Source: Leptolyngbya sp. FACHB-261
GTDB taxonomy: Bacteria > Cyanobacteriota > Cyanobacteriia > FACHB-261
Assembly: GCF_014696065.1 (NCBI RefSeq)
Contig: NZ_JACJPL010000026.1
Location: forward strand, 186,001 to 250,000
Reading direction: 5' to 3'
Length of the DNA: 64,000 nucleotides
Shown: piece by piece, positions 1 to 64,000 of the stretch
Numbering within the stretch: the first letter of the stretch is position 1
How the letters are laid out: each line of letters opens with the position of its first letter
Made by a program: the position numbers and the translations under genes
The notes under the pieces: generated by a model
Database searches by the model: none
The model's input: the letters and a program-made list of their open reading frames with translations, nothing else
Told to the model about the DNA's origin: nothing

Positions 1-486
1 AAGCGCATCATTGCAGAGGAGTTCTAGCCGGTTAGCCGCTTCCGCTTCCTCCACGCCCCAGAGAGTGGCAGCCATTGGTGCGGCTATGAGCAGCATCATC
101 TAGCAAGACTCCGAGCCAAACAAAGTTCTGCCATCCTTCTAGGTCATCATCCCGCAGTGCGTTTAAGCTCAAGCTCAAACAGGCTTCTAAGCGCGTCGCT
201 TCCTTTCGACGGGGATGGGGGTCTGACAAGGCCTCTAGGCGGGCCATCTCTTGCTCCAACATGCAGATCAGGTCGGACCAAGGGGTTGTTCGCGCTAGCC
301 GCGCTGCTAGCTCCAACGCGATGAGGAGATAGCCCACCGCTTCTCTGCCAACTTCAATGCTTCTTCCCGTTCTGCCTTCTCCAGAGCGCGTCCTATGCGT
401 TTTGACATCAACGCCAGAGATTGTTCTGGCGTTATAAAATCCAGTTGATACAGCTGTGCTCCCACTTCATCTGCAGGGTCTGCCAT
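1..486 (-). pseudogene. NB-ARC/STAND ATPase fragment (frameshifted, runs off left edge)
   Basis: Conceptual translation on the minus strand gives pieces of a STAND-type NTPase in the region after the NB-ARC P-loop: a segment reading LYQLDFITPEQSLALMSKR, then (after a frameshift near 335) VGYLLIALELAARLART and WLGVLLDD. After a second frameshift near 85 the frame continues as MAATLWGVEEAEAANR. Cyanobacterial NB-ARC proteins carry this order (TPEQALALL, GYLPLALELAA, FAWLGVLPED). The P-loop is absent, no single frame covers the piece, and it continues past base 1. I read it as a decayed C-terminal part of a signalling or defence ATPase. The family assignment rests on motif likeness only. Confidence 0.55.
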
Positions 487-531
487 AAAGCTGTAAATTT
501 CACTTTTGCATGAATCCAGTGATCTTAATCC

Positions 532-1389
532 TTAAAACGCAACATCCGCAGCAATCTCCTGCCAGCGAGTAGCTAAATCCTCCGCAGTAGAAACCTCAAC
601 AGCGGCAAGGTTTAAGGGGTAGTCCACCTTGTCTCGCTCGATCCAGCGTGCAGCTGTGAATTGACCATTGCTTGCCCTTAATATAAATCCAGACTCTCGG
701 CACTCTGGAGAAGCAAGATATAACACCCCAGGAGCTACTTGATTGGGTTGCAAATCCTCTGGCTCATCTTGAATGTTCCACATCCGCGTTTTGGCTACTG
801 GCGAAATCGCATTAACGAGAATTCCATGCTCTTTGCCTTCAACCGCGAGCACATTCATCAACCCGATCTGTGCCATTTTTCCCATAGCATAAGAGGCAAG
901 ACTACTGAGTGCATATTGCTGATAAATAGCTCTATCTGAAGTCGTAAGCACAATCCGTCCGTAGTTTTGCTGTTTCATAATTGGAAAGGCGGCTTGAGCC
1001 AGCCATGTTGGTGCTTCTAAATTAATACTGATGGCGCGTTGTAGAAAATCAGGCGTGAGTTCTTGCACTGACTGATAGGCAACCCATCCGGCATTGTGGA
1101 TCAAAATATCGAGGCGACCAAACTTCAAGAGCGTAGTTTCCACTAGGCTTTGGCAGTTGTCTCTACTATCAAGAATTACGTTGCTTGGGAATGCAACTCC
1201 ACCTGCTTCTCGAATCCTGCTTGCAGCATCAGCTGCCACATTCGAATCGGATCCGGTTTCATCTTTGTTGACGCCTGCGTCATGTATAACGACACGCGCT
1301 CCTCTTTCCGCCAGCAGACGGGCATAGGCTGCCCCCAAACCTCGCCCGCTTCCAGTAATAATTGCTACTTGATCGTTGAGTCGAATCAT
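532..1389 (-). CDS. Short-chain dehydrogenase/reductase (SDR)
   Basis: Rossmann-fold NAD(P)-dependent oxidoreductase of about 285 residues, typical for classical SDRs. The cofactor motif TGSGRGLGAAYA lies near the N-terminus, NAG (in LIHNAGWVAY) follows at about residue 100, and the catalytic YxxxK is in SYAMGKMAQ, with a plausible catalytic Ser in the TTSDRAI segment. The ATG at 1389 is preferred over the upstream ATG at 1419 because GGAGAAAAC precedes it and the Rossmann fold begins at once. The glycine-rich motif resembles the hydroxyacyl-CoA dehydrogenase branch, but the substrate is unknown. The gene is divergent from the LysR gene at 1503, which suggests that regulator controls it. Confidence 0.85.
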   Translation of the reverse strand: MIRLNDQVAIITGSGRGLGAAYARLLAERGARVVIHDAGVNKDETGSDSNVAADAASRIREAGGVAFPSNVILDSRDNCQSLVETTLLKFGRLDILIHNAGWVAYQSVQELTPDFLQRAISINLEAPTWLAQAAFPIMKQQNYGRIVLTTSDRAIYQQYALSSLASYAMGKMAQIGLMNVLAVEGKEHGILVNAISPVAKTRMWNIQDEPEDLQPNQVAPGVLYLASPECRESGFILRASNGQFTAARWIERDKVDYPLNLAAVEVSTAEDLATRWQEIAADVAF

Positions 1390-1502
1390 GTTTTCTCCAA
1401 TCCAAAAACGATGGGGCACCCATATTTCGTACGATAGGAGACCGCCATGCGGCTGTCCAATATATATTTGGCTAAAATTAATAGGTTAGACGTATAAGTG
1501 TG
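1390..1502. promoter_or_regulatory. Divergent promoter region between SDR and LysR genes
   Basis: AT-rich 110-bp gap (TATATATTTGGC followed by AAATTAATAGG) between two divergent starts, the usual place for a LysR-type operator. TAGACGTATAAGT at 1487-1499 recurs at 4732-4744. No operator was proven. Confidence 0.4.
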
Positions 1503-2408
1503 ATGGAACTACGGCACCTGCACTACTTCATCGCGGTGGCTGAGGAACTACACTTTAGTCGAGCAGCGGAGCGGTTGCACATTTCCCAACCCCCGCTCAG
1601 TCAGCAGATTCGTGGTTTGGAAGATGAACTAGGAGTCAAGCTGTTTGAACGAACAAAGCGGCAAGTGCATCTGACAGAAGTAGGCAAAGTGTTTTTAGAA
1701 CGCTCCTATCTGGTGTTAGCGCAACTTGACCAGGCAATTGAAGCGACACAACAGATAGGTCGGGGTGAGGTTGGACGGTTGGCGATCGGCTTTGTCGGCT
1801 CTGCAACGTATACCGTACTGCCAGATATCTTAAATGTCTTTCGAGAACAGTTTCCTGCTGTCGAACTGCGATTGCATGAACTGACAACGCAAGAGCAAAT
1901 TCAAGCTCTGCATCACAAACAGGTTGATGTCGGCATTGTTCGTTCTGCCATCATCGAGCCAGGTTTGAGGGTGGAATGCATTTTGCAAGAATCATTGGTA
2001 CTAGCGTTGCCAGAAACCCATCCGTTCTCTGCCCAGACTAAGGTGTCTCTCTCTGCTTTGGCAGATGAATTATTTATCCTGTTTCCTGCCAAAATGGGCC
2101 CCGTCTTTTACGAGCAGATTATTAGCATTTGTCAACAAGCTGGATTCCGTCCAAAAGTTGCTCAAGAGGCAGTTCAGATGCAAACAATTATCGGTTTGGT
2201 TGCAGCAGGATTGGGCATTGCGATCGTTCCTGCCTCCTTGCAAAACTTCCACAGAAGCGGAGTCATCTACAGACCATTACAAGAGCAGACGCCTAAAACC
2301 GGGCTTTATCTTGCTTGGCGGCAGCATGATTCCTCTCCAGTAATCAGAGCATTTCTCAGCTTGGCACGGAAGACGACACAATTGGAGTCGAATCGTGACG
2401 ATACGTGA
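1503..2408 (+). CDS. LysR-family transcriptional regulator
   Basis: LysR-type regulator of about 301 residues. The N-terminal winged helix is intact (MELRHLHYFIAVAEELHFSR, then AAERLHISQPPLSQQIRGLE), followed by the linker helix and a periplasmic-binding-like effector domain from about residue 90. Sequence style (AVAEELHFSRAAERL, FERTKRQVHLTEVG) is that of the CbbR/BenM-like group of aromatic- or oxidation-responsive regulators. An in-frame GTG at 1500 could also serve as start; the ATG at 1503 aligns with the family. It is divergent from the SDR and most likely controls it and itself. The protein at 3802 is a clear paralog. Confidence 0.92.
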   Translation: MELRHLHYFIAVAEELHFSRAAERLHISQPPLSQQIRGLEDELGVKLFERTKRQVHLTEVGKVFLERSYLVLAQLDQAIEATQQIGRGEVGRLAIGFVGSATYTVLPDILNVFREQFPAVELRLHELTTQEQIQALHHKQVDVGIVRSAIIEPGLRVECILQESLVLALPETHPFSAQTKVSLSALADELFILFPAKMGPVFYEQIISICQQAGFRPKVAQEAVQMQTIIGLVAAGLGIAIVPASLQNFHRSGVIYRPLQEQTPKTGLYLAWRQHDSSPVIRAFLSLARKTTQLESNRDDT

Positions 2409-2453
2409 GCAGTTAGGGATCAATCACGTCACCTATCAACTTGCTGCAGCACT

Positions 2454-3593
2454 TTAAACAGTTGGGCGTGGATTTGGTAGGGGAACTAGTCCGGCAAACT
2501 GTTTATTGGGATACCAGGGCATCTGAGCAATTCGATCGAATCCAGGAAGATTTTGCATATGTTGTACCATTCGGGCGCGCATTGCATTGTCAGGGAGCGC
2601 TCCTCTCAATGCTCCTATATTTTCAGTCATGTGGTCGGGATTACTAGTTGCAGGGATGGTAGCAGTAACAGCTGGATGTGAGATGACATATTTGAGGAAA
2701 AACTGCGCCCAATTTCTACAGTCAATCTCACGAGCAAAATCGGGAAGAGGTTGCCCTTGTACTACTCCAAACAGACGCGCCTTTTCAAAAGGCATATTCA
2801 CTAAGACGGCTGTTCCTCGTTCTGCTGCGGCTGGCAGAATTCTCTCCTCAACTCCCCGTTGAAAGATTGAGTAGCGTACTTGAACGAAATCTAGATCACC
2901 TTTCTCAATCCACTGTTCAATCACTGGAGCATACAAGGGATCGTGATAAGTGATGCCTAAGTAGCGAATCCTACCTTCCTGCTTCCATCTCCGGAGCAGA
3001 GGCACCTTTACATCCACATCCACTAGGCTGTGAATTTGCATGACATCAATGGGATTTCGCGATAATCGTTCTATCGATTGCTTCAACTGGCGTTGCGCTT
3101 GACCGGGATCGCCCAGGTACTCGCCTGTTGCCCAGATTTTGTTAGTAATAAATAGTTCATTAGTGATGCCGAGTACTTTAATAAATTCGCCCACGTTCAC
3201 TTCCGACATGCCGTAGAGTGGGGAGACATCAATCTGCCGTCCGCCACCCTCCCAGAAGCGACGGATCACCTGCAGAATCTGATCGCGCGGCTGACTTGCT
3301 AGGACATCAAACGTGAGAAAGGTTCCTAACCCGACTGCAGGTATGCGTTCCTTTGTGCGAAGGATCTCTTTTGTGATGATATCTGATAGTTGATTAGAGT
3401 TTGCTTGTGCAATCCTATTTACCTGAATCGGCTGGTTTGCCGAACCCTGGCTTGTCTGGCTTTGAGCGGTTTGACAGCCACTCAAAGCCAGGGGAGTTAA
3501 AATAGTGCTTGCAGCACCCATACCCATTGCCTTGATGATGGTACGGCGGGAAAAGGCTTGCGGATTGGATGAATGAGAATGTTCCGTGTTCAT
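2454..3593 (-). CDS. Aldo/keto reductase with Tat signal/lipobox
   Basis: Aldo/keto reductase-like protein of about 379 residues. The chosen start (ATG at 3593, preceded by GGGAGGCG) opens with a twin-arginine signal: SRRTIIK followed by a hydrophobic stretch ending in LALSGC, a possible lipobox. The barrel begins near residue 75 with RIPAVGLGTFLTF and includes RQIDVSPLYG (active-site Asp/Tyr region) and VMQIHSL. The catalytic Lys/His pair is not as clear as in cytosolic members. Export of an AKR by Tat is uncommon but recurs in cyanobacteria. The gene is divergent from the LysR gene at 3802. A longer reading frame extends to 3833, but its extra N-terminus runs into the regulator's promoter and has no signal character. 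Confidence 0.82.
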   Translation of the reverse strand: MNTEHSHSSNPQAFSRRTIIKAMGMGAASTILTPLALSGCQTAQSQTSQGSANQPIQVNRIAQANSNQLSDIITKEILRTKERIPAVGLGTFLTFDVLASQPRDQILQVIRRFWEGGGRQIDVSPLYGMSEVNVGEFIKVLGITNELFITNKIWATGEYLGDPGQAQRQLKQSIERLSRNPIDVMQIHSLVDVDVKVPLLRRWKQEGRIRYLGITYHDPLYAPVIEQWIEKGDLDFVQVRYSIFQRGVEERILPAAAERGTAVLVNMPFEKARLFGVVQGQPLPDFAREIDCRNWAQFFLKYVISHPAVTATIPATSNPDHMTENIGALRGALPDNAMRARMVQHMQNLPGFDRIAQMPWYPNKQFAGLVPLPNPRPTV

Positions 3594-3801
3594 GACAGCG
3601 CCTCCCATTAGGATTAAGGTTCTCTGCGGAATTGCCTCTAAGCAGTCGCAAATTTCTGCACTTTTTAACAGATCCTTTTCGTGCGCAGTACAAGGTGATA
3701 AGAATCGTTGACCGCTCAAATCCATAGTAGATGCAAGGTTGAGAATTTTTATTTCTGGTTTACTATGGCGTAATAACTCAAAGTTATTACCAAGCTGTTT
3801 T
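3594..3801. promoter_or_regulatory. Divergent promoter region between AKR and LysR genes
   Basis: About 208 bp between divergent starts; probable site of LysR control over the exported reductase. No operator sequence was identified with confidence. Confidence 0.35.
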
Positions 3802-4734
3802 ATGGAACTCCGCCAACTCAAATATTTCGTCACGGTGGCTGAAGAACTGCACTTTGGGCGGGCGGCTGAAGCATTACACCTGAGCCAGCCCGCACTTAGT
3901 AAACAAATTCAAGCGCTAGAAAACAGCTTAGAGATTCAATTGTTCGAGCGAACGAAACACTGGGTGAGATTGACAATCGCTGGACAAAAATTTCTTGAAG
4001 CTGCTCACCGAATTCTGCATGAAGTAGAAGAAAGCATCCAGGTTACAAAACAGGTAGCAGATGGAGAAATTGGCAGACTCAGGATTGGTTTCACCGAAAC
4101 GACTCTATTCAGCCTTGCCCCAAACATTGTCAAAACCTATCGAGAGCAGTATCCACAGGTCGAGTTGATTCTCACTAATGATGGAACAGAAGCTCAGGTA
4201 GAGGCGCTTCGAACTCACCAAATTGATGTGGGTTTTGTGTACCTTCCCATCCGCGACTCATCTCTCTCGATTCATCCATTGTTTGAAGAAGTTTATATCG
4301 CAGCAGTGCCTACTACCCATCGCCTAGCTCGGCAGCAACGGATAGCGCTTCAGTCTTTAGCAAATGAACCACTCATTTTTTATCCGCGCTCGCTGGCACC
4401 TGTACTCTATGCCAATTTCATCAAATGCTGCGAACAAGCTGGGTTTGTACCGAACATTGTGCAGGAGGCTGAACTCGCTCAAACTCGCTTAGGGCTAGCA
4501 GCGGCTGACGTTGGCATTACATTTGTTCTCTCGAACATACAAAACTTGAGTGCAAAAGGCGTAGTTTATCGACCTTTAATCGGAGATTTCCTAATGCTAA
4601 AACTGGCTTTAGCATGGCGACAAAACGAATCTTCACCCGTTGTACATGAATTCCTCAATGTGCTTAAAACAATTGAATTTTCTAATGGTGGCGTTGCTGA
4701 TCTCTACAAAACTGGCTCCTCGAGCGTATCGTAG
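3802..4734 (+). CDS. LysR-family transcriptional regulator (paralog of 1503-2408)
   Basis: About 310-residue LysR-type regulator with intact HTH (MELRQLKYFVTVAEELHFGR, AAEALHLSQPALSKQIQALE) and a full effector domain with family landmarks such as HQIDVGFVYLPI and QTRLGLAAADVGI. The ATG at 3802 is chosen because the HTH begins there; a 21-residue upstream extension has no family counterpart. It shares long stretches with the regulator at 1503 (AVAEELHF, FERTK, RIGFTETT/AIGFVGSA), so the two LysR/oxidoreductase divergons probably arose by duplication with partner exchange. The stop codon lies inside the second copy of a 13-bp repeat whose first copy sits just before the 1503 gene. Confidence 0.92.
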   Translation: MELRQLKYFVTVAEELHFGRAAEALHLSQPALSKQIQALENSLEIQLFERTKHWVRLTIAGQKFLEAAHRILHEVEESIQVTKQVADGEIGRLRIGFTETTLFSLAPNIVKTYREQYPQVELILTNDGTEAQVEALRTHQIDVGFVYLPIRDSSLSIHPLFEEVYIAAVPTTHRLARQQRIALQSLANEPLIFYPRSLAPVLYANFIKCCEQAGFVPNIVQEAELAQTRLGLAAADVGITFVLSNIQNLSAKGVVYRPLIGDFLMLKLALAWRQNESSPVVHEFLNVLKTIEFSNGGVADLYKTGSSSVS

Positions 4735-4744
4735 ACGTATAAGT
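4732..4744 (+). repeat. 13-bp direct repeat TAGACGTATAAGT (partner at 1487-1499)
   Basis: TAGACGTATAAGT occurs at 1487-1499 and again at 4732-4744, bracketing LysR, AKR and LysR. It may mark a recombination event or a shared promoter box. Confidence 0.5.
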
Positions 4745-4984
4745 TTCTAATGGACGGGGAGCGATCGAGCTTTGAGGTTGAGTCGGGGTTATTCTGATTA
4801 CACAGAACGGATTAGGTATAACAATTTAGCATATAGACCCCTTGTTGTAGATCTCCCTGTTTTAGGGTGGATCAACAGCAAAGTTCCACACATCTGCCTA
4901 AGTGATCTAATTAGAACAGATGCATTATTAGGTTCTATCTTATATATTGCTGATTTGCTAACTCATGCAAAAATCTCGCCCTCG

Positions 4985-5313
4985 AAAGCTGCTCGATCAG
5001 GTGCGGGAGGCTATCCGTCTCAAACACTGTTCTTACAGCGCTGAGAAAACCTATGTCCATTGAGTTCGCCGCTTTATTTTGTTCCACAACAAACGCTATC
5101 AGTTGAAATGAGCACCGCAGCGGTCACACATTTTTCGACCTGTCTAGTTGTCAATGAACACGTCATTTCAACCCCTCAAAACCAGATACTCAATGCCATG
5201 TTGTCTGTAAGTGGGTTGCGGTTGAAGGAGTGCGGTTGTGAGCCAGAGATATTGATTTTTCTCAAGCTCAAATTCTAGTGAGGGATGGCAAGGGCAGCAA
5301 GAGCTGTGTCACA
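4985..5313 (+). pseudogene. Decayed integron-type integrase fragment (intI remnant 1)
   Basis: Across frames the sequence spells the N-terminal core-binding domain of an integron integrase: KLLDQVREAIRLKHCSYSAE, KTYVH, (stop in place of Trp) RRFILFHNKRY, then after a frameshift EMSTAAVTHF and NEHVISTPQNQILNAM. Next comes a jump to a catalytic-domain piece, GLRLKE and DIDFSQAQILVRDGKG. IntI1 has the corresponding blocks about 100 residues apart, so the middle, including the first catalytic Arg region, is deleted; the C-terminal HxxR and Tyr are absent. It has a stop and frameshifts and cannot be active. The copy at 19038 has the same deletion. Confidence 0.72.
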
Positions 5314-5319
5314 GCCTAC

Positions 5320-5435
5320 AACGGTATTTGGAGCACAGGACGAGCAGCTCAACAAAACCGATGCGTTTGAACCTGCAACACCTGCTTGAATTCAGCAGAC
5401 AAGTCCAGATTATGTCCTCACCCATAACCTGAGTA
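5320..5435 (+). repeat. Dispersed tail element, copy R1
   Basis: About 115 bp containing GACGAGCAGCTCAAC, GAACCTGCAACACCTGC and CCCATAACCTGAGTAGCC. Copies occur at about 19378-19473, in the 22.4-kb and 28.5-kb elements and before 30976. In this copy the frame VFGAQDEQLNKTDAFEPATP stays open, then stops. The element ends directly at the attC-like box at 5436. Confidence 0.7.
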
Positions 5436-5522
5436 GCCTAACGGCAAAATGCAGCGGCGGCAGATGGAGCTAAACGATAGACGAGAAGACTCTCAGCTGT
5501 CCGCTCCATCGAGTTGTTGGGG
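5436..5522. other. attC-like recombination site
   Basis: Boxes GCCTAAC (5436-5442) and GTTGGGG (5516-5522) enclose quasi-palindromic arms (CAGATGGAGC near CCGCTCCATC, GCGGC near GTCCGC). The site sits at the 3' end of the glycosyltransferase gene, as expected for an integron cassette. Confidence 0.6.
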
Positions 5523-5534
5523 GGCTGATGCTCA

Positions 5535-6809
5535 CTATGCGATTTCAACTTCTCTAAGATGTTTCTCCATTGCATCACACGCCACGCCTACACCATCTTC
5601 TGCTTGTATGATGCGTCCGATTTCTGCCGCTTTTGCTGCGTAAATAGGATTGCCTAACAACTCACTTAGCTCCTTCGCAACTCGTGCCGCTAAATATTGC
5701 TTACGCGGAATCGTGCGAGAAGTTCCTAATCGTTTGACCCGTGCTGCATTGTCGGGTTGGTCATGGCTGTACGGCATGATCAGGGTTGGGCGACCTGCCC
5801 GCAACGCTTGAGCCGTCGTCCCAATTCCGCCCTGATGCACGATCGCACAAGCGCGAGGAAAAATCTGAGAATATGGTGCGTAGTTGACCGCCAAAATATC
5901 TGCTGAAAGATTCTCTAAAGGTGAATTGTTACCAATCAACAGAACGGCACGGCGGTTCAACTGTTTTGCAGCTTGGATGCTTTCCTGGTAGAAGTTGCCG
6001 GCATCCAGCACAGCCGCTGATCCAAGCGTAAAGACGATTGGTGGAGCACCTGCATCTAAAAACTGCCTTAGTTCTGAAGTGAGTTCTGCTCCGCCTTGTA
6101 TTCCATCATAGAAAGTGAAGCCTGCGACTACTGTATTTGCAGCCCAATCCAGCTGAGGCTGACCCAAAACCGAGGAAAACAACGCAACGACAAGATAGGG
6201 TGAAAATTTGTTTTCAATGAAGGGATTACCTTTGATGGGCGATAACCCAAGTTGGTGTCGAAGTTGACGAATGGGGTCTGCCCAAGAATTACTCGCAAGC
6301 TTCGCCAAGTTGATAATGCCTCGATTCACGATGGGTCCCAACTTATATAGCTTCGCTAAAGCAGGAAATGGCGCTAAGATTGGTGGGTCGTAAGCCGAGA
6401 AAAATGATAGGGGAACCATCGCGCTCGATGCCCATCGCATTTCGAGTTTCTCTGCTACTAATGGAGTGGCGATTACGCCTTCCCCTGAAAAGATAAAATC
6501 TGCTCCTTTGGCAACGTTTAGCAAGTCTGCATACATTTCGTGCAAACTGGGATTTGCCCATTGACGCACCATGTATTCTTGACCCGTTTTCAGATCCATC
6601 ATGCGTGCCATTTCTTGAGGGTCATTCATCGCAGTGAAATCAGGTCGCATTTGATGAAACTCAAACCCTAAGGCTTCGAGCCTAGATTGATACGCTTGGT
6701 GCGTCACAAATACGACATCATGACCGCGTTGCCGCAATTCAAGCGCGATTGCAATCATGGGATGAAGATCTCCCAGAGTACCTAGTGTAGTAACAACGAT
6801 TCGGCTCAT
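5535..6809 (-). CDS. UGT-type glycosyltransferase (GT1 family)
   Basis: 424-residue GT-B glycosyltransferase of the UDP-glucuronosyl/sterol-glucosyl/macrolide type. The N-terminal Rossmann start is TTLGTLGDLHPMIAIALELR, and the C-terminal donor-site block is VHQGGIGTTAQALRAG followed by PTLIMPYSHDQPDNAARV, with the conserved His, Gly-rich turn and D/Q pair that hold the sugar nucleotide. Length is normal for the family. The likely role is cytosolic glycosylation of a lipophilic small molecule (sterol, carotenoid or antibiotic); the acceptor cannot be deduced. The 3' end abuts an attC-like site and the next gene upstream is an S41 peptidase, so it looks like cassette cargo. Start ATG at 6809 fits the fold. 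Confidence 0.88.
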   Translation of the reverse strand: MSRIVVTTLGTLGDLHPMIAIALELRQRGHDVVFVTHQAYQSRLEALGFEFHQMRPDFTAMNDPQEMARMMDLKTGQEYMVRQWANPSLHEMYADLLNVAKGADFIFSGEGVIATPLVAEKLEMRWASSAMVPLSFFSAYDPPILAPFPALAKLYKLGPIVNRGIINLAKLASNSWADPIRQLRHQLGLSPIKGNPFIENKFSPYLVVALFSSVLGQPQLDWAANTVVAGFTFYDGIQGGAELTSELRQFLDAGAPPIVFTLGSAAVLDAGNFYQESIQAAKQLNRRAVLLIGNNSPLENLSADILAVNYAPYSQIFPRACAIVHQGGIGTTAQALRAGRPTLIMPYSHDQPDNAARVKRLGTSRTIPRKQYLAARVAKELSELLGNPIYAAKAAEIGRIIQAEDGVGVACDAMEKHLREVEIA

Positions 6810-6924
6810 TCTGTCGTCCCTCGATCAGCACTATGGACGTCAATACAGTTGTTTGATTTTAAACCGTCTGAATCGCTCCGCCGAAAAAATTGAAGGACCG
6901 CCCCTACCGGCAACTGAAAGCAGC

Positions 6925-7007
6925 TCAACGACAAAGTTGAGCTGCGGCCAATATCTCTGAAACGTAGATGAAAAAACTTGATTTGCCGCTTCAACGACTG
7001 GTTACGC
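6925..7007. other. attC-like site between S41 peptidase and glycosyltransferase
   Basis: GCTCAAC (6925-6931) and GTTACGC (7001-7007) bound arms that pair in part (AAGTTGAGCTGCGGC against GCCGCTTCAACGAC). The right box overlaps the stop codon of the peptidase gene. It is more degenerate than the sites near 29.9 and 32.4 kb. Confidence 0.4.
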
Positions 7008-8159
7008 CGCTGCGCCTGCAATTTGAACCGCCTTCTCAAGACACTGGCTGTCACCGTTTGCACATTCAGGAATCCCGATATCGGGTTGAACTCCTGCCCC
7101 CTCAATCGTATGACCTTTCGGTGAAACGATTTGAACAGTTGGAGCAATGAGAGCAAAGCCCTGCCATCTCAATCTAAAAGCATCGCCGCCAAGGAGTGCA
7201 CCCATCGTGCGGACTCCCAGAATTGTGGCAGAACCGTAGTCTTTGATAACTCCTGCAAACAAATCACACGATGATCCGCACTGATCATCAACCAGAATAA
7301 AGTGAGGTCTTGGATCTACTTTGGCTTCTAATCGCGTGCGCCACTCGATGTAGGGATGCTTCTCTCCAAGCTCAATTTCTGCTTTCGCTTCTGCATTGAT
7401 TGCATCGTCGAAATATCCTTGGAAAACATATGGTTTCTGCATCTGTAATCCCTCACGAGTTCTGTCTCTCCAAAGCACTTTGTTAGGGCCAATGATGTCC
7501 TCAACGAGGTAGCTGACGCTTGATCCAAAGCCTCCCCCATTCCCACGTACATCAATGAGAATTACCCTGGCTTGGGCAAGTTCAGCCTTTGCTCGATCGA
7601 GTTCTGCTTTGGTAATGAGAGGAACAATGAAGCTTTCAACTCGAAGAATTCCAACTTCACCTCGCATTTCGGCTGCAACAGCAGGCTTAGGTGTGATATT
7701 CGGGAGTGGTTTTCGTTCAAAAATACGAAATAATTTTTCACCTTCTACTGGATCTAAAATCCTCAAATGGGATGCTGAGAGCTTTTTGAGCTGACTGCTG
7801 ATAAGTTTAATTATTTCCGCTCTCGACCAACTCGGCTTAGTATCCACGGTGGTTAAGAGTTCTTGCAGTTGTTGCTCACGCTCCTGTTTTTTGAAGGTAG
7901 GATCAAAAATTTTATTATCAAGTGTTTGATAGACATCATTGATGAATGCCTTTGCTTCTGAAGCAGAGACAACATCGGTAGACTTGAGTGGAGAAGAAGT
8001 AAACCACTTGAGTGAAACATCTGTGATCCCGGTTGGTTTCACACTGGTGCCTTGGCTCTGTCGATCGTGACCTCGAAAAGAATTAAAAAATTGACAGCCT
8101 GCCAAATTCAAAAGCGCAATTAGCATCAACAATCTCTTGATGAATTTAGTTTCTTGCAT
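7002..8159 (-). CDS. S41-family peptidase (tail-specific protease-like), lipoprotein
   Basis: About 385 residues. A lipoprotein signal leads (LLMLIALLNLAGC), placing it outside the cytoplasmic membrane. The C-terminal half has the S41 fold: ILIDVRGNGGGFGSSV, then VDDQCGSSCDLFAGVI with the probable catalytic Ser, and IEGAGVQPDI. No PDZ domain is evident, and the N-terminal part (residues 60-170) is a helical region seen in tricorn/CtpA-like interphotoreceptor-type members. The start ATG at 8159 is preceded by AGGTGGAG; an in-frame GTG lies 9 bases upstream. The gene diverges from AraC at 8313 and its 3' end meets an attC-like site. The substrate is unknown; small-peptide processing or envelope quality control is plausible. 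Confidence 0.85.
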   Translation of the reverse strand: MQETKFIKRLLMLIALLNLAGCQFFNSFRGHDRQSQGTSVKPTGITDVSLKWFTSSPLKSTDVVSASEAKAFINDVYQTLDNKIFDPTFKKQEREQQLQELLTTVDTKPSWSRAEIIKLISSQLKKLSASHLRILDPVEGEKLFRIFERKPLPNITPKPAVAAEMRGEVGILRVESFIVPLITKAELDRAKAELAQARVILIDVRGNGGGFGSSVSYLVEDIIGPNKVLWRDRTREGLQMQKPYVFQGYFDDAINAEAKAEIELGEKHPYIEWRTRLEAKVDPRPHFILVDDQCGSSCDLFAGVIKDYGSATILGVRTMGALLGGDAFRLRWQGFALIAPTVQIVSPKGHTIEGAGVQPDIGIPECANGDSQCLEKAVQIAGAAA

Positions 8160-8312
8160 AAACTCCACCTGCAGTTGCCTAGGATTTCTTTTGCAAACTC
8201 AACCAAAGGTGTCTATTATCGATACGTTGCTAGGCGTTTGTCTTTCAGATTCTCCTGAAATTTATCAAAATCCTTTGGTTTTCTCTGTCGATGTGTCAGT
8301 GAGGTGAAATCG

Positions 8313-9191
8313 ATGTCTTCTAAATCGGCCCTTCATCCAGCGGATGTCATTCAACCAGAATGGGTGTTGTCTAGCCAGAGCCTCCACTCAAGCGGGCTCA
8401 CTATCGAGCATCAGGTTCAGCCTTCTGGCGAGTGTGAAATATCCGGTGGATTGACCCATCATGTTTTGGTATTTGAATTGGGCAATGTTTCGCGTCAAGT
8501 GATTCGCATGGACGGGCAAGAACATGACAGCTCACTACGTCAAGGCGATATCCTGTTGATTCCTGCCGGAGTTCCTTTCTTCAGTGCTTGCGAAGCAATG
8601 GATGAAGTCCTGGCCTTCATCATTAATCCCTTTTTTCTGGAGCAGCTGTCATTGGCAGCAGATTGTCCACAGGCTGAACGAGTTGAGCTAGCTAGCACAT
8701 TCAAGCACCGCGATCGCCAAATTGAATGGATTGTACGCTCTCTTCAACGCGAAATGCAGACGGCGGCACTGGGAAGCAGATTGTATCTGGATTCCTTAAC
8801 GAACCTTCTAGCAATTCATCTGCTACGACACTACACGCTTCAACCGCTGAAGCAATCAAAACCTGAGCCAGGGCTAGGTGGGTTGAAGTTAAATCGAGTA
8901 ATAGACTATATCAACGCACATCTTGAACAGGAGATTCAGCTAGCTGATTTGGCTCAAGTGACCAACTTCAACCCATGCTACTTTGCAAGTCTCTTCAAGC
9001 AATCGATGAGAATTTCTCCCTGGCAGTATATCATGCAGCAACGAGTTGAACGAGCCAAGAAGCTGTTAGAACAGCACAATCATTCAATCTTAGAAGTTGC
9101 TCTTCAGTGTGGTTTCAACAGCCAAAGTCACTTCACCTATCAGTTTCGCAGACTGACAGGGATGACGCCCAATGCGTATCGAAATCGTTGA
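8313..9191 (+). CDS. AraC-family transcriptional regulator
   Basis: About 292 residues with an N-terminal cupin-like sensor (HHVLVFELGNVSRQV, DILLIPAGVPFF) and a C-terminal double HTH with family signatures (IQLADLAQVTNFNPCYFASL and ALQCGFNSQSHFTYQFRRLT, ending GMTPNAYRNR). The start ATG at 8313 is preceded by GTGAGGTG; an in-frame GTG at 8304 is an alternative. It is divergent from the S41 peptidase and glycosyltransferase genes, which it may control. An attC-like site follows its stop by about 110 bp. Confidence 0.93.
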   Translation: MSSKSALHPADVIQPEWVLSSQSLHSSGLTIEHQVQPSGECEISGGLTHHVLVFELGNVSRQVIRMDGQEHDSSLRQGDILLIPAGVPFFSACEAMDEVLAFIINPFFLEQLSLAADCPQAERVELASTFKHRDRQIEWIVRSLQREMQTAALGSRLYLDSLTNLLAIHLLRHYTLQPLKQSKPEPGLGGLKLNRVIDYINAHLEQEIQLADLAQVTNFNPCYFASLFKQSMRISPWQYIMQQRVERAKKLLEQHNHSILEVALQCGFNSQSHFTYQFRRLTGMTPNAYRNR

Positions 9192-9303
9192 TTTGGAGCA
9201 TCGATCTACTACCAACTATAAAACATCGCTAATACTGGCACTACCTTAGCCCTGAATACTGACAGATAGGCTCTCGACTGTGCCCCTACCAGGGACTCAG
9301 GTG

Positions 9304-9388
9304 GCATAACGATCGCCATCAGTGGCACCCATATTTTTGTGTCTAGACTAGCAGTTATTGTTTGCCCATTGCATGGCGCTTGTTGTGT
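9304..9388. other. attC-like recombination site
   Basis: GCATAAC (9304-9310) and GTTGTGT (9382-9388) bound arms GCCAT-GTGG and CCCATTGCATGGCGC that can fold on each other. The right arm (TTGCATGGCGCTTGTT) recurs in the site at 16531-16601. Confidence 0.6.
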
Positions 9389-9457
9389 TCGCTTCAGCAG
9401 ATTGCAGAACGAGTTAATATTCAACGATGGCTTGGAAGCGTTACTACCTCTGCTAGC

Positions 9458-9703
9458 CTAATGAATTAGCATAGACATCAAGATTGCAATCATGTTCCAC
9501 ACTAGTCCAGCAATTAGATACGCAGGGACATATTTATCACAGTCGATAACTGCCAAATCCGATAGTCCGATATTCCTTAGTACCTTCTCAGCTCCGTTGG
9601 CACCTTGCCAGACATAGGGATCCGAAAACAGCAATTCAGGATTAATTTCATTTTCTACAGCAGCCTTGCTCGATGTCTCAGCCGAGCACCTCTCGTCGGT
9701 CGG
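9458..9703 (-). pseudogene. Small C-terminal ORF remnant, membrane-anchored; cassette debris
   Basis: The 9192-9899 gap has no full gene. On the minus strand an open frame without a convincing start reads ELLFSDPYVWQGANGAEKVL, then DKYVPAYLIAGLVWNM and IAILMSMLIH before a stop, ending in a hydrophobic tail. A half attC-like motif (CGGGATTGTTAGAC, 9711-9724) flanks its 5' side. It looks like the end of a short membrane protein from a truncated cassette. The family is not recognised. Confidence 0.3.
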
Positions 9704-9899
9704 TGTGCAACGGGATTGTTAGACTACGTTAACTCTGTGAAATTCGATACGACCATCCTCTGAGGATTGCCTGTCTCGCCGTTTCCATGTCAAATTTAAC
9801 CAGCTATTAAATCAGGAGGCAGGAGAAACCAATCATTAAATCCCGTGCCTACGATCGTATCTTGCACAAAGAACTCGCTTTATGACAGCAACAATGTTT

Positions 9900-10523
9900 T
9901 TACTTGATGATAGAGATGCTTTGATTGGATGGTTGGTAGGGATGGCGGTACATCCCTGTCATAGAATAGGTGTCAGTAATTTTGATCGGGCAATATTCCT
10001 GAAAGCCATGACGTTTGTAGAAGGAAAGATTACGAGAGTTAGAAGAGACTAGATAGCACGGAAGTTGATGTTGGTCTGCATAATCAAGGGCGGGTTGGAT
10101 TAAATCATGTCCTAATCCCTTTCCCCGTGCAGAGGATTTCAACCCCAGAAAAAACACTTCACATCGGCTCTGCTGCGGTTCGTGTTTCCCAACTTGCTCG
10201 ATCAGATATTGCCAAAATTGAGCTGTTTCTTCTCCAACGCGCTCTGCAATAATTTGAACAATCCCTATTAACATCTGTTCAAACGCTGCATCAAAAACAT
10301 CCACATCTGCTGGATACCACAGACAAGCGCCCTGCAAGTTGGGTGTTAGAGTAATTTTGCCGCGTTTCCTAGCATCTGCTACAAATGGCTCAAAAAATGC
10401 TTGGATTGTGGATAAGCGACCACTGCTCTGATTGAAGACCATCTCAAAGCTCGGATCATCGGCAAAGGATTCTGCCAACACTTGAGCAATAGTGCTGGTC
10501 GAAAGAGTAGAGACTTCTGACAT
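9900..10523 (-). CDS. GNAT-family N-acetyltransferase
   Basis: 207-residue acyltransferase. The acetyl-CoA pyrophosphate-binding signature is LKSSARGKGLGHDLIQPALD (motif A, R-G-x-G-L/G), followed by the beta-5/alpha-4 part YLVSSNSRNLSFYKRHGFQE. The N-terminal half resembles the plant/fungal-type GNATs that act on small amines or xenobiotics, with the phrase FADDPSFEMVF. The acceptor is not predictable. It lies 18 bp downstream of the phosphodiesterase-like gene on the same strand, in a run with DNA-repair genes. Confidence 0.85.
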   Translation of the reverse strand: MSEVSTLSTSTIAQVLAESFADDPSFEMVFNQSSGRLSTIQAFFEPFVADARKRGKITLTPNLQGACLWYPADVDVFDAAFEQMLIGIVQIIAERVGEETAQFWQYLIEQVGKHEPQQSRCEVFFLGLKSSARGKGLGHDLIQPALDYADQHQLPCYLVSSNSRNLSFYKRHGFQEYCPIKITDTYSMTGMYRHPYQPSNQSISIIK

Positions 10524-10541
10524 CGATTGATTCCTTATGGG

Positions 10542-11273
10542 TTAGGTGAAATTTAAGGTGGCGACGACGGGGTTATGGTCACTCAATTGCTCCCAGGTTG
10601 GCGAAGCGAGAACTTCACAACGATCGAGATAGCGATACCAAGATGCGGGCACAAAGATCCCATCACAATGGTAGGGATGAGTTTTGTTTCGGCTCCAACG
10701 CAAGGTTTGAGGTAGATCCTCGTTCGGGTTTGCCATTTGCCAACAACTCATCAAGTTAAATTCTTTGCGGAGTCGTTCTAGTAGCCAGAGCGTATTGTCT
10801 CGTAATCCTTCGCTAGGATGTCGCTTGCCCGTTGTGAGATTGAAATCACCACCAATGATTAAGTCGCAATTATCGAACAAGGTTGCAATGCAATCGAGGA
10901 TTTGATTGACGGATTTTTTGTAGGGAGATGGAGCGTGAAGGCTGAAGATCCGCAGCGATCGCCCGGTCTTTGCCGACCACGGTGATTCATGTACTTCGAC
11001 TCCAACGAGGCAACCAGTAAAATCAGGGATCGTAATCGGTGTGAGCTTGCCTGAGTGGACAAACACAGCACTTCCCCAAGTTCTGCTGTCAACTTTTACC
11101 CATTGAATTTGACTGCCATATTGCTTCCAGCGATGATCTGATAGATATAGTTGTGGATTACAGCTTTCTTGAACTAGAAAAATGTCAGGATTAACTTCCT
11201 GAAAGATCTGATTCCAGTGAACTCGTTGTCCCGCTTTTCCCCCAAAGCGAAGGTTATAGGTCACGATCTTCAT
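10542..11273 (-). CDS. Endonuclease/exonuclease/phosphatase (EEP) family protein
   Basis: 243 residues with the EEP metal-dependent phosphodiesterase fold: MKIVTYNLRFGGKAG (metal-ligand Asn), FLVQESCNP (metal-ligand Glu), IIGGDFNLT (GDFN motif) and the C-terminal SDHNPVVATL (catalytic His pair). The ATG at 11273 follows the stop of the AlkA-like gene by one base, so translation is probably coupled. Family members include AP endonucleases and nucleases; next to a 3-methyladenine glycosylase an AP-site or DNA-end role is attractive but inferred. Confidence 0.85.
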   Translation of the reverse strand: MKIVTYNLRFGGKAGQRVHWNQIFQEVNPDIFLVQESCNPQLYLSDHRWKQYGSQIQWVKVDSRTWGSAVFVHSGKLTPITIPDFTGCLVGVEVHESPWSAKTGRSLRIFSLHAPSPYKKSVNQILDCIATLFDNCDLIIGGDFNLTTGKRHPSEGLRDNTLWLLERLRKEFNLMSCWQMANPNEDLPQTLRWSRNKTHPYHCDGIFVPASWYRYLDRCEVLASPTWEQLSDHNPVVATLNFT

Positions 11274-11274
11274 G

Positions 11275-11934
11275 CTAGCTGGGCAGCAGTTCAAGACTAC
11301 GCCACAAATACCAGACGGCGATCGTACGGTAGGGTTTCCACGTCTGCCCCATCTGCTCGACTGCTTTCTTCTCCGGTAAGTCTGCTAATCGATAGGCTCG
11401 ACGAACTGCTGCCCGAACTCCTAAATCATCAGCTGGTAAAACATCCCAACGATGTAATCGAAAAATCAATAGCCTTTGTGCTGTCCAGCGTCCGATGCCT
11501 TTAACTTGCGTTAGATGTTGAACCACCGCTTCATCATCCATCTCCTTTAGCTCGTCTAGAGTGGGCAATCCTTCTAAAACTTTCTGTGCCAAGTCTTTGA
11601 GGTAAACGACTTTAGCGCGAGATAGCCCTGCCTTCCTCAGCATGTCATCATCTGTGTTGAGAATGGCTTCTGCTGTGGGAAACGATCGCTCTGGATAAAG
11701 TTTCAGAAATCGACGATAGATACTTGCGGCTGCCTTTCCTGAGATTTGTTGATAGATAATCGATTCACACAAACTCAGAAATACGTCCCCAGTTTGTTGT
11801 TCCTGAATCAGTGTACAATCGCCAATCTGGTCGATGACGGTTGCTAGTACAGCATCCGCTTGTTTGAGCGCATCAGTCGCAGTTTTGTAATCAAGGTGAA
11901 CGAAACCCTGAGTTGCCATAACACTAGTCTTCAT
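11275..11934 (-). CDS. alkA: DNA-3-methyladenine glycosylase II (AlkA/Mag-type)
   Basis: 219-residue HhH-GPD base-excision glycosylase. The helix-hairpin-helix is HLTQVKGIGRWTAQ, followed by the catalytic Asp in LPADDLGVRAAVRRAY; upstream ESIIYQQISGKAAASIYRRF is the usual motif of Mag/AlkA proteins. It removes alkylated purines. Its ATG overlaps the TGA of the upstream methyltransferase fragment (ATGA at 11931-11934), and the phosphodiesterase follows at one base, forming an alkylation-repair operon. No FeS cluster cysteines are present, as in AlkA. Confidence 0.9.
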   Translation of the reverse strand: MKTSVMATQGFVHLDYKTATDALKQADAVLATVIDQIGDCTLIQEQQTGDVFLSLCESIIYQQISGKAAASIYRRFLKLYPERSFPTAEAILNTDDDMLRKAGLSRAKVVYLKDLAQKVLEGLPTLDELKEMDDEAVVQHLTQVKGIGRWTAQRLLIFRLHRWDVLPADDLGVRAAVRRAYRLADLPEKKAVEQMGQTWKPYRTIAVWYLWRSLELLPS

Positions 11935-12104
11935 CTGGTGAGATTTTTGGCTCGACGCAGTTGGAATTGCCCATAGCGTCGTGTGAGTCGTTTCATTAAC
12001 TGGGGTTGCTCATCGCCATAGTAAAGAGCACAGAGGGCTAGTTGATCGGCCACCAACAGGAGTGTCCCAATTTCTGTCTCTAGCTCATCCCACGACAGTT
12101 CCAT
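11931..12104 (-). pseudogene. Truncated methylated-DNA-cysteine methyltransferase (MGMT/Ogt N-terminal part)
   Basis: About 57 residues matching only the N-terminal subdomain of O6-methylguanine methyltransferases: ETEIGTLLLVADQLALCALY followed by a helix PQLMKRLTRRYGQFQL. The catalytic PCHRV domain is missing, so it cannot repair DNA by itself. The reading frame ends in an ATGA overlap with alkA, as an intact upstream operon gene might. Either a deletion fused the MGMT start to alkA or the short protein persists as a leader. The start is uncertain (ATG at 12104 or 12146). Confidence 0.6.
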
Positions 12105-12191
12105 CTCCTTCATTCTCAAATACAGAGGCATGGGAGCAGGGGGCAAGAGAGCCCCAGCCTCTCTTCATGCGCTACACTGACGTTCGACCCG

Positions 12192-12246
12192 CGTTTTTGT
12201 CGGACTCGTCAAGAATATACGTTTTTTGTCGGACTCGTCAAGAATA
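12192..12246 (+). promoter_or_regulatory. Tandem imperfect-palindrome repeat, probable TetR operator
   Basis: TTGTCGGACTCGTCAA with flanks is present twice (copies 12192-12217 and 12220-12246, about 28 bp apart). Each is an imperfect palindrome (TTG-CG-CG-CAA half-sites), immediately upstream of the TetR gene and in the divergent gap before the repair operon. Tandem operator sites at this place are typical of TetR autoregulation. Confidence 0.6.
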
Positions 12247-12267
12247 AAACTCTAGTTGTTCACTGCC

Positions 12268-12846
12268 ATGCCTCGACCTCGTTCTTTTGATTCAGATGCT
12301 GTGATCGACAAGCTATGTGAGTATTTCTGGGAACATGGATATAGTGCTGCGTCTTTGGATGACCTAGCGCGGCAGTTAGGGATAAAGCGCGGTAGCTTAT
12401 TCAATGCCTTTGGTTCTAAGGAAGCGCTGCTCTGTGCTGCGTTTGAGCGATATGGGCAAATATTCCAGGGGAATTACGAAACGGCCCACCACGGCAGGGA
12501 TGCGATTGTGGAGTATTTCAACAATGCGACCGCACTTGCGACCACTCAGGCAATGGGACGAGGTTGTTTCCTAGTGAATCTGCTTATGTCTCAGGACATT
12601 CCAACTCTTGAACTTCAGCAAGCCCTTGACCAAGATGTGGCGTTTATCAAAGAATTTTTCACCGACCATCTGCATCAAGCTCAACAAGAGCAGGATCTGC
12701 TTCCTACAGTATCCATTGCTGCTGGGGTTGATGCGTTGTTTGGAACAATGGTTGGGTTATTCGCCTTGGCTCGGATGAAAGCCACGCCTGTCATGGTGGA
12801 AGAATTTGTTCACAACAATCTACGGGGATTATTTGCTGGGTATTAG
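12268..12846 (+). CDS. TetR-family transcriptional regulator
   Basis: 192 residues with the TetR N-terminal HTH (DDLARQLGIKRGSLFNAFGS, KEALL) and an all-helical ligand domain; the style (MGRGCFLVN) is that of AefR/NemR-like repressors for electrophiles. ATG at 12268 is preferred to an upstream TTG at 12256. It is divergent from the alkA/EEP/GNAT operon with two operator-like repeats in between, so it plausibly represses that operon and itself in response to an alkylating or electrophilic compound. Confidence 0.92.
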   Translation: MPRPRSFDSDAVIDKLCEYFWEHGYSAASLDDLARQLGIKRGSLFNAFGSKEALLCAAFERYGQIFQGNYETAHHGRDAIVEYFNNATALATTQAMGRGCFLVNLLMSQDIPTLELQQALDQDVAFIKEFFTDHLHQAQQEQDLLPTVSIAAGVDALFGTMVGLFALARMKATPVMVEEFVHNNLRGLFAGY

Positions 12847-13030
12847 ATAATATGCTTCTAGTAGATCAACATGTGCGACCGGGGTAGCAAGTTTCGAGAC
12901 AATTTGACTCGTCTTTAAGTCCCTGCATTTTAGTCAAAATAGTGCCTGAGCAGATCGGTCTAACAATTCAGTATACAGAGCGTATACAGAGCCTTGCTGT
13001 AGATCTATCTACAACTATGAACTCGGTGCA
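12847..13030. other. Intergenic DNA with partial IntI-element leader motif
   Basis: Contains TCTAACAATTCAGTATACAG followed by GCTGTAGATCTATCTACAAC, similar to bases 4822-4860 upstream of intI remnant 1 (AACAATTTAGCATATAGACC, TTGTTGTAGATCT). It may be a fourth decayed copy of that element's leader. No gene seen. Confidence 0.3.
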
Positions 13031-13124
13031 GTATAACGCCCACTCAGAGGCGCGAAGCACTTAATCACCGAGCGAAGCAAGCTACTGGCTGTATTCGCGT
13101 CCCCCGCAGTGACTTATGTTATCT
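13031..13124. other. attC-like recombination site
   Basis: GTATAAC (13031-13037) and GTTATCT (13118-13124) bound arms ACTCAGAGGCGCG and CGCGTCCCCCGCAGTGA that pair with mismatches. It lies between the convergent 3' ends of the TetR and MocR genes. Confidence 0.5.
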
Positions 13125-13134
13125 GAATGTCACA

Positions 13135-13204
13135 GCGATCGCCTCTCGCTACCACCCTCACCAAAACCTCACTGGAGCACCTCGGGCTCTGCGATCGCGA
13201 TCGC
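13135..13204. repeat. HIP1 octamers GCGATCGC
   Basis: GCGATCGC at 13135-13142 and an overlapping pair within 13191-13204. This is the highly iterated palindrome of many cyanobacterial genomes and supports the taxonomic reading. Confidence 0.8.
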
Positions 13205-13274
13205 TGCTCATCCTACGTTACAGGCGGAACGCTATCCTGGCTGTCTGCCCTGCTGATTTGAAACCTAACAGTCC

Positions 13275-14738
13275 TTATGCCTTCAGGATTTGCGCTAACC
13301 GCCACACACCTTCCGCAATCGTCTCTGAATTGAGATCGGCATATCCCAGCAAAAACTTTCCGTTGCTATTCTCAGCTTTCATGTAGCATGACCGAGCGCT
13401 AATCAATTCCACACCCCTTTGCTCTGCTCGATCGACAATCTCTTCATCCTTCCAATGGGTATGAAATTGCACCATCACGCTCATCCCAGCATTCTCGCCC
13501 ATAATCGTCACTTGGTTCTCCAGACCTTGAGTCAAAGCTTGCACGAGAGTTTCCCGACGTTGGGCATAGAGCATTCGCATTCGTCGGATATGGCGTTCCA
13601 AATGTCCTTCGTTGATGAAATCGGTTAAAACATGCTGCTCTAGTAGGGGAGATTGGCGATCGATCAACCACTTCGCACGAGTCACCACCGGAACGAGTTG
13701 CTGCGGTACAACTAGATAGCCCATTCGCAATGAGGGAAACAAGACTTTGGAAAAGGTGCCGATATAAATTACCGAATCACTACTTGCTAGCCCTTGAAGA
13801 GCAGGAATTGGGCGTTCATCATAGCGAAACTCACTATCATAATCGTCCTCCAGAATTATTGCACCTGTTTGTTGCGCCCAGGCTAAGAGCGCTAACCGTC
13901 TAGGCAACGACAACACTGCGCCTGTGGGAAACTGATGAGAAGGAGTGACATAAACTAACTTAATAGGCGTTGTGAGGGTTGAGAGATATTTCATAACCAG
14001 TCCTGAGTGATCCACGGGAATAGGTAACACCTCTGCTCCTTGCACCTGAAAGATGCATCGCGCCTCGAAATAGCCAGGGTCCTCCATAGCAACCCGATCG
14101 CCCCAATTCAAAAACAGTCGAGCGATGAGATCTAAGGCCTGCTGAGAACCATTGACAATCACTACTTGATCAGGTTCACACCGCACTGCACGTGACTGAG
14201 TCAAATAGCGAGTGACCGCCTCTCGCAACGGTTTGTATCCCAATGGGTCAGCCGGATAATCGAGTATGGTTGTGTTAAAGCAACAAGCGCGAGACAATAA
14301 CCGCCGCCATAGTTGGATCGGAAATTCGTCAAAGGCAGGTCTGCCATAGCAACTGAAATTGATCAGAGGTTTTTGTCCGGGTGGAGGCTGCAAATTCACC
14401 GTTGCCAAGGTTTCGCCATAGGTAGATAACTCAAGGCGAGACGGGGATGTAGGTGAAATCAGGGGACTGGTTGCCTGCAATAGTTCGTCTGGCAGCTGGC
14501 AAGCCACAAAGGTTCCAGAGGCAGGTACTGTTTTCAGATAGCCTTCACTGAGCAATTGGTCGTAGCTGAACAAAACGGTTGCTCGGGAGATGCCCAAAGC
14601 CTTTGCCAGTGCACGAGATGAGGGCATCCGCTGTCCGGATTCTAACCGACCTGATAGAATCGCTCGGCGTAATTCGTCGTAAAGCTGTCGATGAAATGGA
14701 ACTGTCGAAGTGGTCTCTAGCTTGAGTGCGAGATCCAT
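13275..14738 (-). CDS. MocR/PdxR-type regulator (GntR HTH fused to aminotransferase domain)
   Basis: About 487 residues. Residues 1-75 are a GntR winged helix (LYDELRRAILSGRLESGQRM, SSRALAKALGISRATV); the rest is a fold-type I aminotransferase with the PLP-lysine in IGTFSKVLFPSLRMGY and the Asp/Tyr pair in LEDDYDSEFRYDE. MocR proteins use PLP or an amino compound as effector and usually regulate a divergent gene. Here that gene is the MATE exporter at 15144. ATG at 14738 matches family N-termini; an ATG at 14792 is possible. Confidence 0.92.
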   Translation of the reverse strand: MDLALKLETTSTVPFHRQLYDELRRAILSGRLESGQRMPSSRALAKALGISRATVLFSYDQLLSEGYLKTVPASGTFVACQLPDELLQATSPLISPTSPSRLELSTYGETLATVNLQPPPGQKPLINFSCYGRPAFDEFPIQLWRRLLSRACCFNTTILDYPADPLGYKPLREAVTRYLTQSRAVRCEPDQVVIVNGSQQALDLIARLFLNWGDRVAMEDPGYFEARCIFQVQGAEVLPIPVDHSGLVMKYLSTLTTPIKLVYVTPSHQFPTGAVLSLPRRLALLAWAQQTGAIILEDDYDSEFRYDERPIPALQGLASSDSVIYIGTFSKVLFPSLRMGYLVVPQQLVPVVTRAKWLIDRQSPLLEQHVLTDFINEGHLERHIRRMRMLYAQRRETLVQALTQGLENQVTIMGENAGMSVMVQFHTHWKDEEIVDRAEQRGVELISARSCYMKAENSNGKFLLGYADLNSETIAEGVWRLAQILKA

Positions 14739-15143
14739 GATGAGTTGTCTAACTGGTCTGGTACATAACTCTAAAACTGGTACTTGTGCCATACCAGAGT
14801 GCTGACTACTCTAACAAGAGAGTGGGCAACCATTAGACATGCCAATGGCTCCTAATCTTAAATCGCGACAAACAATCGCCTTTGCCAATCATCCAGGGTT
14901 TCGCCGTATGTTTGCGCCTGGAGGGGGACAAAGGAACTATCCGAATTCTCCGAAATCAGATTCAATTTCCAATTAACATCTTGCCATCACTAACTGCTGC
15001 GCTTCTTTCAGTATTGCAAGCGATTGATGCCAATCGCGTTAGTTTTGGTCCCTTGTGTTCAGGTTCTGTCTCAATGTAATTGATCAGATTGCTCTACATG
15101 CATTCGATGTTGCTGATTTGTCGTGCTATTTTTTGAAATTGTC
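14739..15143. promoter_or_regulatory. Divergent region between MocR and MATE genes
   Basis: About 400 bp. Holds a 43-codon + strand open frame (14845-14976, MAPNLKSRQTIAF start) without family likeness and otherwise nothing recognisable. The MocR operator for the exporter is expected here. Confidence 0.35.
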
Positions 15144-16517
15144 ATGACTTCAATTTCAGTTTCTCCAATTCGAGCCGAAATCAAAGCGTTTCTGAAACTC
15201 GCTATTCCTCTGGTGGCTGCTCAAGTTGCCCAATCAGCTACAGGGTTTGTAGATACTGTGATGATGGGCCATTTAGGATGGAAAGTCCTAGCTGCGGGGG
15301 GATTAGCCTCCTTCACCTTTCAAGTTTTTCTGAATGTTCTGAGCGGTGTGGTAATGGGGGTGAGTCCACTCATTGCTGAAGCTTATGGCGTAGGACGCAA
15401 AAGCCGGATTGAGCAGGTAACACAACAGGGATTATGGCTAACGGTTGGGTTGGCAATTTCGACCATGTGGGTCCTAGCGCACATAGATGTCTTGATGCTG
15501 CAGTTGGGTCAAGCTCCCGAAACCGTTACATTAGCCAGTAGCTATCTCAATGTGGTGCTTTGGGGTTTGTTTCCTGCAGTTGGCTTCGCCATGCTTAGAG
15601 GGGTTGTATCTGGGCTGTCGCAAGCTCGTCCCATTATGGTGATTGTGATTGGGGGGACGCTCTTCAATATAGTAGGCAACTATGTTTTGGGCTACGGCAA
15701 TTTTGGCTTTCCTCGGATGGAGTTGGCAGGGTTAGCATTAGCCAGCGCTCTATCGTGGTGGGGGATGTTTCTGGTGCTGGTTGTCTACTTGCTCAAACAC
15801 CCGCAGGTTAGAATCTACAACCTATTCCAGAAGTGGCATCAACCTAGATTACGCCTACTGTCAGAGCTAGTCACGATCGGTACGCCGATCGGCGTCTCCA
15901 TCGCCTTCGAGTATGGCTTGGTGTTGGTGATGACATACCTCATGGGAATTCTGGGAACCGATGTCTTGGCGGCTCATCAAATTGCTTTGCAGACAGGAAT
16001 CATTGTATTCATGATTCCGTTAGGGATGTCATTTGCGGCAACGGCTCGTGTCGGTCAATGGTTTGGGCAGCAAAAGCTCGAAAGAACGAGATGGGCAGGA
16101 TACGTCAGTATCGGGGTTGCTATTGGCGTGACGACACTGGTGGCGATTGCCCTACTCACCTTCCGGCAGCAAGTCATAGGACTTTATGTAGACGTTAGTA
16201 ATCCTGAGAATGCAGAGCTGCTGAAACTTGCGATTCCCATGCTAATCGTTGTGGCAATCGGTCACATCTTCGATGGTCTACAGAAAACGGCGCTGGGTGC
16301 GTTGTATGGGCTTCAAGATACCCGAACTCCGATGCTATTAGGCATCCTTGCATTTTTAGGAGTTGGACTGGTTAGTGGCTATGTTTTAAGCTTTTATGTT
16401 GGCTTAGGGGGCGTCGGTTTGTGGATGGGCTACTACCTCGGAAGTGCAATGGCAGCTATAGTCTATGTTTGGCGCTTTGGTAACTTGATTTCCAGAAAAA
16501 CAGAAGAATTGGACTGA
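15144..16517 (+). CDS. MATE-family multidrug efflux transporter
   Basis: 457-residue integral membrane protein with about twelve hydrophobic segments in two homologous bundles. N-terminal LAIPLVAAQVAQSATGFVDT and VMMGHLGWKVLAAGGLA are signatures of the NorM/DinF MATE fold, and the second half begins near ELVTIGTPIGVSIAFEYGLV. It would export cationic drugs or metabolites against Na+ or H+. ATG at 15144 chosen over 15123 because the helix bundle follows directly. It is divergent from the MocR regulator and ends 14 bp before an attC-like site: a regulator-plus-pump cassette. Confidence 0.93.
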   Translation: MTSISVSPIRAEIKAFLKLAIPLVAAQVAQSATGFVDTVMMGHLGWKVLAAGGLASFTFQVFLNVLSGVVMGVSPLIAEAYGVGRKSRIEQVTQQGLWLTVGLAISTMWVLAHIDVLMLQLGQAPETVTLASSYLNVVLWGLFPAVGFAMLRGVVSGLSQARPIMVIVIGGTLFNIVGNYVLGYGNFGFPRMELAGLALASALSWWGMFLVLVVYLLKHPQVRIYNLFQKWHQPRLRLLSELVTIGTPIGVSIAFEYGLVLVMTYLMGILGTDVLAAHQIALQTGIIVFMIPLGMSFAATARVGQWFGQQKLERTRWAGYVSIGVAIGVTTLVAIALLTFRQQVIGLYVDVSNPENAELLKLAIPMLIVVAIGHIFDGLQKTALGALYGLQDTRTPMLLGILAFLGVGLVSGYVLSFYVGLGGVGLWMGYYLGSAMAAIVYVWRFGNLISRKTEELD

Positions 16518-16530
16518 ATTTTGTAAGCAG

Positions 16531-16601
16531 ACCTAAGCGAATGGGTCGCAAGCAGTCAATTAGAGCATTATCATTTGTCCGTTGCATGGCGCTTGTTAGC
16601 T
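16531..16601. other. attC-like recombination site (degenerate left box)
   Basis: Left box ACCTAAG (16531-16537) deviates from RYYYAAC by one base. Right box GTTAGCT (16595-16601) is preceded by TTGCATGGCGCTT, shared with the site at 9304-9388. Lies between convergent gene ends. Confidence 0.45.
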
Positions 16602-16633
16602 GGCTGGCCTTCGGATGCGGACTTTCAGTCATC

Positions 16634-17503
16634 TTATTTACGATCACTTGATTGCACCATCTGCGAGAGATAGTTGTGCAGTGAAGTCGCGCCCCGCTCA
16701 ACAGAGTTCAAGTTTGGAAATGTTTCATTGAGTGTAACTGCTGTCATATTGGCGAAAGATTCGGCAGCCTCGTTCGAGAAGCCTATGCTCTTGAACGTCA
16801 CCAACCATTGGTCACGAGGAATAGATTCAGCAAAAACGGGACGGCCCAGTGCCGTCGCAAACGCAACCGCTACATCTTGTGATGAGTAGCGATCGGGACC
16901 TTCAACATAATGAATCCCCGTCTGCTCGATTGGTTCAGTCATTAGACGAGCAGCTATCTCACCAATATCTGATGGAGCAACCATCGGCAATTTGAAATTT
17001 TCTGGATAAAGCGTTTGTACCACTCCCTGTTCGTGTGCTGTTTATAGAGATGCGCGCCAATTGCTCATGTAATAAGCAGCTCGGATAATCGTTGTGGGGA
17101 CAGGTTGGGCAGTGAGTGCCTGCTCCATTTCATAAAGCACATCTAAATCGCCTATTCGCTCTCCAGGTTTGGCTCCATACGTTGATTCGGCCACAATTTT
17201 CTCCAAACCTGTCCCACTAATCGCGCTCAAAATGGCTGCTAAACTGCGTCGCTCTTCAGTAGCCGTATCGGAGCAAGGAGCAGCGGGCGGATTGAGTAAA
17301 AACAACCGCCGACCTTGACGAAAGATACTACGAAGCGTTTCCACATCATGCACATCGGCTACTGCAACATCGGCACCGTCCCGGCGCAATCCTTCGGCTT
17401 TTGAGGGATCGCGAGTGACGACAAGAACTGGTTCACGACGTTTGAGTAGTGCCCGCGCTGCGGCTGAACCAACATTGCCAGTACCGCCAAGGATGATGTG
17501 CAT
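16634..17503 (-). pseudogene. NmrA-like NAD(P)-binding protein interrupted by an in-frame TAA
   Basis: Reads as one NmrA/atypical SDR of about 290 residues: MHIILGGTGNVGSAAARALL (dinucleotide motif GGTGNVG), ...RAAYYMSNWRASL, then TAA at 17042-17044, then in the same frame TAHEQGVVQTLYPENFKLPM through to a normal C-terminus. No frameshift is needed; one substitution (for example GAA to TAA) explains it. Family members act as redox sensors or NAD(P)H-dependent reductases. It ends about 30 bp from the attC-like site at 16531. Recent inactivation is likely since the rest of the frame is intact; a sequencing error is possible. Confidence 0.8.
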
Positions 17504-17559
17504 CCAGTAACTCCGAGGATGTGTTATCGCGCACTTGAAAGGAGCCGCTCTCATTCAAG

Positions 17560-17723
17560 CTTCGATCGTTTAATTCTGATTATTGATTATCGAGCTTCAC
17601 CTAATGCCCCAGCTCACCTGCCAGTGGAACTGAGTGAGCTATAAGCTGCGGAAAGCTGTTGTGTGTTCCCGGTCCCCTGCAATAGGTGGTTATTCGGTGG
17701 CAACACCGTGCAGGAGCGGTATG
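17560..17723. other. Gap with possible degenerate attC for the SMI1-like gene
   Basis: CACCTAATGCCCCAGCTCACC near 17599 and CCCCTGCAATAGGTGGTTATTC near 17676 could be the two halves of a strongly decayed attC at the 3' end of the SMI1-like gene. No gene is supported here. Confidence 0.25.
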
Positions 17724-18221
17724 CTACAGGACCTCCAGCGTACCGCTTTCCATCGAGTCGGCCAGCTCGTTCAGCCACGCCTCGATACTCGGATACTCCA
17801 CCGGCCGGTCCTCGTCCGCCTTCCAGAAACCGATCAACTGTCCTAGCGATCCTCCGCCCTCCGCAGCGAGGTCGATACACAGGTAGCTGCCGCTGCCGTT
17901 GTGCAGGAACGGCACCCACCCGCGCCGCCAGTAGCGCGGGTTCTCGAAGTCGTACCCGATCATCCCGTCGAGCATCTCCTTGGTCTCGGCCACTTCGTCG
18001 AGCGGCACGAACATCCGGTTGTCTTGCAGACTCGCGCTGTAGTCCGGCCGTTGACCGTTCCGCCACCGATACAACTCGCGGAACAAGGCGGGCAGCCGCA
18101 CCGAAAATCGGGACTCGAATGCGTCGAGGGCCGTATCATCAACGCCCGGATGGAGTTGTGCGTAGTAGTCTGGGCGATGCGCCGCAAGCCACTGGTCGAT
18201 GCGCGTGATTGCTGGGAGCAT
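17724..18221 (-). CDS. SMI1/KNR4-family protein (immunity-like)
   Basis: 165-residue SUKH-type protein: RLPALFRELYRWRNGQ near the N-terminus and a W-rich core (FVPLDEVAETKEM, RRGWVPFLHNGSGSYLCIDL, GQLIGFWKADEDRPVEYPSI). SUKH proteins are common immunity proteins for contact-dependent and nuclease toxins. The ATG at 18221 is chosen: a longer open frame to 18383 only translates through the neighbouring attC (the typical attC-derived peptide ALQQTPPA). GC content is clearly higher than in flanking genes, shared with the MazF cassette, indicating a foreign source. Confidence 0.82.
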   Translation of the reverse strand: MLPAITRIDQWLAAHRPDYYAQLHPGVDDTALDAFESRFSVRLPALFRELYRWRNGQRPDYSASLQDNRMFVPLDEVAETKEMLDGMIGYDFENPRYWRRGWVPFLHNGSGSYLCIDLAAEGGGSLGQLIGFWKADEDRPVEYPSIEAWLNELADSMESGTLEVL

Positions 18222-18235
18222 CAAGGCCCTCCGCC

Positions 18236-18333
18236 GAATAACGCCAAAGCTCAGCGGACCCACCCGCCCGAGCAAGGTTGAGTATACAAGAACCGCCACG
18301 GCGGGTGGGGTCTGTTGCAGCGCGAGGTTAGGC
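18236..18333. other. attC site (best-formed of the GC-rich pair)
   Basis: GAATAAC (18236-18242) and GTTAGGC (18327-18333) enclose long complementary arms: AGCGGACCCACCCGCC against GGCGGGTGGGGTCTG. The layout and sequence are those of classic integron attC sites. It lies between the 3' end of mazF and the start of the SMI1-like gene. Confidence 0.8.
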
Positions 18334-18390
18334 GGCTCGCCGGGGCAGCGTACAACGGGGCACAAAGACCTTGCTACGGCCACGCGTCCG

Positions 18391-18750
18391 CTAACTCTGA
18401 CCGAAGAACGAGGTCTGCTGAAACTTCAAGCCATCCAGGATCTGAACCACCCGAGCCTCCGACAACGCGCCGATGAGTTCACCGAGATGAGCCTTCAAGA
18501 CCGAGGATACTTGCGCCACAAGGACGACACTCTGCCTGGGGAGATTCCCCTCACCCGCGTGGAGCAACACGTTGCCCGGCTCGCTCGCGCGGCGGAGGTT
18601 TGTGGTCAGTGCGCAAACGACGACCGTGTGGACACGAGAGCGGTTAAATACGTCCTCTTGGACGATGACGTGTGGGTGTCGGACGCTTGGTACAGCCCCC
18701 CAGATCGCATCCGGCTCGATCCAGAAGATGTCACCGCGACTGAGATCCAT
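18391..18750 (-). CDS. mazF: MazF/PemK-family toxin, solitary
   Basis: 119 residues with the PemK/MazF barrel: N-terminal LSRGDIFWIEPD, middle VVVCALTTNLRRASEPGNVL, then LPRQSVVLVAQVSSVLKAHL. These are ribosome-independent mRNA interferases. The ATG at 18750 has GGAGG upstream. Only about 35 bp separate the start from a GCCTAAC box at 18787, so the cassette has no room for the usual upstream antitoxin. GC content is about that of the SMI1-like gene and far above the neighbours. Either a trans-acting antitoxin exists or the cassette is a stabilising toxin-only unit. Confidence 0.85.
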   Translation of the reverse strand: MDLSRGDIFWIEPDAIWGAVPSVRHPHVIVQEDVFNRSRVHTVVVCALTTNLRRASEPGNVLLHAGEGNLPRQSVVLVAQVSSVLKAHLGELIGALSEARVVQILDGLKFQQTSFFGQS

Positions 18751-18786
18751 GATGCCTCCGATTAGAGCTGACGCTCCCTCCTTCGC

Positions 18787-19037
18787 CGCCTAACGACTTA
18801 TTCTACAGAATTTAGCTACAGCTCTCCGGATTTGAGATAGATCAACGGCTACTCTGCTGTTAATCCACTTGAATCCAGGTGGATCAATAGCACCTTTGCT
18901 ATATATTCGCCAGTACGAGGTGGAGCAACAGAAAAACTCCGCAAATCCGCCCAAGCCAGCATGATAAAACATCCGTTTTATAGAGAAGTATTTATATAAG
19001 GGTACTTCATCCACTCATGCTGGAATCTTGCTCTCGA
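18787..19037 (+). other. Leader of IntI-derived element 2
   Basis: Begins at GCCTAACGACT, then GAATTTAGCTACAG. Similar in organisation to 4740-4984 before intI remnant 1, with shared ACTCATGC and TCGAAAGCTGCT. No gene supported. Confidence 0.35.
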
Positions 19038-19361
19038 AAGCTGCTAGATCAGGTGCGGGATGCTATCTGTCTCAAACACTATTCTTCACTGAAAAAAACT
19101 ATGTCCACTGGATTCGCCGCTTTATTTTGTTTCACAATGAATGCCATCCGGCTGAAATAAGCACCGCAGAGGTCACACGATTTTTGACCTGCCTAGTTGT
19201 TAATGAACACGTCGTTTCGACCCCTCAAAACCAGGCACTCAATGCCGTGTTGTGTGGAGGTGAGTTGCGTTTGAAGGAGTGCAGTGTGAGCCAAAAATAT
19301 TGATTTTGCTCAAACTCAAACTTCAGCCGAGGATGGCAAGGGCAGCGAGAGCTGTGTCATC
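19038..19361 (+). pseudogene. Decayed integron-type integrase fragment (intI remnant 2)
   Basis: Spells, with one frameshift, KLLDQVRDAICLKHYSS, then EKNYVHWIRRFILFHNECHP, AEISTAEVTRFLTCLVVNEH and STPQNQALNAVL, jumping directly to ELRLKEC and NIDFAQTQTSAEDGKG. The deletion between the ALNAVL block and the RLKE block matches that in the 4985 copy, so both derive from an already deleted ancestor rather than two independent losses. Catalytic residues are absent. Confidence 0.72.
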
Positions 19362-19377
19362 GCCTACAACAACGGTA

Positions 19378-19473
19378 TATGGAGCACTGGACGAGCAGCT
19401 CAACGAAACCTATACTGTTGGACCGGCAACACCTTCTCAAGTTCCATCTATAGTATTCACTCATAACCGAGTA
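19378..19473 (+). repeat. Dispersed tail element, copy R2
   Basis: Contains GGACGAGCAGCTCAACGAAA, CAACACCTTCTCAA and CATAACCGAGTAGCC. The frame DEQLNETYTVGPATPSQVP is open as in the other copies. Confidence 0.7.
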
Positions 19474-19556
19474 GCCGAGTGGGCTTGCTCAGCGTCTGTC
19501 AGCATTCTAACCAACACAAATGGCTTCGTCAGTCTGCTGTAACAGAATCGTTAGAT
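19474..19556. other. Degenerate attC-like site
   Basis: GCCGAGT (19474-19480) stands where other copies have GCCTAAC; GTTAGAT (19550-19556) is the right box and touches the stop of the AbiEii-like gene. The arms pair poorly. Confidence 0.35.
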
Positions 19557-20335
19557 CACACTTCGGGGACTAAAGAGTTAATTCCTTCCTGTAACACTTT
19601 TAGTTTATAGTCTAAAGTTCCTGGCTCATCAATATCTAAATCTCCAATCAGCCTATCCAGTAATAGATTTAGCTCAGCCAAAGTTTTTCCTTGAAGTATC
19701 TTGTAAATATCTTGCCCAAGTAAGTAGATGTTTGCATCAAGAAAATCAACTACTCCATCAGCAAGCTCATTTGCCAATTCAGTATAAACTCGTTCATCAT
19801 CCTCATACTTCGACAGAATAAATTCAATATCTTCTAAATCTTTGTTGGTACGTTCTCCACGATCCCCCCAAGCAAAAACCTTGAGAACTATAAAAGCTGG
19901 CGTATCAATCACTTGGATTTCCAGGTCATCGATACTAGCAGTTTTCGCATGTAAGAGAGCTTCAGTAAAACCTAAAACGTTCATGGGATTTTCGCTATCA
20001 GGCCAAATAATTTGTTGGTCAGGCTCACCAATTTTTCCAAAGGGCACTATATCAACCTCGATATTGGTTTCTACATGTATGAATTTATAAGAGTTTTTCG
20101 TAGGCTTAAAGCAAGGAGGATCGCCCTCGATTAGATGTTCACGAAGTTTTTGATAGGCTCCCCAACTATCTATTGATATTGCTACATCCCAATCCTTTGT
20201 TCCTCTTCCTTCCCCAAATTTCTGATCGAATATCAGTAGCCTAGCTCCTGCACCGACCAGAATCATTGGCAGCTCTAATGCGCTGATTATATTTACCAAA
20301 TCAGCCAAGACTTGTTTTTCTTTAGAACTGATCAT
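19556..20335 (-). CDS. AbiEii-like nucleotidyltransferase (type IV toxin candidate)
   Basis: About 259 residues with a DNA-polymerase-beta-type nucleotidyltransferase core: VGAGARLLIFDQKF, the Asp pair in GTKDWDVAISID and a third acidic residue in NIEVDIVPFG. This is the arrangement in AbiEii/AbiGii toxins, which stall growth during phage infection. The ATG at 20335 overlaps the end of the upstream gene (stop at 20322), a coupling typical of AbiE operons. A plain substrate nucleotidyltransferase cannot be excluded, but the neighbour favours a toxin-antitoxin or abortive-infection role. Confidence 0.65.
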   Translation of the reverse strand: MISSKEKQVLADLVNIISALELPMILVGAGARLLIFDQKFGEGRGTKDWDVAISIDSWGAYQKLREHLIEGDPPCFKPTKNSYKFIHVETNIEVDIVPFGKIGEPDQQIIWPDSENPMNVLGFTEALLHAKTASIDDLEIQVIDTPAFIVLKVFAWGDRGERTNKDLEDIEFILSKYEDDERVYTELANELADGVVDFLDANIYLLGQDIYKILQGKTLAELNLLLDRLIGDLDIDEPGTLDYKLKVLQEGINSLVPEV

Positions 20336-21407
20336 GCTTTTGAGCCAATTCCTCAATATATCGGTCGTAAATAAGTTGAGCTGTTTCTTTTAATCGGCTG
20401 TTACCAGTCCGGACTAACTCTGCATGGATTAGTAATGGATTAACAAGGTTTGGAGGAAAATCTCCAAATTCGTTTTGATTATACTCATCATGTTCTAAGC
20501 TTTGAAGTAACGCAATATTTCCCTCTGGGTCAGGTTTGAGTCTGAGCTTGACTGCTATCTGACGACTATCGACATTTTTACGAAGATGCAGTGTTGCACT
20601 AATGGGGCGAAGATATTCAGTTATTATTGAGGCAGCCAGCTCGCCGCCTATTAAATAGGGGTATCTACCTGCGTGTTCTTTAAGCTCATCTCCGACTTCT
20701 GAAAAGTTTCGCTTTCCAATAGGGCTAAATGTTCCAAGCAGTAATTTTGCACGTAGTCTTTCAGAGTATCCTAACTCCCACCGCTCAAGAAGCTTAACAT
20801 AATCAACGATTCTGTATTCTTTCTGACTGTATCTGATGTAATCTAACTCTCGAAGTTTTTTTAAAGTGCTTTTTACTGTTTCTGGAGTGACGCCAGAAAT
20901 GTGAGCAATTTGTTTGAAGTCATGCTCCATTGCAATAAGGCTTTGCTGGCTAAGCAAGGCATACATGACTTGTAAAGCAGCAGTAGTAATTTCTAAAGAC
21001 TTGCTTGCACTATGTTTTGTAGCCTGGTTGCGAACTATCACATAGATTTCTGGGCTATTAAGATAAATATTCCCGTCAACATCAATAAATTCGATGTTTC
21101 TCTCTAATAGTTGATTCACAACAAGATCAGATAAATTGCGCGTAACAAGTAGAGGTCTTTGCTCGTGCCTTAGTCTTGCACCTAAGTTGGTAAAATATTC
21201 TGCAACCGGTTCGACTACATCACTTGTGAGACCAGTTTTAATTTCACATACATAGTTGACAGTTTTATAGGGGGTGCTAATTATTAACTTCCCATCCGCC
21301 AAAACCTCGCTAGAGAAATAAGGCTCTCCTTGAACGGTCGCCTTGATATTAGGTAGTGATTCAAGGTAGGCAAGACACTTCTGGAACAGTGGGTTTTTAG
21401 GATGCAT
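20322..21407 (-). CDS. AbiEi-like winged-helix protein (type IV antitoxin candidate)
   Basis: About 361 residues. A middle winged-helix region (FKQIAHISGVTPETVKSTLK, then KLRELDYIRYS) follows an N-terminal half with a nuclease-like or sensor fold (PLLVTRNLSDLVVNQLLE, IEFIDVDGNIYL). AbiEi antitoxins repress their own operon and neutralise the nucleotidyltransferase. The gene overlaps the AbiEii-like gene by 14 bp. ATG at 21407 is preferred; an ATG at 21434 is in frame. It is longer than the common 200-residue AbiEi, so assignment is by context and HTH. Confidence 0.6.
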   Translation of the reverse strand: MHPKNPLFQKCLAYLESLPNIKATVQGEPYFSSEVLADGKLIISTPYKTVNYVCEIKTGLTSDVVEPVAEYFTNLGARLRHEQRPLLVTRNLSDLVVNQLLERNIEFIDVDGNIYLNSPEIYVIVRNQATKHSASKSLEITTAALQVMYALLSQQSLIAMEHDFKQIAHISGVTPETVKSTLKKLRELDYIRYSQKEYRIVDYVKLLERWELGYSERLRAKLLLGTFSPIGKRNFSEVGDELKEHAGRYPYLIGGELAASIITEYLRPISATLHLRKNVDSRQIAVKLRLKPDPEGNIALLQSLEHDEYNQNEFGDFPPNLVNPLLIHAELVRTGNSRLKETAQLIYDRYIEELAQKHDQF

Positions 21408-21434
21408 TGAACGGCTCCCCACTTGACAGTACAA

Positions 21435-21708
21435 GATTCAATTATATCCTTCAGTTGATATTTGGAGAAGGTTTCTAAAAAAACTGTTCCATAACCCGAG
21501 GGCACAGGACTTTTGCTAAACTCCTATCATTGTGACTTCTCCGCCATCATTACTTTCTGAGTGAGTTGCTTTAGAGATTCAGTACTCTAGCGTTAATGGC
21601 CGTTGTGGGGATAAGTATTGCAGATGCGGCTCTGTAACTGTGAAAAGAGACATGGCATCAAGTTGTACCTCTTAGTGCTGTTGAGATTGATTTGATAAGT
21701 TAGATGAA
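21435..21708. other. Intergenic, no feature recognised
   Basis: 274 bp upstream of the AbiE-like pair; presumably its promoter. Nothing else was seen. Confidence 0.3.
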
Positions 21709-22134
21709 TTAGGACACGACTAGTGTTTTACTGCTGCCATTGGTTGAGGCGTTTGTGGTTGCAGTTGGAGTGGGTTGAGGTGTAGAAGTCGTGGCAGTTG
21801 ATGTGGGTTGCTTGCTGCGCTTGCGATTGGAGCCACCTGCTTTGGCATATTCCATGCTGTTTCTGCCGTAGATGGTGGCAATTCCGCTCAGCATTCGTTG
21901 CGATAGTTCTGAGAGGGCTTTGTCCATTTCAGTGACGGTCTTGCGCGATTCTTCCAGGTTGGACAGAAGCGTGTTGTGGGCCTCAATGGTGGTGCGGGTG
22001 GTTTCGATAAGTCGGCTGTAGGTTGCAATGTTGAGGCCGTGGCCGAGGTCCAGGTTCTCGTTGATGGCTTTAAGCAGAGCGAGGCGACGTTGAGCTTTGT
22101 CTAAGGAGTCGGAGCCGCGAGTTCTGAGGGACAT
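21709..22134 (-). CDS. Hypothetical helical protein with Ser/Thr/Pro-rich tail
   Basis: 141 residues. Residues 1-90 are predicted-helical with many leucines (SRLIETTRTTIEAHNTLL, SNLEESRKTVTEMDKALSEL), compatible with a coiled coil; the last 40 residues are a low-complexity T/S/A/N tail after a basic patch (SNRKRSKQ). I do not recognise the family. The start ATG at 22134 sits at the beginning of dispersed element R3: the sequence around it (GACATATAGAT then CTTTACTGATTTGTTCTC) recurs at 30590-30625, so its promoter appears to belong to the repeat. Confidence 0.55.
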   Translation of the reverse strand: MSLRTRGSDSLDKAQRRLALLKAINENLDLGHGLNIATYSRLIETTRTTIEAHNTLLSNLEESRKTVTEMDKALSELSQRMLSGIATIYGRNSMEYAKAGGSNRKRSKQPTSTATTSTPQPTPTATTNASTNGSSKTLVVS

Positions 22135-22137
22135 ATA

Positions 22138-22480
22138 GATAAGTCTTTACTGATTTGTTCTCAAGATAGTGGAGTGCGCTTTGGGCTGGGTTGAGTGGTT
22201 TTGTGGATTTAATGGACGGCTGGGCGGAATGATTGGGGGTTTGTCTGTGTTTCTACTTATGGTTTGTTGTTTTGATGGGACTGGAATCAGCAATGGCAAG
22301 CGCGGAAATAACATCGGCAGTCGCGGATGTTATTTCCGCAGTTGCCGAAGTAATAAATACTTACGGCAATGCTTGCGGCGTGAATGAGCAACTCAACGAA
22401 ACCTACGCCGTTGAACCTGCAACACATTCTCAGATTCCAGCAGTCAAGTTCTAAATTATGTCCTTAATAACACCCGAGTA
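22138..22480 (+). repeat. Dispersed element, copy R3 (short heptad version)
   Basis: Shared leader (CTTTACTGATTTGTTCTC, TTGTGGATTTAA, GGGGGTTTGTCTGTG), then a 14-bp-arm inverted repeat (GCGGAAATAACATC at 22302-22315, GATGTTATTTCCGC at 22326-22339), then the shared tail ending directly at the attC-like site. Contains a 53-codon frame (22293-22454): MASAEITSAVADVISAV then VINTYGNACGVNEQLNET. Copies R4 and R5 keep the same frame open. Confidence 0.75.
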
Positions 22481-22567
22481 GCCTAACATTCCTGCTGGGC
22501 GGCTGTAAGTAATCTTTGCAATACAATCAACATGACTCACCAGTCCGCTCCAGCAGAGTTGTTATGT
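22481..22567. other. attC-like recombination site
   Basis: GCCTAAC (22481-22487) and GTTATGT (22561-22567) bound arms CCTGCTGGGCGG and CCGCTCCAGCAGAG. The centre TAATCTTTGCAAT resembles the centres at 29.88 and 32.38 kb. It lies at the 3' end of the NAD(P)-binding gene. Confidence 0.7.
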
Positions 22568-22664
22568 CGTGCTGCATCCTAGATAGTAGCTTCACCATTG
22601 ATTCAGATGAATTGACAATGCGTCCTAACATCTACCTACTTCACCAGCGATAAAACGTGAAACA

Positions 22665-23579
22665 TTAAGCATTGCTCAAATTAGTAAAAAATTGCCTCAA
22701 AGAGACTGGTGTAATCTGGGGATAACGATCGTTAGCAATATTTGTCAATTTGCCTTTCCCGGATTCCATTCCCCATAAATACTGTCGTCCAAGATAGTCA
22801 AAAACAGGTCTGCCAGCCACTTGATCTGCCTCAATCGAGGCTTTCAACTCATCTACGCTGCCTAAGTGTTGTTCACTTAATGCGCGTCCTGTTGCTACTT
22901 CGTAGGCTACCCGCAGTTGTTTAAACGTCGCAACTTCGCCTACAAATTCCAAGGTGACGTTGGTGAGACTTGCATCGGCAATCACCTCTGCAACGTACTT
23001 CGCTACATCAGAAATTGCCGTGAAATCTGCTGATTGGTCACCTGTGCCCCAGTAATTGAACGTTTCAGCTTCAACATCGATCGTGCCAATGAACGGGCTA
23101 GACAGAACCTCCATGAACGAGCCATTGTTTACCGAGACGTAGGGTACAGAACTACGCTGCAACACTTCAAAGAATCGCTTACGCATATCGATGTTGAAGT
23201 TATCGCCGTAGTCCAATTTGTGATAATCCAATGTGAAGTCTGAAGGCATGAACCGTTTGACCCCAGCTTGCTCTGAAGCTTGCAGCAAATTTGTTTGTCC
23301 AGCAACGTAGGACTCGGGATCGTTCCCGATCGCAGAAATGATCGCTTCAACTCCCGCAACCGCCGCAGGCAAACTGGCAGGAACCATCATGTCCCCCTCG
23401 ACAAAGGTGGCTCCCCTAGCTCTGAATGCTTCCAATTTTTCCGCTTTCGCCGGGTCACTCAAACTGCCAGGACGGACTAAGATGCGTAACTCCATTGCCC
23501 CTTTATCCAAAATGGCATGAGCAATTTGGGAACCCAGCAATCCAGTACCAACTAAAAGCACAATTGGTTTCGTAGTCAT
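22665..23579 (-). CDS. NmrA/isoflavone-reductase-like NAD(P)-binding oxidoreductase
   Basis: About 304 residues, an atypical SDR: dinucleotide-binding LLVGTGLLGSQIAHAILDKG, then EGDMMVPASLPAAVAGVEAI and the probable active-site region SDFTLDYHKLDYGDNF. Members are NADPH-dependent enone/isoflavone reductases or redox sensors. ATG at 23579 is preceded by AAGGAGAAACGAC. It is divergent from the LysR gene at 23681, which likely controls it. It ends about 100 bp from an attC-like site. Confidence 0.9.
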   Translation of the reverse strand: MTTKPIVLLVGTGLLGSQIAHAILDKGAMELRILVRPGSLSDPAKAEKLEAFRARGATFVEGDMMVPASLPAAVAGVEAIISAIGNDPESYVAGQTNLLQASEQAGVKRFMPSDFTLDYHKLDYGDNFNIDMRKRFFEVLQRSSVPYVSVNNGSFMEVLSSPFIGTIDVEAETFNYWGTGDQSADFTAISDVAKYVAEVIADASLTNVTLEFVGEVATFKQLRVAYEVATGRALSEQHLGSVDELKASIEADQVAGRPVFDYLGRQYLWGMESGKGKLTNIANDRYPQITPVSLRQFFTNLSNA

Positions 23580-23680
23580 GTCGTTTCTCCTTGAAAAATT
23601 CAACCTGATGAAACGATAGCTTTTGCAAAAGACAAGAAAAAGTAGCTATAATTCAAAACACTTATGCAAAAGATGCAAAG

Positions 23681-24598
23681 GTGGATAAGCTCAAAAGCCT
23701 ATTGATTTTCATGAGATCGGCACAGCATCGCAGTTTCTCTGAAGCCGCACGGCAGTTAGGGATGTCGCCTTCGGCAGCGAGTCGGGCGGTGTTGCGATTG
23801 GAGGAGGATTTGGGTATTCGTCTATTGCAACGCACCACCCGCAGCTTGACTCTGACAGATGATGGTTCTCGATTTTACGATCGGTGCCAGCAAATCCTGG
23901 ATGAACTTGAAGAAGCGGAGCTGGAGATCAAACAATCCCAAACAATCCCTACGGGAACTCTGAGACTAGATCTCTCAACAGCGTTGGGAAAAATGCATAT
24001 TGCGCCTGCGTTGCCCCGTTTTGCAGCTCAGTATCCAGAGTTGACGCTGAACGTTTCATTTAGCGATCGCTTCGTTGATCTGATTGATGAAGGCATCGAT
24101 GCCACGATACGAGTTGGCATGGGGGGTGATAGCCGCCTAATTATGAGAAGCCTTGCAACTATGCGGCTTGTCACTTGTGCATCGCCCAAATATCTCACAT
24201 CGAATGGTTTACCCACGACACCTTCAGGCTTGAACAATCATCACTGTATCAATTTCATCTACCCACAAACTCGGCGAGAGTTTGACTGGAAGTTTGAGCA
24301 AAATGAAAAACCCTTGAGCTTTAGTGTCAAAAGTCATCTTCAATTCGATGATGCGGAAGTTGTGCTGGATGCGGCGATTCAAGGTGCAGGAATTATTCAG
24401 CTTCCCAAATACATTGCAGCAGGTGCGATGGCCTGTGGAGAACTGCAACCCATTTTGCAAGACTATACAGCGCAAACTGGATTACCAATCGCCTTGGTGT
24501 ACCCACAAAAACGACACTTATCCGCTAAAGTTCGATGCTTCGCTGAGTTTATGGTGGAACTGATAACTGCATTAAAACAAGCAGGAGTTGTAGACTGA
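23681..24598 (+). CDS. LysR-family transcriptional regulator
   Basis: 305 residues, GTG start. The HTH is FSEAARQLGMSPSAASRAVL followed by RLEEDLGIRLLQRTTRSLTL. This is the subclass usually found divergent from, and repressing or activating, a quinone/enone reductase or NmrA-like gene, as here (22665). The effector domain is complete. The start is set by the family N-terminus (MDKLKSLLIFMRSAQHRSF). An attC-like site follows at 24678, so regulator and target form one cassette-sized unit. Confidence 0.92.
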   Translation: MDKLKSLLIFMRSAQHRSFSEAARQLGMSPSAASRAVLRLEEDLGIRLLQRTTRSLTLTDDGSRFYDRCQQILDELEEAELEIKQSQTIPTGTLRLDLSTALGKMHIAPALPRFAAQYPELTLNVSFSDRFVDLIDEGIDATIRVGMGGDSRLIMRSLATMRLVTCASPKYLTSNGLPTTPSGLNNHHCINFIYPQTRREFDWKFEQNEKPLSFSVKSHLQFDDAEVVLDAAIQGAGIIQLPKYIAAGAMACGELQPILQDYTAQTGLPIALVYPQKRHLSAKVRCFAEFMVELITALKQAGVVD

Positions 24599-24677
24599 GG
24601 ACAACGAACCTCAGCGCAACTTGGTCTAGAACAGCAACAGATAATATTGTGGTACTACCCTCACCGAGCACTCAGCG

Positions 24678-24774
24678 ACATAACGACTAAGTTGAGCGGC
24701 GGCAGAAAAGTGAAACGAAGCAAAGCGACTCTCAACTGTCCGCTCCAATGTCTCCCTCAGAGCCTATGTTAGGC
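24678..24774. other. attC-like recombination site
   Basis: ACATAAC (24678-24684) and GTTAGGC (24768-24774) bound arms AGTTGAGCGG and CTCAACTGTCCGCTC. Lies between the convergent ends of the LysR and histidine kinase genes. Confidence 0.6.
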
Positions 24775-24993
24775 TGCAACTTCACTGCTCGCCCCACACT
24801 GCTTGGCTTTCCACAGTTTAGCTCGAAACCACGATCACCCCAACTAACACCCTTTTGAACGATCGCACCACTCACTGATGACCTTAAAACCACGAACCAC
24901 GAACCTTCTGGGCGATCGTACTACCAATCGCTACTCTGGAAGTGCCGTAACAATAGAAATTCTTCCAGCCAAATCCCAAATTGCAAATTCGTA

Positions 24994-26640
24994 CTAGATA
25001 CCTCTGATTCGTCCAGCCAGATTCGCAATCACTGCAATTAATTCAGCAGGTTCAACGGGTTTGGCAACATGGGACTGGAAGCCTGCTAAAAGAGCAGCCA
25101 TACGATCTTGAGTTCTGGCGTACGCGGTCAGGGCGATCGCGGGAATTCTGCCTCCGTGCTCTGGTTTCAGTGCTCTGATTCGACGCAACAGAGCATAACC
25201 ATCTTCATCTGGCATTCCAATATCACTAATTAAGATATGCAGTGGTGTCGAAGATGTGGTTAGTAATGAGATGGCTTCGTCTGCTGAAGCTGCAACCATG
25301 ACTTCTGCCCCACAAACTTCTAGCGTGTAGGTGAGTAAATCCCGAATATCCGCATCGTCATCCACGATCAGCACCCTCAAGCCATCTAGCCGAGGGGAGC
25401 AGTCAAATGGGACGCTGCCTCCCACTGTTGGATGCACCCGTTCTGGTTCAATCGCTGCTGGACCAACAGCCATCAGGGGAAGTTTCACTGTGAATGTTGC
25501 GCCTTGTCCTTCTCCTGGGCTTTCAGCGTGCACCGTTCCGCCATGCAGCTCCACCAACTGGCGGACAATCGCTAAACCCAGCCCCAACCCGCCAAAGGAA
25601 CGAGTGATGGAACTATCTGCCTGGCGAAAGCGCTCAAAGACGTAGGGAAGGAATTCTGCACTGATACCTTGACCCGTATCCGCCACCACAATTTCAACAT
25701 GCGAATTAATGCGTTGCAGGCAGACCTGAATCCGCCCGCGTTTCGGAGTGAACTTGATCGCATTGCTGAATAAATTCCAGACAATCTGTTGTAACCGCTC
25801 AGGGTCGCCTAAAACAGGACCGGCTGCTGGATCAAGTACTAACTGCAATCGTAGGTTTTTTGCATCAGCGGCAGGTCGTACCGTATCGATTGCTGCCTCA
25901 ATGACGGGTAATAGCTCAACCGTTCGCACATTGAGGCGAAGTTGGCCTGTAATAATGCGTGAAATATCCAGGAGATCATCAATTAACTGGGCCTGAGATC
26001 TGGCATTGCGCTCAATCGTTTCTAGAGCACGATTCACCGTTGCTTCGTTTGCCCTGTTGGTTTGAAGGATCTTAGACCAGCCGAGGATAGCATTGAGGGG
26101 GGTCCGTAGTTCATGGGAAACGGTCGAGAGAAATTCATCCTTCAATCGATTAAGATTCTCAGCCTCCGCTCGTGCTTTCTGTTCCTGCACCAGAAGTTGA
26201 GTCCGCTCTTCTTCCACTCTTTGGCGCTGCCGGATCTCTTTTGCCAATTCATTAATCTTTTTGTTCAATAGGGTGAATCGGCTGCTGGCGGATTCCCTGT
26301 TTTTTAAGCGCAATAAAATTAGTGCAGGTGATTCGGGTGACGACGGTTGGATAGCAGCGCCTTCACAGCGATACAAGCAAGTTTCTCCATCGTTGGCCCT
26401 CAAGGTTAATGAGCCAAGCACCATTTCTCGACTGCTAGAGCAATTGCGTAAATACTGTTTCACCTGATCAGGAGGATTGGTCGCTAGCTCAAAGATCGTC
26501 CTTCCTTGCGGTATCTGACGGGGTAGACCCAGCATCTTGGAGAATGCCGGATTGGTAGCTAATATCTGACCTTTTCCCGAAGTCAGCAGCATGGGCTCTG
26601 GCAAAAGTCTGGCGAACTTGAGAAACTGTTCGGGAGTCAC
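24994..26640 (-). CDS. Hybrid sensor histidine kinase (PAS-HisKA-HATPase-REC)
   Basis: About 548 residues: a PAS-like domain ([20 protein letters not shown]), a coiled coil ([16 protein letters not shown]), the dimerisation/phosphoacceptor helix with His in [17 protein letters not shown], an HATPase with N-box [17 protein letters not shown] and G-boxes ([15 protein letters not shown]), and a C-terminal receiver with phosphoacceptor Asp in [16 protein letters not shown]. No transmembrane segment, so it is cytosolic. The start is GTG at 26640, overlapping the TGA of the upstream MOD1 gene (GTGA); a longer open frame to 26862 only reads through that gene. Confidence 0.93.
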
Positions 26641-27185
26641 CCCTCGCTTTCTCCCTTGAAATATTCTCTTCCTTGACTTTCTTCTGCCTCCAGAGTGGGT
26701 TTCAAATAAACGACCACCCGACATCCAGGCGCACCCGTCGCGATCGTCTCTTGCAGTTCTACTTTGGCGTACCCTAGATTGTCCGCTGCAATGGAACCAA
26801 AAACATTGGAGGTCATCATACACATAGCGGGGCGATCGATAACTTTTTCGGCAAACGGGCAAGCACGGTTCCCTAAGACAATCTTCTCATCCGTTTGTTC
26901 AATAAGATAAAAGTCACCCTGGATTCGCTTCTTCAAATCCACGAAGACATCGGCTACTTGCTCTCGCGTCAGATGGGATACCTCTAGAGCCGCTTTGTAG
27001 TCCTGATCGATTTGCCTCCCCATATTCTGACCTACGACACTGATAAACCCTGAAGCTTCATCTAAGCCCACGACGTCCTGTAATGTACCCGCTAACTCTC
27101 GAATTAAGGTACGTAAAAACACATCCCGCTCCAAAGGAATTGTGAGATCCTTCATGGGTGTTTCAGACTTAAAAGAACTATTCAT
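26637..27185 (-). CDS. Methanogen output domain 1 (MOD1)-like protein
   Basis: 182 residues matching the MOD1 pattern: [15 protein letters not shown], then [20 protein letters not shown], and [13 protein letters not shown], with conserved Cys residues that could bind a metal or FeS centre. The domain usually sits at the output end of two-component proteins; here it is a separate protein directly upstream of, and overlapping, a hybrid histidine kinase, so the two probably act as sensor input and kinase. The start ATG at 27185 follows GAGGAATTCCT. Confidence 0.75.
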
Positions 27186-27617
27186 AGGAATTCCTCATAA
27201 TTGAGTTCAGCAGAAATTTAGTCAAAACTATAATGTCACCGGACGGAGGGACAGGTAATATGGCTAAAGATAGATGACCCAGATACCATTGTGTTGCTTT
27301 ACTCCCGCGCGAGTCTGTAACGCAACCAGCCAATTACTACGGGGCTAGGCGAGCTGCATCATGGGGCAGCTCAATATCATCAGTTGCCAGAGTATATGTA
27401 TCCTGCAAGATTGTGAGACTGAGGCAGTGATCGCCTCTATAGAAGGAAACCATTGCGAATGTAACATCCACACGTCTCCCAGCAAGAGTGAACTATCAAC
27501 CTTGAGGAACTGTCCTATAGATAACCTTACAGTGACTTGGCTTTGAGCACCTACAGACAATTTTTCTGTCTTGCCTCAGCTACAAACGAAGCAGGCTAAC
27601 GACTATTGGACTGAAAG
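27186..27617. other. Intergenic, promoter of the MOD1-kinase operon
   Basis: Short open frames on both strands lack family likeness. GGCTAACGACT at 27594 is a lone attC-type box without a matching partner. No gene supported. Confidence 0.3.
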
Positions 27618-27713
27618 TTTCCGTATAACACCCCTATAGTGTTGATTAGCCAGGTGATTTCCGTATAACACCCTAAACCAAGTAGATAGACAGAATCTTT
27701 CTGTATAATATGC
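27618..27713 (+). repeat. Three direct repeats at exact 40-bp spacing
   Basis: TTTCCGTATAACACCC at 27618-27633 and 27658-27673, and a diverged third copy TTTCTGTATAATATGC at 27698-27713. Only the 16-bp core is conserved; the intervening 24 bp differ. A 40-bp spacing is close to four helical turns, suggesting protein binding to one DNA face. Confidence 0.6.
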
Positions 27714-27812
27714 CGATTCTGCCTGTTTTTAGATTCAGTACACCCACATTAATAAGAGTTGTTAAATGCTCGGGCATTGATGCTGCCTCCACCCTTTATG
27801 CCAGAATGTCCC

Positions 27813-28016
27813 AAGAAACTCCTTGACCCAGTGCGATTCGCTTAAAGCACTATGCCTGCCGGACTGAAGACACTGATGTGCAATGGGTCAGGCGGTACAT
27901 GCTCTTCCACCACAAGCGGCATCGCAACAAGATGGGGCCAAGGAGATTGAAGACTTTCTCCCTTATCTAGCTGTGCAGGGGCAGGTTGCGGCTTCCAGTC
28001 AAAATCAAGCGCTCCT
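27813..28016 (+). pseudogene. Decayed integron-type integrase fragment (intI remnant 3)
   Basis: Spells, across frameshifts, KLLDPVR, SLKHYACRTEDTDVQWVRRY, MLFHHKRHRNKMG, then EIEDFLPYLAVQGQVAAS and SQNQALL: the N-terminal core-binding domain of an IntI-type recombinase. It is less deleted inside the domain than the other two and more similar to functional IntI sequences. It stops abruptly at the ALL block, where the dispersed R4 element begins. No catalytic domain is present. Confidence 0.72.
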
Positions 28017-28571
28017 TTACTGATTTGTCCTCAAGATAGCGACGTGCTCTTTTTCCTGAATTAAGTGATTTTGTGGATTTAAGCGATGGTTAGATGGAGT
28101 GATTGGGGGTTTGTCTGTGGTTCTACTTATGGGTTTGTTGCGATTTATTGCTTAGGCGGGACTGGAATCAACAATGGCGACAGCCGAAATAACATCGGCG
28201 GTCGGGGAAATAACATTGGCGATCGCGGAAATAGCTTTTGAGTACTCGGAAATAACATCCGCGACAGCCGAAATAACATCCGCGAGCGCGGAAATAGCTT
28301 TCGAGTACTCGGAAATAACATCGGCGGTCGCCGAAACAGCTTTTGAGTACTCAGAAATAACATTGGCGGTCGCGGAAATAGCTTTTGAGTACTCGGAAAT
28401 AACATCGGCAGTCGCGGATGTTATTTCCGCGGTCGCCAAAGTAATAAATACCTACGCCGATATTGGTGGCGCGGACGAGCAGCTCAACGGAACCGATGCG
28501 GTTGAACCTGCAACACCTGCTCGAATCCAGCAGACAAGCTCTAAATTACGTCCTCACCCATAACCTGAGTA
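28011..28571 (+). repeat. Dispersed element, copy R4, with 21-bp heptad-encoding tandem array
   Basis: Leader as in R3, then about twelve 21-bp units from 28180 to about 28440. Two unit types alternate: one with GAAATAACATCGGCG, one with GCGGAAATAGCTTTTGAG, joined through the palindrome GAGTACTC. The + frame 28174-28563 (129 codons) gives heptads such as EITSAVA and EIAFEYS and ends in the shared DEQLN...AVEPATP tail. The opposite strand is also open (28152-28439) and gives DVISEYS and KAISATA heptads. The last units are inverted (CGGAAATAACATC 28394-28406, GATGTTATTTCCG 28417-28429). It could encode a helical repeat protein or be a minisatellite hairpin element. Confidence 0.75.
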
Positions 28572-28656
28572 GCCCAACGGCAAAGCGCAGCGGCGGTAGA
28601 TAATCTCGCCCTCGGCATCAGCGGCTTTCGCCCGTCCGTGCCGCGATTTGTTAGCC
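28572..28656. other. attC-like recombination site
   Basis: GCCCAAC (28572-28578) and GTTAGCC (28650-28656), arms with CGCAGCGGCGG and CCGTGCCGCGATTT. At the 3' end of the hydrolase gene. Confidence 0.6.
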
Positions 28657-28711
28657 ATAGAAACAATCAAATTGATGCCAACTCTCAAGTTACCAGACTT
28701 GAAACTACAAA

Positions 28712-29695
28712 TTATTTGCGCTCAAATGATGCAATCAAAGGATTGTTAGACACTAATAGTTGGCTGAGAAATTCAAGAGCTGTTGTCTCGCAACGAACAT
28801 GAGCATCAATGAACACGCCAATCGCTTCCGCCATTAAATTTCGCAGTTGTTCTTCTGATTGGGTAGCCGGAAAGTCTAGAAATGGTCTGCCTGTTGTTAA
28901 ATCGAATGGATCGGCAATAGAAAAATGGTTGGCTCCTTCTAGAAGTAGCAAATAACTATCACTTCTGCCACCCACAATCGCCTCTTGAAAGGTACGCTTA
29001 ACTGGTGTTGTAGCTTCTTCCCAAATCGCTCCATAGCGATGGCTACTATTGGCAATGACTCCATCACGGGTTCCCCCAATTAATAGGAGGGGTAAGGAAT
29101 CCGGTAGAGATAGGATTTTGCCTGCTTCATACCCTAACTGGGTAATCGCTGCTGTATGAGCGCCATAGGCGAAAGCAGCGACAACAGGTGGGAAAAATCG
29201 TGAATCTGCGCTTTCAACTGCAACCCTACCTCCAGCAGAATGCCCCCCCAGAATGACACCATTTAAGTCGAGTAGACCCGCCAGCACCCCTTCACTTTGG
29301 AGCCTCTCTAGCTCCCTCAGCAAAGTTGGTAAAGCAGAAGCCGTCGGAGCTTTACCATACATAGCTGGAGTCAGCATATTAATGGCGACACCAGGAGTGA
29401 GCGACACCATCCCAGGTAGATTTTCGGCAACCCAGGAAAATGTAATGACCACTAATCCACGCTCTGCCAACTTAACAGCCAGCCATTGATACAGTTCAGG
29501 ACCGCAATTGATACCGTTAAAAAAAATAACGACCTTAAAGGGGGCTTGTTGAGAATCGCCAGGAACAATGCCCATGTCCTGCTCTTGGTCACTGCCTGTC
29601 AACTGGGCGGGGTAGAAAACCTTTAGTTGAATGTTGTTGTAAGGAGGGGCAGCATCTTCAACCGTAGCAGCTCGGAAAAATGCTCGTACATTCAT
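28712..29695 (-). CDS. Alpha/beta hydrolase (chlorophyllase/PAF-AH-like)
   Basis: 327 residues. The oxyanion region is VVIFFNGINCGPELYQWLA, the nucleophile elbow is ILGGHSAGGRVAVES (Ser), a probable acid is the Asp in IGGTRDGVIA, and the His is in LLEGANHFSIADPF. The order and length fit chlorophyllase, dienelactone hydrolase or platelet-activating-factor acetylhydrolase relatives that cleave esters. No signal peptide is apparent. The substrate cannot be told. It is flanked by attC-like sites at 28572-28656 and 29841-29927 and forms a single-gene cassette. Confidence 0.85.
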   Translation of the reverse strand: MNVRAFFRAATVEDAAPPYNNIQLKVFYPAQLTGSDQEQDMGIVPGDSQQAPFKVVIFFNGINCGPELYQWLAVKLAERGLVVITFSWVAENLPGMVSLTPGVAINMLTPAMYGKAPTASALPTLLRELERLQSEGVLAGLLDLNGVILGGHSAGGRVAVESADSRFFPPVVAAFAYGAHTAAITQLGYEAGKILSLPDSLPLLLIGGTRDGVIANSSHRYGAIWEEATTPVKRTFQEAIVGGRSDSYLLLLEGANHFSIADPFDLTTGRPFLDFPATQSEEQLRNLMAEAIGVFIDAHVRCETTALEFLSQLLVSNNPLIASFERK

Positions 29696-29840
29696 AATAT
29701 CGATCTTGCTACTTGGATCAACATGGCTTTAATGCTCCTTGAGAGTATCCTTCTTTAGAAGGGCTTTACGATGAGTTTGAGCAATAACTTTTATTTCCAG
29801 TTCGCTTCTTACCTCAGCAGACGACTATAAGCTTTGTGAC

Positions 29841-29927
29841 TGCTAACGACCCCGCTCACCGGACGTAAACAACCTTTGCAACTCCCTGATCGCTTTGCTT
29901 CGTTCCGGTGCAGCGGGATTGTTAGGC
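29841..29927. other. attC site (well formed)
   Basis: TGCTAAC (29841-29847) and GTTAGGC (29921-29927) with arms CCCCGCTCACCGGACG and CGTTCCGGTGCAGCGGGA, nearly complementary with the usual extrahelical bases. The centre AACAACCTTTGCAA is shared with the site at 32348. At the 3' end of the AAC(6')-like gene. Confidence 0.8.
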
Positions 29928-29938
29928 ACCGGAGTCGG

Positions 29939-30391
29939 TCACAGCGTCTTGCGGAAATGTACTGTGCGTTCGACTTCGGCAAAGCCGACGGCTTCATGGG
30001 CTTGGTGGCTTACCGTGTTCTCCAACTCGGCGTTCGACGCCAGCTCGGAATAGCCTTGCTGCCGCGCCCAATCTTCCGCTGCCTCCATGAGGGCACGACC
30101 GACGCCACTCCCGCGCAGGTTGGAGTCTACAAACCAGCTTTCGACGTACGGCGTAGGACCCGAGCACCCTTCAGCGTAGTTGCGCACTGAGAGTTCAAGG
30201 AACCCGACGAGTTTGCCTGTGTCCGCCTCACATACAAAGACTGCGGAGGGCAGCAATTCGACCGCGGCCTGGCCGGAGAGGAAGGCATCGACAGCCGGGA
30301 TGTGTTCTGATTCCAGGTGGTCTGGGTACAACTCGGTCAGCAGTCTGAGCCACTCGTCTCGATCGCTCGGCTGTACCTGGCGAACACGCAT
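29939..30391 (-). CDS. AAC(6')-like aminoglycoside N-acetyltransferase (GNAT)
   Basis: 150-residue GNAT. The acetyl-CoA motif is VDSNLRGSGVGRALMEAAED; the C-terminal block ASNAELENTVSHQAHEAVGF, then ERTVHFRKTL, closely parallels the AAC(6')-I type (ENTISQKVHQALGFEETERV). AAC(6') enzymes acetylate the 6'-amino group of aminoglycosides and are classic integron cargo. A strong attC is placed 12 bp after the stop. GC content is above that of neighbours. Resistance is inferred; a different amine could be the true acceptor. Confidence 0.75.
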   Translation of the reverse strand: MRVRQVQPSDRDEWLRLLTELYPDHLESEHIPAVDAFLSGQAAVELLPSAVFVCEADTGKLVGFLELSVRNYAEGCSGPTPYVESWFVDSNLRGSGVGRALMEAAEDWARQQGYSELASNAELENTVSHQAHEAVGFAEVERTVHFRKTL

Positions 30392-30589
30392 AATGGGCAG
30401 AAGGGTGTGAGCACGTGCCTAATAATTTAGTATATGGAGCCTTAGACCCGCCTAGTGAGATGCTGCGTTGGCACCCTCTGTATGAGAGTGGCGTGCGGAA
30501 AACGGTGTGGGTGACAAAGCTTGCCAAGCGAATGGGCGTCTTACGTTTCGACGTAGCTTCTTTCCGCATCTGTTGGCAAGGGTTCAAGA
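30392..30589. other. Upstream part of the AAC cassette
   Basis: GTGCCTAATAATTTAGTATA at 30416 resembles cassette-junction sequences at 4822 and 12969. A 17-codon minus-strand frame starting MSLEP at about 30597 recalls the start of the 21709-22134 gene and looks like its remnant. No complete gene. Confidence 0.3.
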
Positions 30590-30975
30590 GACATATAGAT
30601 GCTCCTTGACTGATTTGTTCTCAGAATGGTGGTGTGCTCTTTTGCCTGGATTAAGTGGTTTTGTAGATTGAATCAACAGTGGACTGAGTAATTGGGAATT
30701 TGTCTGTGGTTCTACCTATGAGTTTGTCGCGATTTATTGCTTGGGCGGAACTGGAATCAACAATGGCGACTGCGGAAATAACATCGGAGTACTCGGAAAT
30801 AATATCCGCGACTGCCAATGTTATTTCCGCAGTCATCAAAGCAATAAATACCTGCGGCGATGCTTGTGGTGTGGACGAGCAGCTAAACGAGACCTACACC
30901 GTTGGACCTGCAACACCTTCTCAAATTCCAGCAGTCAAGCTCCAAACTATATCCTCACACTTAACCCGAGTAACC
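30590..30975 (+). repeat. Dispersed element, copy R5 (three heptads)
   Basis: Shared leader (CTTGACTGATTTGTTCTC), then 16-bp inverted arms ACTGCGGAAATAACAT (30769-30784) and ATGTTATTTCCGCAGT (30818-30833), then the shared tail (CCTGCAACACCTTCTC, TTAACCCGAGTAACC). The frame 30763-30978 reads MATAEITSEYSEIISAT, VINA-type heptads and GVDEQLNETYTVGPATPS. Confidence 0.75.
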
Positions 30976-31068
30976 TAGTAGCTAGCACCAGTGGTTGTTA
31001 ACCTCTGTAAGAGCGATCGCACACCTAAAGTGTTTTTAGTGAGACCAGAAACATTGCCATTATGTAAT

Positions 31069-31518
31069 TTAAATTTTCTTGATCAGTACATAACGCTCTT
31101 GCTGCTCAAAGCCAATTTTTTTGTATAAAGCATCAGCCGTTTGGTTATCCTGCTTAACTTCTAGTTGCAGAATTTGTACTCCTAATTGTTGACAAGCTTG
31201 TTCCAAAAACTGCACCGCCTTTGTTCCAATTCCCTGACCTCGTTTATCCAATCGAACGTAAAGCTCGTCCAAAAAGGCATAATAACCTCGATATTCCAAT
31301 CGATAGCCTAAAGTTAGAACAATATATCCAACGACATCCTCTGCTTGCTGGATGAGCCACACTCTCCCAATAAACTTATCAGTAACAACTTGTTCAATTG
31401 CGGCACGAGCAGGAATTTTATCGAAGGGCTCAGTATGGTCAAACTCGTGAAATTCCTGCATGTATTGCATGAGGACGTTGAGGTCAGTGGATGTAGCTTC
31501 TTTGAAATGGATTTCCAT
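31069..31518 (-). CDS. GNAT-family N-acetyltransferase
   Basis: 149 residues with a standard GNAT core: LDELYVRLDKRGQGIGTKAV (R-G-Q-G-I-G acetyl-CoA loop) and LEVKQDNQTADALYKKIGFE. The N-terminal acidic start MEIHFKEATSTDLNVLMQYM and central VVGYIVLTLGYRLEYRGYYA are common in small-molecule or protein acetyltransferases. The acceptor is unknown. Between dispersed element R5 and the attC at 31583; no clear attC is seen directly at its 3' end. Confidence 0.88.
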   Translation of the reverse strand: MEIHFKEATSTDLNVLMQYMQEFHEFDHTEPFDKIPARAAIEQVVTDKFIGRVWLIQQAEDVVGYIVLTLGYRLEYRGYYAFLDELYVRLDKRGQGIGTKAVQFLEQACQQLGVQILQLEVKQDNQTADALYKKIGFEQQERYVLIKKI

Positions 31519-31582
31519 CTATGATTATTGCTTGCCCTTGATTGCCCACTAGGAGCATTGCCTCAATGCTCCTACCGCTGCT

Positions 31583-31658
31583 GCCTAACGTTCCCAATCA
31601 CCCGCAAATGCTCAGTAGACACACTTGTGGCGGTCAGCGTGCATTGGAGTTGTTGTGC
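31583..31658. other. attC-like recombination site
   Basis: GCCTAAC (31583-31589) and GTTGTGC (31652-31658), arms TTCCCAATCACCCGC and GTGCATTGGAG. Immediately after the DUF1989 gene (stop at 31667). Confidence 0.6.
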
Positions 31659-31666
31659 CGCGATCG

Positions 31667-32281
31667 CTACTCAGTAGCATAAACTTCGCATCGGATAGAA
31701 CTTAGTGGTAATCCGTTGGTGGGTGGGGGCATTGTGCAAACCGAGCCAACCCATAAAACTGGCATTTCAGCCCGCAATTCAATATAATCCCCTGCTTGAG
31801 ATACTGGCGGCTCAACCCGCCAAGAACCATCACTTCGATGCGGCATGTTCATAAACGGATTGAGGCAGGACGAAGGGATCAATAGCTGTGGTGATAATCC
31901 AAGTAGCCTAAGTTCTGCTTCTAACACCTCCTTACACCCTGGTTGATCATGCCCTAAAAATCGATTGAAGTCATGAGAGCAAAACCCACCTGTCCATTCA
32001 TGCACTCCACAAGTATCAGCCGTAATTGTCCACAAAGGACGCATTCGCTGGGTGTAAAGCTTATCTTCAGCAGAGAGCTTCCATGCTTCTTTGACAAATA
32101 GCGAGTATATCAAATCACAACACTCGGTTGGATCGTCTCGATGAAATGAAGAGAAGTCAAAAACTTGCTGTCCTTGTACATCAATGATACGAAGAGTTTG
32201 ACCTGCCTCTAGCGTCCCATGCGCTCCTTGCCCCGGCTCAACTGTAATGGACTGAATCGGTGTGGGTGTCCGTGGGGTCAT
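31667..32281 (-). CDS. DUF1989 (urea-carboxylase-associated) family protein
   Basis: About 204 residues. Hallmarks are LRIIDVQGQQVFDFSSFHRD, the Cys/His cluster in ITADTCGVHEWTGGFCSHDF, NPFMNMP and AGDYIELRAEMPVLW. DUF1989 includes the paired carboxyguanidine deiminase subunits CgdA/CgdB of guanidine degradation, formerly called urea-carboxylase-associated proteins. A single subunit without a carboxylase gene gives no pathway here. ATG at 32281 fits the domain. It forms a one-gene cassette with an attC at each side. A second DUF1989 domain is fused to GcvT at 50552. Confidence 0.82.
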   Translation of the reverse strand: MTPRTPTPIQSITVEPGQGAHGTLEAGQTLRIIDVQGQQVFDFSSFHRDDPTECCDLIYSLFVKEAWKLSAEDKLYTQRMRPLWTITADTCGVHEWTGGFCSHDFNRFLGHDQPGCKEVLEAELRLLGLSPQLLIPSSCLNPFMNMPHRSDGSWRVEPPVSQAGDYIELRAEMPVLWVGSVCTMPPPTNGLPLSSIRCEVYATE

Positions 32282-32347
32282 TTTCAGGTGATGAGGTTTA
32301 GCTCTGTAATGACAACTTCTGACTACTATCCTACAGATCACTCAGCG

Positions 32348-32435
32348 GCACAACGTTCACGCTCACCGGACGCAAATAACCTTTGCAATCAATCGACCAT
32401 ATTTCTACGTTCCGGTGCAGCGCGGTTTGTTAACA
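32348..32435. other. attC site (well formed)
   Basis: GCACAAC (32348-32354) and GTTAACA (32429-32435) with arms CGCTCACCGGACGC and ACGTTCCGGTGCAGCG. The centre ATAACCTTTGCAAT matches the 29841 site closely. Confidence 0.78.
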
Positions 32436-32490
32436 CGTGCGCATAGGTTCTATATAGATAGCATCTATTAATGAAGGCTTAGTAACTAGG

Positions 32491-33423
32491 CTAGGAATCA
32501 TGATTCTTGTAGATAAAATCGTCTGGAACCTCAATGACCGTGCCAAGAACATTACTCGTGTAAGAACGAATATCGAATCCAGGATGAAGTTTATGCGTTT
32601 GCAGATCAAACCAAAGTCGCTGCAAGAACAGGAACAACGATTTAGCTGGATCAACAAGAACTTGGTGCCCCCGCACAGACGTACTGAAGGCTCTTGCTTC
32701 CCCTGCATTCGTGGCAATGGCAATCCAACGCTGGATATAACCATTAGGACTCTCCATGTGAATAACTCCTTGATCCAAAGAACACACCCGTAAAACACGG
32801 ATCTCAGGGTACTTTGGAGCTTTATTACGTAACTTGACACCACGGAAGAGGAATTGCAAGTCAAACCAACGAGCAAAAGTTTCAAAGGACTGACAATTAG
32901 TGCGATAAGCAAAGGCGTATAGTGAGGGCGGATTATAGTGAATCTCTTCGTTCTGCGTCCTGTTTTCCCAATACGGAGTGAGTGCTGGGCGAAACTCTAG
33001 ATCTGAAACCGAAGCAAGATTGTCCATCGCTGAGTTTGCTTCAGTCGAAGACATTGAGGTTTTTACCTCGATTACGGCATAGACCATTTCAACTGGATAA
33101 ACCTTACGGAAGAAACTAGCCTGTCTCTCTGCATCGAAGATAACGATATCTGCTTGACGGCTTACCTTTCCAAACCTATCGATAACCAAAGCATTAACTT
33201 CTACACCGTACTTTGATGGGAGAAACTGCCAGATAACTTCTGCGATTGCGTTCTCGTTCTCTGAGCCAACCAAACCAGCATGTGGCAATTCACGGTTGAA
33301 TAATAGTGTGTCCGCCTCAAGTTTATTGTAGACACTCGCAAAGTAGTGATCGAGGAAATTTCGGTCTTCGCTGGGGCGAGAATGAAGCATGCCGCCAAAG
33401 TTTGGTGGAGTGTCTGGGAACAT
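32491..33423 (-). CDS. DUF6602-like protein, putative PD-(D/E)xK nuclease
   Basis: 310 residues. A nuclease-type core is visible: SENENAIAEVIWQFLPSKYG, then VSRQADIVIFD (metal-ligand Asp) and VYAVIEVKTSMS (E-x-K), the order of PD-(D/E)xK enzymes and of the DUF6602 family. The second half is a mixed region with FETFARWFDLQF and a C-terminal leucine-rich helix. No methyltransferase or helicase is next to it, but the upstream cassette encodes a STAND-like ATPase. A stand-alone defence nuclease is a fair guess; the family name is from memory of the motif. Confidence 0.55.
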   Translation of the reverse strand: MFPDTPPNFGGMLHSRPSEDRNFLDHYFASVYNKLEADTLLFNRELPHAGLVGSENENAIAEVIWQFLPSKYGVEVNALVIDRFGKVSRQADIVIFDAERQASFFRKVYPVEMVYAVIEVKTSMSSTEANSAMDNLASVSDLEFRPALTPYWENRTQNEEIHYNPPSLYAFAYRTNCQSFETFARWFDLQFLFRGVKLRNKAPKYPEIRVLRVCSLDQGVIHMESPNGYIQRWIAIATNAGEARAFSTSVRGHQVLVDPAKSLFLFLQRLWFDLQTHKLHPGFDIRSYTSNVLGTVIEVPDDFIYKNHDS

Positions 33424-33563
33424 TCTGCTAATTATTTCATCCGATTCAAAACAATCGAAATTATTTTAGCTTGGTTACTTAATGCGCCCCTTTGAAACGG
33501 TTGTAAAGCGTTTCTTCGTAAATACCTAAGCTCTCGTAAATCGTCTTCGCCAAAAGACGAGCG

Positions 33564-33650
33564 GGCTAACGGTTCGGGTCAGTGGTTGTTGGAGACTTTG
33601 CATCCTATTCAAGCAGCTTCGGTCAATCCGCTGCACCCAAATTGTTAGGC
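33564..33650. other. attC-like recombination site overlapping a gene end
   Basis: GGCTAAC (33564-33570) and GTTAGGC (33644-33650), arms TTCGGGTCAGTGG and CCGCTGCACCCAA. The last codons of the ATPase gene lie inside the site, a frequent feature of cassettes. Confidence 0.7.
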
Positions 33651-34921
33651 GGCGGACTACTATCTGGTTTAGCTAGCTCCCCCCAGCGAAGATAGAAAGC
33701 AAAAAATGGATCTGTAATATGTAGTTTTTTTTCTTCTTCCTCAAAATCGATAACAGGTGTAGAACTTTGATCCGTAGCAGCAATCGTCGCCATATGTTTT
33801 AAAACACGTGCTACTTCCTGTAGCTGAGGAATTTGAGCAGCAGAGACATCTCTAATTGCAGAGCGGAGGTCTTCATACTCGAGACTCACAAGACCTGGAT
33901 GAATATGCGCAAGTCCATGTAATACTAACTCGTAAATATCGACAACACGTCCACTTTTTAACTCTCGTGGCACACGATCAGTCCGTTGACGTGGACCACG
34001 TGCAAGTTTTTCAAAAATCGGACGACCAATAGTCTCAGCAACATCCTGAAAAATCGATTCGAGTTGACCACTCGTAGTGCTTAGCTTAATTTTCTGACTC
34101 GCCTGCTCAAACTTAAGTAGTTTGCTAATTTCACGGCAAAAATCTTGCATCAAGTGCGGACTGCCAATAGATTCTGAAGCAAGATTTGCGCAAAATTCGT
34201 TGGGAACATCATAATTGAGCAAATCGAAGCCTTTCTTCGGGATGAAACTTAGCTCCTCTTCTGTCCATATTGGAATACTAATTGGAGAAATGCGCCCAGT
34301 CATCTCCTTCTCAACTTTTAATGCATCATAACGACGATGGGGAATGGCAATGATTACAACTGGTAATCCTTCAAATACAAGTGGCTTTAATGCACGAACA
34401 ATCCCACCTTGCATGTCTCGCGGAATATAATGAAAGTCGTCTATCACTAATGGAGTAGGAGTATCGCGAAGACCACGGAGAGCAACGACGCGAGAAGAAA
34501 GAGTTTGGCTGCTAGTAGTTGATGATCCTCGAGATACCTCCATTTCAGCGCCAACTTCACCAGAACCTTTTGCTAAAAGAAAGTTAGCTTCTGCCGTGCC
34601 CTTACCACTGACTTTATTGCCGATATCCTTTGAAGTCTCTTTTTCTTGCGCCTGAAATAGTTCTAGCTGCTCAATAATAATTTGCCAAAAATCATCCTCT
34701 GTCGAGACAGAACCACCATCAATCCAAACTGATTCCTCAGGAGGAAAAATTTGCCTTGCAAGAACTGTCTTACCTGATTTTGTCTGTCCAGTAACTGTAA
34801 CGAGCTTGCATAAGTTGTCTTTCGACTCAGCAAGCTTCTGCTCAAGTTGTAATTCAATACGCGGATTGTATGTGTGCCTGGGAAAACCACCTGGTACAAA
34901 GACTTCTTGATAACGCAGCAT
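33623..34921 (-). CDS. STAND/AAA-like ATPase with C-terminal winged-helix region
   Basis: 432 residues. Walker A is VTGQTKSGKTVLARQ, Walker B is PLVIDDFHYIP, and an arginine-containing sensor region is VVIIAIPHRRYDAL. The C-terminal part (LHITDPFFAFYLRWGELAK) resembles the winged helix after archaeal-type AAA/STAND ATPases. A Ser/Gly-rich insert (residues 95-140) separates Walker A from Walker B. Such NTPases serve as switches in defence, but no effector domain is fused; the nuclease-like protein of the next cassette could be its effector. The C-terminus ends inside an attC. Confidence 0.7.
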   Translation of the reverse strand: MLRYQEVFVPGGFPRHTYNPRIELQLEQKLAESKDNLCKLVTVTGQTKSGKTVLARQIFPPEESVWIDGGSVSTEDDFWQIIIEQLELFQAQEKETSKDIGNKVSGKGTAEANFLLAKGSGEVGAEMEVSRGSSTTSSQTLSSRVVALRGLRDTPTPLVIDDFHYIPRDMQGGIVRALKPLVFEGLPVVIIAIPHRRYDALKVEKEMTGRISPISIPIWTEEELSFIPKKGFDLLNYDVPNEFCANLASESIGSPHLMQDFCREISKLLKFEQASQKIKLSTTSGQLESIFQDVAETIGRPIFEKLARGPRQRTDRVPRELKSGRVVDIYELVLHGLAHIHPGLVSLEYEDLRSAIRDVSAAQIPQLQEVARVLKHMATIAATDQSSTPVIDFEEEEKKLHITDPFFAFYLRWGELAKPDSSPPPNNLGAAD

Positions 34922-35407
34922 AGCTCATCCTAATCAAAAGCTGATTTTCCCCATGTTAAACCTTGTATCTGAAGCCGGAGCAGATTAAACGGCACATAGA
35001 GCTGAAGCAGCCTGACTCGTTATTAGGCGGATTTCGTCTGCCTATTTCCCTGCTAGGGGTAGCTAGACAGATTTCGACAGTCTAAATTACCCTAAACTGG
35101 GCGCTTAGGCTGCAAGGTCACAGTCTAAACACTTGAATGTTTCAATGCTCGCAGTGTGTAGTTCGCTGCAACACACAGATCTTTTTTGCACTGCCTACTT
35201 GACTCCAGCAGTTAGTCCCTGCTACCTTCCAACTCAGGCAACTGGACCCCTAGGCGTCCCCCAGGGTCTTAGTCAAACTCTGGGGAACTAACCGCCAGGT
35301 TGTCATTTACACAACCTGGCGGCTAGGGGGCAGTTTAGCACCTGCCTTTCTCGACCCTGAATAGGGGTCAAAGGCTCTATTGCCCTCAAACTTTTGGAGT
35401 TTTCCCC
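34922..35407. other. Right border of the cassette array; intergenic
   Basis: Contains a possible decayed attC half (CTCGTTATTAGGCGG at 35017-35031) and a hairpin at 35292. No gene supported. Confidence 0.35.
35292..35322. terminator. Perfect 12-bp stem-loop upstream of the paired module
   Basis: CCGCCAGGTTGT, a 7-base loop, then ACAACCTGGCGG. No T-run follows, so it could be a regulatory or cruciform element rather than a terminator. Confidence 0.55.
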
Positions 35408-35776
35408 ATGCACCTCACCCAGGTGTTGCAGCCGCAGCTTTGCATTCCTCTAGCTCAAGTCGCGCAGTTTCTCGGCATTCCCGAATCGCGCATCTGTCGC
35501 ATTGAACACTGGCTGCATGTGCTGTTTGTCCATCGTGCCGACCGAGGCGGACAGTTCCTCAGCTACCGCAAATTCAACCAGTGGCTTGCTGCCTGTGCCC
35601 TCACCATCCAAGCCTGCAACGACCTGCACCTGCTCGACTGGATTGGCGAAGTGATCAAAACCGAAATCCAGCGCTACGCCTACCCCGAAGACGTGCTGAG
35701 CTACTGGCGGCAACTGTGGCGACAGCGACACACCCAACTGCGCCACTCAAGCAGCCCTATGCCCGCTATCCCTTGA
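35408..35776 (+). CDS. Paired-module protein A (left copy), unknown function
   Basis: 122 residues. Predicted helical with an HTH-like stretch LAQVAQFLGIPESRICRIEH and the block VLFVHRADRGGQFLSYRKFN. It is a clear paralog of the 125-residue protein at 57422-57799 (VLFVHRKDRGGQFVSYRNLI, both with a WLxAC motif and a basic C-terminal RxLWxQR). I do not recognise the family. Followed after 70 bp by protein B; the same A-B order recurs, inverted, at 57.1-57.8 kb. DNA binding is inferred only from the helical pattern. Confidence 0.65.
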   Translation: MHLTQVLQPQLCIPLAQVAQFLGIPESRICRIEHWLHVLFVHRADRGGQFLSYRKFNQWLAACALTIQACNDLHLLDWIGEVIKTEIQRYAYPEDVLSYWRQLWRQRHTQLRHSSSPMPAIP

Positions 35777-35846
35777 CACGCTTTGCAATCGCTACCCCTG
35801 CCTGTCAACCCGCATCAATGACACCTTTGCCCCCCATCCCTCAACC

Positions 35847-36158
35847 ATGAGCACCAACCTTCGCCTTGCCCTCTGGGACCACATCACCCGCCGCCTCAAC
35901 CTCTCCGCCCAGCTCAAACTCATCCTGCTGACCATCGCCAATTACCTCGAACCCAACAGCGCCCACTCCCGCGTCACCCTTGCCCTACTCAGCCGCGACA
36001 GCAACCTCGAACCCCAAGACCTCCAGCCCCTGCTCTTGGGCCTCGAAGCCCGCGACTTAGTCCGCAAAGTCACTGTCCACCCCGAAGGCGGCGGCCCCAC
36101 CATTGCCCTCTACAGCCTCTCCCCCAACCTGCTGCGAACTGTACAAAATGGCCATTGA
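35847..36158 (+). CDS. Paired-module protein B (left copy), winged-helix-like
   Basis: 103 residues: LRLALWDHITRRLNLSAQLK, then LILLTIANYL and a second helix pair LEPQDLQPLLLGLEARDLVR with a short C-terminal beta region. This looks like a winged helix. Paralog at 57077-57400 has LRLWDHISRELKL, LILLVLANYT and VKRLLVSLEAAHWV. The family name is unknown. Likely co-transcribed with protein A. Confidence 0.62.
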   Translation: MSTNLRLALWDHITRRLNLSAQLKLILLTIANYLEPNSAHSRVTLALLSRDSNLEPQDLQPLLLGLEARDLVRKVTVHPEGGGPTIALYSLSPNLLRTVQNGH

Positions 36159-36260
36159 GGGCATGCCAATGCCAAACCCCTACCCAAGATTTCTTCACCT
36201 CCTGCAAAAACCTGTCCTGCGCCTCCCCCTTCCCAAATCACTTTTTAATCGCTACCCATT

Positions 36261-36383
36261 GACCCCTCCCAACCTCCCCTTGCCAAGGGGAGGAGCCGTA
36301 GGCCGTGGGGTTCTGACTTGCGCTCTATTCGACCCCTCTTAACCTCCCCTTAGCAAGGGGAGGTGCCGCAGGCGGTGGGGTTC
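36261..36383 (+). repeat. Tandem pair of GC-rich hairpin repeats
   Basis: Two copies 70 bp apart (36261-36313, 36331-36383) of ACCTCCCCTTGCCAAGGGG-type hairpins followed by GCCGCAGGCGGTGGGGTTC. A third copy is at 40985-41038. A dispersed repeat of cyanobacterial style. Confidence 0.8.
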
Positions 36384-36432
36384 CGATAAGAGGCAGGATG
36401 AAGCCTGTGGATCTAGAACCTACTTGCCAGCC

Positions 36433-37806
36433 ATGCCCAGCTACCAATTTCCTGACGATTTCCAGTGGGGCGCAGCCACAGCCGCCTACCAGATCGAAGG
36501 AGCCGCCAGCGAAGACGGACGCAAGCCCAGCGTCTGGGACAGCTTCAGCGCCATTGCCGGACGCACCCTCAACGGCGACAGCGGTGCCATCGCCTGCGAC
36601 CACTACCACCGCTACGAAAGCGACGTCAAACTCATGGTCGAGCTGGGCATCCGGCACTACCGCTTCAGCATTGCCTGGCCGCGCATCGTCCCCGATGGCC
36701 GAGGCTCGGTGAATGAGGCCGGTGTCGATTTCTACAAGCGCCTGGTCGATTGCCTGATCCGCCACGGCATCACCCCCCACGCCACCCTATTTCACTGGGA
36801 CAGCCCCCAAGCCCTAGAAGACCAGTACGGCTCCTGGCGCAATCGTCAGATCGCTCATGATTTCGCTGAGTATGTCTCCGCCATCGTCAGCCGTCTGGGG
36901 GACCGAGTGCAGCACTGGATGACGATCAACGAAATCCCCTGCTTCACCCACCTGGGCTACAGCGCCAACCAAACGCCGCCCCACGCCCCCGGCACCCGCG
37001 TCGGCAGTTCCAAGGAAGTGTGGCAAACCTCGCACCATGCTCTGCTGGCCCACGGTCTGGCCTGTCAGGCAATTCGCGCTGCCTCACCCGGTCCCTGCTC
37101 GGTTTCATTGGTGGACAACATCGCCGTCACCGTGCCGATCACCGAGTCCGAGGCAGATATCGCCGCGGCCCAGCAAGCCTTCCCCCATTGCTGGCTCAAT
37201 GGCGGCATCGTCTTCCCCGCTCTGACCGGCGCTTATCATGCGGGCTTCCTGGAGCAGTTGGGCAGCGCTGCCCCCGAAATTCAGACCGGCGATCTAGAGA
37301 TCATTCACCAACCGCTCGACCGCCTGGGCTTGAATATCTACACCGGCACCTACGTTCGCGCTATCGACCAGGCACCCGGTTACGAATGTCTGGACTTGCC
37401 CCAGGGCTACCCGCGTTTGCATATGCCCTGGCTAAATTTCGTGCCGGAATGTCTCTATTGGGGCATTCGTCACATCAGCGAAACCGTCGGTCGCCCTGAC
37501 CTACCGATTTGGATCACCGAGAATGGTTGTGCGGCTCAAGATGTGCTCGATGCCAAGGGCGAAGTCATCGATACCGACCGCATTTTGTACTTGCGTCAGC
37601 ATCTCAGAGCGGCACAGCGTGCTGTGGCCGAGGGTTACCCGCTGAAAGGCTATTTCGTCTGGAGTTTAATGGACAACTTTGAATGGGCCTGGGGTTATGA
37701 TCGACGCTTCGGCATTGTTTACACAGACTACCGAACACAGCAACGCATTCCCAAAGCCAGCTTTGGCTGGTATGCCGAATGCATCCGTCAGAACCGAGTC
37801 GTGTAA
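36433..37806 (+). CDS. GH1 family beta-glucosidase
   Basis: 457 residues. GH1 landmarks: N-terminal FPDDFQWGAATAAYQIEGAA, the acid/base Glu in MTINEIPCFTHLGY (NEI in place of the usual NEP) and the nucleophile Glu in WITENGCA; the C-terminal YFVWSLMDNFEWAWGY is the aglycone/sugar-binding signature. It hydrolyses beta-glucosides or related sugars in the cytosol; there is no signal peptide. ATG at 36433 is preferred to a TTG at 36424. GC content and codon use are higher than in the cassette region. It precedes mgsA by 75 bp, but a role in amine use is not evident. Confidence 0.95.
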   Translation: MPSYQFPDDFQWGAATAAYQIEGAASEDGRKPSVWDSFSAIAGRTLNGDSGAIACDHYHRYESDVKLMVELGIRHYRFSIAWPRIVPDGRGSVNEAGVDFYKRLVDCLIRHGITPHATLFHWDSPQALEDQYGSWRNRQIAHDFAEYVSAIVSRLGDRVQHWMTINEIPCFTHLGYSANQTPPHAPGTRVGSSKEVWQTSHHALLAHGLACQAIRAASPGPCSVSLVDNIAVTVPITESEADIAAAQQAFPHCWLNGGIVFPALTGAYHAGFLEQLGSAAPEIQTGDLEIIHQPLDRLGLNIYTGTYVRAIDQAPGYECLDLPQGYPRLHMPWLNFVPECLYWGIRHISETVGRPDLPIWITENGCAAQDVLDAKGEVIDTDRILYLRQHLRAAQRAVAEGYPLKGYFVWSLMDNFEWAWGYDRRFGIVYTDYRTQQRIPKASFGWYAECIRQNRVV

Positions 37807-37881
37807 TCGTATCCTCAATCACCTTTTTGAGGGAAGCGCCTCGTTATAACAAGTGAAGTCTGCCGTTAGGAGGGGGCCGCT

Positions 37882-38874
37882 TTGTGTGGCATTGCAGGGG
37901 TAATCTATCGCAACCCAACAACCGAGCGCTCTCTCGGTTCTGATCTGCTCACTTTGGTTCGACCATTGGAAAGTCGAGGCCCAGATTCCTGCGGCGTTGC
38001 CTTGTATCGAGGCGATCTAGCTGCTCACCAAGTCAAATTAATGCTGTTTATTGAGCAGCGATTGGCTGAACCTGGGACTGGCGCAGCTTTGCAGCAATGG
38101 TTGGCGCAGTACGCCCAAGGCGAAGCCTTTGAGCCGATTGGCAGCAGTCATCGCCTCATTCTGAGCCTGAACCAGGCCAACGGCCACAGAACTCAAATCA
38201 GTTTGAGAGAACTTAGAACGGCCCTGCAGGACAAGTTTCCGCAGGTGACCGTGATGAGCACCGGCCAGATGCTGGAAATTTACAAATCTGTGGGCTCGGT
38301 GCAGCACTTGACCCAAGATTATGGTCTAGAGAAATTTGCCGGTAGCCACGGCATTGGTCACACGCGCATGGCAACAGAATCGGTGGTGGATACTGACCAC
38401 TGCCATCCGTTCACTGCCGCCGAAGATTTAGCCGTGGTTCATAACGGCCAAATCTCTAATTACTACCGCCTCAGAGCCAATCTGGAGCGAGCCGGCGCTG
38501 TATTTGAAACCGCTAACGATTCTGAGGCCATTGGCCATTACCTGCGCTTCCAATTTTTGCAAGGCAAATCATTAGAAGAAGCCCTAGCCAACCTGGGCAA
38601 AGACTTTGATGGCACCTACACCATTCTGGTTGCCACCCGCGATAAAGTTGCCCTGGCGCGGGATAAGTTTGCGGCTAAACCGGCAGTGATTTACGAATCC
38701 GCCGAGATGGTTGCGATTGCTTCGGAATATCGCGCCTTTCTCAACTTGCCCGGTTTTGATGCCAACGCCACAATTCGCGAACCGGATGCAGGCGAAGTCA
38801 ATGTTTGGCCGGTTTTGAATGTTGCACAGACAGCGCCGTCTATGCCGGAAATCGTGTCTGGAGTGGGAGCATGA
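37882..38874 (+). CDS. mgsA: N-methylglutamate synthase subunit A-like (class II glutamine amidotransferase; MgsA/GlxB)
   Basis: 330 residues. Class II (Ntn) amidotransferase: the chain begins MCGIAGVIYR, so Cys2 is the N-terminal nucleophile; other landmarks are LESRGPDSCGVALY, GHTRMATESVVDTDHCHPF and LAVVHNGQISNYYRLRA. The start must be TTG at 37882, with AGGAGGG upstream, since Cys must follow the initiator. In MgsABC and Glx enzymes this subunit corresponds to the glutaminase part of glutamate synthase and handles gamma-glutamyl amides. The stop overlaps mgsB by ATGA. Opens the mgsABC-gmaS set. Confidence 0.85.
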   Translation: MCGIAGVIYRNPTTERSLGSDLLTLVRPLESRGPDSCGVALYRGDLAAHQVKLMLFIEQRLAEPGTGAALQQWLAQYAQGEAFEPIGSSHRLILSLNQANGHRTQISLRELRTALQDKFPQVTVMSTGQMLEIYKSVGSVQHLTQDYGLEKFAGSHGIGHTRMATESVVDTDHCHPFTAAEDLAVVHNGQISNYYRLRANLERAGAVFETANDSEAIGHYLRFQFLQGKSLEEALANLGKDFDGTYTILVATRDKVALARDKFAAKPAVIYESAEMVAIASEYRAFLNLPGFDANATIREPDAGEVNVWPVLNVAQTAPSMPEIVSGVGA

Positions 38875-39587
38875 GCGAGCAGGTTCTCCTGGATCAGGTA
38901 GTTTTGGACTGCGCCGATTTCAGCACCCGCGAAATCAATCACCAGCTCAAAACTCTGGCCGCTGAAGGCATTACGCAAGTCGAATTGCTCAACCCCGCTG
39001 GACGGCACAATCTAGCCGTGGGGGTCAATGCGCCGCTCAAGATTCGCTTCCGGGGTGCGGTGGGGTACTACTGCGGCGGCTTGAGCGATGGCGTTGAGAT
39101 CGAGGTCTTGGGCTCTTGCGGCTGGTCGGTGGGCGAAAACTTGATGTCAGGCAGCATTACGGTGCAGGGCAATGCCTCGGCCAATGCTGGCGCTACGGCC
39201 CACGGTGGCAAGATCTGCATTTTGGGCAACGCGGGTCCGCGTGCGGGGATTTCCCTCAAAGGCGCGACTCTAATTGTCACCGGCAATGTCGGTTACAGCA
39301 GCGCCTTTATGATGCAGCAGGGCCGCTTCATTATCTGTGGCAATGCCGGTCCCAGTTTGGGCGATTCGATTTACGATGGCGAGATTTTTGTGGGCGGTGA
39401 GATTGATTCTCTCGGGGCGGATGCACGCCTGGAGCCACTGACTGAAGAAGATTGGCATAGACTCAAAGCTGACCTAAACCCCCTGGGCCTGAGCGCTGAG
39501 CAATGCAACTTCAAAAAGATCGTCTGCGCTCAGGAACTCTATCATTTTAAGGCGAAGGATTTTTCCAAATGGAAAGACGCGTACTAA
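38871..39587 (+). CDS. mgsB: N-methylglutamate synthase subunit B-like (GltB C-terminal-type beta-helix; MgsB/GlxC)
   Basis: 238 residues of right-handed beta-helix character with glycine-rich coils: EVLGSCGWSVGENLMSGSIT, GNASANAGATAHGGKICILG, GNAGPRAGISLKG and GNAGPSLGDSIYDGEIFVGG. This GXGXG domain is the C-terminal part of the glutamate synthase large subunit and a separate subunit in N-methylglutamate synthase. Start ATG at 38871 overlaps the mgsA stop. It overlaps mgsC by 19 bp, implying fixed stoichiometry. Confidence 0.88.
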   Translation: MSEQVLLDQVVLDCADFSTREINHQLKTLAAEGITQVELLNPAGRHNLAVGVNAPLKIRFRGAVGYYCGGLSDGVEIEVLGSCGWSVGENLMSGSITVQGNASANAGATAHGGKICILGNAGPRAGISLKGATLIVTGNVGYSSAFMMQQGRFIICGNAGPSLGDSIYDGEIFVGGEIDSLGADARLEPLTEEDWHRLKADLNPLGLSAEQCNFKKIVCAQELYHFKAKDFSKWKDAY

Positions 39588-40876
39588 AGACGAGCAGCAC
39601 GTTCAGCCCAGAGGTGATCGATGCTATTCAGGAGCGAGCAGAATTAGGTCGCTATATTATTCGCGGCTATGGGGCACTGCGCAATGTGCCTCGCCTGGAT
39701 GATTTGGTATTTTTAACTGCTTCTTTGACTCGCTTCCCCTTAGAAGGCTATCGAGAAAAGTGCAATACCAAAACCTTGTTGGGCACTCGTTGCGCCAAGC
39801 GTCCGGTTGAGTTAGATGTCCCGATTACGATTGCCGGGATGAGCTTTGGGGCCCTCTCGCGCAATGCTAAAGTTGCGCTAGGCAGAGCGGCAACTCTTCT
39901 AGGCACCTCTACCACAACTGGCGATGGCGGCATGCTGGCGGCTGAGCGCGAGGCCTCATCAAAATTGGTCTATCAATGTTTGCCTTCCCGCTACGGGTTT
40001 AACCCCAAAGATCTTAAGCAGGCAGATGCGATTGAGATCGTAATTGGTCAAGGGGCAAAACCGGGCGGCGGTGGCCTTTTGTTGGGGCAAAAAGTCAACA
40101 AGGTTGTGGCCGGTATGCGCACCTTGCCGGAGGGCGTGGATCAGCGTTCGCCGTCGCGTCACCCCGACTGGATTGGACCGGATGACTTAAAAATTAAGAT
40201 CGAAGAGTTGCGCGAAGCCACGGATTGGGAAATCCCGATTTACGTCAAAATGGGCGCGACTCGGGTCAAAGACGATGTGAAGTTAGCGGTCAAATCTGGT
40301 GCTGATGTCATCGTGCTAGATGGCATGGAGGGCGGCACTGCTGCTACCCAGAGCATCTTTCAAGAGCACTCCGGCATTCCCACGCTACCGGCCCTAGTCC
40401 AGGCGGTCGAGGCGCTGCAAGAAGCTGGCGTTTATGGCCAGGTGCAACTAGTGATTTCTGGCGGCATTCGCTCGGGTCCCGATGTGGCTAAGGCCTTAGC
40501 TTTGGGTGCTGACGCGGTCAGCATTGGCACGGCCAGTTTGATTGCTATGGGCTGCAACAAGCCGGTTTACATTGAGGACTACGAAAAACTAGGCACAGAG
40601 CCCCACCATTGTCACCATTGCCATACGGGGCTGTGTCCAGTTGGCATTGCCACCCAAGACGAAGATCTGATGGCTCGTCTGCCGGTTGAGGAGGCGACGA
40701 TTTATGTTGCCAACTATCTGCAATCGCTAGTCATGGAATTGCAGAGTTTGACTCGTTCTTGTGGCAAGTCGGATGTGCACAACCTGGAGCGGGAAGACTT
40801 GGTAGCTCTGACGCTCGAAGCCTCGGCAATGGCGAAACTGCCTTTAGCGGGCACAGATTTCGTGATGGGGCAATAA
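39569..40876 (+). CDS. mgsC: N-methylglutamate synthase subunit C-like (FMN/FeS glutamate-synthase domain; MgsC/GlxD)
   Basis: 435 residues, the FMN-binding barrel of glutamate synthase: ITIAGMSFGALSRNAKVALG, GQGAKPGGGGLLLGQKV, IVLDGMEGGTAATQSIFQEH and SGGIRSGPDVAKALALGAD. A cysteine cluster (HHCHHCHTGLCPVGIATQ) would hold a 3Fe-4S centre. It makes the amino-acid product from the gamma-glutamyl donor and a 2-oxoacid, or transfers a methylamino group. With MgsA and MgsB it forms the complete synthase, split into three genes as in methylotrophs and in the rhizobial glx cluster. Confidence 0.9.
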   Translation: MERRVLKTSSTFSPEVIDAIQERAELGRYIIRGYGALRNVPRLDDLVFLTASLTRFPLEGYREKCNTKTLLGTRCAKRPVELDVPITIAGMSFGALSRNAKVALGRAATLLGTSTTTGDGGMLAAEREASSKLVYQCLPSRYGFNPKDLKQADAIEIVIGQGAKPGGGGLLLGQKVNKVVAGMRTLPEGVDQRSPSRHPDWIGPDDLKIKIEELREATDWEIPIYVKMGATRVKDDVKLAVKSGADVIVLDGMEGGTAATQSIFQEHSGIPTLPALVQAVEALQEAGVYGQVQLVISGGIRSGPDVAKALALGADAVSIGTASLIAMGCNKPVYIEDYEKLGTEPHHCHHCHTGLCPVGIATQDEDLMARLPVEEATIYVANYLQSLVMELQSLTRSCGKSDVHNLEREDLVALTLEASAMAKLPLAGTDFVMGQ

Positions 40877-41292
40877 ATGTAAATTGTCGTAGCCCTAATG
40901 CCGAAATGATGCATTCTGTAGGGGCAGTGTCTTGTGCCTGCCCTGCCAGTTTTATAATTTCAATAGATATAATCGCTACCCATTGGCCCCTCCCAACCGC
41001 CCCTTGGCAAGGATAGGTGCCGCAGACAGTGGGGTTTTGATTTAGCTCTCGTTGAGAGAATGGATATAATCCCTAAGCTGTCATAATTCTTTGCTTACAT
41101 TCGCGTTTCTATGCAAGTCTTTGCTGGTACTAATCTCGCGTCGCTTTTGTAGAAAATCTGGATGGTTTTAGCTAAATTCTGGCACTCAAAATCATTGCGA
41201 TTCGCCCAAGTTGCTTGCAAGTAGCTTTGGATACAAACTTGCATCAACAAAATTGATTTACTCTGGGCAAAAAGCTATCTGGAGTCGCAGCA
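40877..41292. other. Intergenic before gmaS: hairpin repeat copy and NtcA-type promoter
   Basis: Holds the third copy of the GC-rich repeat (40985-41038) and the NtcA-type promoter annotated separately. No gene. Confidence 0.6.
41221..41264 (+). promoter_or_regulatory. NtcA-activated type promoter (GTA-N8-TAC and TAN3T)
   Basis: GTA at 41221-41223, eight bases, TAC at 41232-41234: a perfect NtcA box. A TAN3T -10 element (TACTCT, 41259-41264) follows 24 bp later, close to the canonical 22-23 bp. The gmaS-type gene begins at 41293. NtcA is the cyanobacterial nitrogen regulator responding to 2-oxoglutarate, so the downstream genes are probably induced under nitrogen limitation. Confidence 0.72.
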
Positions 41293-42618
41293 GTGGTTAG
41301 CAGCTTAACCAAGGGCCAAACGCTATCTGAATCGGCGAAAGAGCTGAAGCTTGATTTCTTCCTGGTATCCTACACCGACCTGTTGGGTGGGACCCGAGCT
41401 AAGTTGGTTCCGGCTGCCAAGATTGACTCTGTTGAAACCGATGGCGCTTTTTTCGCACCCTTTGCCTCAAACCTGGGACTTGGACCCGATGCTCACGACA
41501 TCGCCGCGATTCCTGACCCAAATTCACTGACAGTTCTGCCCTGGCAACCAAATGTCGGTTGGCTTGCCAGTGATGCTTATCTGGATGGTGAACCCTTTGT
41601 CGCTTCGCCCCGAGTCATTTTCAAGCAGGTACTCAAGCGTTGCCAAGAGTTGGGCTATAGCTACAAAACTGGGGTAGAAGCTGAGTTTTTCCTGCTGAAA
41701 AAGACAGAGCAGGGGTATCAAATTGCCGATTCGCTAGATGTGGCAGTTCGTCCCTGCTACGACCAGATGAACTTGATGCGGCAGTTTGATTTCATCTCAA
41801 CCATTGTGCGCTACATGGAGCAATTGGGTTGGGAACCCTATCAATGCGACCACGAAGATGCCAATGGCCAATTTGAGCTGAATTGGACCTATAGCGATGC
41901 GCTGACCACTGCTGACCGCCATGTGTTTTTCAAGTACATGGTGAAGACCCTGGCCGAGCAACGGGGCCTAGTGGCAACCTTCATGCCCAAGCCGTTTAGC
42001 AATCTCACGGGCAATGGTGGTCACATCCATATGAGCCTCTGGAACGATGGCGCTAATGCCTTTGGCGATGCTGCCGATGAGCTGGGACTATCGCTATTGG
42101 GCTATGAGTTCCTGGGCGGCATCCTGGCCCACGGGCAGGGCTTGTCTGCTCTGTGCAGCCCTACTGTCACCTCCTACAAGCGATTGGGGGCCACGATGAC
42201 CACCTCCGGTAGCACTTGGAGTCCCCGCTACATTTCCTACGGCGGCAACAATCGTACGCACATGGTGCGCATTCCTGAAGGTGGGCGCTTTGAGTGTCGT
42301 CTGGTCGATGGGGCGGTCAATCTCTATCTAGCTCAGGCCGGTCTGCTAGCCGCTGGTTTAGATGGCTTGGCTCAGCACCTCCAGCCCGGTAAACGCCTAG
42401 ACGAAAACATGTTTACCCGTGGCTCCGAATTTCCCGATCTGCCAACCTTGCCCAATAGCTTGATCGAGGCCTTGAACTTCCTGGAGCAGGACGCGTTGCT
42501 GATGGCAACCTTGGGTGAATTGGGTGCCAGAACTTTCTTGGACTTCAAGCATCAAGAATGGAATGCTTACAATGCGATGGTCAGCCCCTGGGAGATGGAG
42601 CAGTACATTAACTGCTGA
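41293..42618 (+). CDS. gmaS: Gamma-glutamylmethylamide synthetase / type III glutamine synthetase-like (GmaS/GlnT)
   Basis: 441 residues in the GlnT/GMAS branch of glutamine synthetases: FFLVSYTDLLGGTRAKLVPA, GVEAEFFLLKK, CDHEDANGQFELNW, MPKPFSNLTGNGGHIHMSLW and the ATP/glutamate region NNRTHMVRIPEGGRFECRL. Such enzymes ligate ammonia, methylamine or other small amines to glutamate; the pairing with mgsABC favours gamma-glutamyl-alkylamide synthesis. GTG start, GGAG upstream, directly downstream of an NtcA-type promoter. Ordinary GlnA in cyanobacteria is about 470 residues and differs in the N-terminus. Which amine is used cannot be read from the sequence. Confidence 0.85.
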   Translation: MVSSLTKGQTLSESAKELKLDFFLVSYTDLLGGTRAKLVPAAKIDSVETDGAFFAPFASNLGLGPDAHDIAAIPDPNSLTVLPWQPNVGWLASDAYLDGEPFVASPRVIFKQVLKRCQELGYSYKTGVEAEFFLLKKTEQGYQIADSLDVAVRPCYDQMNLMRQFDFISTIVRYMEQLGWEPYQCDHEDANGQFELNWTYSDALTTADRHVFFKYMVKTLAEQRGLVATFMPKPFSNLTGNGGHIHMSLWNDGANAFGDAADELGLSLLGYEFLGGILAHGQGLSALCSPTVTSYKRLGATMTTSGSTWSPRYISYGGNNRTHMVRIPEGGRFECRLVDGAVNLYLAQAGLLAAGLDGLAQHLQPGKRLDENMFTRGSEFPDLPTLPNSLIEALNFLEQDALLMATLGELGARTFLDFKHQEWNAYNAMVSPWEMEQYINC

Positions 42619-42704
42619 TCCTGTTGCGGCTATGCCATCGCTGTGTGGAAGGTTAGTCCACCTAACCGACAACAGCTCAAAAGACCTCGTTCAAGAGATT
42701 CTCT

Positions 42705-44651
42705 ATGACGATTGCCCGTGAGTTGCCCCAAACGATCAGTGCATCTATCTCGATTCAGCACCCGCTCGATCCGCTAACGCCCGAGGAAATTACGGCGGCA
42801 GTTAGCGTGGTCCGCAAGGCCAAATCCTTAAGCGACCGCGTGCGTTTCGCGACCGTCACCCTGCAAGAACCGGACAAGAGCCTTGTGCTCAATTTCCAAG
42901 CGGGTGACTCGATTGAGCGCGAGGCTTTTCTGGTCATTCTGGATAACACTACCGGGTCAACTTATGAGGCAATCGTCTCCCTGAGCACTAGCGCTGTCGT
43001 TAGCTGGGAGGTCATCCCGAATGTACAGCCCTCGATTCTGTTGGATGAATTCATCGAGTGTGAGCAAGCGGTCAAAGCCAGCCCCGAGTTTCAAGCGGCA
43101 CTAGCCAAACGGGGGATCACTGACCCAGATTTGGTCATGGTCGATCCCTGGTCAGCGGGCAATTTTGGCATGACCGACGAGCAGGGACAGCGCTTGTCAC
43201 GGGCCTTGTGTTGGGTGCGCTCTAGCCCTACTGATAATGGCTATGCGCGACCGATTGAAGGTGTGATTCCGGTAGTGGATCTGAACACCATGACCGTGCT
43301 CCGGGTCGAAGATTACGGCGTGGTGCAATTGCCACCGGAAGCTGGTAACTACACCACCGAGTTTGTGCAGGATTTGCGCCCCGATCTCAAACCGCTAGAG
43401 ATTGTGCAGCCCCAAGGCCCCAGTTTTGAGATCGATGGGTATCAAGTTCGCTGGCAGAAGTGGCAATTTCGCATTGGCTTTACGCCGCGCGAAGGGCTGG
43501 TGCTTTACACGCTTGGCTATGAAGATCAGGGGCGTTTGCGACCGATTTTGTATCGAGCTTCCCTGGCTGAAATGGTAGTGCCCTATGGCGATCCCAGGCC
43601 GCACCACTTCCGTAAGAACGCCTTTGATGTCGGTGAATACGGAGTGGGTACGCTGGCTAACTCGCTCACCTTAGGTTGCGATTGCCTGGGCGAGATTCGC
43701 TACTTTGATGCGTTCATGACCGATAGTCGCGGTCAGGCCGTCACAATTAAAAATGCCGTTTGTCTGCACGAAGAAGACTATGGCATTCTCTGGAAACACA
43801 TGGACTGGCGCACCAATCAAACCGAAGTGCGTCGCTCCCGCCGTCTGGTAGTTTCGTTCATTGCCACGGTTGGCAATTACGAATATGGCTTTTTCTGGTA
43901 TCTCTATCAGGACGCCTCAATCCAGTACGAAGTGAAGCTTACCGGCATCGTCAATACCACGAGCATGGAGCCGGGTGAGACCTCCAAATATGGCACGCTG
44001 ATTGCCCCTCAACTGAATGCGCCTATTCACCAGCACTTCTTTAATGTTCGTCTGGACATGAGCGTCGATGGTGAGTCGAATTCGGTTTACGAGGTCAATA
44101 CCGAAGCCGAACCTATGGGTCCTGATAACCCCTATGGCAATGCTTTCTTTGCCAAATCAACGCTGCTAGAAACTGAACAAGAAGCTCAGCGTGTGATTGA
44201 ACCGATGACCGGCCGTTACTGGAAGATTGTGAACCCATCTGTGCACAACCGGCTGGGTCAGGCTGTAGCTTACAAACTGGTTCCTGGCGAGAACATTCTG
44301 CCGTTCGCGCGTCCAGAATCCAGTCTGCTCAAGCGAGCAGCGTTTACAACCAAGCATCTGTGGGTGACACCCTATCAGCTGCAGGAACGCTTTCCCGCAG
44401 GCGACTACCCCAACCAGCATCCCGGTGGCGAGGGCTTACCCGCCTGGACCCAGGCCAATCGCGCTATTGCCGACACTGATGTGGTTGTGTGGTACAGCTT
44501 TGGTCACCTCCATGTGCCCCGACCCGAAGATTGGCCGGTCATGCCCACCTCCTATGTTGGTTTCATGTTGAAGCCGGTAGGTTTCTTTGAGGCCAGTCCG
44601 GCTCTAGATGTACCGCCCTCAGCGCCTAAACATAAAAGCTGTTGCGATTAG
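42705..44651 (+). CDS. Copper/topaquinone primary amine oxidase
   Basis: 648 residues, the full CuAO length without the optional N-terminal D1 domain. The cofactor Tyr lies in TVGNYEYGFFW (N-Y-D/E consensus, converted to TPQ), the catalytic base Asp in RYFDAFMTDS, and copper ligands in PIHQHFFNV and the C-terminal FGHLHVPRPEDWPVMP. The reaction is RCH2NH2 + O2 + H2O to aldehyde, NH3 and H2O2. No signal peptide, so it is cytosolic. It starts 86 bp after gmaS in the same direction and can provide ammonium for gmaS or the amidotransferase. Substrate range (methylamine, ethylamine, aromatic amines) is not predictable. Confidence 0.93.
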   Translation: MTIARELPQTISASISIQHPLDPLTPEEITAAVSVVRKAKSLSDRVRFATVTLQEPDKSLVLNFQAGDSIEREAFLVILDNTTGSTYEAIVSLSTSAVVSWEVIPNVQPSILLDEFIECEQAVKASPEFQAALAKRGITDPDLVMVDPWSAGNFGMTDEQGQRLSRALCWVRSSPTDNGYARPIEGVIPVVDLNTMTVLRVEDYGVVQLPPEAGNYTTEFVQDLRPDLKPLEIVQPQGPSFEIDGYQVRWQKWQFRIGFTPREGLVLYTLGYEDQGRLRPILYRASLAEMVVPYGDPRPHHFRKNAFDVGEYGVGTLANSLTLGCDCLGEIRYFDAFMTDSRGQAVTIKNAVCLHEEDYGILWKHMDWRTNQTEVRRSRRLVVSFIATVGNYEYGFFWYLYQDASIQYEVKLTGIVNTTSMEPGETSKYGTLIAPQLNAPIHQHFFNVRLDMSVDGESNSVYEVNTEAEPMGPDNPYGNAFFAKSTLLETEQEAQRVIEPMTGRYWKIVNPSVHNRLGQAVAYKLVPGENILPFARPESSLLKRAAFTTKHLWVTPYQLQERFPAGDYPNQHPGGEGLPAWTQANRAIADTDVVVWYSFGHLHVPRPEDWPVMPTSYVGFMLKPVGFFEASPALDVPPSAPKHKSCCD

Positions 44652-44857
44652 CGCCTTTAATTAGGTGCGTTGATTGGCGTTAGGTTGGCAGTTGCGATGG
44701 GTTGTTGCAATTGGTTATTGCCATTAAACGATCGTGATTGCCAATACAGACCTGAGGAATTGGCAAGGGTTACTCTACAGCCATTATTGGTCTCGAGAAG
44801 TTTGAAGATTAGCGTCCAGTTAGTCTCTAACAAAGCTTCAATATTGAGGGATTAAGT

Positions 44858-46288
44858 ATGGCTATCAGCACAAGGTCAGGGGCTGCCTCTGGCCTTAGAT
44901 CAGAGTGTCTTTCTTTCCGAGAGACACTGGCTCAGTCAATTGCAAATATTGCACCTACCGCAACTCCTACGATCAACGCACCTCTAGTGTTCGCCAGTGC
45001 AGGTAAGGGAATGTGGCTGGCTTACTTGATTGCGACGATTGGCCTGGTGTTAGTCGGGATGAGTATCAATCAGTTTGCTCGTCGCTCCGCATCGCCAGGT
45101 TCACTGTATGCCTATATTGCCAGAGGTCTAGGACCCACCGTGGGTGTTCTTTCTGGTTGGGGGCTGGTGATTGCTTATTTGCTAACGGCGATGGCAGTTC
45201 TTTGCGGCTTCTCAAACTACAGCAATGTCTTAGTGAGCCTGCTGGGTTTTCAGATTGCACCGATTTTCTTGTTCGCGCTCTGCGCGGGTCTTTGCTGGTA
45301 TTTTGCCTACAAAGATATTCAGCTATCCACCGTACTCATGCTCGGCCTTGAGGCTGTTTCCATTGGGATGATTCTCATCCTGGCCATCGTTGTTTTGGCA
45401 GGTCATGGCTTCACGATTGATCTGTCTCAGCTGAGCCTTGAGGGAGCTTCGTCTGAGGGCATCCGTTTGGGTCTGGTTCTCGCCGTCTTTAGTTATGTCG
45501 GCTATGAGAGCGCTACAGCGTTAGGTGACGAAGCCAAAGAGCCCTTAACCACGATTCCTCGGGCCGTGGTTCTCAGCGCCGTTCTGGCAGGAACTTTCTT
45601 TGTGATCATCTCCTACGTTGAGGTGCTGGGCTTCAGCGGTTCTGACATCCCTCTAGATAAGAGCGATGCGCCCCTGAGTGTCCTAGCTAATTTAGCGGGA
45701 GTGGGCTTCTTCGGTCCGCTCATTTCGATTGGGGCATTGATTAGCTTCTTCGCTTGTGCCTTGGCTAGCATCAATGCGGGCGGACGGATTCTGTTTTCGA
45801 TGGCCCGCCACGGTATTTTCCATTCCTCAATGGGACAGCCCCATCGTTTAAATGAAACGCCGCACATTGCTGTGACTATGTCATCGCTGATCGTCTTTTT
45901 GATTCCCGCCTCAATGTCCCTATTTGGGGTCAAGGTGCTAGAGATTTACGGCTACTTGGGAACCATTGCCACTTACGGTTTTCTGATGACCTACATTCTG
46001 ATCTCAGTTGCAGCTCCTGTCTACCTTTATCGCGAACGGGCTCTAAAGATCGGTGACATTGTGCTCGCCGTTCTGTCTGTGCTGTTCATGCTTGTTCCGG
46101 TGGTCGGCAGTGTTTATCCTACGCCGCCATCGCCGTTCAATGTATTCCCCTATTTGTTCTTGATGTTTCTGCTGGTTGGTGCAACCTGGTTCTTCTTGTT
46201 ACGCCTTCACTCACCTGAAATTATTGACGAGATGGAGGGCGAACTTGAAGCGATCCACACTCGGTTCAGTGATCTAAAGAAAGTCTAA
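44858..46288 (+). CDS. APC-superfamily amine/amino acid permease
   Basis: 476 residues with about twelve hydrophobic segments. N-terminal half: SIANIAPTATPTINAPLVFA (unwound helix 1 region), SINQFARRSASPGSLYAYIA and GLGPTVGVLSGW; then YVGYESATALGDEAKEPLTT, a standard APC motif in helix 6 and its following loop. This class imports amino acids, ethanolamine, putrescine and other amines. It is placed between the amine oxidase and the ammonium transporter, so it is the likely importer of the locus's substrate. C-terminal tail is short and cytosolic. Confidence 0.9.
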   Translation: MAISTRSGAASGLRSECLSFRETLAQSIANIAPTATPTINAPLVFASAGKGMWLAYLIATIGLVLVGMSINQFARRSASPGSLYAYIARGLGPTVGVLSGWGLVIAYLLTAMAVLCGFSNYSNVLVSLLGFQIAPIFLFALCAGLCWYFAYKDIQLSTVLMLGLEAVSIGMILILAIVVLAGHGFTIDLSQLSLEGASSEGIRLGLVLAVFSYVGYESATALGDEAKEPLTTIPRAVVLSAVLAGTFFVIISYVEVLGFSGSDIPLDKSDAPLSVLANLAGVGFFGPLISIGALISFFACALASINAGGRILFSMARHGIFHSSMGQPHRLNETPHIAVTMSSLIVFLIPASMSLFGVKVLEIYGYLGTIATYGFLMTYILISVAAPVYLYRERALKIGDIVLAVLSVLFMLVPVVGSVYPTPPSPFNVFPYLFLMFLLVGATWFFLLRLHSPEIIDEMEGELEAIHTRFSDLKKV

Positions 46289-47007
46289 AGACAGACCTTT
46301 TCTAAGTTTTAGCTGTCAAAGCTGCTTAGGCAGGAAGCTCAAGCCTTAGTGGTGCTAGGTTGAGGCGCTATGTTGAACAGTAATCTGGCCCCTGCTGCAA
46401 ACCCAGCAATACGTCGAAATCCCCTGCTCATAAGCTTTCTGAGTTACTTATGAACTAATCGTGACATTTGCCAGAAACCTGTGTTATTACATACCTGTGT
46501 GGCCCCGTTGGCTAGGTAAGTGTAGAGCGCAGGTGTGGGTGTCATTGCCCTGACAAACCATTACTTGTCGGTTATTTTAAGCCTCGTCTTCTCTATCTCG
46601 TTCTTTTGAAAAATTGGAAGGTTCACGGCTTCTCAAAACTTAAGTAGCCCTGTTGACAAACCTGTCATAACGAGTGATATAACCTCTATTGACTCTTAAG
46701 ATTGCCCTCCCCCGGTATCTCTGCATTTTCTAGAGCTGCGCTTGCTAGTTTAAGCGTCCTTGAGACTATTGCAATTTGCTGTACGGCTCTCTTCAGGGTC
46801 CGTTTGTTTACTATCGCTGGCACGATAGTAATCGGCGTTGATACCAACGGTTATAGAGACTGTTTGTTGTAGAAAGTTTGGCCTAGGTTGGTGTGAGACT
46901 AGCGGCTTCCAGAGCTGGCTAGTTTCGGTATAGGTGGCAACAAATTATGTCCAGAAGGTTGTGTAGCGTACACGCAGATTGTTGGGAACTTTAGGACGGA
47001 CTTGGAC
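46289..47007. promoter_or_regulatory. Long intergenic region upstream of the ammonium transporter
   Basis: About 720 bp without a gene. Contains TTGACA (46653-46658) and TATAAC (46678-46683) with 19-bp spacing, and the inverted repeat TACTATCG-N6-CGATAGTA (46809-46830), a candidate operator. No GTA-N8-TAC NtcA box was found here by eye. Confidence 0.45.
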
Positions 47008-48387
47008 ATGGAGCCAGAAGCTCAGAAATTTTTAGCGACGTTTGTCTCAGAGTCCTATTACTATTGGGCCTCTGTTTTCATGATCATCATTCACGCTGGT
47101 TTCCTGGCATATGAGGGAGGAGCTTCCCGGTCCAAAAATGTCTTGGCCACGATGGTCAAGAATCTGCTCACCCTGTCCAGTGTTGGCCTAGCTTTCTACT
47201 TTTTTGGCTGGTGGGTTTATAACTCATTTGCCTTATGGCCGATGAACGGCGGTATTCTCGGCCCCTGGACTAATTTCGACGCTAGTGAATCTCTTAAGGC
47301 CATTCAGCCCTATGTAGAAGGCTCCTATCCCTGGTCGTCAGCGCTAGCACCCAACACCGCAGACAATATAACCGGCGTATTCTGGTTTGCCTTTGCCCTG
47401 TTTTCCATGACCACAGCTTCGATCCTGTCGGGCGCGCTGATTGAGCGCGTCAAGATTGGGGCTTACATCGTGTTGTCGATTGTACTGGGTTCCTTTGCCT
47501 GGGTCATTGCTGCTTCCTGGGGTTGGAGTGCCTTTGGTTGGTTCTTGCCTAAGCTGGGTTACCACGATTTCGGTTGCTCCGCAGTCGTGCATGGCTTGTC
47601 TGGCTTCTTCACCTTAGGCGTTCTGCTGAACTTAGGTCCTAGGATTGGTAAGTTCGATGCTCAAGGACGGCCCAGACAAATTCTGCCCCACAATCTGCCG
47701 CTCACGATGGTCGGCTTGATGCTGATCTATGTGGGTTTTTATGCCTTTTTAGCGGCTTGTCTGATCTTCTTGCCGGGCTACACCGTAGAGACCACGATCT
47801 ACAACACGCCCATGACCCTCTCCTCCTTGGGCGTGAGCACCACCCTGGCATTGGCTTCAGGCATCATCGGCTCCTATATCTCCTCGAAAGCCGATCCCTT
47901 CTTCACGATTTCGGGTGGACTGGCTGGCATTATTTCCGTCAGTGCTGGTCTCGACTTGTACCATCCGGCGCTGGTGATTGTGGTTGCTTTCATTGGTGGC
48001 TACACTATGCCTTTGGTTGCCGGTTTTGTTGAGAAAGTAGGGATTGATGATCCAGTCGGTGCGCTCGGTGTGCACGCCTATTGTGGTTTGCTCGGCGTGA
48101 TGATGGTTGGCATCGTGGGAACAGGCTATGTGCAAGGTGAGGGCATTCCTCCCACTAGCTTTACCGGCCAATTTATTGGTGGCTTCATTTGTTTGATCAT
48201 CCTGGGCTTCATCCCTGGTTACGTCGTGAGTTTCATTCTTAAGAAAATCAACCTGCTGCGCGTATCTAGAGAAGAAGAGATTGAGGGTTTAGATCTCTCA
48301 GATCTGGGTGTCCCAGGTTATCCCGAAGGCTCGGTCAGCAGTTTGCCGACTCTCCCTTCAGACACTGCTCAAACCGTCAACCACTGA
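47008..48387 (+). CDS. amt: Divergent ammonium transporter (Amt family)
   Basis: 459 residues, eleven hydrophobic helices. The twin-His pore pair is conserved: His in GCSAVVHGLSG and His in GALGVHAYCGLLG, as is the Asp before the first (YHDF). The usual DFAGGTVVH is replaced by DFGCSAVVH, and the periplasmic recruitment segment differs from cyanobacterial Amt1. The protein belongs to a side branch found with mgs-type clusters and may carry ammonium or methylammonium. Start at ATG 47008 (TTG 47002 possible). No GlnK/PII gene follows. Confidence 0.9.
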   Translation: MEPEAQKFLATFVSESYYYWASVFMIIIHAGFLAYEGGASRSKNVLATMVKNLLTLSSVGLAFYFFGWWVYNSFALWPMNGGILGPWTNFDASESLKAIQPYVEGSYPWSSALAPNTADNITGVFWFAFALFSMTTASILSGALIERVKIGAYIVLSIVLGSFAWVIAASWGWSAFGWFLPKLGYHDFGCSAVVHGLSGFFTLGVLLNLGPRIGKFDAQGRPRQILPHNLPLTMVGLMLIYVGFYAFLAACLIFLPGYTVETTIYNTPMTLSSLGVSTTLALASGIIGSYISSKADPFFTISGGLAGIISVSAGLDLYHPALVIVVAFIGGYTMPLVAGFVEKVGIDDPVGALGVHAYCGLLGVMMVGIVGTGYVQGEGIPPTSFTGQFIGGFICLIILGFIPGYVVSFILKKINLLRVSREEEIEGLDLSDLGVPGYPEGSVSSLPTLPSDTAQTVNH

Positions 48388-48402
48388 TTGCGAGAGAAAC
48401 AA

Positions 48403-48837
48403 ATGACGACGAGTCCATTCAAAACCTCAGAGGAGTTCCTGAAGGCGAAGGGACCGATTTACACCTTTGCGGATAACCCCACAATCATTAGCATTCTGAT
48501 TGGGGTGAGTATCTTGATCCTCCTCTACTTCATTTACTCCTCCTACACGATTAAAAAAGGCGCTCCAGCCCCCCAAAATCCTGCTGTTCTTGGTCTATTA
48601 ATCGCCACCAGTGCGCTTTCTTTTGTCAATTCGGCTTACACCAATAACATTGACAAAGGCCGCGAGACAGCAAAGGGCACTCTCAGCGCTCAAGTTGTGC
48701 CAGCGAAGGGCAAACCGTCTGGCCTAGCCTCACTGTTCGCGTTGCTTACAGCTGGGATCTCTTATACAGGTAGCAGCAGCTTGCGAGCGAAAGGTAAGTC
48801 TAAAGCACGCCGGGGTTCCCGTCGGGGACGGCCCTAA
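48403..48837 (+). CDS. Small membrane protein of unknown family downstream of amt
   Basis: About 144 residues, ATG 15 bp after the amt stop, so co-translated. One strong transmembrane helix (IISILIGVSILILLYFIYSS), a second weaker hydrophobic segment (PAVLGLLIATSALSFVNSA), a further one near residue 115, and a highly basic tail (KGKSKARRGSRRGRP). It has no family I recognise. Its tight link with the divergent Amt suggests an accessory subunit or regulator; PII proteins bind Amt at the cytosolic face and a basic tail could serve a similar purpose. This role is an inference. Confidence 0.7.
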   Translation: MTTSPFKTSEEFLKAKGPIYTFADNPTIISILIGVSILILLYFIYSSYTIKKGAPAPQNPAVLGLLIATSALSFVNSAYTNNIDKGRETAKGTLSAQVVPAKGKPSGLASLFALLTAGISYTGSSSLRAKGKSKARRGSRRGRP

Positions 48838-49014
48838 CTAGCCTTTCACTAGGTCAGTTTGCCTTCTTTAAAGTCTGTAGTGATCTAAATTTCGAGGCTG
48901 GAGAATCCGGGGCGACCTTAGCTTAAGACGATCCAGCCTTTGAAGTGAGGATGTGCTTTCAATCGGCACGCGATTAACTCCTCAAGCCATTTTAGTAACA
49001 CGTTGAAGAGAGCT

Positions 49015-50448
49015 ATGAGTCACAAAAAGTGGGGTTCAGAAGATTTTTGGGGCTTGGATTATGACTTCGATCCCCAGTGGTTGCTAACCCCAGGTCAGCA
49101 AGCTTTACAAGCAAAACTAATCGATGTTTGCGCCAGCACGCTTCGCCCAAACGCGATTGAGTCTGACCGGAATTTAGTTTATCCTCGCGGGAATTTCAAG
49201 GCTCTGGCCTCACTGGGTTTGTTGGGTCTTTTTGTACCGAAGGAATGGGGCGGTTTAGGTGAGAACCATACTTGCGCCGCAATGGTGGTTGAAACCATTG
49301 CTCGCTATGGTTGTCCCAGCACTGCCATGTGCTACACCATGCATCTGGGCGCTGTTGCTGCTGCTTTATTCCGGGCTCACGACAATCCTGAACTTCAGCA
49401 ATTGGTCAAGCGCCTGGATCAGGATGTGCTGATCGGGACGCTGTCCTACTCCGACCCGGAGACAGGCTCCCACTTCTGGTATCCAGTTTCCTCAAAAGCA
49501 GAACGAGTTTCTGCGGGTTGGCAAGTTTTTAAGAAAGCGTCCTGGACAACCTCAGCAGGCTTTGCTGACTGGTACATTGTCCAAACCACCAGCCCAGAAT
49601 TTGCCGGCAATTATTCTGACCTGTCCTGCTTCCTGATCTACGGCGACGAAGTCAAAGCCGAACCTCAAAAGTGGGACGCTTTGGGTTTGCGCGGTAACCA
49701 GTCGGGCACGCTGTTGGTGGATGGGGTCACCGTCCCGGCTGAGCGGATGGTGGGGCCAAAAGGTGACGGCACTTCCTCAAATGATGAGATTGTTGACCCA
49801 TTCTTCCTGCTGTGTTCTTCTGCCTGCTGGAACGGCATTGCGATGGGAGCGATTGACATTGGCAAGCGCCATGTAACCCGCAAGAAGCACGTCGATGTCG
49901 GCATGCGAGTTGCTGATTACCCTACTATTCAGGACTACTTTGGCGAAGGCATCATTGATACCAATGCCTGCCGTTCGTTCACGTTTTCAATGGGCAAGTT
50001 GATGGATGATTTGACCAACAACTGTGATTGGTCACTCCATCGAGATTTGACAGCTTTACCCCGCTCTGTCTATTTGCCTTGGTACTGGCAGATCAAATTC
50101 TCGGCAGCCAAGAACGTCGCTCAGGTCTGTGACAAAATGCTCCATGCCTGCGGTGGTTCTGGCTTCAAGAAAGACATGGAGATCGAGCGCTATCTGCGAG
50201 ATGGCAAGGCGGGTTGGGTAATGGGACCCACTAATGAAGTGCTGCGTCAGTTTGTGGGCAAGCTCGCATTGCTGGGCATGGAGTCTCTGGACTACTGGAA
50301 CCAAGTCGTCAACGAGCGAGTTCTACAAAACGAACTCAAAAAGCTAGATGTTGAGGCCAAGAAAAAGCTAGCAGAGAGTTTGCTAGCACAAGTGGCTGAG
50401 GAAGAAGTTCAAACAGATCAAAAGACATTGCTGAGCAGTACCGTTTGA
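49015..50448 (+). CDS. Acyl-CoA-dehydrogenase-fold flavoprotein lacking the catalytic Glu
   Basis: About 477 residues with ACAD architecture: N-terminal helical part (LGLFVPKEWGGLGENHTCAA), middle beta domain (LIGTLSYSDPETGSHFWYPV and KKASWTTSAGFADWY) and C-terminal helices with ACGGSGFKKDMEIERYLRDG. The usual base, the Glu of IYEGT, aligns with Gly (KAGWVMGPTNEVLR), and the alternative isovaleryl-CoA-type position has Phe. So it is probably not a beta-oxidation enzyme; oxidases and monooxygenases (nitroalkane oxidase, DszC-like) share the fold. In this locus it may oxidise an amine or N-alkylamino acid. Start ATG at 49015. Confidence 0.85.
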   Translation: MSHKKWGSEDFWGLDYDFDPQWLLTPGQQALQAKLIDVCASTLRPNAIESDRNLVYPRGNFKALASLGLLGLFVPKEWGGLGENHTCAAMVVETIARYGCPSTAMCYTMHLGAVAAALFRAHDNPELQQLVKRLDQDVLIGTLSYSDPETGSHFWYPVSSKAERVSAGWQVFKKASWTTSAGFADWYIVQTTSPEFAGNYSDLSCFLIYGDEVKAEPQKWDALGLRGNQSGTLLVDGVTVPAERMVGPKGDGTSSNDEIVDPFFLLCSSACWNGIAMGAIDIGKRHVTRKKHVDVGMRVADYPTIQDYFGEGIIDTNACRSFTFSMGKLMDDLTNNCDWSLHRDLTALPRSVYLPWYWQIKFSAAKNVAQVCDKMLHACGGSGFKKDMEIERYLRDGKAGWVMGPTNEVLRQFVGKLALLGMESLDYWNQVVNERVLQNELKKLDVEAKKKLAESLLAQVAEEEVQTDQKTLLSSTV

Positions 50449-50499
50449 GGCAAATGCCTATTAGACAGCAGCAACAGGGATCCTGAACTTTGAAGGGTT

Positions 50500-50534
50500 G
50501 AGAGCGGTAGGATGATGTGTATCCCATCGCTCTC
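50500..50534 (+). promoter_or_regulatory. Stem-loop in the leader of the DUF1989-GcvT gene
   Basis: GAGAGCG (50500-50506) pairs with CGCTCTC (50528-50534), and inside it GGAT pairs with ATCC. It ends 17 bp before the start codon. It may act on translation or terminate the upstream transcript; no T-run is present. Confidence 0.45.
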
Positions 50535-50551
50535 ATCTATTTAGGTGCATC

Positions 50552-52714
50552 ATGTCTTTCCAGACGCTTGCAGTTGAGCCGGGTTCTGTTCGCACCTTTT
50601 ACATTCCTGCTGGTGAGTTGTTCAGTGTTGTTGATCCAGAGGGAGGGCAATCCTTTGCCCTAGAGCTGGGAACCGGTGGTCCTTTAGAAGTCATTTCTAG
50701 TTCAGCCTTGGCCTTGGTCGCTGGAACGCAACTAACCCAGCCTGTCTGTGTGGATAGCCAGGAGCCCAATACGGGTTGCACCCTGCGTGCCCTGGCTGAT
50801 GCCAACCTTCAGGTTGCCGTTCTGGCTCAGAAGCCTGCGTTAACCCCAGGAGCTTTTACACCAGCCACCCCTTTAAAAGTCACTGCTCCCCTGAATGATT
50901 TGCCGGCTCCTTTGGGTGAGGTTCTGGCGGAGTATCGAATTGAGCCTGCGACTGCGATTGCTTACTCGGTGCAGGCGGGACAATATATTCAAATCATCGA
51001 TGTCGAAGGCAGTCAATGCTCTGATTTCTTAGCCTTTGCCGGTGAACATTTCGAACAGGAATTAGATGGCACCGCTACTCGGACTTTGAATGGTATCGCC
51101 GTCCCTCAAGCTGGTTTGCATAGCAAATATTTTTCCCAGCGCTTGCAGCCAATGTTTGAGGTAATTCAAGATACCTGTGGTCGCCATGATAGTTTTCTGC
51201 TGGCCTGCACCGATCGCTATTACGAAGACGCTGGCTACCCTGGTCACGTCAGTTGCAGCCAGAATTTCAACTTGGCTTTAGCCAGCCACGGCGTAACGCC
51301 TCGACCCGGTTGGCCGGCGGTCAATTTCTTCTTCAATACAGCTTCAGATGCGCAGGGCACGATTGCTTCAGGCGAATCTTGGTCGCGTCCTGGCGATTAT
51401 GTTTTACTGCGAGCTAGCCAGGATTTATTGTGCGCTAGTTCCTCTTGCCCGGATGACATTGACCCAGCCAACGGCTGGCAACCTACAGCAATTCATGTCC
51501 GGATTTATGCCGCTGATGCTGGCTTTGAAAGTGCCTTGGGCAGACGGGTTTCTCCTGATCTACCCGTGCGCCTCACCCGTGGCAGTGCGTTCACGCCGCG
51601 CATTCGAACCCTGACCGATTATTTGGTGGAGTACAACGGTTTCTGGGTTCCCAATAGCTTTGCTAATTATGGCCCCCAGGCTGAATATTGGGCCTTGCGC
51701 GAACGGGCGGTCTTGCTGGATCTTTCAGCCCTGCGTAAGTTTGAAGTGTTTGGGCCAGATGCCGAACAGTTGTTGCAAATGGCCTTCTCGCGCAATGTTG
51801 CAGCGTTAGCGATTGGCCAGTCTGCCTACGGCTGTTTGCTCAATCCGCATGGCGGCATTATTGATGATGGCATTGTGTTTCGCTTGAGCGAGACGGCCTA
51901 TCGCTATGTTGGCAATTGTGATACCGATGGCGATTGGTTACGGCGATTAGCTCAGCAGCAGCAATTGCGAGTTGGGGTGCGCTCATCCAGCGACTATCTG
52001 CACAACTTAGCGATTCAGGGGCCGCTGTCGCGCGATGTTTTGCGCCCCTTGGCAAAGTTAGATCCTGGTTTTGCTGCCAACTTATTAGATGAACTCGGTT
52101 ACTTCCGATTCGCCACTGGCACGGTTGCTGATATCCCAGTTTTGATTTCCCGTACGGGCTATACGGGAGAACTGGGCTATGAGTTGTTTGTGCATCCTGG
52201 GCAGGGCGAAGCGCTGTGGGACGCATTGCTACAGGCAGGGGAGCCTGAAGGTCTCATGCCGATGGGAATGTTAGCATTGGAGCGGGCTCGAATTGAAGCA
52301 GGGCTTCTAGCGGCGGGCCGTGAATTTGATGATTTGATTTCTCCCTACCAGGCCGGTATCAGCTGGGCAGTTGCCTTGAAGAAACCGGAATTAATTGGTA
52401 AAGCAGCGCTGGAAAAACTGAAGGAGCGGCCACCCAAAGTAGCCGTTGGTCTGGTGTTAGAGGGCAATGAAGTTGCCGAACATGGTCAATGTATTTATCC
52501 GGTTGAGGAACGCTGGCGAGTGGGTGTAATCACCAGTGCAACCTTCTCACCCATTTTGAACAAAAGTATTGCTCTGGCTCAAGTTGCGCCTGAATATGCA
52601 ACCCCAGGCAGTCAATTAGAAGTCGGGTTTGTTGATGGCATGAAACGCCGGGTTAAAGCCACGGTCGGGCCGTTAGCTGCTTATGATCCAACCAAGAGTC
52701 GGGTGCGAGCATGA
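50552..52714 (+). CDS. DUF1989-GcvT fusion protein
   Basis: 720 residues. Residues 1-110 form a short cupin-like DUF1989-related part; 125-335 is a full DUF1989 domain (YIQIIDVEGSQCSDFLAFAG, DTCGRHDSFLLACTD, ESWSRPGDYVLLRAS, CSSCPDD read as SSCPDDIDPANGW); 345-715 is a GcvT-like aminomethyltransferase (VLLDLSALRKFEVFGPDAEQ, SRTGYTGELGYELFV and GLLAAGREFDDLISPYQAG). GcvT folds bind tetrahydrofolate and accept C1 groups from amines; the same fold forms the C-terminal half of sarcosine oxidase alpha and MgdC. DUF1989 relatives cleave C-N bonds of carboxyguanidine. Overlaps the SoxG-like gene (ATGA). Confidence 0.88.
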   Translation: MSFQTLAVEPGSVRTFYIPAGELFSVVDPEGGQSFALELGTGGPLEVISSSALALVAGTQLTQPVCVDSQEPNTGCTLRALADANLQVAVLAQKPALTPGAFTPATPLKVTAPLNDLPAPLGEVLAEYRIEPATAIAYSVQAGQYIQIIDVEGSQCSDFLAFAGEHFEQELDGTATRTLNGIAVPQAGLHSKYFSQRLQPMFEVIQDTCGRHDSFLLACTDRYYEDAGYPGHVSCSQNFNLALASHGVTPRPGWPAVNFFFNTASDAQGTIASGESWSRPGDYVLLRASQDLLCASSSCPDDIDPANGWQPTAIHVRIYAADAGFESALGRRVSPDLPVRLTRGSAFTPRIRTLTDYLVEYNGFWVPNSFANYGPQAEYWALRERAVLLDLSALRKFEVFGPDAEQLLQMAFSRNVAALAIGQSAYGCLLNPHGGIIDDGIVFRLSETAYRYVGNCDTDGDWLRRLAQQQQLRVGVRSSSDYLHNLAIQGPLSRDVLRPLAKLDPGFAANLLDELGYFRFATGTVADIPVLISRTGYTGELGYELFVHPGQGEALWDALLQAGEPEGLMPMGMLALERARIEAGLLAAGREFDDLISPYQAGISWAVALKKPELIGKAALEKLKERPPKVAVGLVLEGNEVAEHGQCIYPVEERWRVGVITSATFSPILNKSIALAQVAPEYATPGSQLEVGFVDGMKRRVKATVGPLAAYDPTKSRVRA

Positions 52715-53220
52715 CGAGTGCCTCAATTGCGCAGCAGAATTGGCTGGACCTGACTGGCTATCAGTTATGGGATTTAGTTGGGATTGATGGTTTGCAGGTT
52801 ACTACCAGCTTGGTAGGCGATCTAGCGGGGAGAATTGCTCCATTTCAATCTTTTGAGACCACGCTGGATCAGCAAGCCTGCTCGGTGTTGCGTTTGTGTG
52901 AGGGCAATTTTCGCTTTGGTTTGCAGGGCGATTCTACTTTTTTTGAGCAGGTTAATTTGGCAGACCAACGGGTTTGGCTGCGTCGCTGCAAGCAAATGAC
53001 GGCGATTGCTATGCCTGAAGCTGAAGGTTTAGCGCTATTGCCAAAAATTGCAGTTGCTAAACTGCCGCACCGTTTGGAGGGACTGCAACCTAACTGTGCA
53101 GCTCCTAGCCGGATTGATGGCATCTCTGTTTTGATTTGGCGGCATCTTTACCAGGGTCAAGCAGTGTTTGAACTGCAAATGGCGGCTAAGGATGCTGCGA
53201 CAATTCGAGCAATCTGTTGA
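52711..53220 (+). CDS. Sarcosine oxidase gamma-like (SoxG/MgdD family) subunit
   Basis: 169 residues, ATG overlapping the stop of the DUF1989-GcvT gene. Landmarks of the SoxG/GcvT-like family are FRFGLQGDSTFFEQVNLADQ-type barrel segments, RIDGISVLIWRHLYQGQAVF and a C-terminal amphipathic helix AAKDAATIRAIC. In heterotetrameric sarcosine oxidase and N-methylglutamate dehydrogenase the gamma subunit packs against the GcvT half of the alpha subunit. No SoxB (beta) or SoxD (delta) gene is present, so the pair here would be a folate-dependent module without the usual flavin dehydrogenase partner. Confidence 0.68.
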   Translation: MTSASIAQQNWLDLTGYQLWDLVGIDGLQVTTSLVGDLAGRIAPFQSFETTLDQQACSVLRLCEGNFRFGLQGDSTFFEQVNLADQRVWLRRCKQMTAIAMPEAEGLALLPKIAVAKLPHRLEGLQPNCAAPSRIDGISVLIWRHLYQGQAVFELQMAAKDAATIRAIC

Positions 53221-53224
53221 ATAA

Positions 53225-53405
53225 GTTGCCGTTGTGAGACATTGCCTTGTGATATCTGTCCACGTTTTTCTGGCGGCTTCGTAGCTTTTCAGGTTTCCAT
53301 CATGCGTGGCACGAAGCCTTGCTGCATCAGAAGTTTGTGGAAGAACCGCTTGGCTGTTCTCACATCCCGCTGCTGCCGGAAAATATTGAAGTAGAAATGG
53401 GTCGC
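53225..53405 (-). pseudogene. IS6-family transposase remnant
   Basis: Minus-strand translation gives HFYFNIFRQQRDVRTAKRFF, HKLLMQQGFVPRMMET and LKSYEAARKTW, matching the DDE core of IS6-family transposases (AAKRFFRKLL, YVPRVI, TDKLKSY). No complete frame and no terminal inverted repeats were seen. Confidence 0.6.
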
Positions 53406-53411
53406 CTCTGA

Positions 53412-54086
53412 CTACCTTGAGCTAGTGGTAATCAATGGGTCAGGCACTGGAAAGGAGCACTGCTTCAGCAGTGTAAACTGCCCTAAATCAGCATTATAAG
53501 CAAATACCTGGCCCGTCTCAATTTCGTACATCCAGGCATGCAGATTTAGTTGCTTGCTATGCAACTTAGAGCGAACGACCGGATAGGTTTCTAAATTCTC
53601 GATCTGCGTCAATACGTTCTGCTCAATCGCGATCTTGAGCAGCTGCTCGGGTTCCGTATACGCATAATTATCTAATACTAACCGTCGGGTCGCTTCCCCA
53701 TGGCGCTTCAACCAGTCATAGACTAGTGGCATCTGCTCGGCCAGGCTACCAATCTGCAGCAACCCCTTCATAGCTCCACAGTGCGAATGACCACAAACAA
53801 TAATGTCGCGCACACCCACCCCAGCAACCGCATATTCCACTCCGGCGGCTTCAGCACTGCTGGCAGCGCCATAGGAGGGGATGATATTGCCAACATTCCG
53901 CATCACGAAGAGTTCGCCTGGCTGAGACTGTGTAATCAGGCAGGGATCAATCCGCGAATCGGAACAAGTAATGAAGAGAACTTCTGGGGCCTGCCCGTTC
54001 GAGAGCCGTTCAAACAGTTCTCGATTGGTGGTGAAGTAGTCATCATGAAATGTGTTCAGTCCCTGGATCAGACCTGTTACTGACAT
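53412..54086 (-). CDS. Beta-class carbonic anhydrase
   Basis: 224 residues. Zinc ligands are in ITCSDSRIDPCL (Cys, with the Asp-Arg dyad) and CGHSHCGAMKGL (His and Cys). The length and C-terminal extension (LNLHAWMYEIETGQVFAYNA) are those of bacterial and cyanobacterial IcfA-like enzymes. It interconverts CO2 and bicarbonate. It lacks a carboxysome-targeting extension. It is convergent with the amine locus and separated from it by an IS remnant, so functional linkage is doubtful. Confidence 0.95.
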   Translation of the reverse strand: MSVTGLIQGLNTFHDDYFTTNRELFERLSNGQAPEVLFITCSDSRIDPCLITQSQPGELFVMRNVGNIIPSYGAASSAEAAGVEYAVAGVGVRDIIVCGHSHCGAMKGLLQIGSLAEQMPLVYDWLKRHGEATRRLVLDNYAYTEPEQLLKIAIEQNVLTQIENLETYPVVRSKLHSKQLNLHAWMYEIETGQVFAYNADLGQFTLLKQCSFPVPDPLITTSSR

Positions 54087-54235
54087 AATCGATTCCTCAT
54101 ACTGGCAAGAATAGTCCTGTACTCGCGCTAGATCCTCAGGAGCCGACGCAGTTCTATCCTTCCCTTATTACAAAGGAATCGTAACACTTTCCGTAGTTTT
54201 GTGAAGAAAAGGCAGCAATTACAAGGCATTAAGTT
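54087..54235. other. Upstream region of the carbonic anhydrase gene
   Basis: About 150 bp with no gene; presumed carbonic anhydrase promoter. Confidence 0.3.
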
Positions 54236-54352
54236 CGACGGGTCTTCCATGAACTACCGTCTGCAGTTGCGACACTTGAAGCGCTGCTTACCGATATGGA
54301 TACGACCGTTCTTCACAGTTTGAACACCGGTGCAAGTCGGGCAAGTTGGCAT
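54236..54352 (-). pseudogene. IS1-family (InsA-like) zinc-finger fragment
   Basis: Minus-strand start ATG at 54352 gives MPTCPTCTGVQTVKNGRIHI, GKQRFKCRNCRR, then a stop where IS1-type InsA proteins have QF, and MEDP beyond it. The two CxxC pairs and the K-N-G-x-x-x-x-G-K-Q motif are typical. Only the N-terminal finger remains. Confidence 0.6.
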
Positions 54353-54557
54353 TACAAGGAATTAATTGAAATCGGTTGTTAAACTAGCCTCATTGCTTTT
54401 GCAGGGCTACCATTTCAGGCTGGGGCTTTAATCATTGACCGAAATCAAGTTTGTATAGGGCATCAATGAATGGCTGGTTTAAGACTGGACTGACCTCTAG
54501 TTCTCTGCTACTGTCGTGGCATTAAAGTTACAAAACTAACCAGCAAAGGAATTAGTG

Positions 54558-54953
54558 ATGGCACTCCGCGAGCGCGTTCAGGAACTTCTGGATTTCTTGA
54601 AAACTAGTCCGCCCGCAGAGCAAGTATATGAGCGATTTTACGCTGAGGATGTAGTGGTTCAAGAGAACTTGCAGGCGCCTAGAGTTGGGCGAGCGATGAG
54701 TATTGAGCGACAGTTGCGCATGAATGCCAATGTGAAAGAGGTGCATGATTTCAAGATTGGCCCTGTCTTAGTGGATGGCGATCATTCAGTGGTTGAAATG
54801 CATATAGACTTGACAACTCTGGATGGTTATCGCATCCGGATTGAGGAGTTAGGCATGCAAACCTGGAAGGATGGGCTAATTGTTCGTGAACGTTTTTTCT
54901 ATGACCCCAGTAGTTTTCAGGGCAAGTCTAAAGAAATTAATGATGTGCATTAG
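54558..54953 (+). CDS. SnoaL/NTF2-like protein
   Basis: 131 residues with an NTF2-like cone fold: helix RERVQELLDFLKTSPPAEQV, YERFYAEDVVVQENLQAPRV, then HSVVEMHIDLTTLDGYRIRI and ETW-type closing strand (GMQTWKDGLIVRERFFYDP). Family members are isomerases, dehydratases or binding proteins. ATG at 54558 (an upstream in-frame GTG is adjacent). The first of three small + strand genes; the function is unknown. Confidence 0.75.
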   Translation: MALRERVQELLDFLKTSPPAEQVYERFYAEDVVVQENLQAPRVGRAMSIERQLRMNANVKEVHDFKIGPVLVDGDHSVVEMHIDLTTLDGYRIRIEELGMQTWKDGLIVRERFFYDPSSFQGKSKEINDVH

Positions 54954-54999
54954 TTTCACTAGTAAGTGACAAGTTAGGTTCGTTTCGTAGGGATTCAGA

Positions 55000-55395
55000 A
55001 TGGTCAAGCTTGTGTACTGCATTCGGAAACGGTCGGATTTAACCAGCGAGGAGTTTTACCACTACTGGCAACACAAACATGGTGCGTTGATCCGTAGCCT
55101 GGCTCAAAAGATTCGGGCTCAGAAGTATATCCAAAGCCACACGCTGGACACGCCGATTAATCAGGTACTGGTGCAATCGCGAGGGCTAGATCCAACACCA
55201 CCCTATGACGGTGTGACTGAAATTTGGTGGGAAAGTATGGAAGAGTTTCTAGCCGGGGTAAATTCACCAGAAGGGATGGAAGCTGCTCAGCAGTACATTG
55301 CGGACGAGGCCAACTTCGTTGATTTTTCACAATCGCGCGCGCTCTTGGCTGAAGAGCACACGATCTTTGACTTTTCGGCAAAGGGTGAGAACTAG
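55000..55395 (+). CDS. EthD-domain protein (dimeric alpha/beta barrel)
   Basis: 131 residues. Starts MVKLVYCIRKRSDLTSEEFY, then HYWQHKHGALIRSLAQKI, the typical EthD opening, and closes with VTEIWWESMEEFLAG. EthD proteins are small ferredoxin-like barrels found with ether and aromatic degradation operons; some are decarboxylases or isomerases. Follows the NTF2-like gene by 46 bp. Confidence 0.85.
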   Translation: MVKLVYCIRKRSDLTSEEFYHYWQHKHGALIRSLAQKIRAQKYIQSHTLDTPINQVLVQSRGLDPTPPYDGVTEIWWESMEEFLAGVNSPEGMEAAQQYIADEANFVDFSQSRALLAEEHTIFDFSAKGEN

Positions 55396-55459
55396 CTGAA
55401 GTTGGCGCGGTTCTTATTGAACCAAGAATTGAATCAAGATTGAATTAAAAGAGGCTGTT

Positions 55460-55756
55460 ATGCAATTTTTGATGATCGCACGACCCCTTGAAGGCACACC
55501 TATCGAGACAATTTTGCCGTTGATTAAGCCTGAGGCGGCAAAGTCTTGGGAATATTATGCTGCGGGGCAAATCCGTTCCATGTACTACATTGCGGATATG
55601 AGCGGAGCTGTGTTTATTTGGGAAGCTCCCAGCCTTGAAGCTATGAATGAGTTAATCGCACAGATGCCGATGCATCAAACTGGCGCATTTCAGTTTGAAA
55701 TTCTGCCCCTCAAGCCTTACACGGGTATCGAGTCATTATTCGCCAGCTCGGTCTAG
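55460..55756 (+). CDS. Muconolactone-isomerase/YciI-like small barrel protein
   Basis: 98 residues: MQFLMIARPLEGTPIETILP, then YYAAGQIRSMYYIADMSGAV, FIWEAPSLEAMNELIAQMPM and GAFQFEILPLKPYTGIES. The pattern is that of muconolactone delta-isomerase and related dimeric alpha/beta barrels. With the EthD and NTF2-like genes it looks like a small catabolic or detoxifying operon. Confidence 0.75.
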   Translation: MQFLMIARPLEGTPIETILPLIKPEAAKSWEYYAAGQIRSMYYIADMSGAVFIWEAPSLEAMNELIAQMPMHQTGAFQFEILPLKPYTGIESLFASSV

Positions 55757-55777
55757 GCGATCTCACTGCTGCTAACT

Positions 55778-55812
55778 GGGTGTAAAGGTCAGCAATGCCA
55801 ACTTTTACACCC
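55778..55812. terminator. Bidirectional hairpin between convergent genes
   Basis: GGGTGTAAA (55778-55786) pairs with TTTACACCC (55804-55812), with A- and T-rich edges on both sides, between the + strand barrel gene and the - strand SMP-30-like gene. Confidence 0.65.
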
Positions 55813-55824
55813 GTTTAGCTAGGT

Positions 55825-56805
55825 TTAGTTGGCTCCTGGCTTGCCAGTTTCTAAGCGAACAACCTCAGCCGGTTGAACACCAGTGGGCGGAGGTAAGAAC
55901 ATGCCACCATTGGTGACCACGTAGATTGCTGTGCGGTCACTGTTGGTGCGACCAAAGGCGAGTGCTGTACTGCCCGTTACACCTTGGGCTGCCTGAGCAA
56001 TTGTGGTGACTTTTCCATCTGGTGCCATGCGTACTACGCTGTTGTAAATGTGGGTGGCACCGTACAAGTTACCTTCGGTATCAAAGGCAAAGTCGTCGAT
56101 GTTGGCTTGCTGAGCAAAGACTTTGGGTTCTCCAGGTTCACCTCGTCCATTGAGGGAAATCTGCAATAACAGCATTTGATCGGTGTTGGAGACATACAAC
56201 CTGCCTCGAAACACTTTGAGGCCATTGACGCCAGGAGTTTGGCTATTGGAACTGCGGCGAGCTAATAGGGGATGCTCTAGCCAAATGCGGGCACTGGGTT
56301 GAGTGATATCTAGCTCCCAAATTGCGCCCCGATAAGAATCAGCAATCAAATAGCGATTGCCTGAAAGCTGAGTCAAGCCATTGAGAAAAAGAGCATTGGG
56401 TAGGGTTAGCAACGTTTCTACAGTGCCACCATTGGCAATGCGAAAAACGGTAGGAACCTGACGATCATTCCAACCGGTGACTAAAAGACTGCCATCGGGC
56501 GCAAAGGCTAGAGCAGCTACTTTGCCATTGACCGTTGCATAGAGCGATTGCCTTCCCTCTGGCGTTATGCGGATGATTTTGCCGTCTTCGTGACTGGTGA
56601 TATAGAGGGAACCATCTTTATCAACCACCAGGTTTTCTAAAAAGGTGTTGGTGGGAAAGGTTGCAATGGTTCGATTGGCGCTTAATTCAACTGGGGTGTT
56701 GGCATAAAGCGGTGGCAATTCTTGGGTATTGGCTGGGGGAATGGCAATTGCACTAATGCTAAATCCCAGTGCGGACACAAGTAGTCTAGTTATACTGCAA
56801 TTCAT
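55825..56805 (-). CDS. Exported SMP-30/strictosidine-synthase-like beta-propeller
   Basis: 326 residues. A signal peptide ([20 protein letters not shown]) is followed by six-bladed propeller repeats: [60 protein letters not shown] and [20 protein letters not shown]. Members are lactonases or hydrolases with a metal at the propeller centre, or just binding proteins. The periplasmic or extracellular place is inferred from the signal. Convergent with the small-barrel operon. Confidence 0.85.
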
Positions 56806-57076
56806 GTTCTCCTCCTACACAAGGGATAAGGACTTTAGAGGTCGGAATACACTGAGTCAATACTTGATCAGTTAATGCTGACCAAATGGATACTGATTAG
56901 TCAATGATCCGGGGCATTGATTCAGGTGCATTGATTCGGGCGCATTGATCAGGAGCGAAGGAATAGAGCGTTCTAGCAGGAGTTTGCTGAGGTGATTGAA
57001 AGCCAGGTGGAAAGGTGTGATTGTGTCGTTTATGGTCTGTGTTTCGACCTTCAGAAGCTTTGAGCTGAGGTAACTT
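56806..57076. other. Intergenic with 14-bp tandem repeats
   Basis: GCATTGATTC at 56914 and 56928 and GCATTGATCA at 56942 form a 14-bp-period tandem repeat, probably near the SMP-30 gene promoter. Otherwise nothing seen. Confidence 0.5.
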
Positions 57077-57400
57077 TCAGGGGGAACTTAGGGCCGATTG
57101 AACTAGACGGGCAGAGAGGTTGTAGAGGATGACTGAGCGCCCAGTATCATCCAGAACGCGGTTGCTCTCAACCCAATGGGCTGCTTCTAAACTCACTAAC
57201 AAACGTTTGACTTCCTCATTGCGAAGACCGGAATCTCGAATGATTAGAGATGCGGGGATGTTGGCTTTGTGGTTGTGAGCATCGGTGTAGTTCGCCAGCA
57301 CCAGCAAAATTAGTTTGAGTGAGGGCATCAGTTTGAGTTCGCGGCTGATGTGGTCCCAAAGGCGTAGGCGAGTTTGGGAAGAAGATAGAGAAGGAGTCAT
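57077..57400 (-). CDS. Paired-module protein B (right copy), winged-helix-like
   Basis: 107 residues, paralog of 35847-36158: LRLWDHISRELKLMPSLK, LILLVLANYTD, IRDSGLRNEEVKRLLVSLEA and AHWVESNRVLDDTGRSVILY. Probable winged helix. Separated by 21 bp from protein A on the same strand. The function is unknown. Confidence 0.65.
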   Translation of the reverse strand: MTPSLSSSQTRLRLWDHISRELKLMPSLKLILLVLANYTDAHNHKANIPASLIIRDSGLRNEEVKRLLVSLEAAHWVESNRVLDDTGRSVILYNLSARLVQSALSSP

Positions 57401-57421
57401 TGGCGGTCGGGGCCTTGAGGG

Positions 57422-57799
57422 TTAGGGGTTATAGAAGCTGCGGAGATTGAGGTTGAGGTCTAGTTGTGCTTTGCGCTGTTGCCAAAGTCGGCGCAGGTAA
57501 GCAACGGCATCAGGCGCGTAGGTGAAGCGTTCGATTTCGCTTTTGAGTAGTCGGCCAAATTCTTGTAAGGCTTGGTGCGTTTCGCAGGTGCGAATGGTTT
57601 GGACGCAGGCTTCGAGCCACTGAATGAGATTGCGGTAGCTGACGAACTGGCCGCCCCGGTCTTTGCGATGGACAAAGAGGACATTGGCCCATTGTTCGAA
57701 GCGCAAAATGCAATCGGGCGAGATACCGAGATAGGTGGCGAGGTACGAGAGTGAAATCTCGAATTGGCGGGGGTTGATGGTTTGCAAAAGTTGGCGCAT
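57422..57799 (-). CDS. Paired-module protein A (right copy), unknown function
   Basis: 125 residues, paralog of 35408-35776. Shared blocks: YLATYLGISPDCILRFEQWA, NVLFVHRKDRGGQFVSYRNL and IQWLEACVQTIRTCE, plus LRRLWQQRKAQL at the end. Helical, perhaps DNA-binding. With its B partner it is arranged as a mirror image of the left copy, the two pairs facing each other across the amine locus. Confidence 0.68.
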   Translation of the reverse strand: MRQLLQTINPRQFEISLSYLATYLGISPDCILRFEQWANVLFVHRKDRGGQFVSYRNLIQWLEACVQTIRTCETHQALQEFGRLLKSEIERFTYAPDAVAYLRRLWQQRKAQLDLNLNLRSFYNP

Positions 57800-57847
57800 G
57801 GGATGCGAGTGGTGGAGAAGAAATTGAGAAGTAGGGGTAATGATTAG

Positions 57848-58128
57848 GGTTGCGGCAATATTGCACTGGGCAGGAAGACCCTGCCCCTACCGGGATTCGG
57901 GGTTGAAATCAAAAAGTTTGCAATTTCGCAGCTGTGGGTAGGGGCGAGGTTGCCTCGCCCTGTGTCCCCTACGCAATTCACCCTTGAACTGACAGGGTTC
58001 AAAACGTGGTTGCGGCAATATTGCACCGGGCAAGGAAACCTTGCCCCTACGGATGGAATTCATCACCATTGACATCAATAAGGTTTAGAAAATTTGCGGT
58101 CGTGGGTAGGGGCGAGGTTATCTCGCCC
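57848..58128. repeat. Two tandem copies of a hairpin-bearing repeat (160-bp period)
   Basis: GGTTGCGGCAATATTGCA opens copy 1 (57848) and copy 2 (58008). Each contains a GGGCA...TGCCC hairpin and a GTAGGGGCGAGGTT...CTCGCCC hairpin, the latter ending at 57960 and 58128. A cyanobacterial dispersed repeat. Confidence 0.75.
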
Positions 58129-59582
58129 TTACCGGGATGCCGCCAAATGATTAGCCACCCTGTTTTTGGCAATGCAAAGTCGGGGTGGCTAGGGGGTGTT
58201 AAAATCACCCGTTAGCCTCCTGACTGGTCTCAGTCCAGTTGAGGGGTTAGCTGCCCAGAAGTTGATGTATAGCTTCTCGGCAGCGCTAAGTTTTTGCAGC
58301 GTATTAACCGTGATCGACGATAGGCAAAAGCTCCGCTCAGTGCGATGCAGCCAAGATTAGCAGAGCAGCGGTCGTTGTGCAAGCGCGTCTTCTTTTTGCC
58401 ACCTACTAGCCAACCGAGCCAAATTTTAGCGACCCGTCGCTCCGCAACAAGCACCGGAGCTTACCGATTAGCCAACCGAGCCAAATTTTTAGCTCGCGTC
58501 GGTTTGAAATAGCAAAAGATGGCTACTGAAATACAAATGGCTCTAAAAAATTGATTGATTTCCTTCCGAATCATTAACTTTCCAAATCAATTTAGCCAAC
58601 TTTCGCTATTCACAAGCAAATTTGGAAGAAAATCTAACAAAGTTGGCTAAATTTAGCCAACTTTCGCTGCTGGGACTGAAACTTCGCTACCCAATAGCAA
58701 AACTTCGCTCTGAGATAGCTAATCGAGCTTCTTTTTAGTGAAACTGTCTCTAATCTCACTGAACTTTTGGGATCTGCAATGCAAATCTCGGTGATTTTAC
58801 TAAGTTGAGGCTTGACCTTCCGGAGGTATTTCTAAATCTAGTGGGTTCGCATCTGCTGCAAACTGTGGAGCTATGGAAGCGCTGGATTCAATCCTGATGT
58901 CCCGAAGCACCTGCGCTAACAAATGAATGACACCTGCCACACTGTTGGCAGTCAAGCCTACATCTCAGCCAAAGCAGTAGGTAAGAGAGAAGTGGGTGGT
59001 TCGCTGAGTCAACTGGGGTGCTACTTTGTCCGCAAACCCCACAAAGCTCAACCTGAAGCTGAAGCCTTCTGAGCAGTTCTTTCAGTTTCTATAGTTCCCA
59101 GAGTCTTTAAGTCTCCCGTGCCTTTTGCGGAGACTTGCAAGAGGCGTTTTTCTGCGGCCAATTGCACCAGTTCCTTACTTTCTGGACATTCAACAGAATC
59201 AAGAGATAGGCTATTGAAGATGTATGGCCACCAGACCGAATGAATTGAGCCCCAATTCTAGGACAAAGTACCCTCATCCGGTGATTAAGAGCACCGCAAG
59301 CTCGCTCTGTCCAATTGTTGTGTGAGAAGAGCTAATTTAGTACATAGTTTAGACCGCCAAACTCTAGATTTTCACCAAAATTTGTTAGAACAGTTCGAAA
59401 TCTGGGCACCATCTAGGTAGGCCCTTGATTTATTCCTTCACGAGTTAGATGTGAGCTATGGAATAGCTTCAGGCAATAACACTTGAAGATCTGACTTGAG
59501 ACTAAGTTGTATTTACTGTTTTGGAATGTATATTGACCCGATGAAGATGGGTACACTTTAAAGATGAGAGTGAAAACAAGAT
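58129..59582. other. Repeat- and palindrome-rich non-coding region
   Basis: TAGCCAACCGAGCCAAATTT occurs at 58407 and 58469; TTTAGCCAACTTTCGCT at about 58589 and 58652; a perfect 26-bp palindrome (AAAGTTGGCTAAA and its complement) at 58639-58664. A 49-codon + frame (58923-59072, MNDTCHTVGSQAYISAK start) has no likeness. The rest up to the nurA start is AT-rich and featureless. Confidence 0.5.
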
Positions 59583-60815
59583 ATGCCCAGAAAAGAAATA
59601 CCTGATAGTGCTATTGAGTTAGTTGCCAAGCACATCAATACGAGAAGCAATAAGAATCATGGTATTCCCGTAATAGGACATGAGGAAAATATAGAAACTC
59701 CTCAAATATTTGAAATCATTCCCTTCGATCAGATTGATGATAGCGAGAAACGATTTTACGCGATTGATGGCAGCTATAATAGCGAACAATTTTACAACGG
59801 TTTATGCCTGGCCATTTATGCGGCTGGCTATATTTGCTTTCACAAAGGTCAGCAAATTCGGATGAATTTATTAGATGATCCAGTCGTGCTAGGTAAGGCA
59901 TATTATCCACAAAATATTCTTATCACACATCAAGACCATTTAATAGCTATTTATGATGAGTTTCTGGCTTTAGAGCCAGTAAAAGATTTGCTCAATTTCC
60001 TAGGTGAGGCTCCAGAAAAGATTTTTCCATACAAAAAAGAACAAATTTGCACTAACCTATCAACGTTACTAGGCTTTTGTCAGGAAGTATTAGAGATTGC
60101 TCTTATTTTAGAGATCACTAATTTAGCAGAAACGAAGCCAGGAGATTTTATTTTGCGAGATGGTACGCTACGTCCCTTGCAAATTAAACAGGAATACTTA
60201 GTGAAGTTAGGAAAGTATGCTCATGAAAACGGTATAAAAATAGTCGCTGTTACCAAACAGTCTCCCACCAAAATGGAGCTTTCCTATACATTTAGGCAGA
60301 TTGATAACTATCTACAAGATCAGCTTAAGCATGAGTATCCTTTTACAGAAACAGATCCAAGGCGTAGAAAGCTCTGTTGCTGGTTTGAGGTTCCTGATGT
60401 AGTTCTCAAAGCAGCATATCAAGGAGACATGTTTATCAAAAAATCTATTCGTGGAGGGCGGGGGTTTGGGTTGTTTTTCGCAGCTAGGTTAGACTATGTT
60501 GAAAAGTTGCAAAACTATGACTGGCTCATAGTAGATGTAAATATCTTTAATGCGATTCCAAAGATTGAATCAAAAAATTTTGAAAGAGATAAGGCAGAAT
60601 TAGACTCGATATTTAAGGAGTTAACTCGCCTTACTCAAGAACACTACATCCTTGGCTATCCTTATCCATTGTGTGAAGCTCATAATTTCATATCACTGAA
60701 GAAGAATTTTAAAGAGGAGATAATAGCTCGTCTTAAATACTCACTCTACAGAGATCAAAGAATGGACAATGTTGACATCGAAAATCTTTTTCTGGATATG
60801 CACGAAAGATTCTAG
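59583..60815 (+). CDS. nurA: NurA-domain nuclease
   Basis: 410 residues. NurA landmarks: the N-terminal acidic metal site in FYAIDGSYNSEQFYNG, the second Asp in FILRDGTLRPLQI and the C-terminal GYPYPLCEAHNFISL. NurA is a 5'-3' nuclease that works with the HerA translocase in DNA end processing, mainly archaeal, and in bacteria mostly in defence or mobile contexts. The next gene encodes HerA 8 bp later. AT-rich codon use compared with the amine locus suggests acquisition by transfer. Confidence 0.85.
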   Translation: MPRKEIPDSAIELVAKHINTRSNKNHGIPVIGHEENIETPQIFEIIPFDQIDDSEKRFYAIDGSYNSEQFYNGLCLAIYAAGYICFHKGQQIRMNLLDDPVVLGKAYYPQNILITHQDHLIAIYDEFLALEPVKDLLNFLGEAPEKIFPYKKEQICTNLSTLLGFCQEVLEIALILEITNLAETKPGDFILRDGTLRPLQIKQEYLVKLGKYAHENGIKIVAVTKQSPTKMELSYTFRQIDNYLQDQLKHEYPFTETDPRRRKLCCWFEVPDVVLKAAYQGDMFIKKSIRGGRGFGLFFAARLDYVEKLQNYDWLIVDVNIFNAIPKIESKNFERDKAELDSIFKELTRLTQEHYILGYPYPLCEAHNFISLKKNFKEEIIARLKYSLYRDQRMDNVDIENLFLDMHERF

Positions 60816-60823
60816 GAGGACTT

Positions 60824-62488
60824 ATGGGAAAAGTTGATTTTGGTGTTCTTTACGGTCAAAAAACAACTGAGGATGCACTACTGATATACTCCTCTTATGA
60901 GGATGCTAAAGCTAGTCCACAAACTGGAGATTTCATTGTATTAACCCCAAAAAATGAGGGCAATACAAAATACTTGGCAAGGGTCGAGGCTGAAATCTAT
61001 GACGAAGACCCTATTTTTAAGTCACAAGATAAAACTTTGATCGCTGTACATTACGCCAGGATTGCAGAAAGGGAGCTTTCTGAACGGGACAAGCAAAAGA
61101 TGTTCAGCTACACTTATAAAGTGCGAATTCTAGGTACGTTTACAGATAGTGGTTCTACAATTTCTTTCACAACTGCTGTAAGAAAACTACCAATTGTTTC
61201 TTACATTGCAAGGCATTTAAACAAACGCGAAATAGAAGCAATCCTCAACAAAACGAATGAAAATGGTGTTGAGATTGGATACCTTTGTGTAGGAGAAACT
61301 GTCTTTAGAGATAAAGGGCCAATTCTATTTGAGATTGGAAAACTGCGTAGCAGACGCACAATGGTTTTTGCTCAGTCAGGTTTTGGAAAGACCAATCTCG
61401 TTAAAGTACTTCTCTACCATATGACTCGCGATACGTCATACGGGAAGTTGATTTTTGATCTAAATGGCGAATATTTCTTGCGTGGCACAGCTACATATGG
61501 ATTAGGAGATATCAATGATGACCGAATTCGAAATAATGTCGTTGTATATACCGATAAGAAATTGCCGGAAGACTATGTGAAACAGAAGCGATTTATTTCT
61601 GGTGGCAAAGTTGCCCTCAATATGCACAAGCACTTAGCGGTGGGCGACATATTAAACTTCGGGGCTGGTTTTTCTGAAGTCATGAAATCTTTTCTTCTGT
61701 ATCTTGATGAAGACGGCGTGTCTAACTTTATTGAGAATATTGATGACTATGTTGAAACTCCAAGTAACCTTTATCGAGACTTTTCTGACTTCTTTGGTGA
61801 ACAGAAAAAGGATTCAAAGGGAAACCCTAAAGAAGATGTTTCTGCTCGAAAAACAATTATGGCGATTCGGAAAAGAATCCGTCATTTAATTGATGAAGGT
61901 ACCTTACATTCTAAAGCATCGAAACTCTTGGAAGATGTATTCAAATATTTAAAGGAAGGAAAGACTGTCATTATTGACTTATCTCTGAAAGATAATATGG
62001 ATGCTAGCATCATTTCAACTATCTTAGTTCGCAAGCTGTTTGAAGGTAACAAGGAGAATTTCACCTCGGATGAGCCAGACAAAGTCGTTAATGCTGTCGT
62101 CTTTGTGGAAGAGGCTCAAAATGTTCTGTCTCAAGAGTTTGTTAAGTCAAATGCGAATCCATTTGTCAGAGTAGCAAAGGAAGGCCGTAAATTTGGACTC
62201 GGCTTAGTTGCTGTAACGCAGCGCCCTTCTGCAATTTCTGATGAAATTCGAACTCAAGCAGAAAATTTCTTTGCTTTTCATATGGGCAATTCTGATGACA
62301 TTAAGGCACTTGTGAAGTCCAATATCAACTACGATGGAGTAATCTCAAACTTTATCCAACGTGAGACAATCGCAGGTAATCTCTATATGGTTTCTTCAGA
62401 TCAAGCTTTTGCCCTTCCTGTTCGGGTTACTGAATTTGAAAAACTGGTAGAAGAGAAAGTGTATTCAGAGACCAGATTTAAAGATTGA
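60824..62488 (+). CDS. herA: HerA-type hexameric DNA translocase
   Basis: 554 residues. N-terminal HAS-barrel region (FGVLYGQKTTEDALLIYSSY), Walker A VFAQSGFGKTNLVKVLLYHM, LIFDLNGEYFL, Walker B AVVFVEEAQNVLSQEF and VAVTQRPSAISDEIRTQAEN with an arginine finger region. HerA motors pump DNA into or out of NurA. Start ATG at 60824 has AGGAGG upstream (TTCTAGGAGGACTT). The middle gene of the three-gene operon. Confidence 0.93.
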   Translation: MGKVDFGVLYGQKTTEDALLIYSSYEDAKASPQTGDFIVLTPKNEGNTKYLARVEAEIYDEDPIFKSQDKTLIAVHYARIAERELSERDKQKMFSYTYKVRILGTFTDSGSTISFTTAVRKLPIVSYIARHLNKREIEAILNKTNENGVEIGYLCVGETVFRDKGPILFEIGKLRSRRTMVFAQSGFGKTNLVKVLLYHMTRDTSYGKLIFDLNGEYFLRGTATYGLGDINDDRIRNNVVVYTDKKLPEDYVKQKRFISGGKVALNMHKHLAVGDILNFGAGFSEVMKSFLLYLDEDGVSNFIENIDDYVETPSNLYRDFSDFFGEQKKDSKGNPKEDVSARKTIMAIRKRIRHLIDEGTLHSKASKLLEDVFKYLKEGKTVIIDLSLKDNMDASIISTILVRKLFEGNKENFTSDEPDKVVNAVVFVEEAQNVLSQEFVKSNANPFVRVAKEGRKFGLGLVAVTQRPSAISDEIRTQAENFFAFHMGNSDDIKALVKSNINYDGVISNFIQRETIAGNLYMVSSDQAFALPVRVTEFEKLVEEKVYSETRFKD

Positions 62489-62532
62489 TTCAGGCTAAGA
62501 GTGATATCTTAAAAATTCTTAGATGAGGTGTG

Positions 62533-63606
62533 ATGGAAGAGAAACACAAGCAATTCCTTAAACGAAAGCTGCTTAAAAATCTAAAAGATTATGGAGTTGT
62601 GTGGAACGAAAAAAAACATCAAGTTATTGTTGAAGATTTCAGAGAGGTTCAGCGAAAACTAGCTGAACGGACAAATTCAAAAGGGCAAGAGTATAAAAAT
62701 AAAGTTCAAAAGTATCTTGCGCAACCATCAGATATTAATATATCTAAAATCAACCCTCGCCTCGTTGCAGTTGAATCTAGAGCCGAACATCAACGTCTTT
62801 GGGCATATGCTACATCTCGTTGGTCTGTACCTGTTACAGTTGGGTATGGGAGACGTCTTCGATACTTTGTCTTCGATCGTCAGAATGATAAGTTGATTGG
62901 TATAGTTGGTCTTTGTGATCCCGTCATTGGTTTAGGTACTAGGGATGACAAGTCTATTGGATGGACAAAAGATCAAAAAGTGCAGCGCTTATATAATTGC
63001 ATGACTGCATATATTCTTGGAGCAATTCCGCCTTATAACAAGGTGCTTGGCTCAAAACTGGTAGCTCTTACTTTAATGTTTCCAAGAGTTCGCAAGGACT
63101 TCTATCAAAAATATAAAGATAGTTCCTCTCTTATTAGTGGGGAAAATAAAAAATCTCATCTTATTTATATTGATACATTAGGAGCGTTTGGTAAATCAGC
63201 GATTTATAATCGGTTGACAAATTGGGAATTTATAAATTATACAAAAGGGCAAAGCCATCTCCACATAACGGCTAATGGTAGTTGGGAATTAATCAAGCAA
63301 GTTGTTCCAGAAGATGCTTTTGAAACTTATGAGTTCGGTCAGGGACCAAATTGGAAACTGCGTACATTGAGAAGAGCCTTGCGTGAACTTGGTTTGTCGG
63401 AGGAGATGCTTAGTATTGGCTGGCAGAGAGGTTATTACCGTTGTCCTCTAGCTGAGAATTGGCAAGAGTATTTACTGGGAGAGACAAACCGGGTTATATG
63501 GAAAAGCTTTACTCAAAGAGATTTAGTGAACTATTGGTACGAAAGATGGGTGATGCCTAGATTTGATACTTTACAAGCTAATTTAGAGTCGTACACTGAC
63601 CGATAG
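62533..63606 (+). CDS. DUF4338 (DruA-like) protein
   Basis: 357 residues. The DUF4338 core is LRYFVFDRQNDKLIGIVGLC, DPVIGLGTRDDKSIGW, YNCMTAYILGAIPPYNKVLG, then IYIDTLGAFGKSAIYNRLTN and WEFINYTKGQ, matching the order in DruA of the Druantia anti-phage system. The biochemical activity of DruA is not known. Residues 230 onward (THITANGSW-type to WYERWVMPRF) are an extension. It follows herA by 44 bp, so nurA-herA-druA-like is one operon. The full Druantia set (DruB-DruE) is not here, and the pairing with HerA/NurA replaces it. Confidence 0.72.
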   Translation: MEEKHKQFLKRKLLKNLKDYGVVWNEKKHQVIVEDFREVQRKLAERTNSKGQEYKNKVQKYLAQPSDINISKINPRLVAVESRAEHQRLWAYATSRWSVPVTVGYGRRLRYFVFDRQNDKLIGIVGLCDPVIGLGTRDDKSIGWTKDQKVQRLYNCMTAYILGAIPPYNKVLGSKLVALTLMFPRVRKDFYQKYKDSSSLISGENKKSHLIYIDTLGAFGKSAIYNRLTNWEFINYTKGQSHLHITANGSWELIKQVVPEDAFETYEFGQGPNWKLRTLRRALRELGLSEEMLSIGWQRGYYRCPLAENWQEYLLGETNRVIWKSFTQRDLVNYWYERWVMPRFDTLQANLESYTDR

Positions 63607-63693
63607 GGGGGCTGACTTGTACTTAAGGTGAATTTTGATCTATCCAAGTATTATATGGAAAAAGTTAATCTAATACATTTTCAAAATCTCAAC

Positions 63694-64000
63694 CTACTCT
63701 ACAGGCTCCACTCGCTTCAAATGTTCCTGCCCCCATTCACAAAGAGCTTTCAGCGCAGGCTCAAGGCTTTTACCATAATCCGTAAATGAATATTCAACCT
63801 TGGCAGGAACATCCGGATAAACTTTTCGATTAACAACTCCATCGTTTTCTAATTCTCGAAGCTGTTGAGCCAACACCTTTTCGCTGATCTCAGGCATCAA
63901 TCGTTTTAACTCGCTAAAGCGTCTTGCCTCATCCTTCAATTGCCATAAAATTAAGATCTTCCACTTCCCGCCCAGAACTTTTAAAGTAGCCTGAACAAAT
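63694..64000 (-). CDS. HxlR-family regulator (partial, runs off right edge)
   Basis: A winged-helix protein of the HxlR family: in-frame sequence from the window edge reads QATLKVLGGKWKILILWQLK, then RFSELKRLMPEISEKVLAQQ, LRELENDGVVNRKVYPDVPA and VEYSFTDYGKSL. The N-terminal residues, including the usual Cys, lie beyond base 64000. HxlR proteins often respond to electrophiles and control a divergent oxidoreductase outside this window. Confidence 0.9.
   Translation of the reverse strand, partial: FVQATLKVLGGKWKILILWQLKDEARRFSELKRLMPEISEKVLAQQLRELENDGVVNRKVYPDVPAKVEYSFTDYGKSLEPALKALCEWGQEHLKRVEPVE

Follow-up and report, generated by a model that had tools for sequence, protein, structure and literature searches.

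A glutamate-less acyl-CoA dehydrogenase-fold protein beside a TMAO demethylase relative: a candidate two-component amine N-oxygenase

Genomes and metagenomes are screened for trimethylamine oxidation with tmm as the marker gene. Its product, Tmm, is a single-component, NADPH-using enzyme that works without a separate reductase. The isobutylamine N-hydroxylase VlmH is akin to the acyl-CoA dehydrogenases (ACADs), and nitroalkane oxidase uses as its base an Asp at the site of the MCAD Glu. The ACAD fold belongs to the definition of the group D flavin monooxygenases (PMC10696468). ACAD-fold group D enzymes of A. baylyi, together with a separate reductase, are reported to oxidise dimethyl sulfide to DMSO, a reaction that is also carried out by Tmm (PMC13352529). 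As dimethyl sulfide is thus oxidised by both kinds of enzyme, N-oxidation of a small methylamine by an ACAD-fold protein, as proposed below, is chemically plausible.

The protein considered here is encoded in a window of 64,000 nucleotides from Leptolyngbya sp. FACHB-261, the whole stretch of DNA that was analysed (Table 1). Its Pfam domains are those of ACADs only, with Acyl-CoA_dh_N at 57.8 bits (cut-off 22.9) and Acyl-CoA_dh_1 at 32.7 bits (cut-off 22.4); the ACAD middle domain (25.3) and Acyl-CoA_dh_2 (22.0) both stay under their own cut-offs, and no FMO (Tmm-type) sequence is present. An AlphaFold2 model made from 41 family sequences has the ACAD fold (pLDDT 80.5, pTM 0.82) and matches 4kto with Z 41.6 and rmsd 2.5 over 368 residues. 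None of the curated NCBIfam ACAD cut-offs is reached. The best match, the Rv1679 FadE16 family (NF049984), gives 198 bits, far under its cut-off of 600, and a search for a FadE16 member above that cut-off, for a reading of its active site, yielded none. The ranking of similar folds was rejected as evidence of function: the top Foldseek match, 5z8t, is titled a flavin-containing monooxygenase, and the Foldseek rows after it, as well as the VIA ranking, are mostly dehydrogenases.

Table 1. Genes and sites of the amine-related region of the window
Feature	Coordinates	Strand	Basis or remark
Class II glutamine amidotransferase-like ORF, presumably mgsA (candidate)	37882..38874	+	matched in other loci
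GXGXG-like ORF, taken to be mgsB (candidate)	38805..39587	+	matched in other loci
FMN glutamate-synthase domain protein, candidate mgsC	39569..40876	+	PF01645, 324 bits
Type III glutamine synthetase (GSIII) family, candidate gamma-glutamylmethylamide synthetase	41293..42618	+	TIGR03105, 589 bits, above cut-off
Copper primary-amine oxidase	42705..44651	+	NF008559, 1025 bits, above cut-off
APC-family permease	44858..46288	+	no match to TMAO permease model
Amt-family transporter	47002..48387	+	
149-aa small protein	48388..48837	+	directly after Amt
Glu-less ACAD-fold protein, proposed amine N-oxygenase	49015..50448	+	477 aa, reading frame open from ATG 49015
Codons of Phe263-Phe264, isovaleryl-CoA dehydrogenase Glu site	49801..49806	+	alignment
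Codon of Gly404, MCAD-type Glu site	50224..50226	+	alignment
Tdm-like protein, DUF1989 + GcvT, 720 aa	50552..52714	+	NF053776, 862 bits; cut-off of 1100 not reached
169-aa protein	52711..53220	+	overlaps end of Tdm gene; no Pfam or NCBIfam match

Both catalytic sites of the ACADs are empty in this protein. In HMMER alignments to 2dvl, 8i4p and 7w0j, Gly404 of the motif VMGPTNEV occupies the column of the IYEGT-type Glu. The Glu of an isovaleryl-CoA dehydrogenase falls on Phe263 or Phe264, according to the placement of a one-residue gap, with Phe in either case. This isovaleryl-CoA dehydrogenase reference was a Rhizobium plasmid protein; a motif search of the family's loci gave none. Across the query and 81 aligned relatives, all 82 sequences have Gly at position 404 and Phe at 263, and 81 have Phe at 264; the invariance of Gly404 and Phe263 marks a fixed trait of the family rather than a sequencing slip. 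Trp155, Tyr156, Trp272 and Trp401 are invariant aromatic residues. The first-pass annotation had read Gly at the first site and Phe at the second from the sequence alone and had asked for alignment to ACADs and DszC, which bears out both readings and places Met403 at DszC His391. The Glu of acyl-CoA dehydrogenase enzymes is therefore lacking at either site, as are the Asp of nitroalkane oxidase and the DszC-type His391/Asp392, and the loss of both Glu bases is consistent with chemistry in which no proton is taken from carbon. A conserved His110 was considered as a mark of monooxygenases and rejected because it aligns with DszC His97 and not His92; isovaleryl-type dehydrogenases also have His in this column, so that the residue proves nothing.

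In a descent tree of only 21 rows with long branches, the family lies on a branch of its own, apart from DszC, TdsC, MsuC and SfnB and outside the DszC/MsuC/SfnB clade. It resembles group D (DszC, MsuC, HpaB, HsaA and ADP1 Dms1-3) in its ACAD fold, which agrees with the group's definition, in the reductase that accompanies it at most non-cyanobacterial loci and in its proposed small heteroatom substrate, but its identity to DszC, TdsC and MsuC is only 18-19%. The nearest sampled relative, at 32% identity and with 98/97 support, is an ACAD on a Methylocystis plasmid (L184:6974-8155). This protein has the motifs MGP(S/T)N, HWWY/HFWY and TTSAG in common with the family but belongs to a sulfone/sulfonate monooxygenase cluster with no Tdm annotated within 7 kb. 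It adjoins SfnG in a cluster with an MsuE FMN reductase, SsuD and an MsuC-like protein, so that the nearest outside neighbour also accompanies reduced-flavin monooxygenases of small methyl compounds. The MGP-motif protein of this plasmid, from Methylocystis iwaonis, is itself a candidate oxidiser of dimethyl sulfide or DMSO. A further parallel is VlmH with its reductase VlmR, a two-component flavin N-oxidation of an alkylamine (PMC7347517), although that system serves a natural-product pathway and acts on a primary amine.

A scan of genome contigs confirmed 108 relatives, of which the best 80 were kept (68-89% identity). Record titles place these 80 in cyanobacteria, Proteobacteria, Acidobacteria, Latescibacterota, Gemmatimonadota, Armatimonadetes and Obscuribacterales, and we judge such identity across phyla to be high conservation for an ACAD. 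Among 292 genomes drawn from the phylum of the window, its own genome was the sole carrier, so the trait is rare in cyanobacteria. No plasmid copy of the protein was found at E 1e-60, and phage matches are ordinary ACADs, 22-27% identical among the matches listed. Paralogs at 61% and 46% identity occur in G013 and G300, distant from Tdm. Both (L144:6946-8346 at 61%, L143:7155-8564 at 46%) keep the MGPTNE motif with no Tdm nearby, and family substrates may therefore extend beyond the Tdm-linked one.

The most consistent companion of the gene is Tdm, the TMAO demethylase. Forty carrier genomes were taken from 40 of the 80 loci, picked for locus length and spread and not for Tdm. A Tdm relative is present in 40 of 41 ACAD-carrying genomes, above the NF053776 cut-off in 19 of 41, against a background of 25 of 289 genomes in the class of G016 and 15 of 369 in the class of G036. 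In the one exception (G005, Leptolyngbya BC1307), only two short stretches next to the ACAD gene match Tdm (L014:13467-14110), and the Tdm gene is apparently broken. ACAD and Tdm lie at most 5 kb apart in four newly found carriers (G074, G111, G300 and G714). Many proteobacterial Tdm partners score above the cut-off, for instance 1217 bits in L044 and 1190 in L060. The Tdm-like protein of the window keeps the metal site (Cys219, His232, Cys235, Cys299 and Asp302), and across the Tdm partners the Zn/Fe-site columns hold Cys and His in 59 of 59 and Asp in 58 of 59. The same series of Cys, His, Cys, Cys and Asp is named for M. silvestris Tdm in the accessible text of PMC12560246. In a Tdm tree of 94 rows, the cyanobacterial proteins form a separate clade on a long branch (1.1), which, together with the score of the window protein below the cut-off, suggests that the substrate of the window protein may differ.

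Other genes of the window recur with Tdm as well. The 169-aa protein is found again beside Tdm in cyanobacteria and in L037 (36-52% identity), and relatives of the Amt transporter also adjoin Tdm in Tmm-type clusters such as L084. A putative second, stand-alone DUF1989-type protein was noticed by eye at 31667-32341 on the minus strand, about 18 kb from the Tdm-like gene, and SnoaL-like and EthD-family small proteins adjoin each other at 54555-55395. Elsewhere in the same genome (L003, C31:86198), a methanesulfinate-monooxygenase-like protein scores 480 bits to 6u76. Near the ACAD gene, a PhyH-family dioxygenase and a family 3 solute-binding protein each occur in 14 cyanobacterial loci (e.g. 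L004:6588-7493), and a MOSC-domain protein (MOSC + MOSC_N) in five (L004, L006, L017, L023 and L031); MOSC proteins can act on N-hydroxylated compounds. In G074, a choline-kinase-family gene (PF01633; L146:4449-5333) lies upstream of the ACAD gene.

Outside cyanobacteria, the gene stands in recognisable operons. For example, the order in Azoarcus L1K30 (L075) is GSIII, mgsABC-like ORFs, FolB, TMAO permease (846 bits, cut-off 690), DmmA family, ferredoxin-type reductase, HODM alpha, ACAD (L075:9971-11353), Flavin_Reduct (L075:11374-11928) and Tdm (1073 bits). Loci of Zoogloea, Xanthobacter, Aquabacter and Labrys are close variants, and in Azoarcus and Zoogloea the ACAD gene sits inside TMAO permease-Dmm-ACAD-flavin reductase-Tdm operons. 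Neighbours within 3 kb were counted in 53 of the 80 loci (39 of 53 non-cyanobacterial and 14 of 27 cyanobacterial), the 27 loci that were too short being dropped. Of the 39 non-cyanobacterial loci, 31 have an HpaC/FerA-type flavin reductase no more than 3 kb from the ACAD gene, and 33 have one within 10 kb; the 14 cyanobacterial loci, which extend at least 3 kb to either side, have none within 3 kb. The same type of reductase was found at none of 22 control loci, nor in the plasmid clusters L084-L086; the controls are Tdm loci whose genomes give a long match to Tmm, and they do not always include Tmm within the stretch. The contrast between 31 of 39 and 0 of 22 indicates that the reductase accompanies the ACAD-fold protein and not Tdm. 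The genome of the window has only a distant flavin reductase, encoded elsewhere (G000:C29), with 27% identity to that of Azoarcus and 38% to that of Obscuribacterales.

In the canonical clusters L084 and L085, Tmm lies directly before Tdm, in the place that the ACAD gene takes in the window. This Tmm is an FMO (763 bits to 8b2d, 758 to 2xve and 733 to 5ipy). The ACAD-fold protein is thus like Tmm (2xve, 5ipy) in its place beside Tdm, in its company of Amt, Dmm and Mgs and in its proposed reaction; it differs in its unrelated fold and sequence, and the two rarely coexist. Among 40 Tdm-positive genomes from two classes, which include the centre genomes G016 and G036, chosen as ACAD-positive, and G013, known to be so before the draw, 23 have Tmm, 7 have ACAD, none has both and 10 have neither. 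The exclusion has a Fisher p of 0.0010, or 0.0060 without the two centre genomes and 0.0087 when the short and broken Tmm match of G117 is left out too; these counts describe associations among genomes that, where related, are not independent observations. Tmm is also missing from the genome of the window and from 34 of the 40 ACAD genomes, although some genomes are incomplete MAGs and such absences are soft. In the other six the two co-occur, in two of them at the same locus (L039 and L049), with Tmm between ACAD and Tdm. When genomes with ACAD only are labelled on the Tdm tree of 94 rows, the label changes nine times, at least five of them forced by supported branches, so it appears that the demethylase was conserved while its oxygenase partner was exchanged several times. 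The 10 Tdm genomes with neither oxygenase may depend on imported TMAO, which can feed Tdm; the TMAO permease in the operons means that Tdm can be supplied without any oxygenase.

Taken together, these observations make it probable that the ACAD-fold protein serves as oxygenase in a two-component flavin monooxygenase that N-oxidises trimethylamine, or a close tertiary methylamine, in the role of Tmm. By its probable working it would be classed as an ACAD-fold two-component flavin monooxygenase, and neither as an acyl-CoA dehydrogenase nor as a Tmm. A flavin reductase would supply reduced flavin, which the protein would take up in the ACAD flavin site. Oxygen would then react with the bound flavin to form a C4a-hydroperoxyflavin, and this would oxidise the nitrogen of the amine to the N-oxide. 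The product, TMAO or a related N-oxide, would be passed to Tdm, after which the heme N-demethylase (Dmm/HODM) would yield methylamine for processing by GmaS/Mgs or an amine oxidase. While the fold, the missing bases, the genomic linkage and the alternation with Tmm are observed, the cofactor, substrate, product and catalytic steps are inferred from them. For the proteobacterial operons, trimethylamine is the most likely substrate; for cyanobacteria this is less sure. No link of an ACAD-fold protein to trimethylamine was found in the titles and passages of the literature covered, a scope outside which most subscription papers and all bioRxiv preprints fell. The first-pass annotation had suggested an oxidase or monooxygenase of an amine or amino acid rather than of an acyl-CoA. 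Its monooxygenase half is favoured by the company of Tdm, the reductase and the Dmm and TMAO permease operons; an oxidase like nitroalkane oxidase is disfavoured by the Gly in place of its Asp.

Several points count against this N-oxygenase assignment, and some of them lend weight to other readings. Besides the six genomes in which Tmm coexists, these are the lack of an adjoining reductase in cyanobacteria, the window Tdm below its cut-off, the separation from DszC, MsuC and SfnB with the absence of His391, the import of TMAO and the scarcity of HODM in cyanobacterial carriers, where a Dmm-type HODM alpha occurs in 3 of 12 ACAD genomes (the own genome included), plus one fragment. It is possible, if rather unlikely, that the same chemistry serves another tertiary or N-methylated amine whose N-oxide is cleaved by the Tdm relative, above all in cyanobacteria, whose clusters often include a primary-amine oxidase. 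The divergent Tdm clade with the window protein under the TMAO-demethylase cut-off, the coexisting Tmm and the copper amine oxidase, which lies beside the ACAD gene in cyanobacterial loci only, would agree with such a substrate; the conserved Tdm metal-site residues, as well as the many proteobacterial partners above that cut-off, with operons that include Dmm and TMAO permease, point back to trimethylamine.

An enzyme further downstream, that is, an oxidase or dehydrogenase acting on dimethylamine, methylamine or N-methylglutamate, is improbable. The mgs and GSIII genes nearby in the window and several other loci, the 46% paralog near mgs-like genes with no Tdm at hand and the absence of HODM from most cyanobacterial ACAD genomes could be read in this way, but the gene alternates with Tmm and not with Dmm, HODM is also present in 24 of the 39 non-cyanobacterial loci and the reductase suits a monooxygenase. 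The mgs genes, moreover, lie near Tmm-type and ACAD-type clusters alike, and for this reason, along with the tracking of Tdm and the alternation with Tmm, N-methylglutamate and gamma-glutamyl-alkylamides, the substrates put forward at first, are not favoured. Least credible, and very unlikely, is an acyl-CoA or acyl-carrier enzyme with an unusual base or another reaction type, for which the Tdm linkage would be regulatory or indirect. The top profile scores of the protein are indeed to ACAD families, an acyl-CoA synthetase gene is close to the 61% paralog, and a Glu-less family, the 3-sulfinopropanoyl-CoA desulfinases, exists; against this stand the unreached NCBIfam cut-offs, the two Glu sites empty in all relatives and the annotated recurrent clusters, in which no acyl-CoA, ETF or CoA-transferase gene was seen.

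On balance, the evidence leans towards a second class of trimethylamine monooxygenase that arose independently, ACAD-fold and reductase-fed. Such enzymes would have taken the place of the FMO Tmm repeatedly, across at least six phyla, and would allow cyanobacteria and other bacteria that pass for Tmm-negative to use trimethylamine. If so, trimethylamine oxidation would have been overlooked in groups such as cyanobacteria, Zoogloeaceae, Xanthobacteraceae, Latescibacterota and Gemmatimonadota, and an entry enzyme would be at hand for genomes that have Tdm without Tmm. Database entries named 'acyl-CoA dehydrogenase' that contain the MGPTNE motif gain a testable function, and tertiary-amine N-oxidation would be added to the repertoire of the ACAD fold in primary metabolism.

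Follow-up and report, generated by a model that had tools for sequence, protein, structure and literature searches.

The window analyzed here, a stretch of 64,000 nucleotides from the cyanobacterium Leptolyngbya sp. FACHB-261, carries a pair of overlapping genes that probably encodes a two-subunit trimethylamine N-oxide (TMAO) demethylase, with a non-catalytic half-GcvT protein as the small subunit. Judged by its sequence, the fused gene of the pair is the cyanobacterial version of an already known enzyme, TMAO demethylase (Tdm), and the apparently new element is a small second protein that always accompanies Tdm in cyanobacteria, that is, at all 15 loci with downstream DNA; from these observations we infer the substrate, the activity, the formation of a heteromer and the role of the partner. 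The large chain (50552..52714; all features lie on the + strand unless stated otherwise) is a single open reading frame of 720 amino acids, in which Pfam matches place a DUF1989 domain at residues 129-293 (50936..51430; E 2e-49), a GCV_T folate-binding domain at residues 357-606 (51620..52369; E 1e-65) and then a GCV_T_C C-terminal barrel at residues 631-712 (52442..52687; E 2e-15). The partner gene (52711..53220) encodes 169 amino acids, and its ATG overlaps the TGA stop of the Tdm gene in an ATGA (52711..52714). Both the fusion of DUF1989 and GcvT in one chain and the order and overlap of the two genes had been claimed in a sequence-only reading of this DNA, and the domain matches and the sequence bear these claims out.

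The top curated family for the large chain was NF053776 (NCBIfam), trimethylamine N-oxide demethylase, at 861.6 bits, and the nearest solved structures were all of TMAO demethylase (9q59, E 3.6e-188; 9q5l and 9q5a; E about 1e-188 to 1e-186 overall), with 49% identity across the core. The enzyme of Methylocella silvestris likewise combines DUF1989 and GcvT (PMC12560246, which cites Zhu 2014 and 2016 for this demethylase); the fusion is therefore not the new type of enzyme that the sequence-only reading had proposed, because it has already been described as Tdm and its structures have been solved. The score of the window Tdm is below the NF053776 equivalog cut-off of 1100 bits, and the other cyanobacterial members scanned gave 786-852 bits; all seven of the non-cyanobacterial Tdms scanned were above it (1174-1287 bits). 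Because the cut-off is missed, the window Tdm is filed as a member of a diverged sister subfamily and not as an equivalog. The models for UAAP1 and UAAP2 (CgdA/CgdB, urea-carboxylase-associated), proteins that share the DUF1989 fold and the Cys ligands but lack a GcvT domain, scored far lower against the window chain, at 64.4 bits (cut-off 206) and 98.7 bits (cut-off 284.7) respectively, so that the link to carboxyguanidine drawn earlier through CgdA/CgdB is distant and carboxyguanidine itself is unsupported. A second, stand-alone DUF1989 protein encoded in the window (31667-32341, - strand) is UAAP2-like at 88 bits, below the cut-off. For the large chain, AlphaFold2 gave only a fair model (pLDDT 74.5), on which no conclusion rests.

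In M. silvestris Tdm, zinc is bound by C263, C279 and C343, and H276, D198 and D346 are at the active site (PMC12560246). Alignment matched C263/C279/C343, H276, D198 and D345/D346 to C219, C235, C299, H232, D158 and D301/D302 of the window chain, with the stretch from C299 to D302 lying slightly beyond the Pfam boundary of the DUF1989 domain; the two Asp residues mutated to Ala in 9q5a match D158 and D301, and both are kept. These residues were invariant in 17 cyanobacterial sequences except for one D302E, and in 66 other Tdm sequences except for one D301C. The GcvT core (Y426, D438, D439, R534, E540 and E544) was invariant in 83 of the 83 Tdm sequences compared, including D439, which corresponds to the catalytic Asp D96 of Thermotoga maritima GcvT, and E540 of the TGE motif; the loss of folate-site residues that had been named beforehand as a ground for refutation was thus not seen. 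R223 and Y101 of Escherichia coli GcvT align with L576 and F443 of the window chain, and such changes in M. silvestris Tdm have been taken as a loss of tetrahydrofolate (THF) coordination (PMC12560246). However, dimethylglycine oxidase also lacks both the Arg and the Tyr in the alignment, yet has been solved with folate and THF, which makes the argument for lost THF binding in Tdm a weak one.

A scan of one-per-species genomes yielded 80 Tdm loci, spread over cyanobacteria, Obscuribacterales, Proteobacteria and Actinobacteria, and the gene was present in only 3 of 386 genomes drawn evenly across the phylum. At the window locus, an enzyme architecture that was already known turns up in a lineage where it was not expected. 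When 47 sequences were placed in a tree, a long, fully supported branch, with a stem length of 0.67, set the 17 cyanobacterial Tdms apart from the rest, and the window Tdm branched first among them, with a support of only 80 in this quick, midpoint-rooted tree built without bootstrap. One locus (L028) on a contig labelled as a Klebsiella pneumoniae MAG (CAMDGF010000047.1) has genes for both Tdm and the flavin-dependent trimethylamine monooxygenase (Tmm); this Tdm falls among those of Rhodocyclaceae, and the contig is therefore probably mis-binned. A third, DUF1989-like domain at the N-terminus has been called ubiquitous in Tdm (PMC12560246). Residues 1-115 of the window chain (50552..50896) matched the N-domain profile of other Tdms at both ends (E 3.9e-10 as a whole, 2.6e-7 for the best piece) and appear to represent a shortened form of this domain, the middle of which was modelled by AlphaFold2 with low confidence; the other cyanobacterial Tdms, of which the intact ones have 601-643 amino acids, lack the domain altogether. 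The early branching of the window Tdm and its retained N-domain suggest that the partner was gained before the N-domain was lost in cyanobacterial Tdms.

The best evidence for TMAO as the substrate comes from Tmm, the pathway neighbour that makes the substrate of Tdm. A bona fide Tmm gene (cut-off 675 bits) adjoins the pair in the two complete cyanobacterial genomes that have the pair (798 bits at L100 and 770 bits at L005/L101), and Tmm is also a neighbour of Tdm at 31 of 64 non-cyanobacterial loci and at one of the two Obscuribacterales loci. A search of the window genome found no Tmm, and this, together with the long stem branch and with scores under the equivalog cut-off that make a shifted substrate possible, would fit a Tdm-like enzyme from a clade in which a different N-oxide or N-methylated amine is cleaved, with the small subunit reshaping the active site or the path of formaldehyde. 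We consider such a shift unlikely, because the active-site residues are all unchanged and two members of the clade adjoin a bona fide Tmm.

In the window, the place beside Tdm that is held elsewhere by Tmm is taken by a conserved Tdm neighbour (49003..50448), a flavoprotein of the acyl-CoA dehydrogenase (ACAD) family without the usual catalytic Glu. The 13 Tdm-linked orthologues of this protein (in the window and at L006, L007, L008, L009, L010, L015, L018, L032, L041, L042, L044 and L065) come from cyanobacteria, Obscuribacterales, Proteobacteria and Actinobacteria, share 57-88% identity, and have GWVMGP[TS]NE in place of the IYEGTN of acyl-CoA dehydrogenases, a replacement that turns the usual catalytic Glu into Gly. 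The ACAD-like gene and Tmm occurred together at one of 83 loci (one-sided Fisher p 0.014, uncorrected for the relatedness of the loci). The ACAD-like flavoprotein is possibly a replacement for Tmm, which we offer as a lead and not as a result, and is a candidate trimethylamine N-oxygenase or dimethylamine-oxidizing enzyme; a literature search that covered few subscription papers returned nothing on point for a link between ACAD and Tdm.

Upstream, the window encodes further proteins of methylated-amine metabolism. An MgsABC-like trio (37882-38874, about 38868-39587, and 39569-40876) and a type III glutamine synthetase/GmaS-like gene (41293-42618) form one run (37882-44651) with a copper amine oxidase, that is, a primary-amine oxidase (42705..44651; NF008559, 1025 bits, above the cut-off). 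Domain matches identified an APC-type amino acid/amine permease (44858..46288) and an ammonium/methylammonium transporter, Amt (47002-48387), and the Amt gene is followed by a small open reading frame without a Pfam family (48388-48837), which comes after Amt in most cyanobacterial Tdm loci (eight by count; those named are L006, L009, L011, L014-L017, L099 and L101). Two further genes recur beside cyanobacterial Tdm loci (L004/L100, L009, L015 and L101), one for a dioxygenase of the PhyH type and one for a protein resembling family-3 solute-binding proteins. An NMG dehydrogenase (MgdABCD) completing the GmaS/MgsABC-like route was ruled out, because no SoxA-type (alpha) protein carrying the dinucleotide-binding part was found in the window genome, where the best matches to the SoxA model were the GcvT parts of Tdm and GcvT itself. 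An HODM/DmmA-like gene is present on another contig of this genome (C27:237159-237971; L160, L161; 275.6 bits), and no DmmB- or DmmC-like genes were recognized around it by eye. With no SoxA-type NMG dehydrogenase found and the HODM/DmmA-like gene located elsewhere, the route from dimethylamine onward is incomplete on paper.

The partner open reading frame was found downstream of Tdm in 15 of the 15 cyanobacterial loci with downstream DNA, two of the copies being truncated (L009 and L011, both from metagenomes), and in none of the 60 non-cyanobacterial Tdm loci that are followed by 700 bases of DNA or more, counts that are not independent since the loci share descent. Conservation in 15 cyanobacterial loci argues that the pairing is not due to chance. 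At eight of the junctions between the two genes the overlap is ATGA, at one GTGA and at two TAATG; another three have TTGA, where an ATG further on is a possible start, and in one the genes are spaced apart. Among the 386 genomes of the phylum scan, an intact partner was present in the same three genomes as Tdm; a fourth match (L098) is a decayed relic, with a Tdm C-terminus fused directly to a partner N-terminus. Remnants of the methylated-amine cluster adjoin this relic: an ACAD fragment is present, and the Amt and MgsABC-like genes there are still open (L098/L099, G005 contig C125). When 11 non-cyanobacterial Tdm genomes were searched whole with the partner profile, the matches, where there were any, lay only within Tdm-size open frames. 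The partner has no characterised homologue.

Compared over the same pair of loci, the partners are 83% identical and the Tdms 91%, and this faster evolution of the partner, along with the missing catalytic loop and the two truncated metagenome copies, is what would be expected if the enzyme were an ordinary Tdm and the small open reading frame a decaying, functionless duplicate. Such decay is very improbable, given that the partner is kept in every one of these loci across the clade, that nine residues are invariant (D21, G24, L28, R61, N66, F67, R68, W89 and W143), that dN/dS is about 0.3 or less in the closest pair, and that the stop and start codons overlap tightly.

The partner had been called SoxG-like, and this description holds for its fold but not for its sequence. 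The AlphaFold2 model (pLDDT 89) has a half-GcvT fold: it could be superposed on roughly the N-terminal 180 residues of GcvT (1wos; Z 16.1, with 163 residues aligned at 2.9 A) and also matched the gamma chain of sarcosine oxidase (2gag_C; TM 0.65/0.59). By sequence, no Pfam or NCBIfam model matched the 169-amino-acid protein, the Pfam SoxG model (PF04268) found nothing in the window genome, and profile-profile comparison (hhalign) of the partner with SoxG scored 17, with a probability under 1%. All standout matches in single-sequence searches were Tdm chains, aligned at the GcvT half, and the profile-profile score was 71.7 (E 1.8e-10) for the full set of Tdm folate domains, 47-65 for samples of 12 Tdms, 41 for the cyanobacterial Tdm folate domains and 25-28 for GcvT, DMGDH and SoxA. 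On these comparisons we reject an origin of the partner from SoxG, from a general GcvT fragment, for which the scores are far lower, and from a relocated copy of the lost N-terminal domain, since the matches fall in the GcvT half. In all partners, GGxxDD, the six residues that include the catalytic Asp, is deleted and TGE is replaced. The simplest reading of these sequences is that the partner arose as a partial duplicate of Tdm's own folate domain and then lost the catalytic loop, although the two may descend from a common ancestor that was not a Tdm. The proposal of a novel enzyme that depends on folate, uses carboxyguanidine or N-methyl amino acids as substrate and replaces the flavin half of sarcosine oxidase, which the domain content, the SoxG-like fold and the lack of SoxA/NMG dehydrogenase in the genome might suggest, is hardly credible when the fusion is already described as Tdm, the UAAP/Cgd models score so much lower, and the partner resembles Tdm more closely than SoxG.

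For the two-subunit TMAO demethylase that we favor, the large subunit would work like M. silvestris Tdm, with which it shares a single DUF1989-GcvT chain, all zinc and catalytic residues, and neighbours from the methylated-amine pathway, and from which the cyanobacterial form differs in adding a small second subunit and in its N-terminal domain, which the window Tdm apparently has in shortened form and all other cyanobacterial Tdms lack. The zinc site of DUF1989 would split TMAO into dimethylamine and formaldehyde with no external redox, and the GcvT domain could hand the formaldehyde to tetrahydrofolate; this agrees with the flavin-free C-N cleavage, the one-carbon product able to reach folate and the SoxG-like partner predicted from sequence alone. 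The small subunit, apparently derived from Tdm's folate domain, would pack against the large chain in the manner of SoxG and SoxA, and the loss of the catalytic-Asp loop points to a probably structural or regulatory role. Heterotetrameric sarcosine oxidase and N-methylglutamate dehydrogenase similarly have a GcvT-type folate domain (alpha, SoxA C-terminus) and a separate half-GcvT subunit (gamma, SoxG) in the same topology; however, the cyanobacterial pair lacks flavin subunits, and because the partner sequence is nearer to Tdm than to SoxG, the arrangement looks convergent on the sarcosine oxidase alpha/gamma pair. In dimethylglycine oxidase/dehydrogenase, a demethylating domain is likewise joined in one chain to the GcvT folate domain that it feeds, but flavin chemistry stands in place of the zinc DUF1989 domain and there is no small subunit.

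The methylated-amine cluster around the pair (the ACAD-like protein, Amt, the permease, the copper amine oxidase and the GmaS/MgsABC-like genes) points to a likely role in acquiring nitrogen, plus one-carbon units, from methylated amines. More tentatively, cyanobacteria might have evolved a heteromeric TMAO demethylase that uses a duplicate of its folate half, without the catalytic loop, as an obligate subunit in convergence on SoxA/SoxG, and an ACAD-fold N-oxygenase might have supplanted Tmm in many loci; we regard this combination as possible but doubtful. In the literature found, every description of Tdm is of a single-chain enzyme from non-cyanobacterial bacteria, and the search, covering few subscription papers, returned nothing on point for a cyanobacterial Tdm or for an internal Tdm tunnel. 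Whether the folate domain of Tdm is vestigial is disputed (PMC12560246), and a two-subunit Tdm in phototrophs, built from its own domain, would make the role of this domain testable. Cyanobacteria would furthermore become candidate users of TMAO-type nitrogen, and the ACAD-like protein would be a concrete candidate for an unrecognized step in methylated-amine breakdown.
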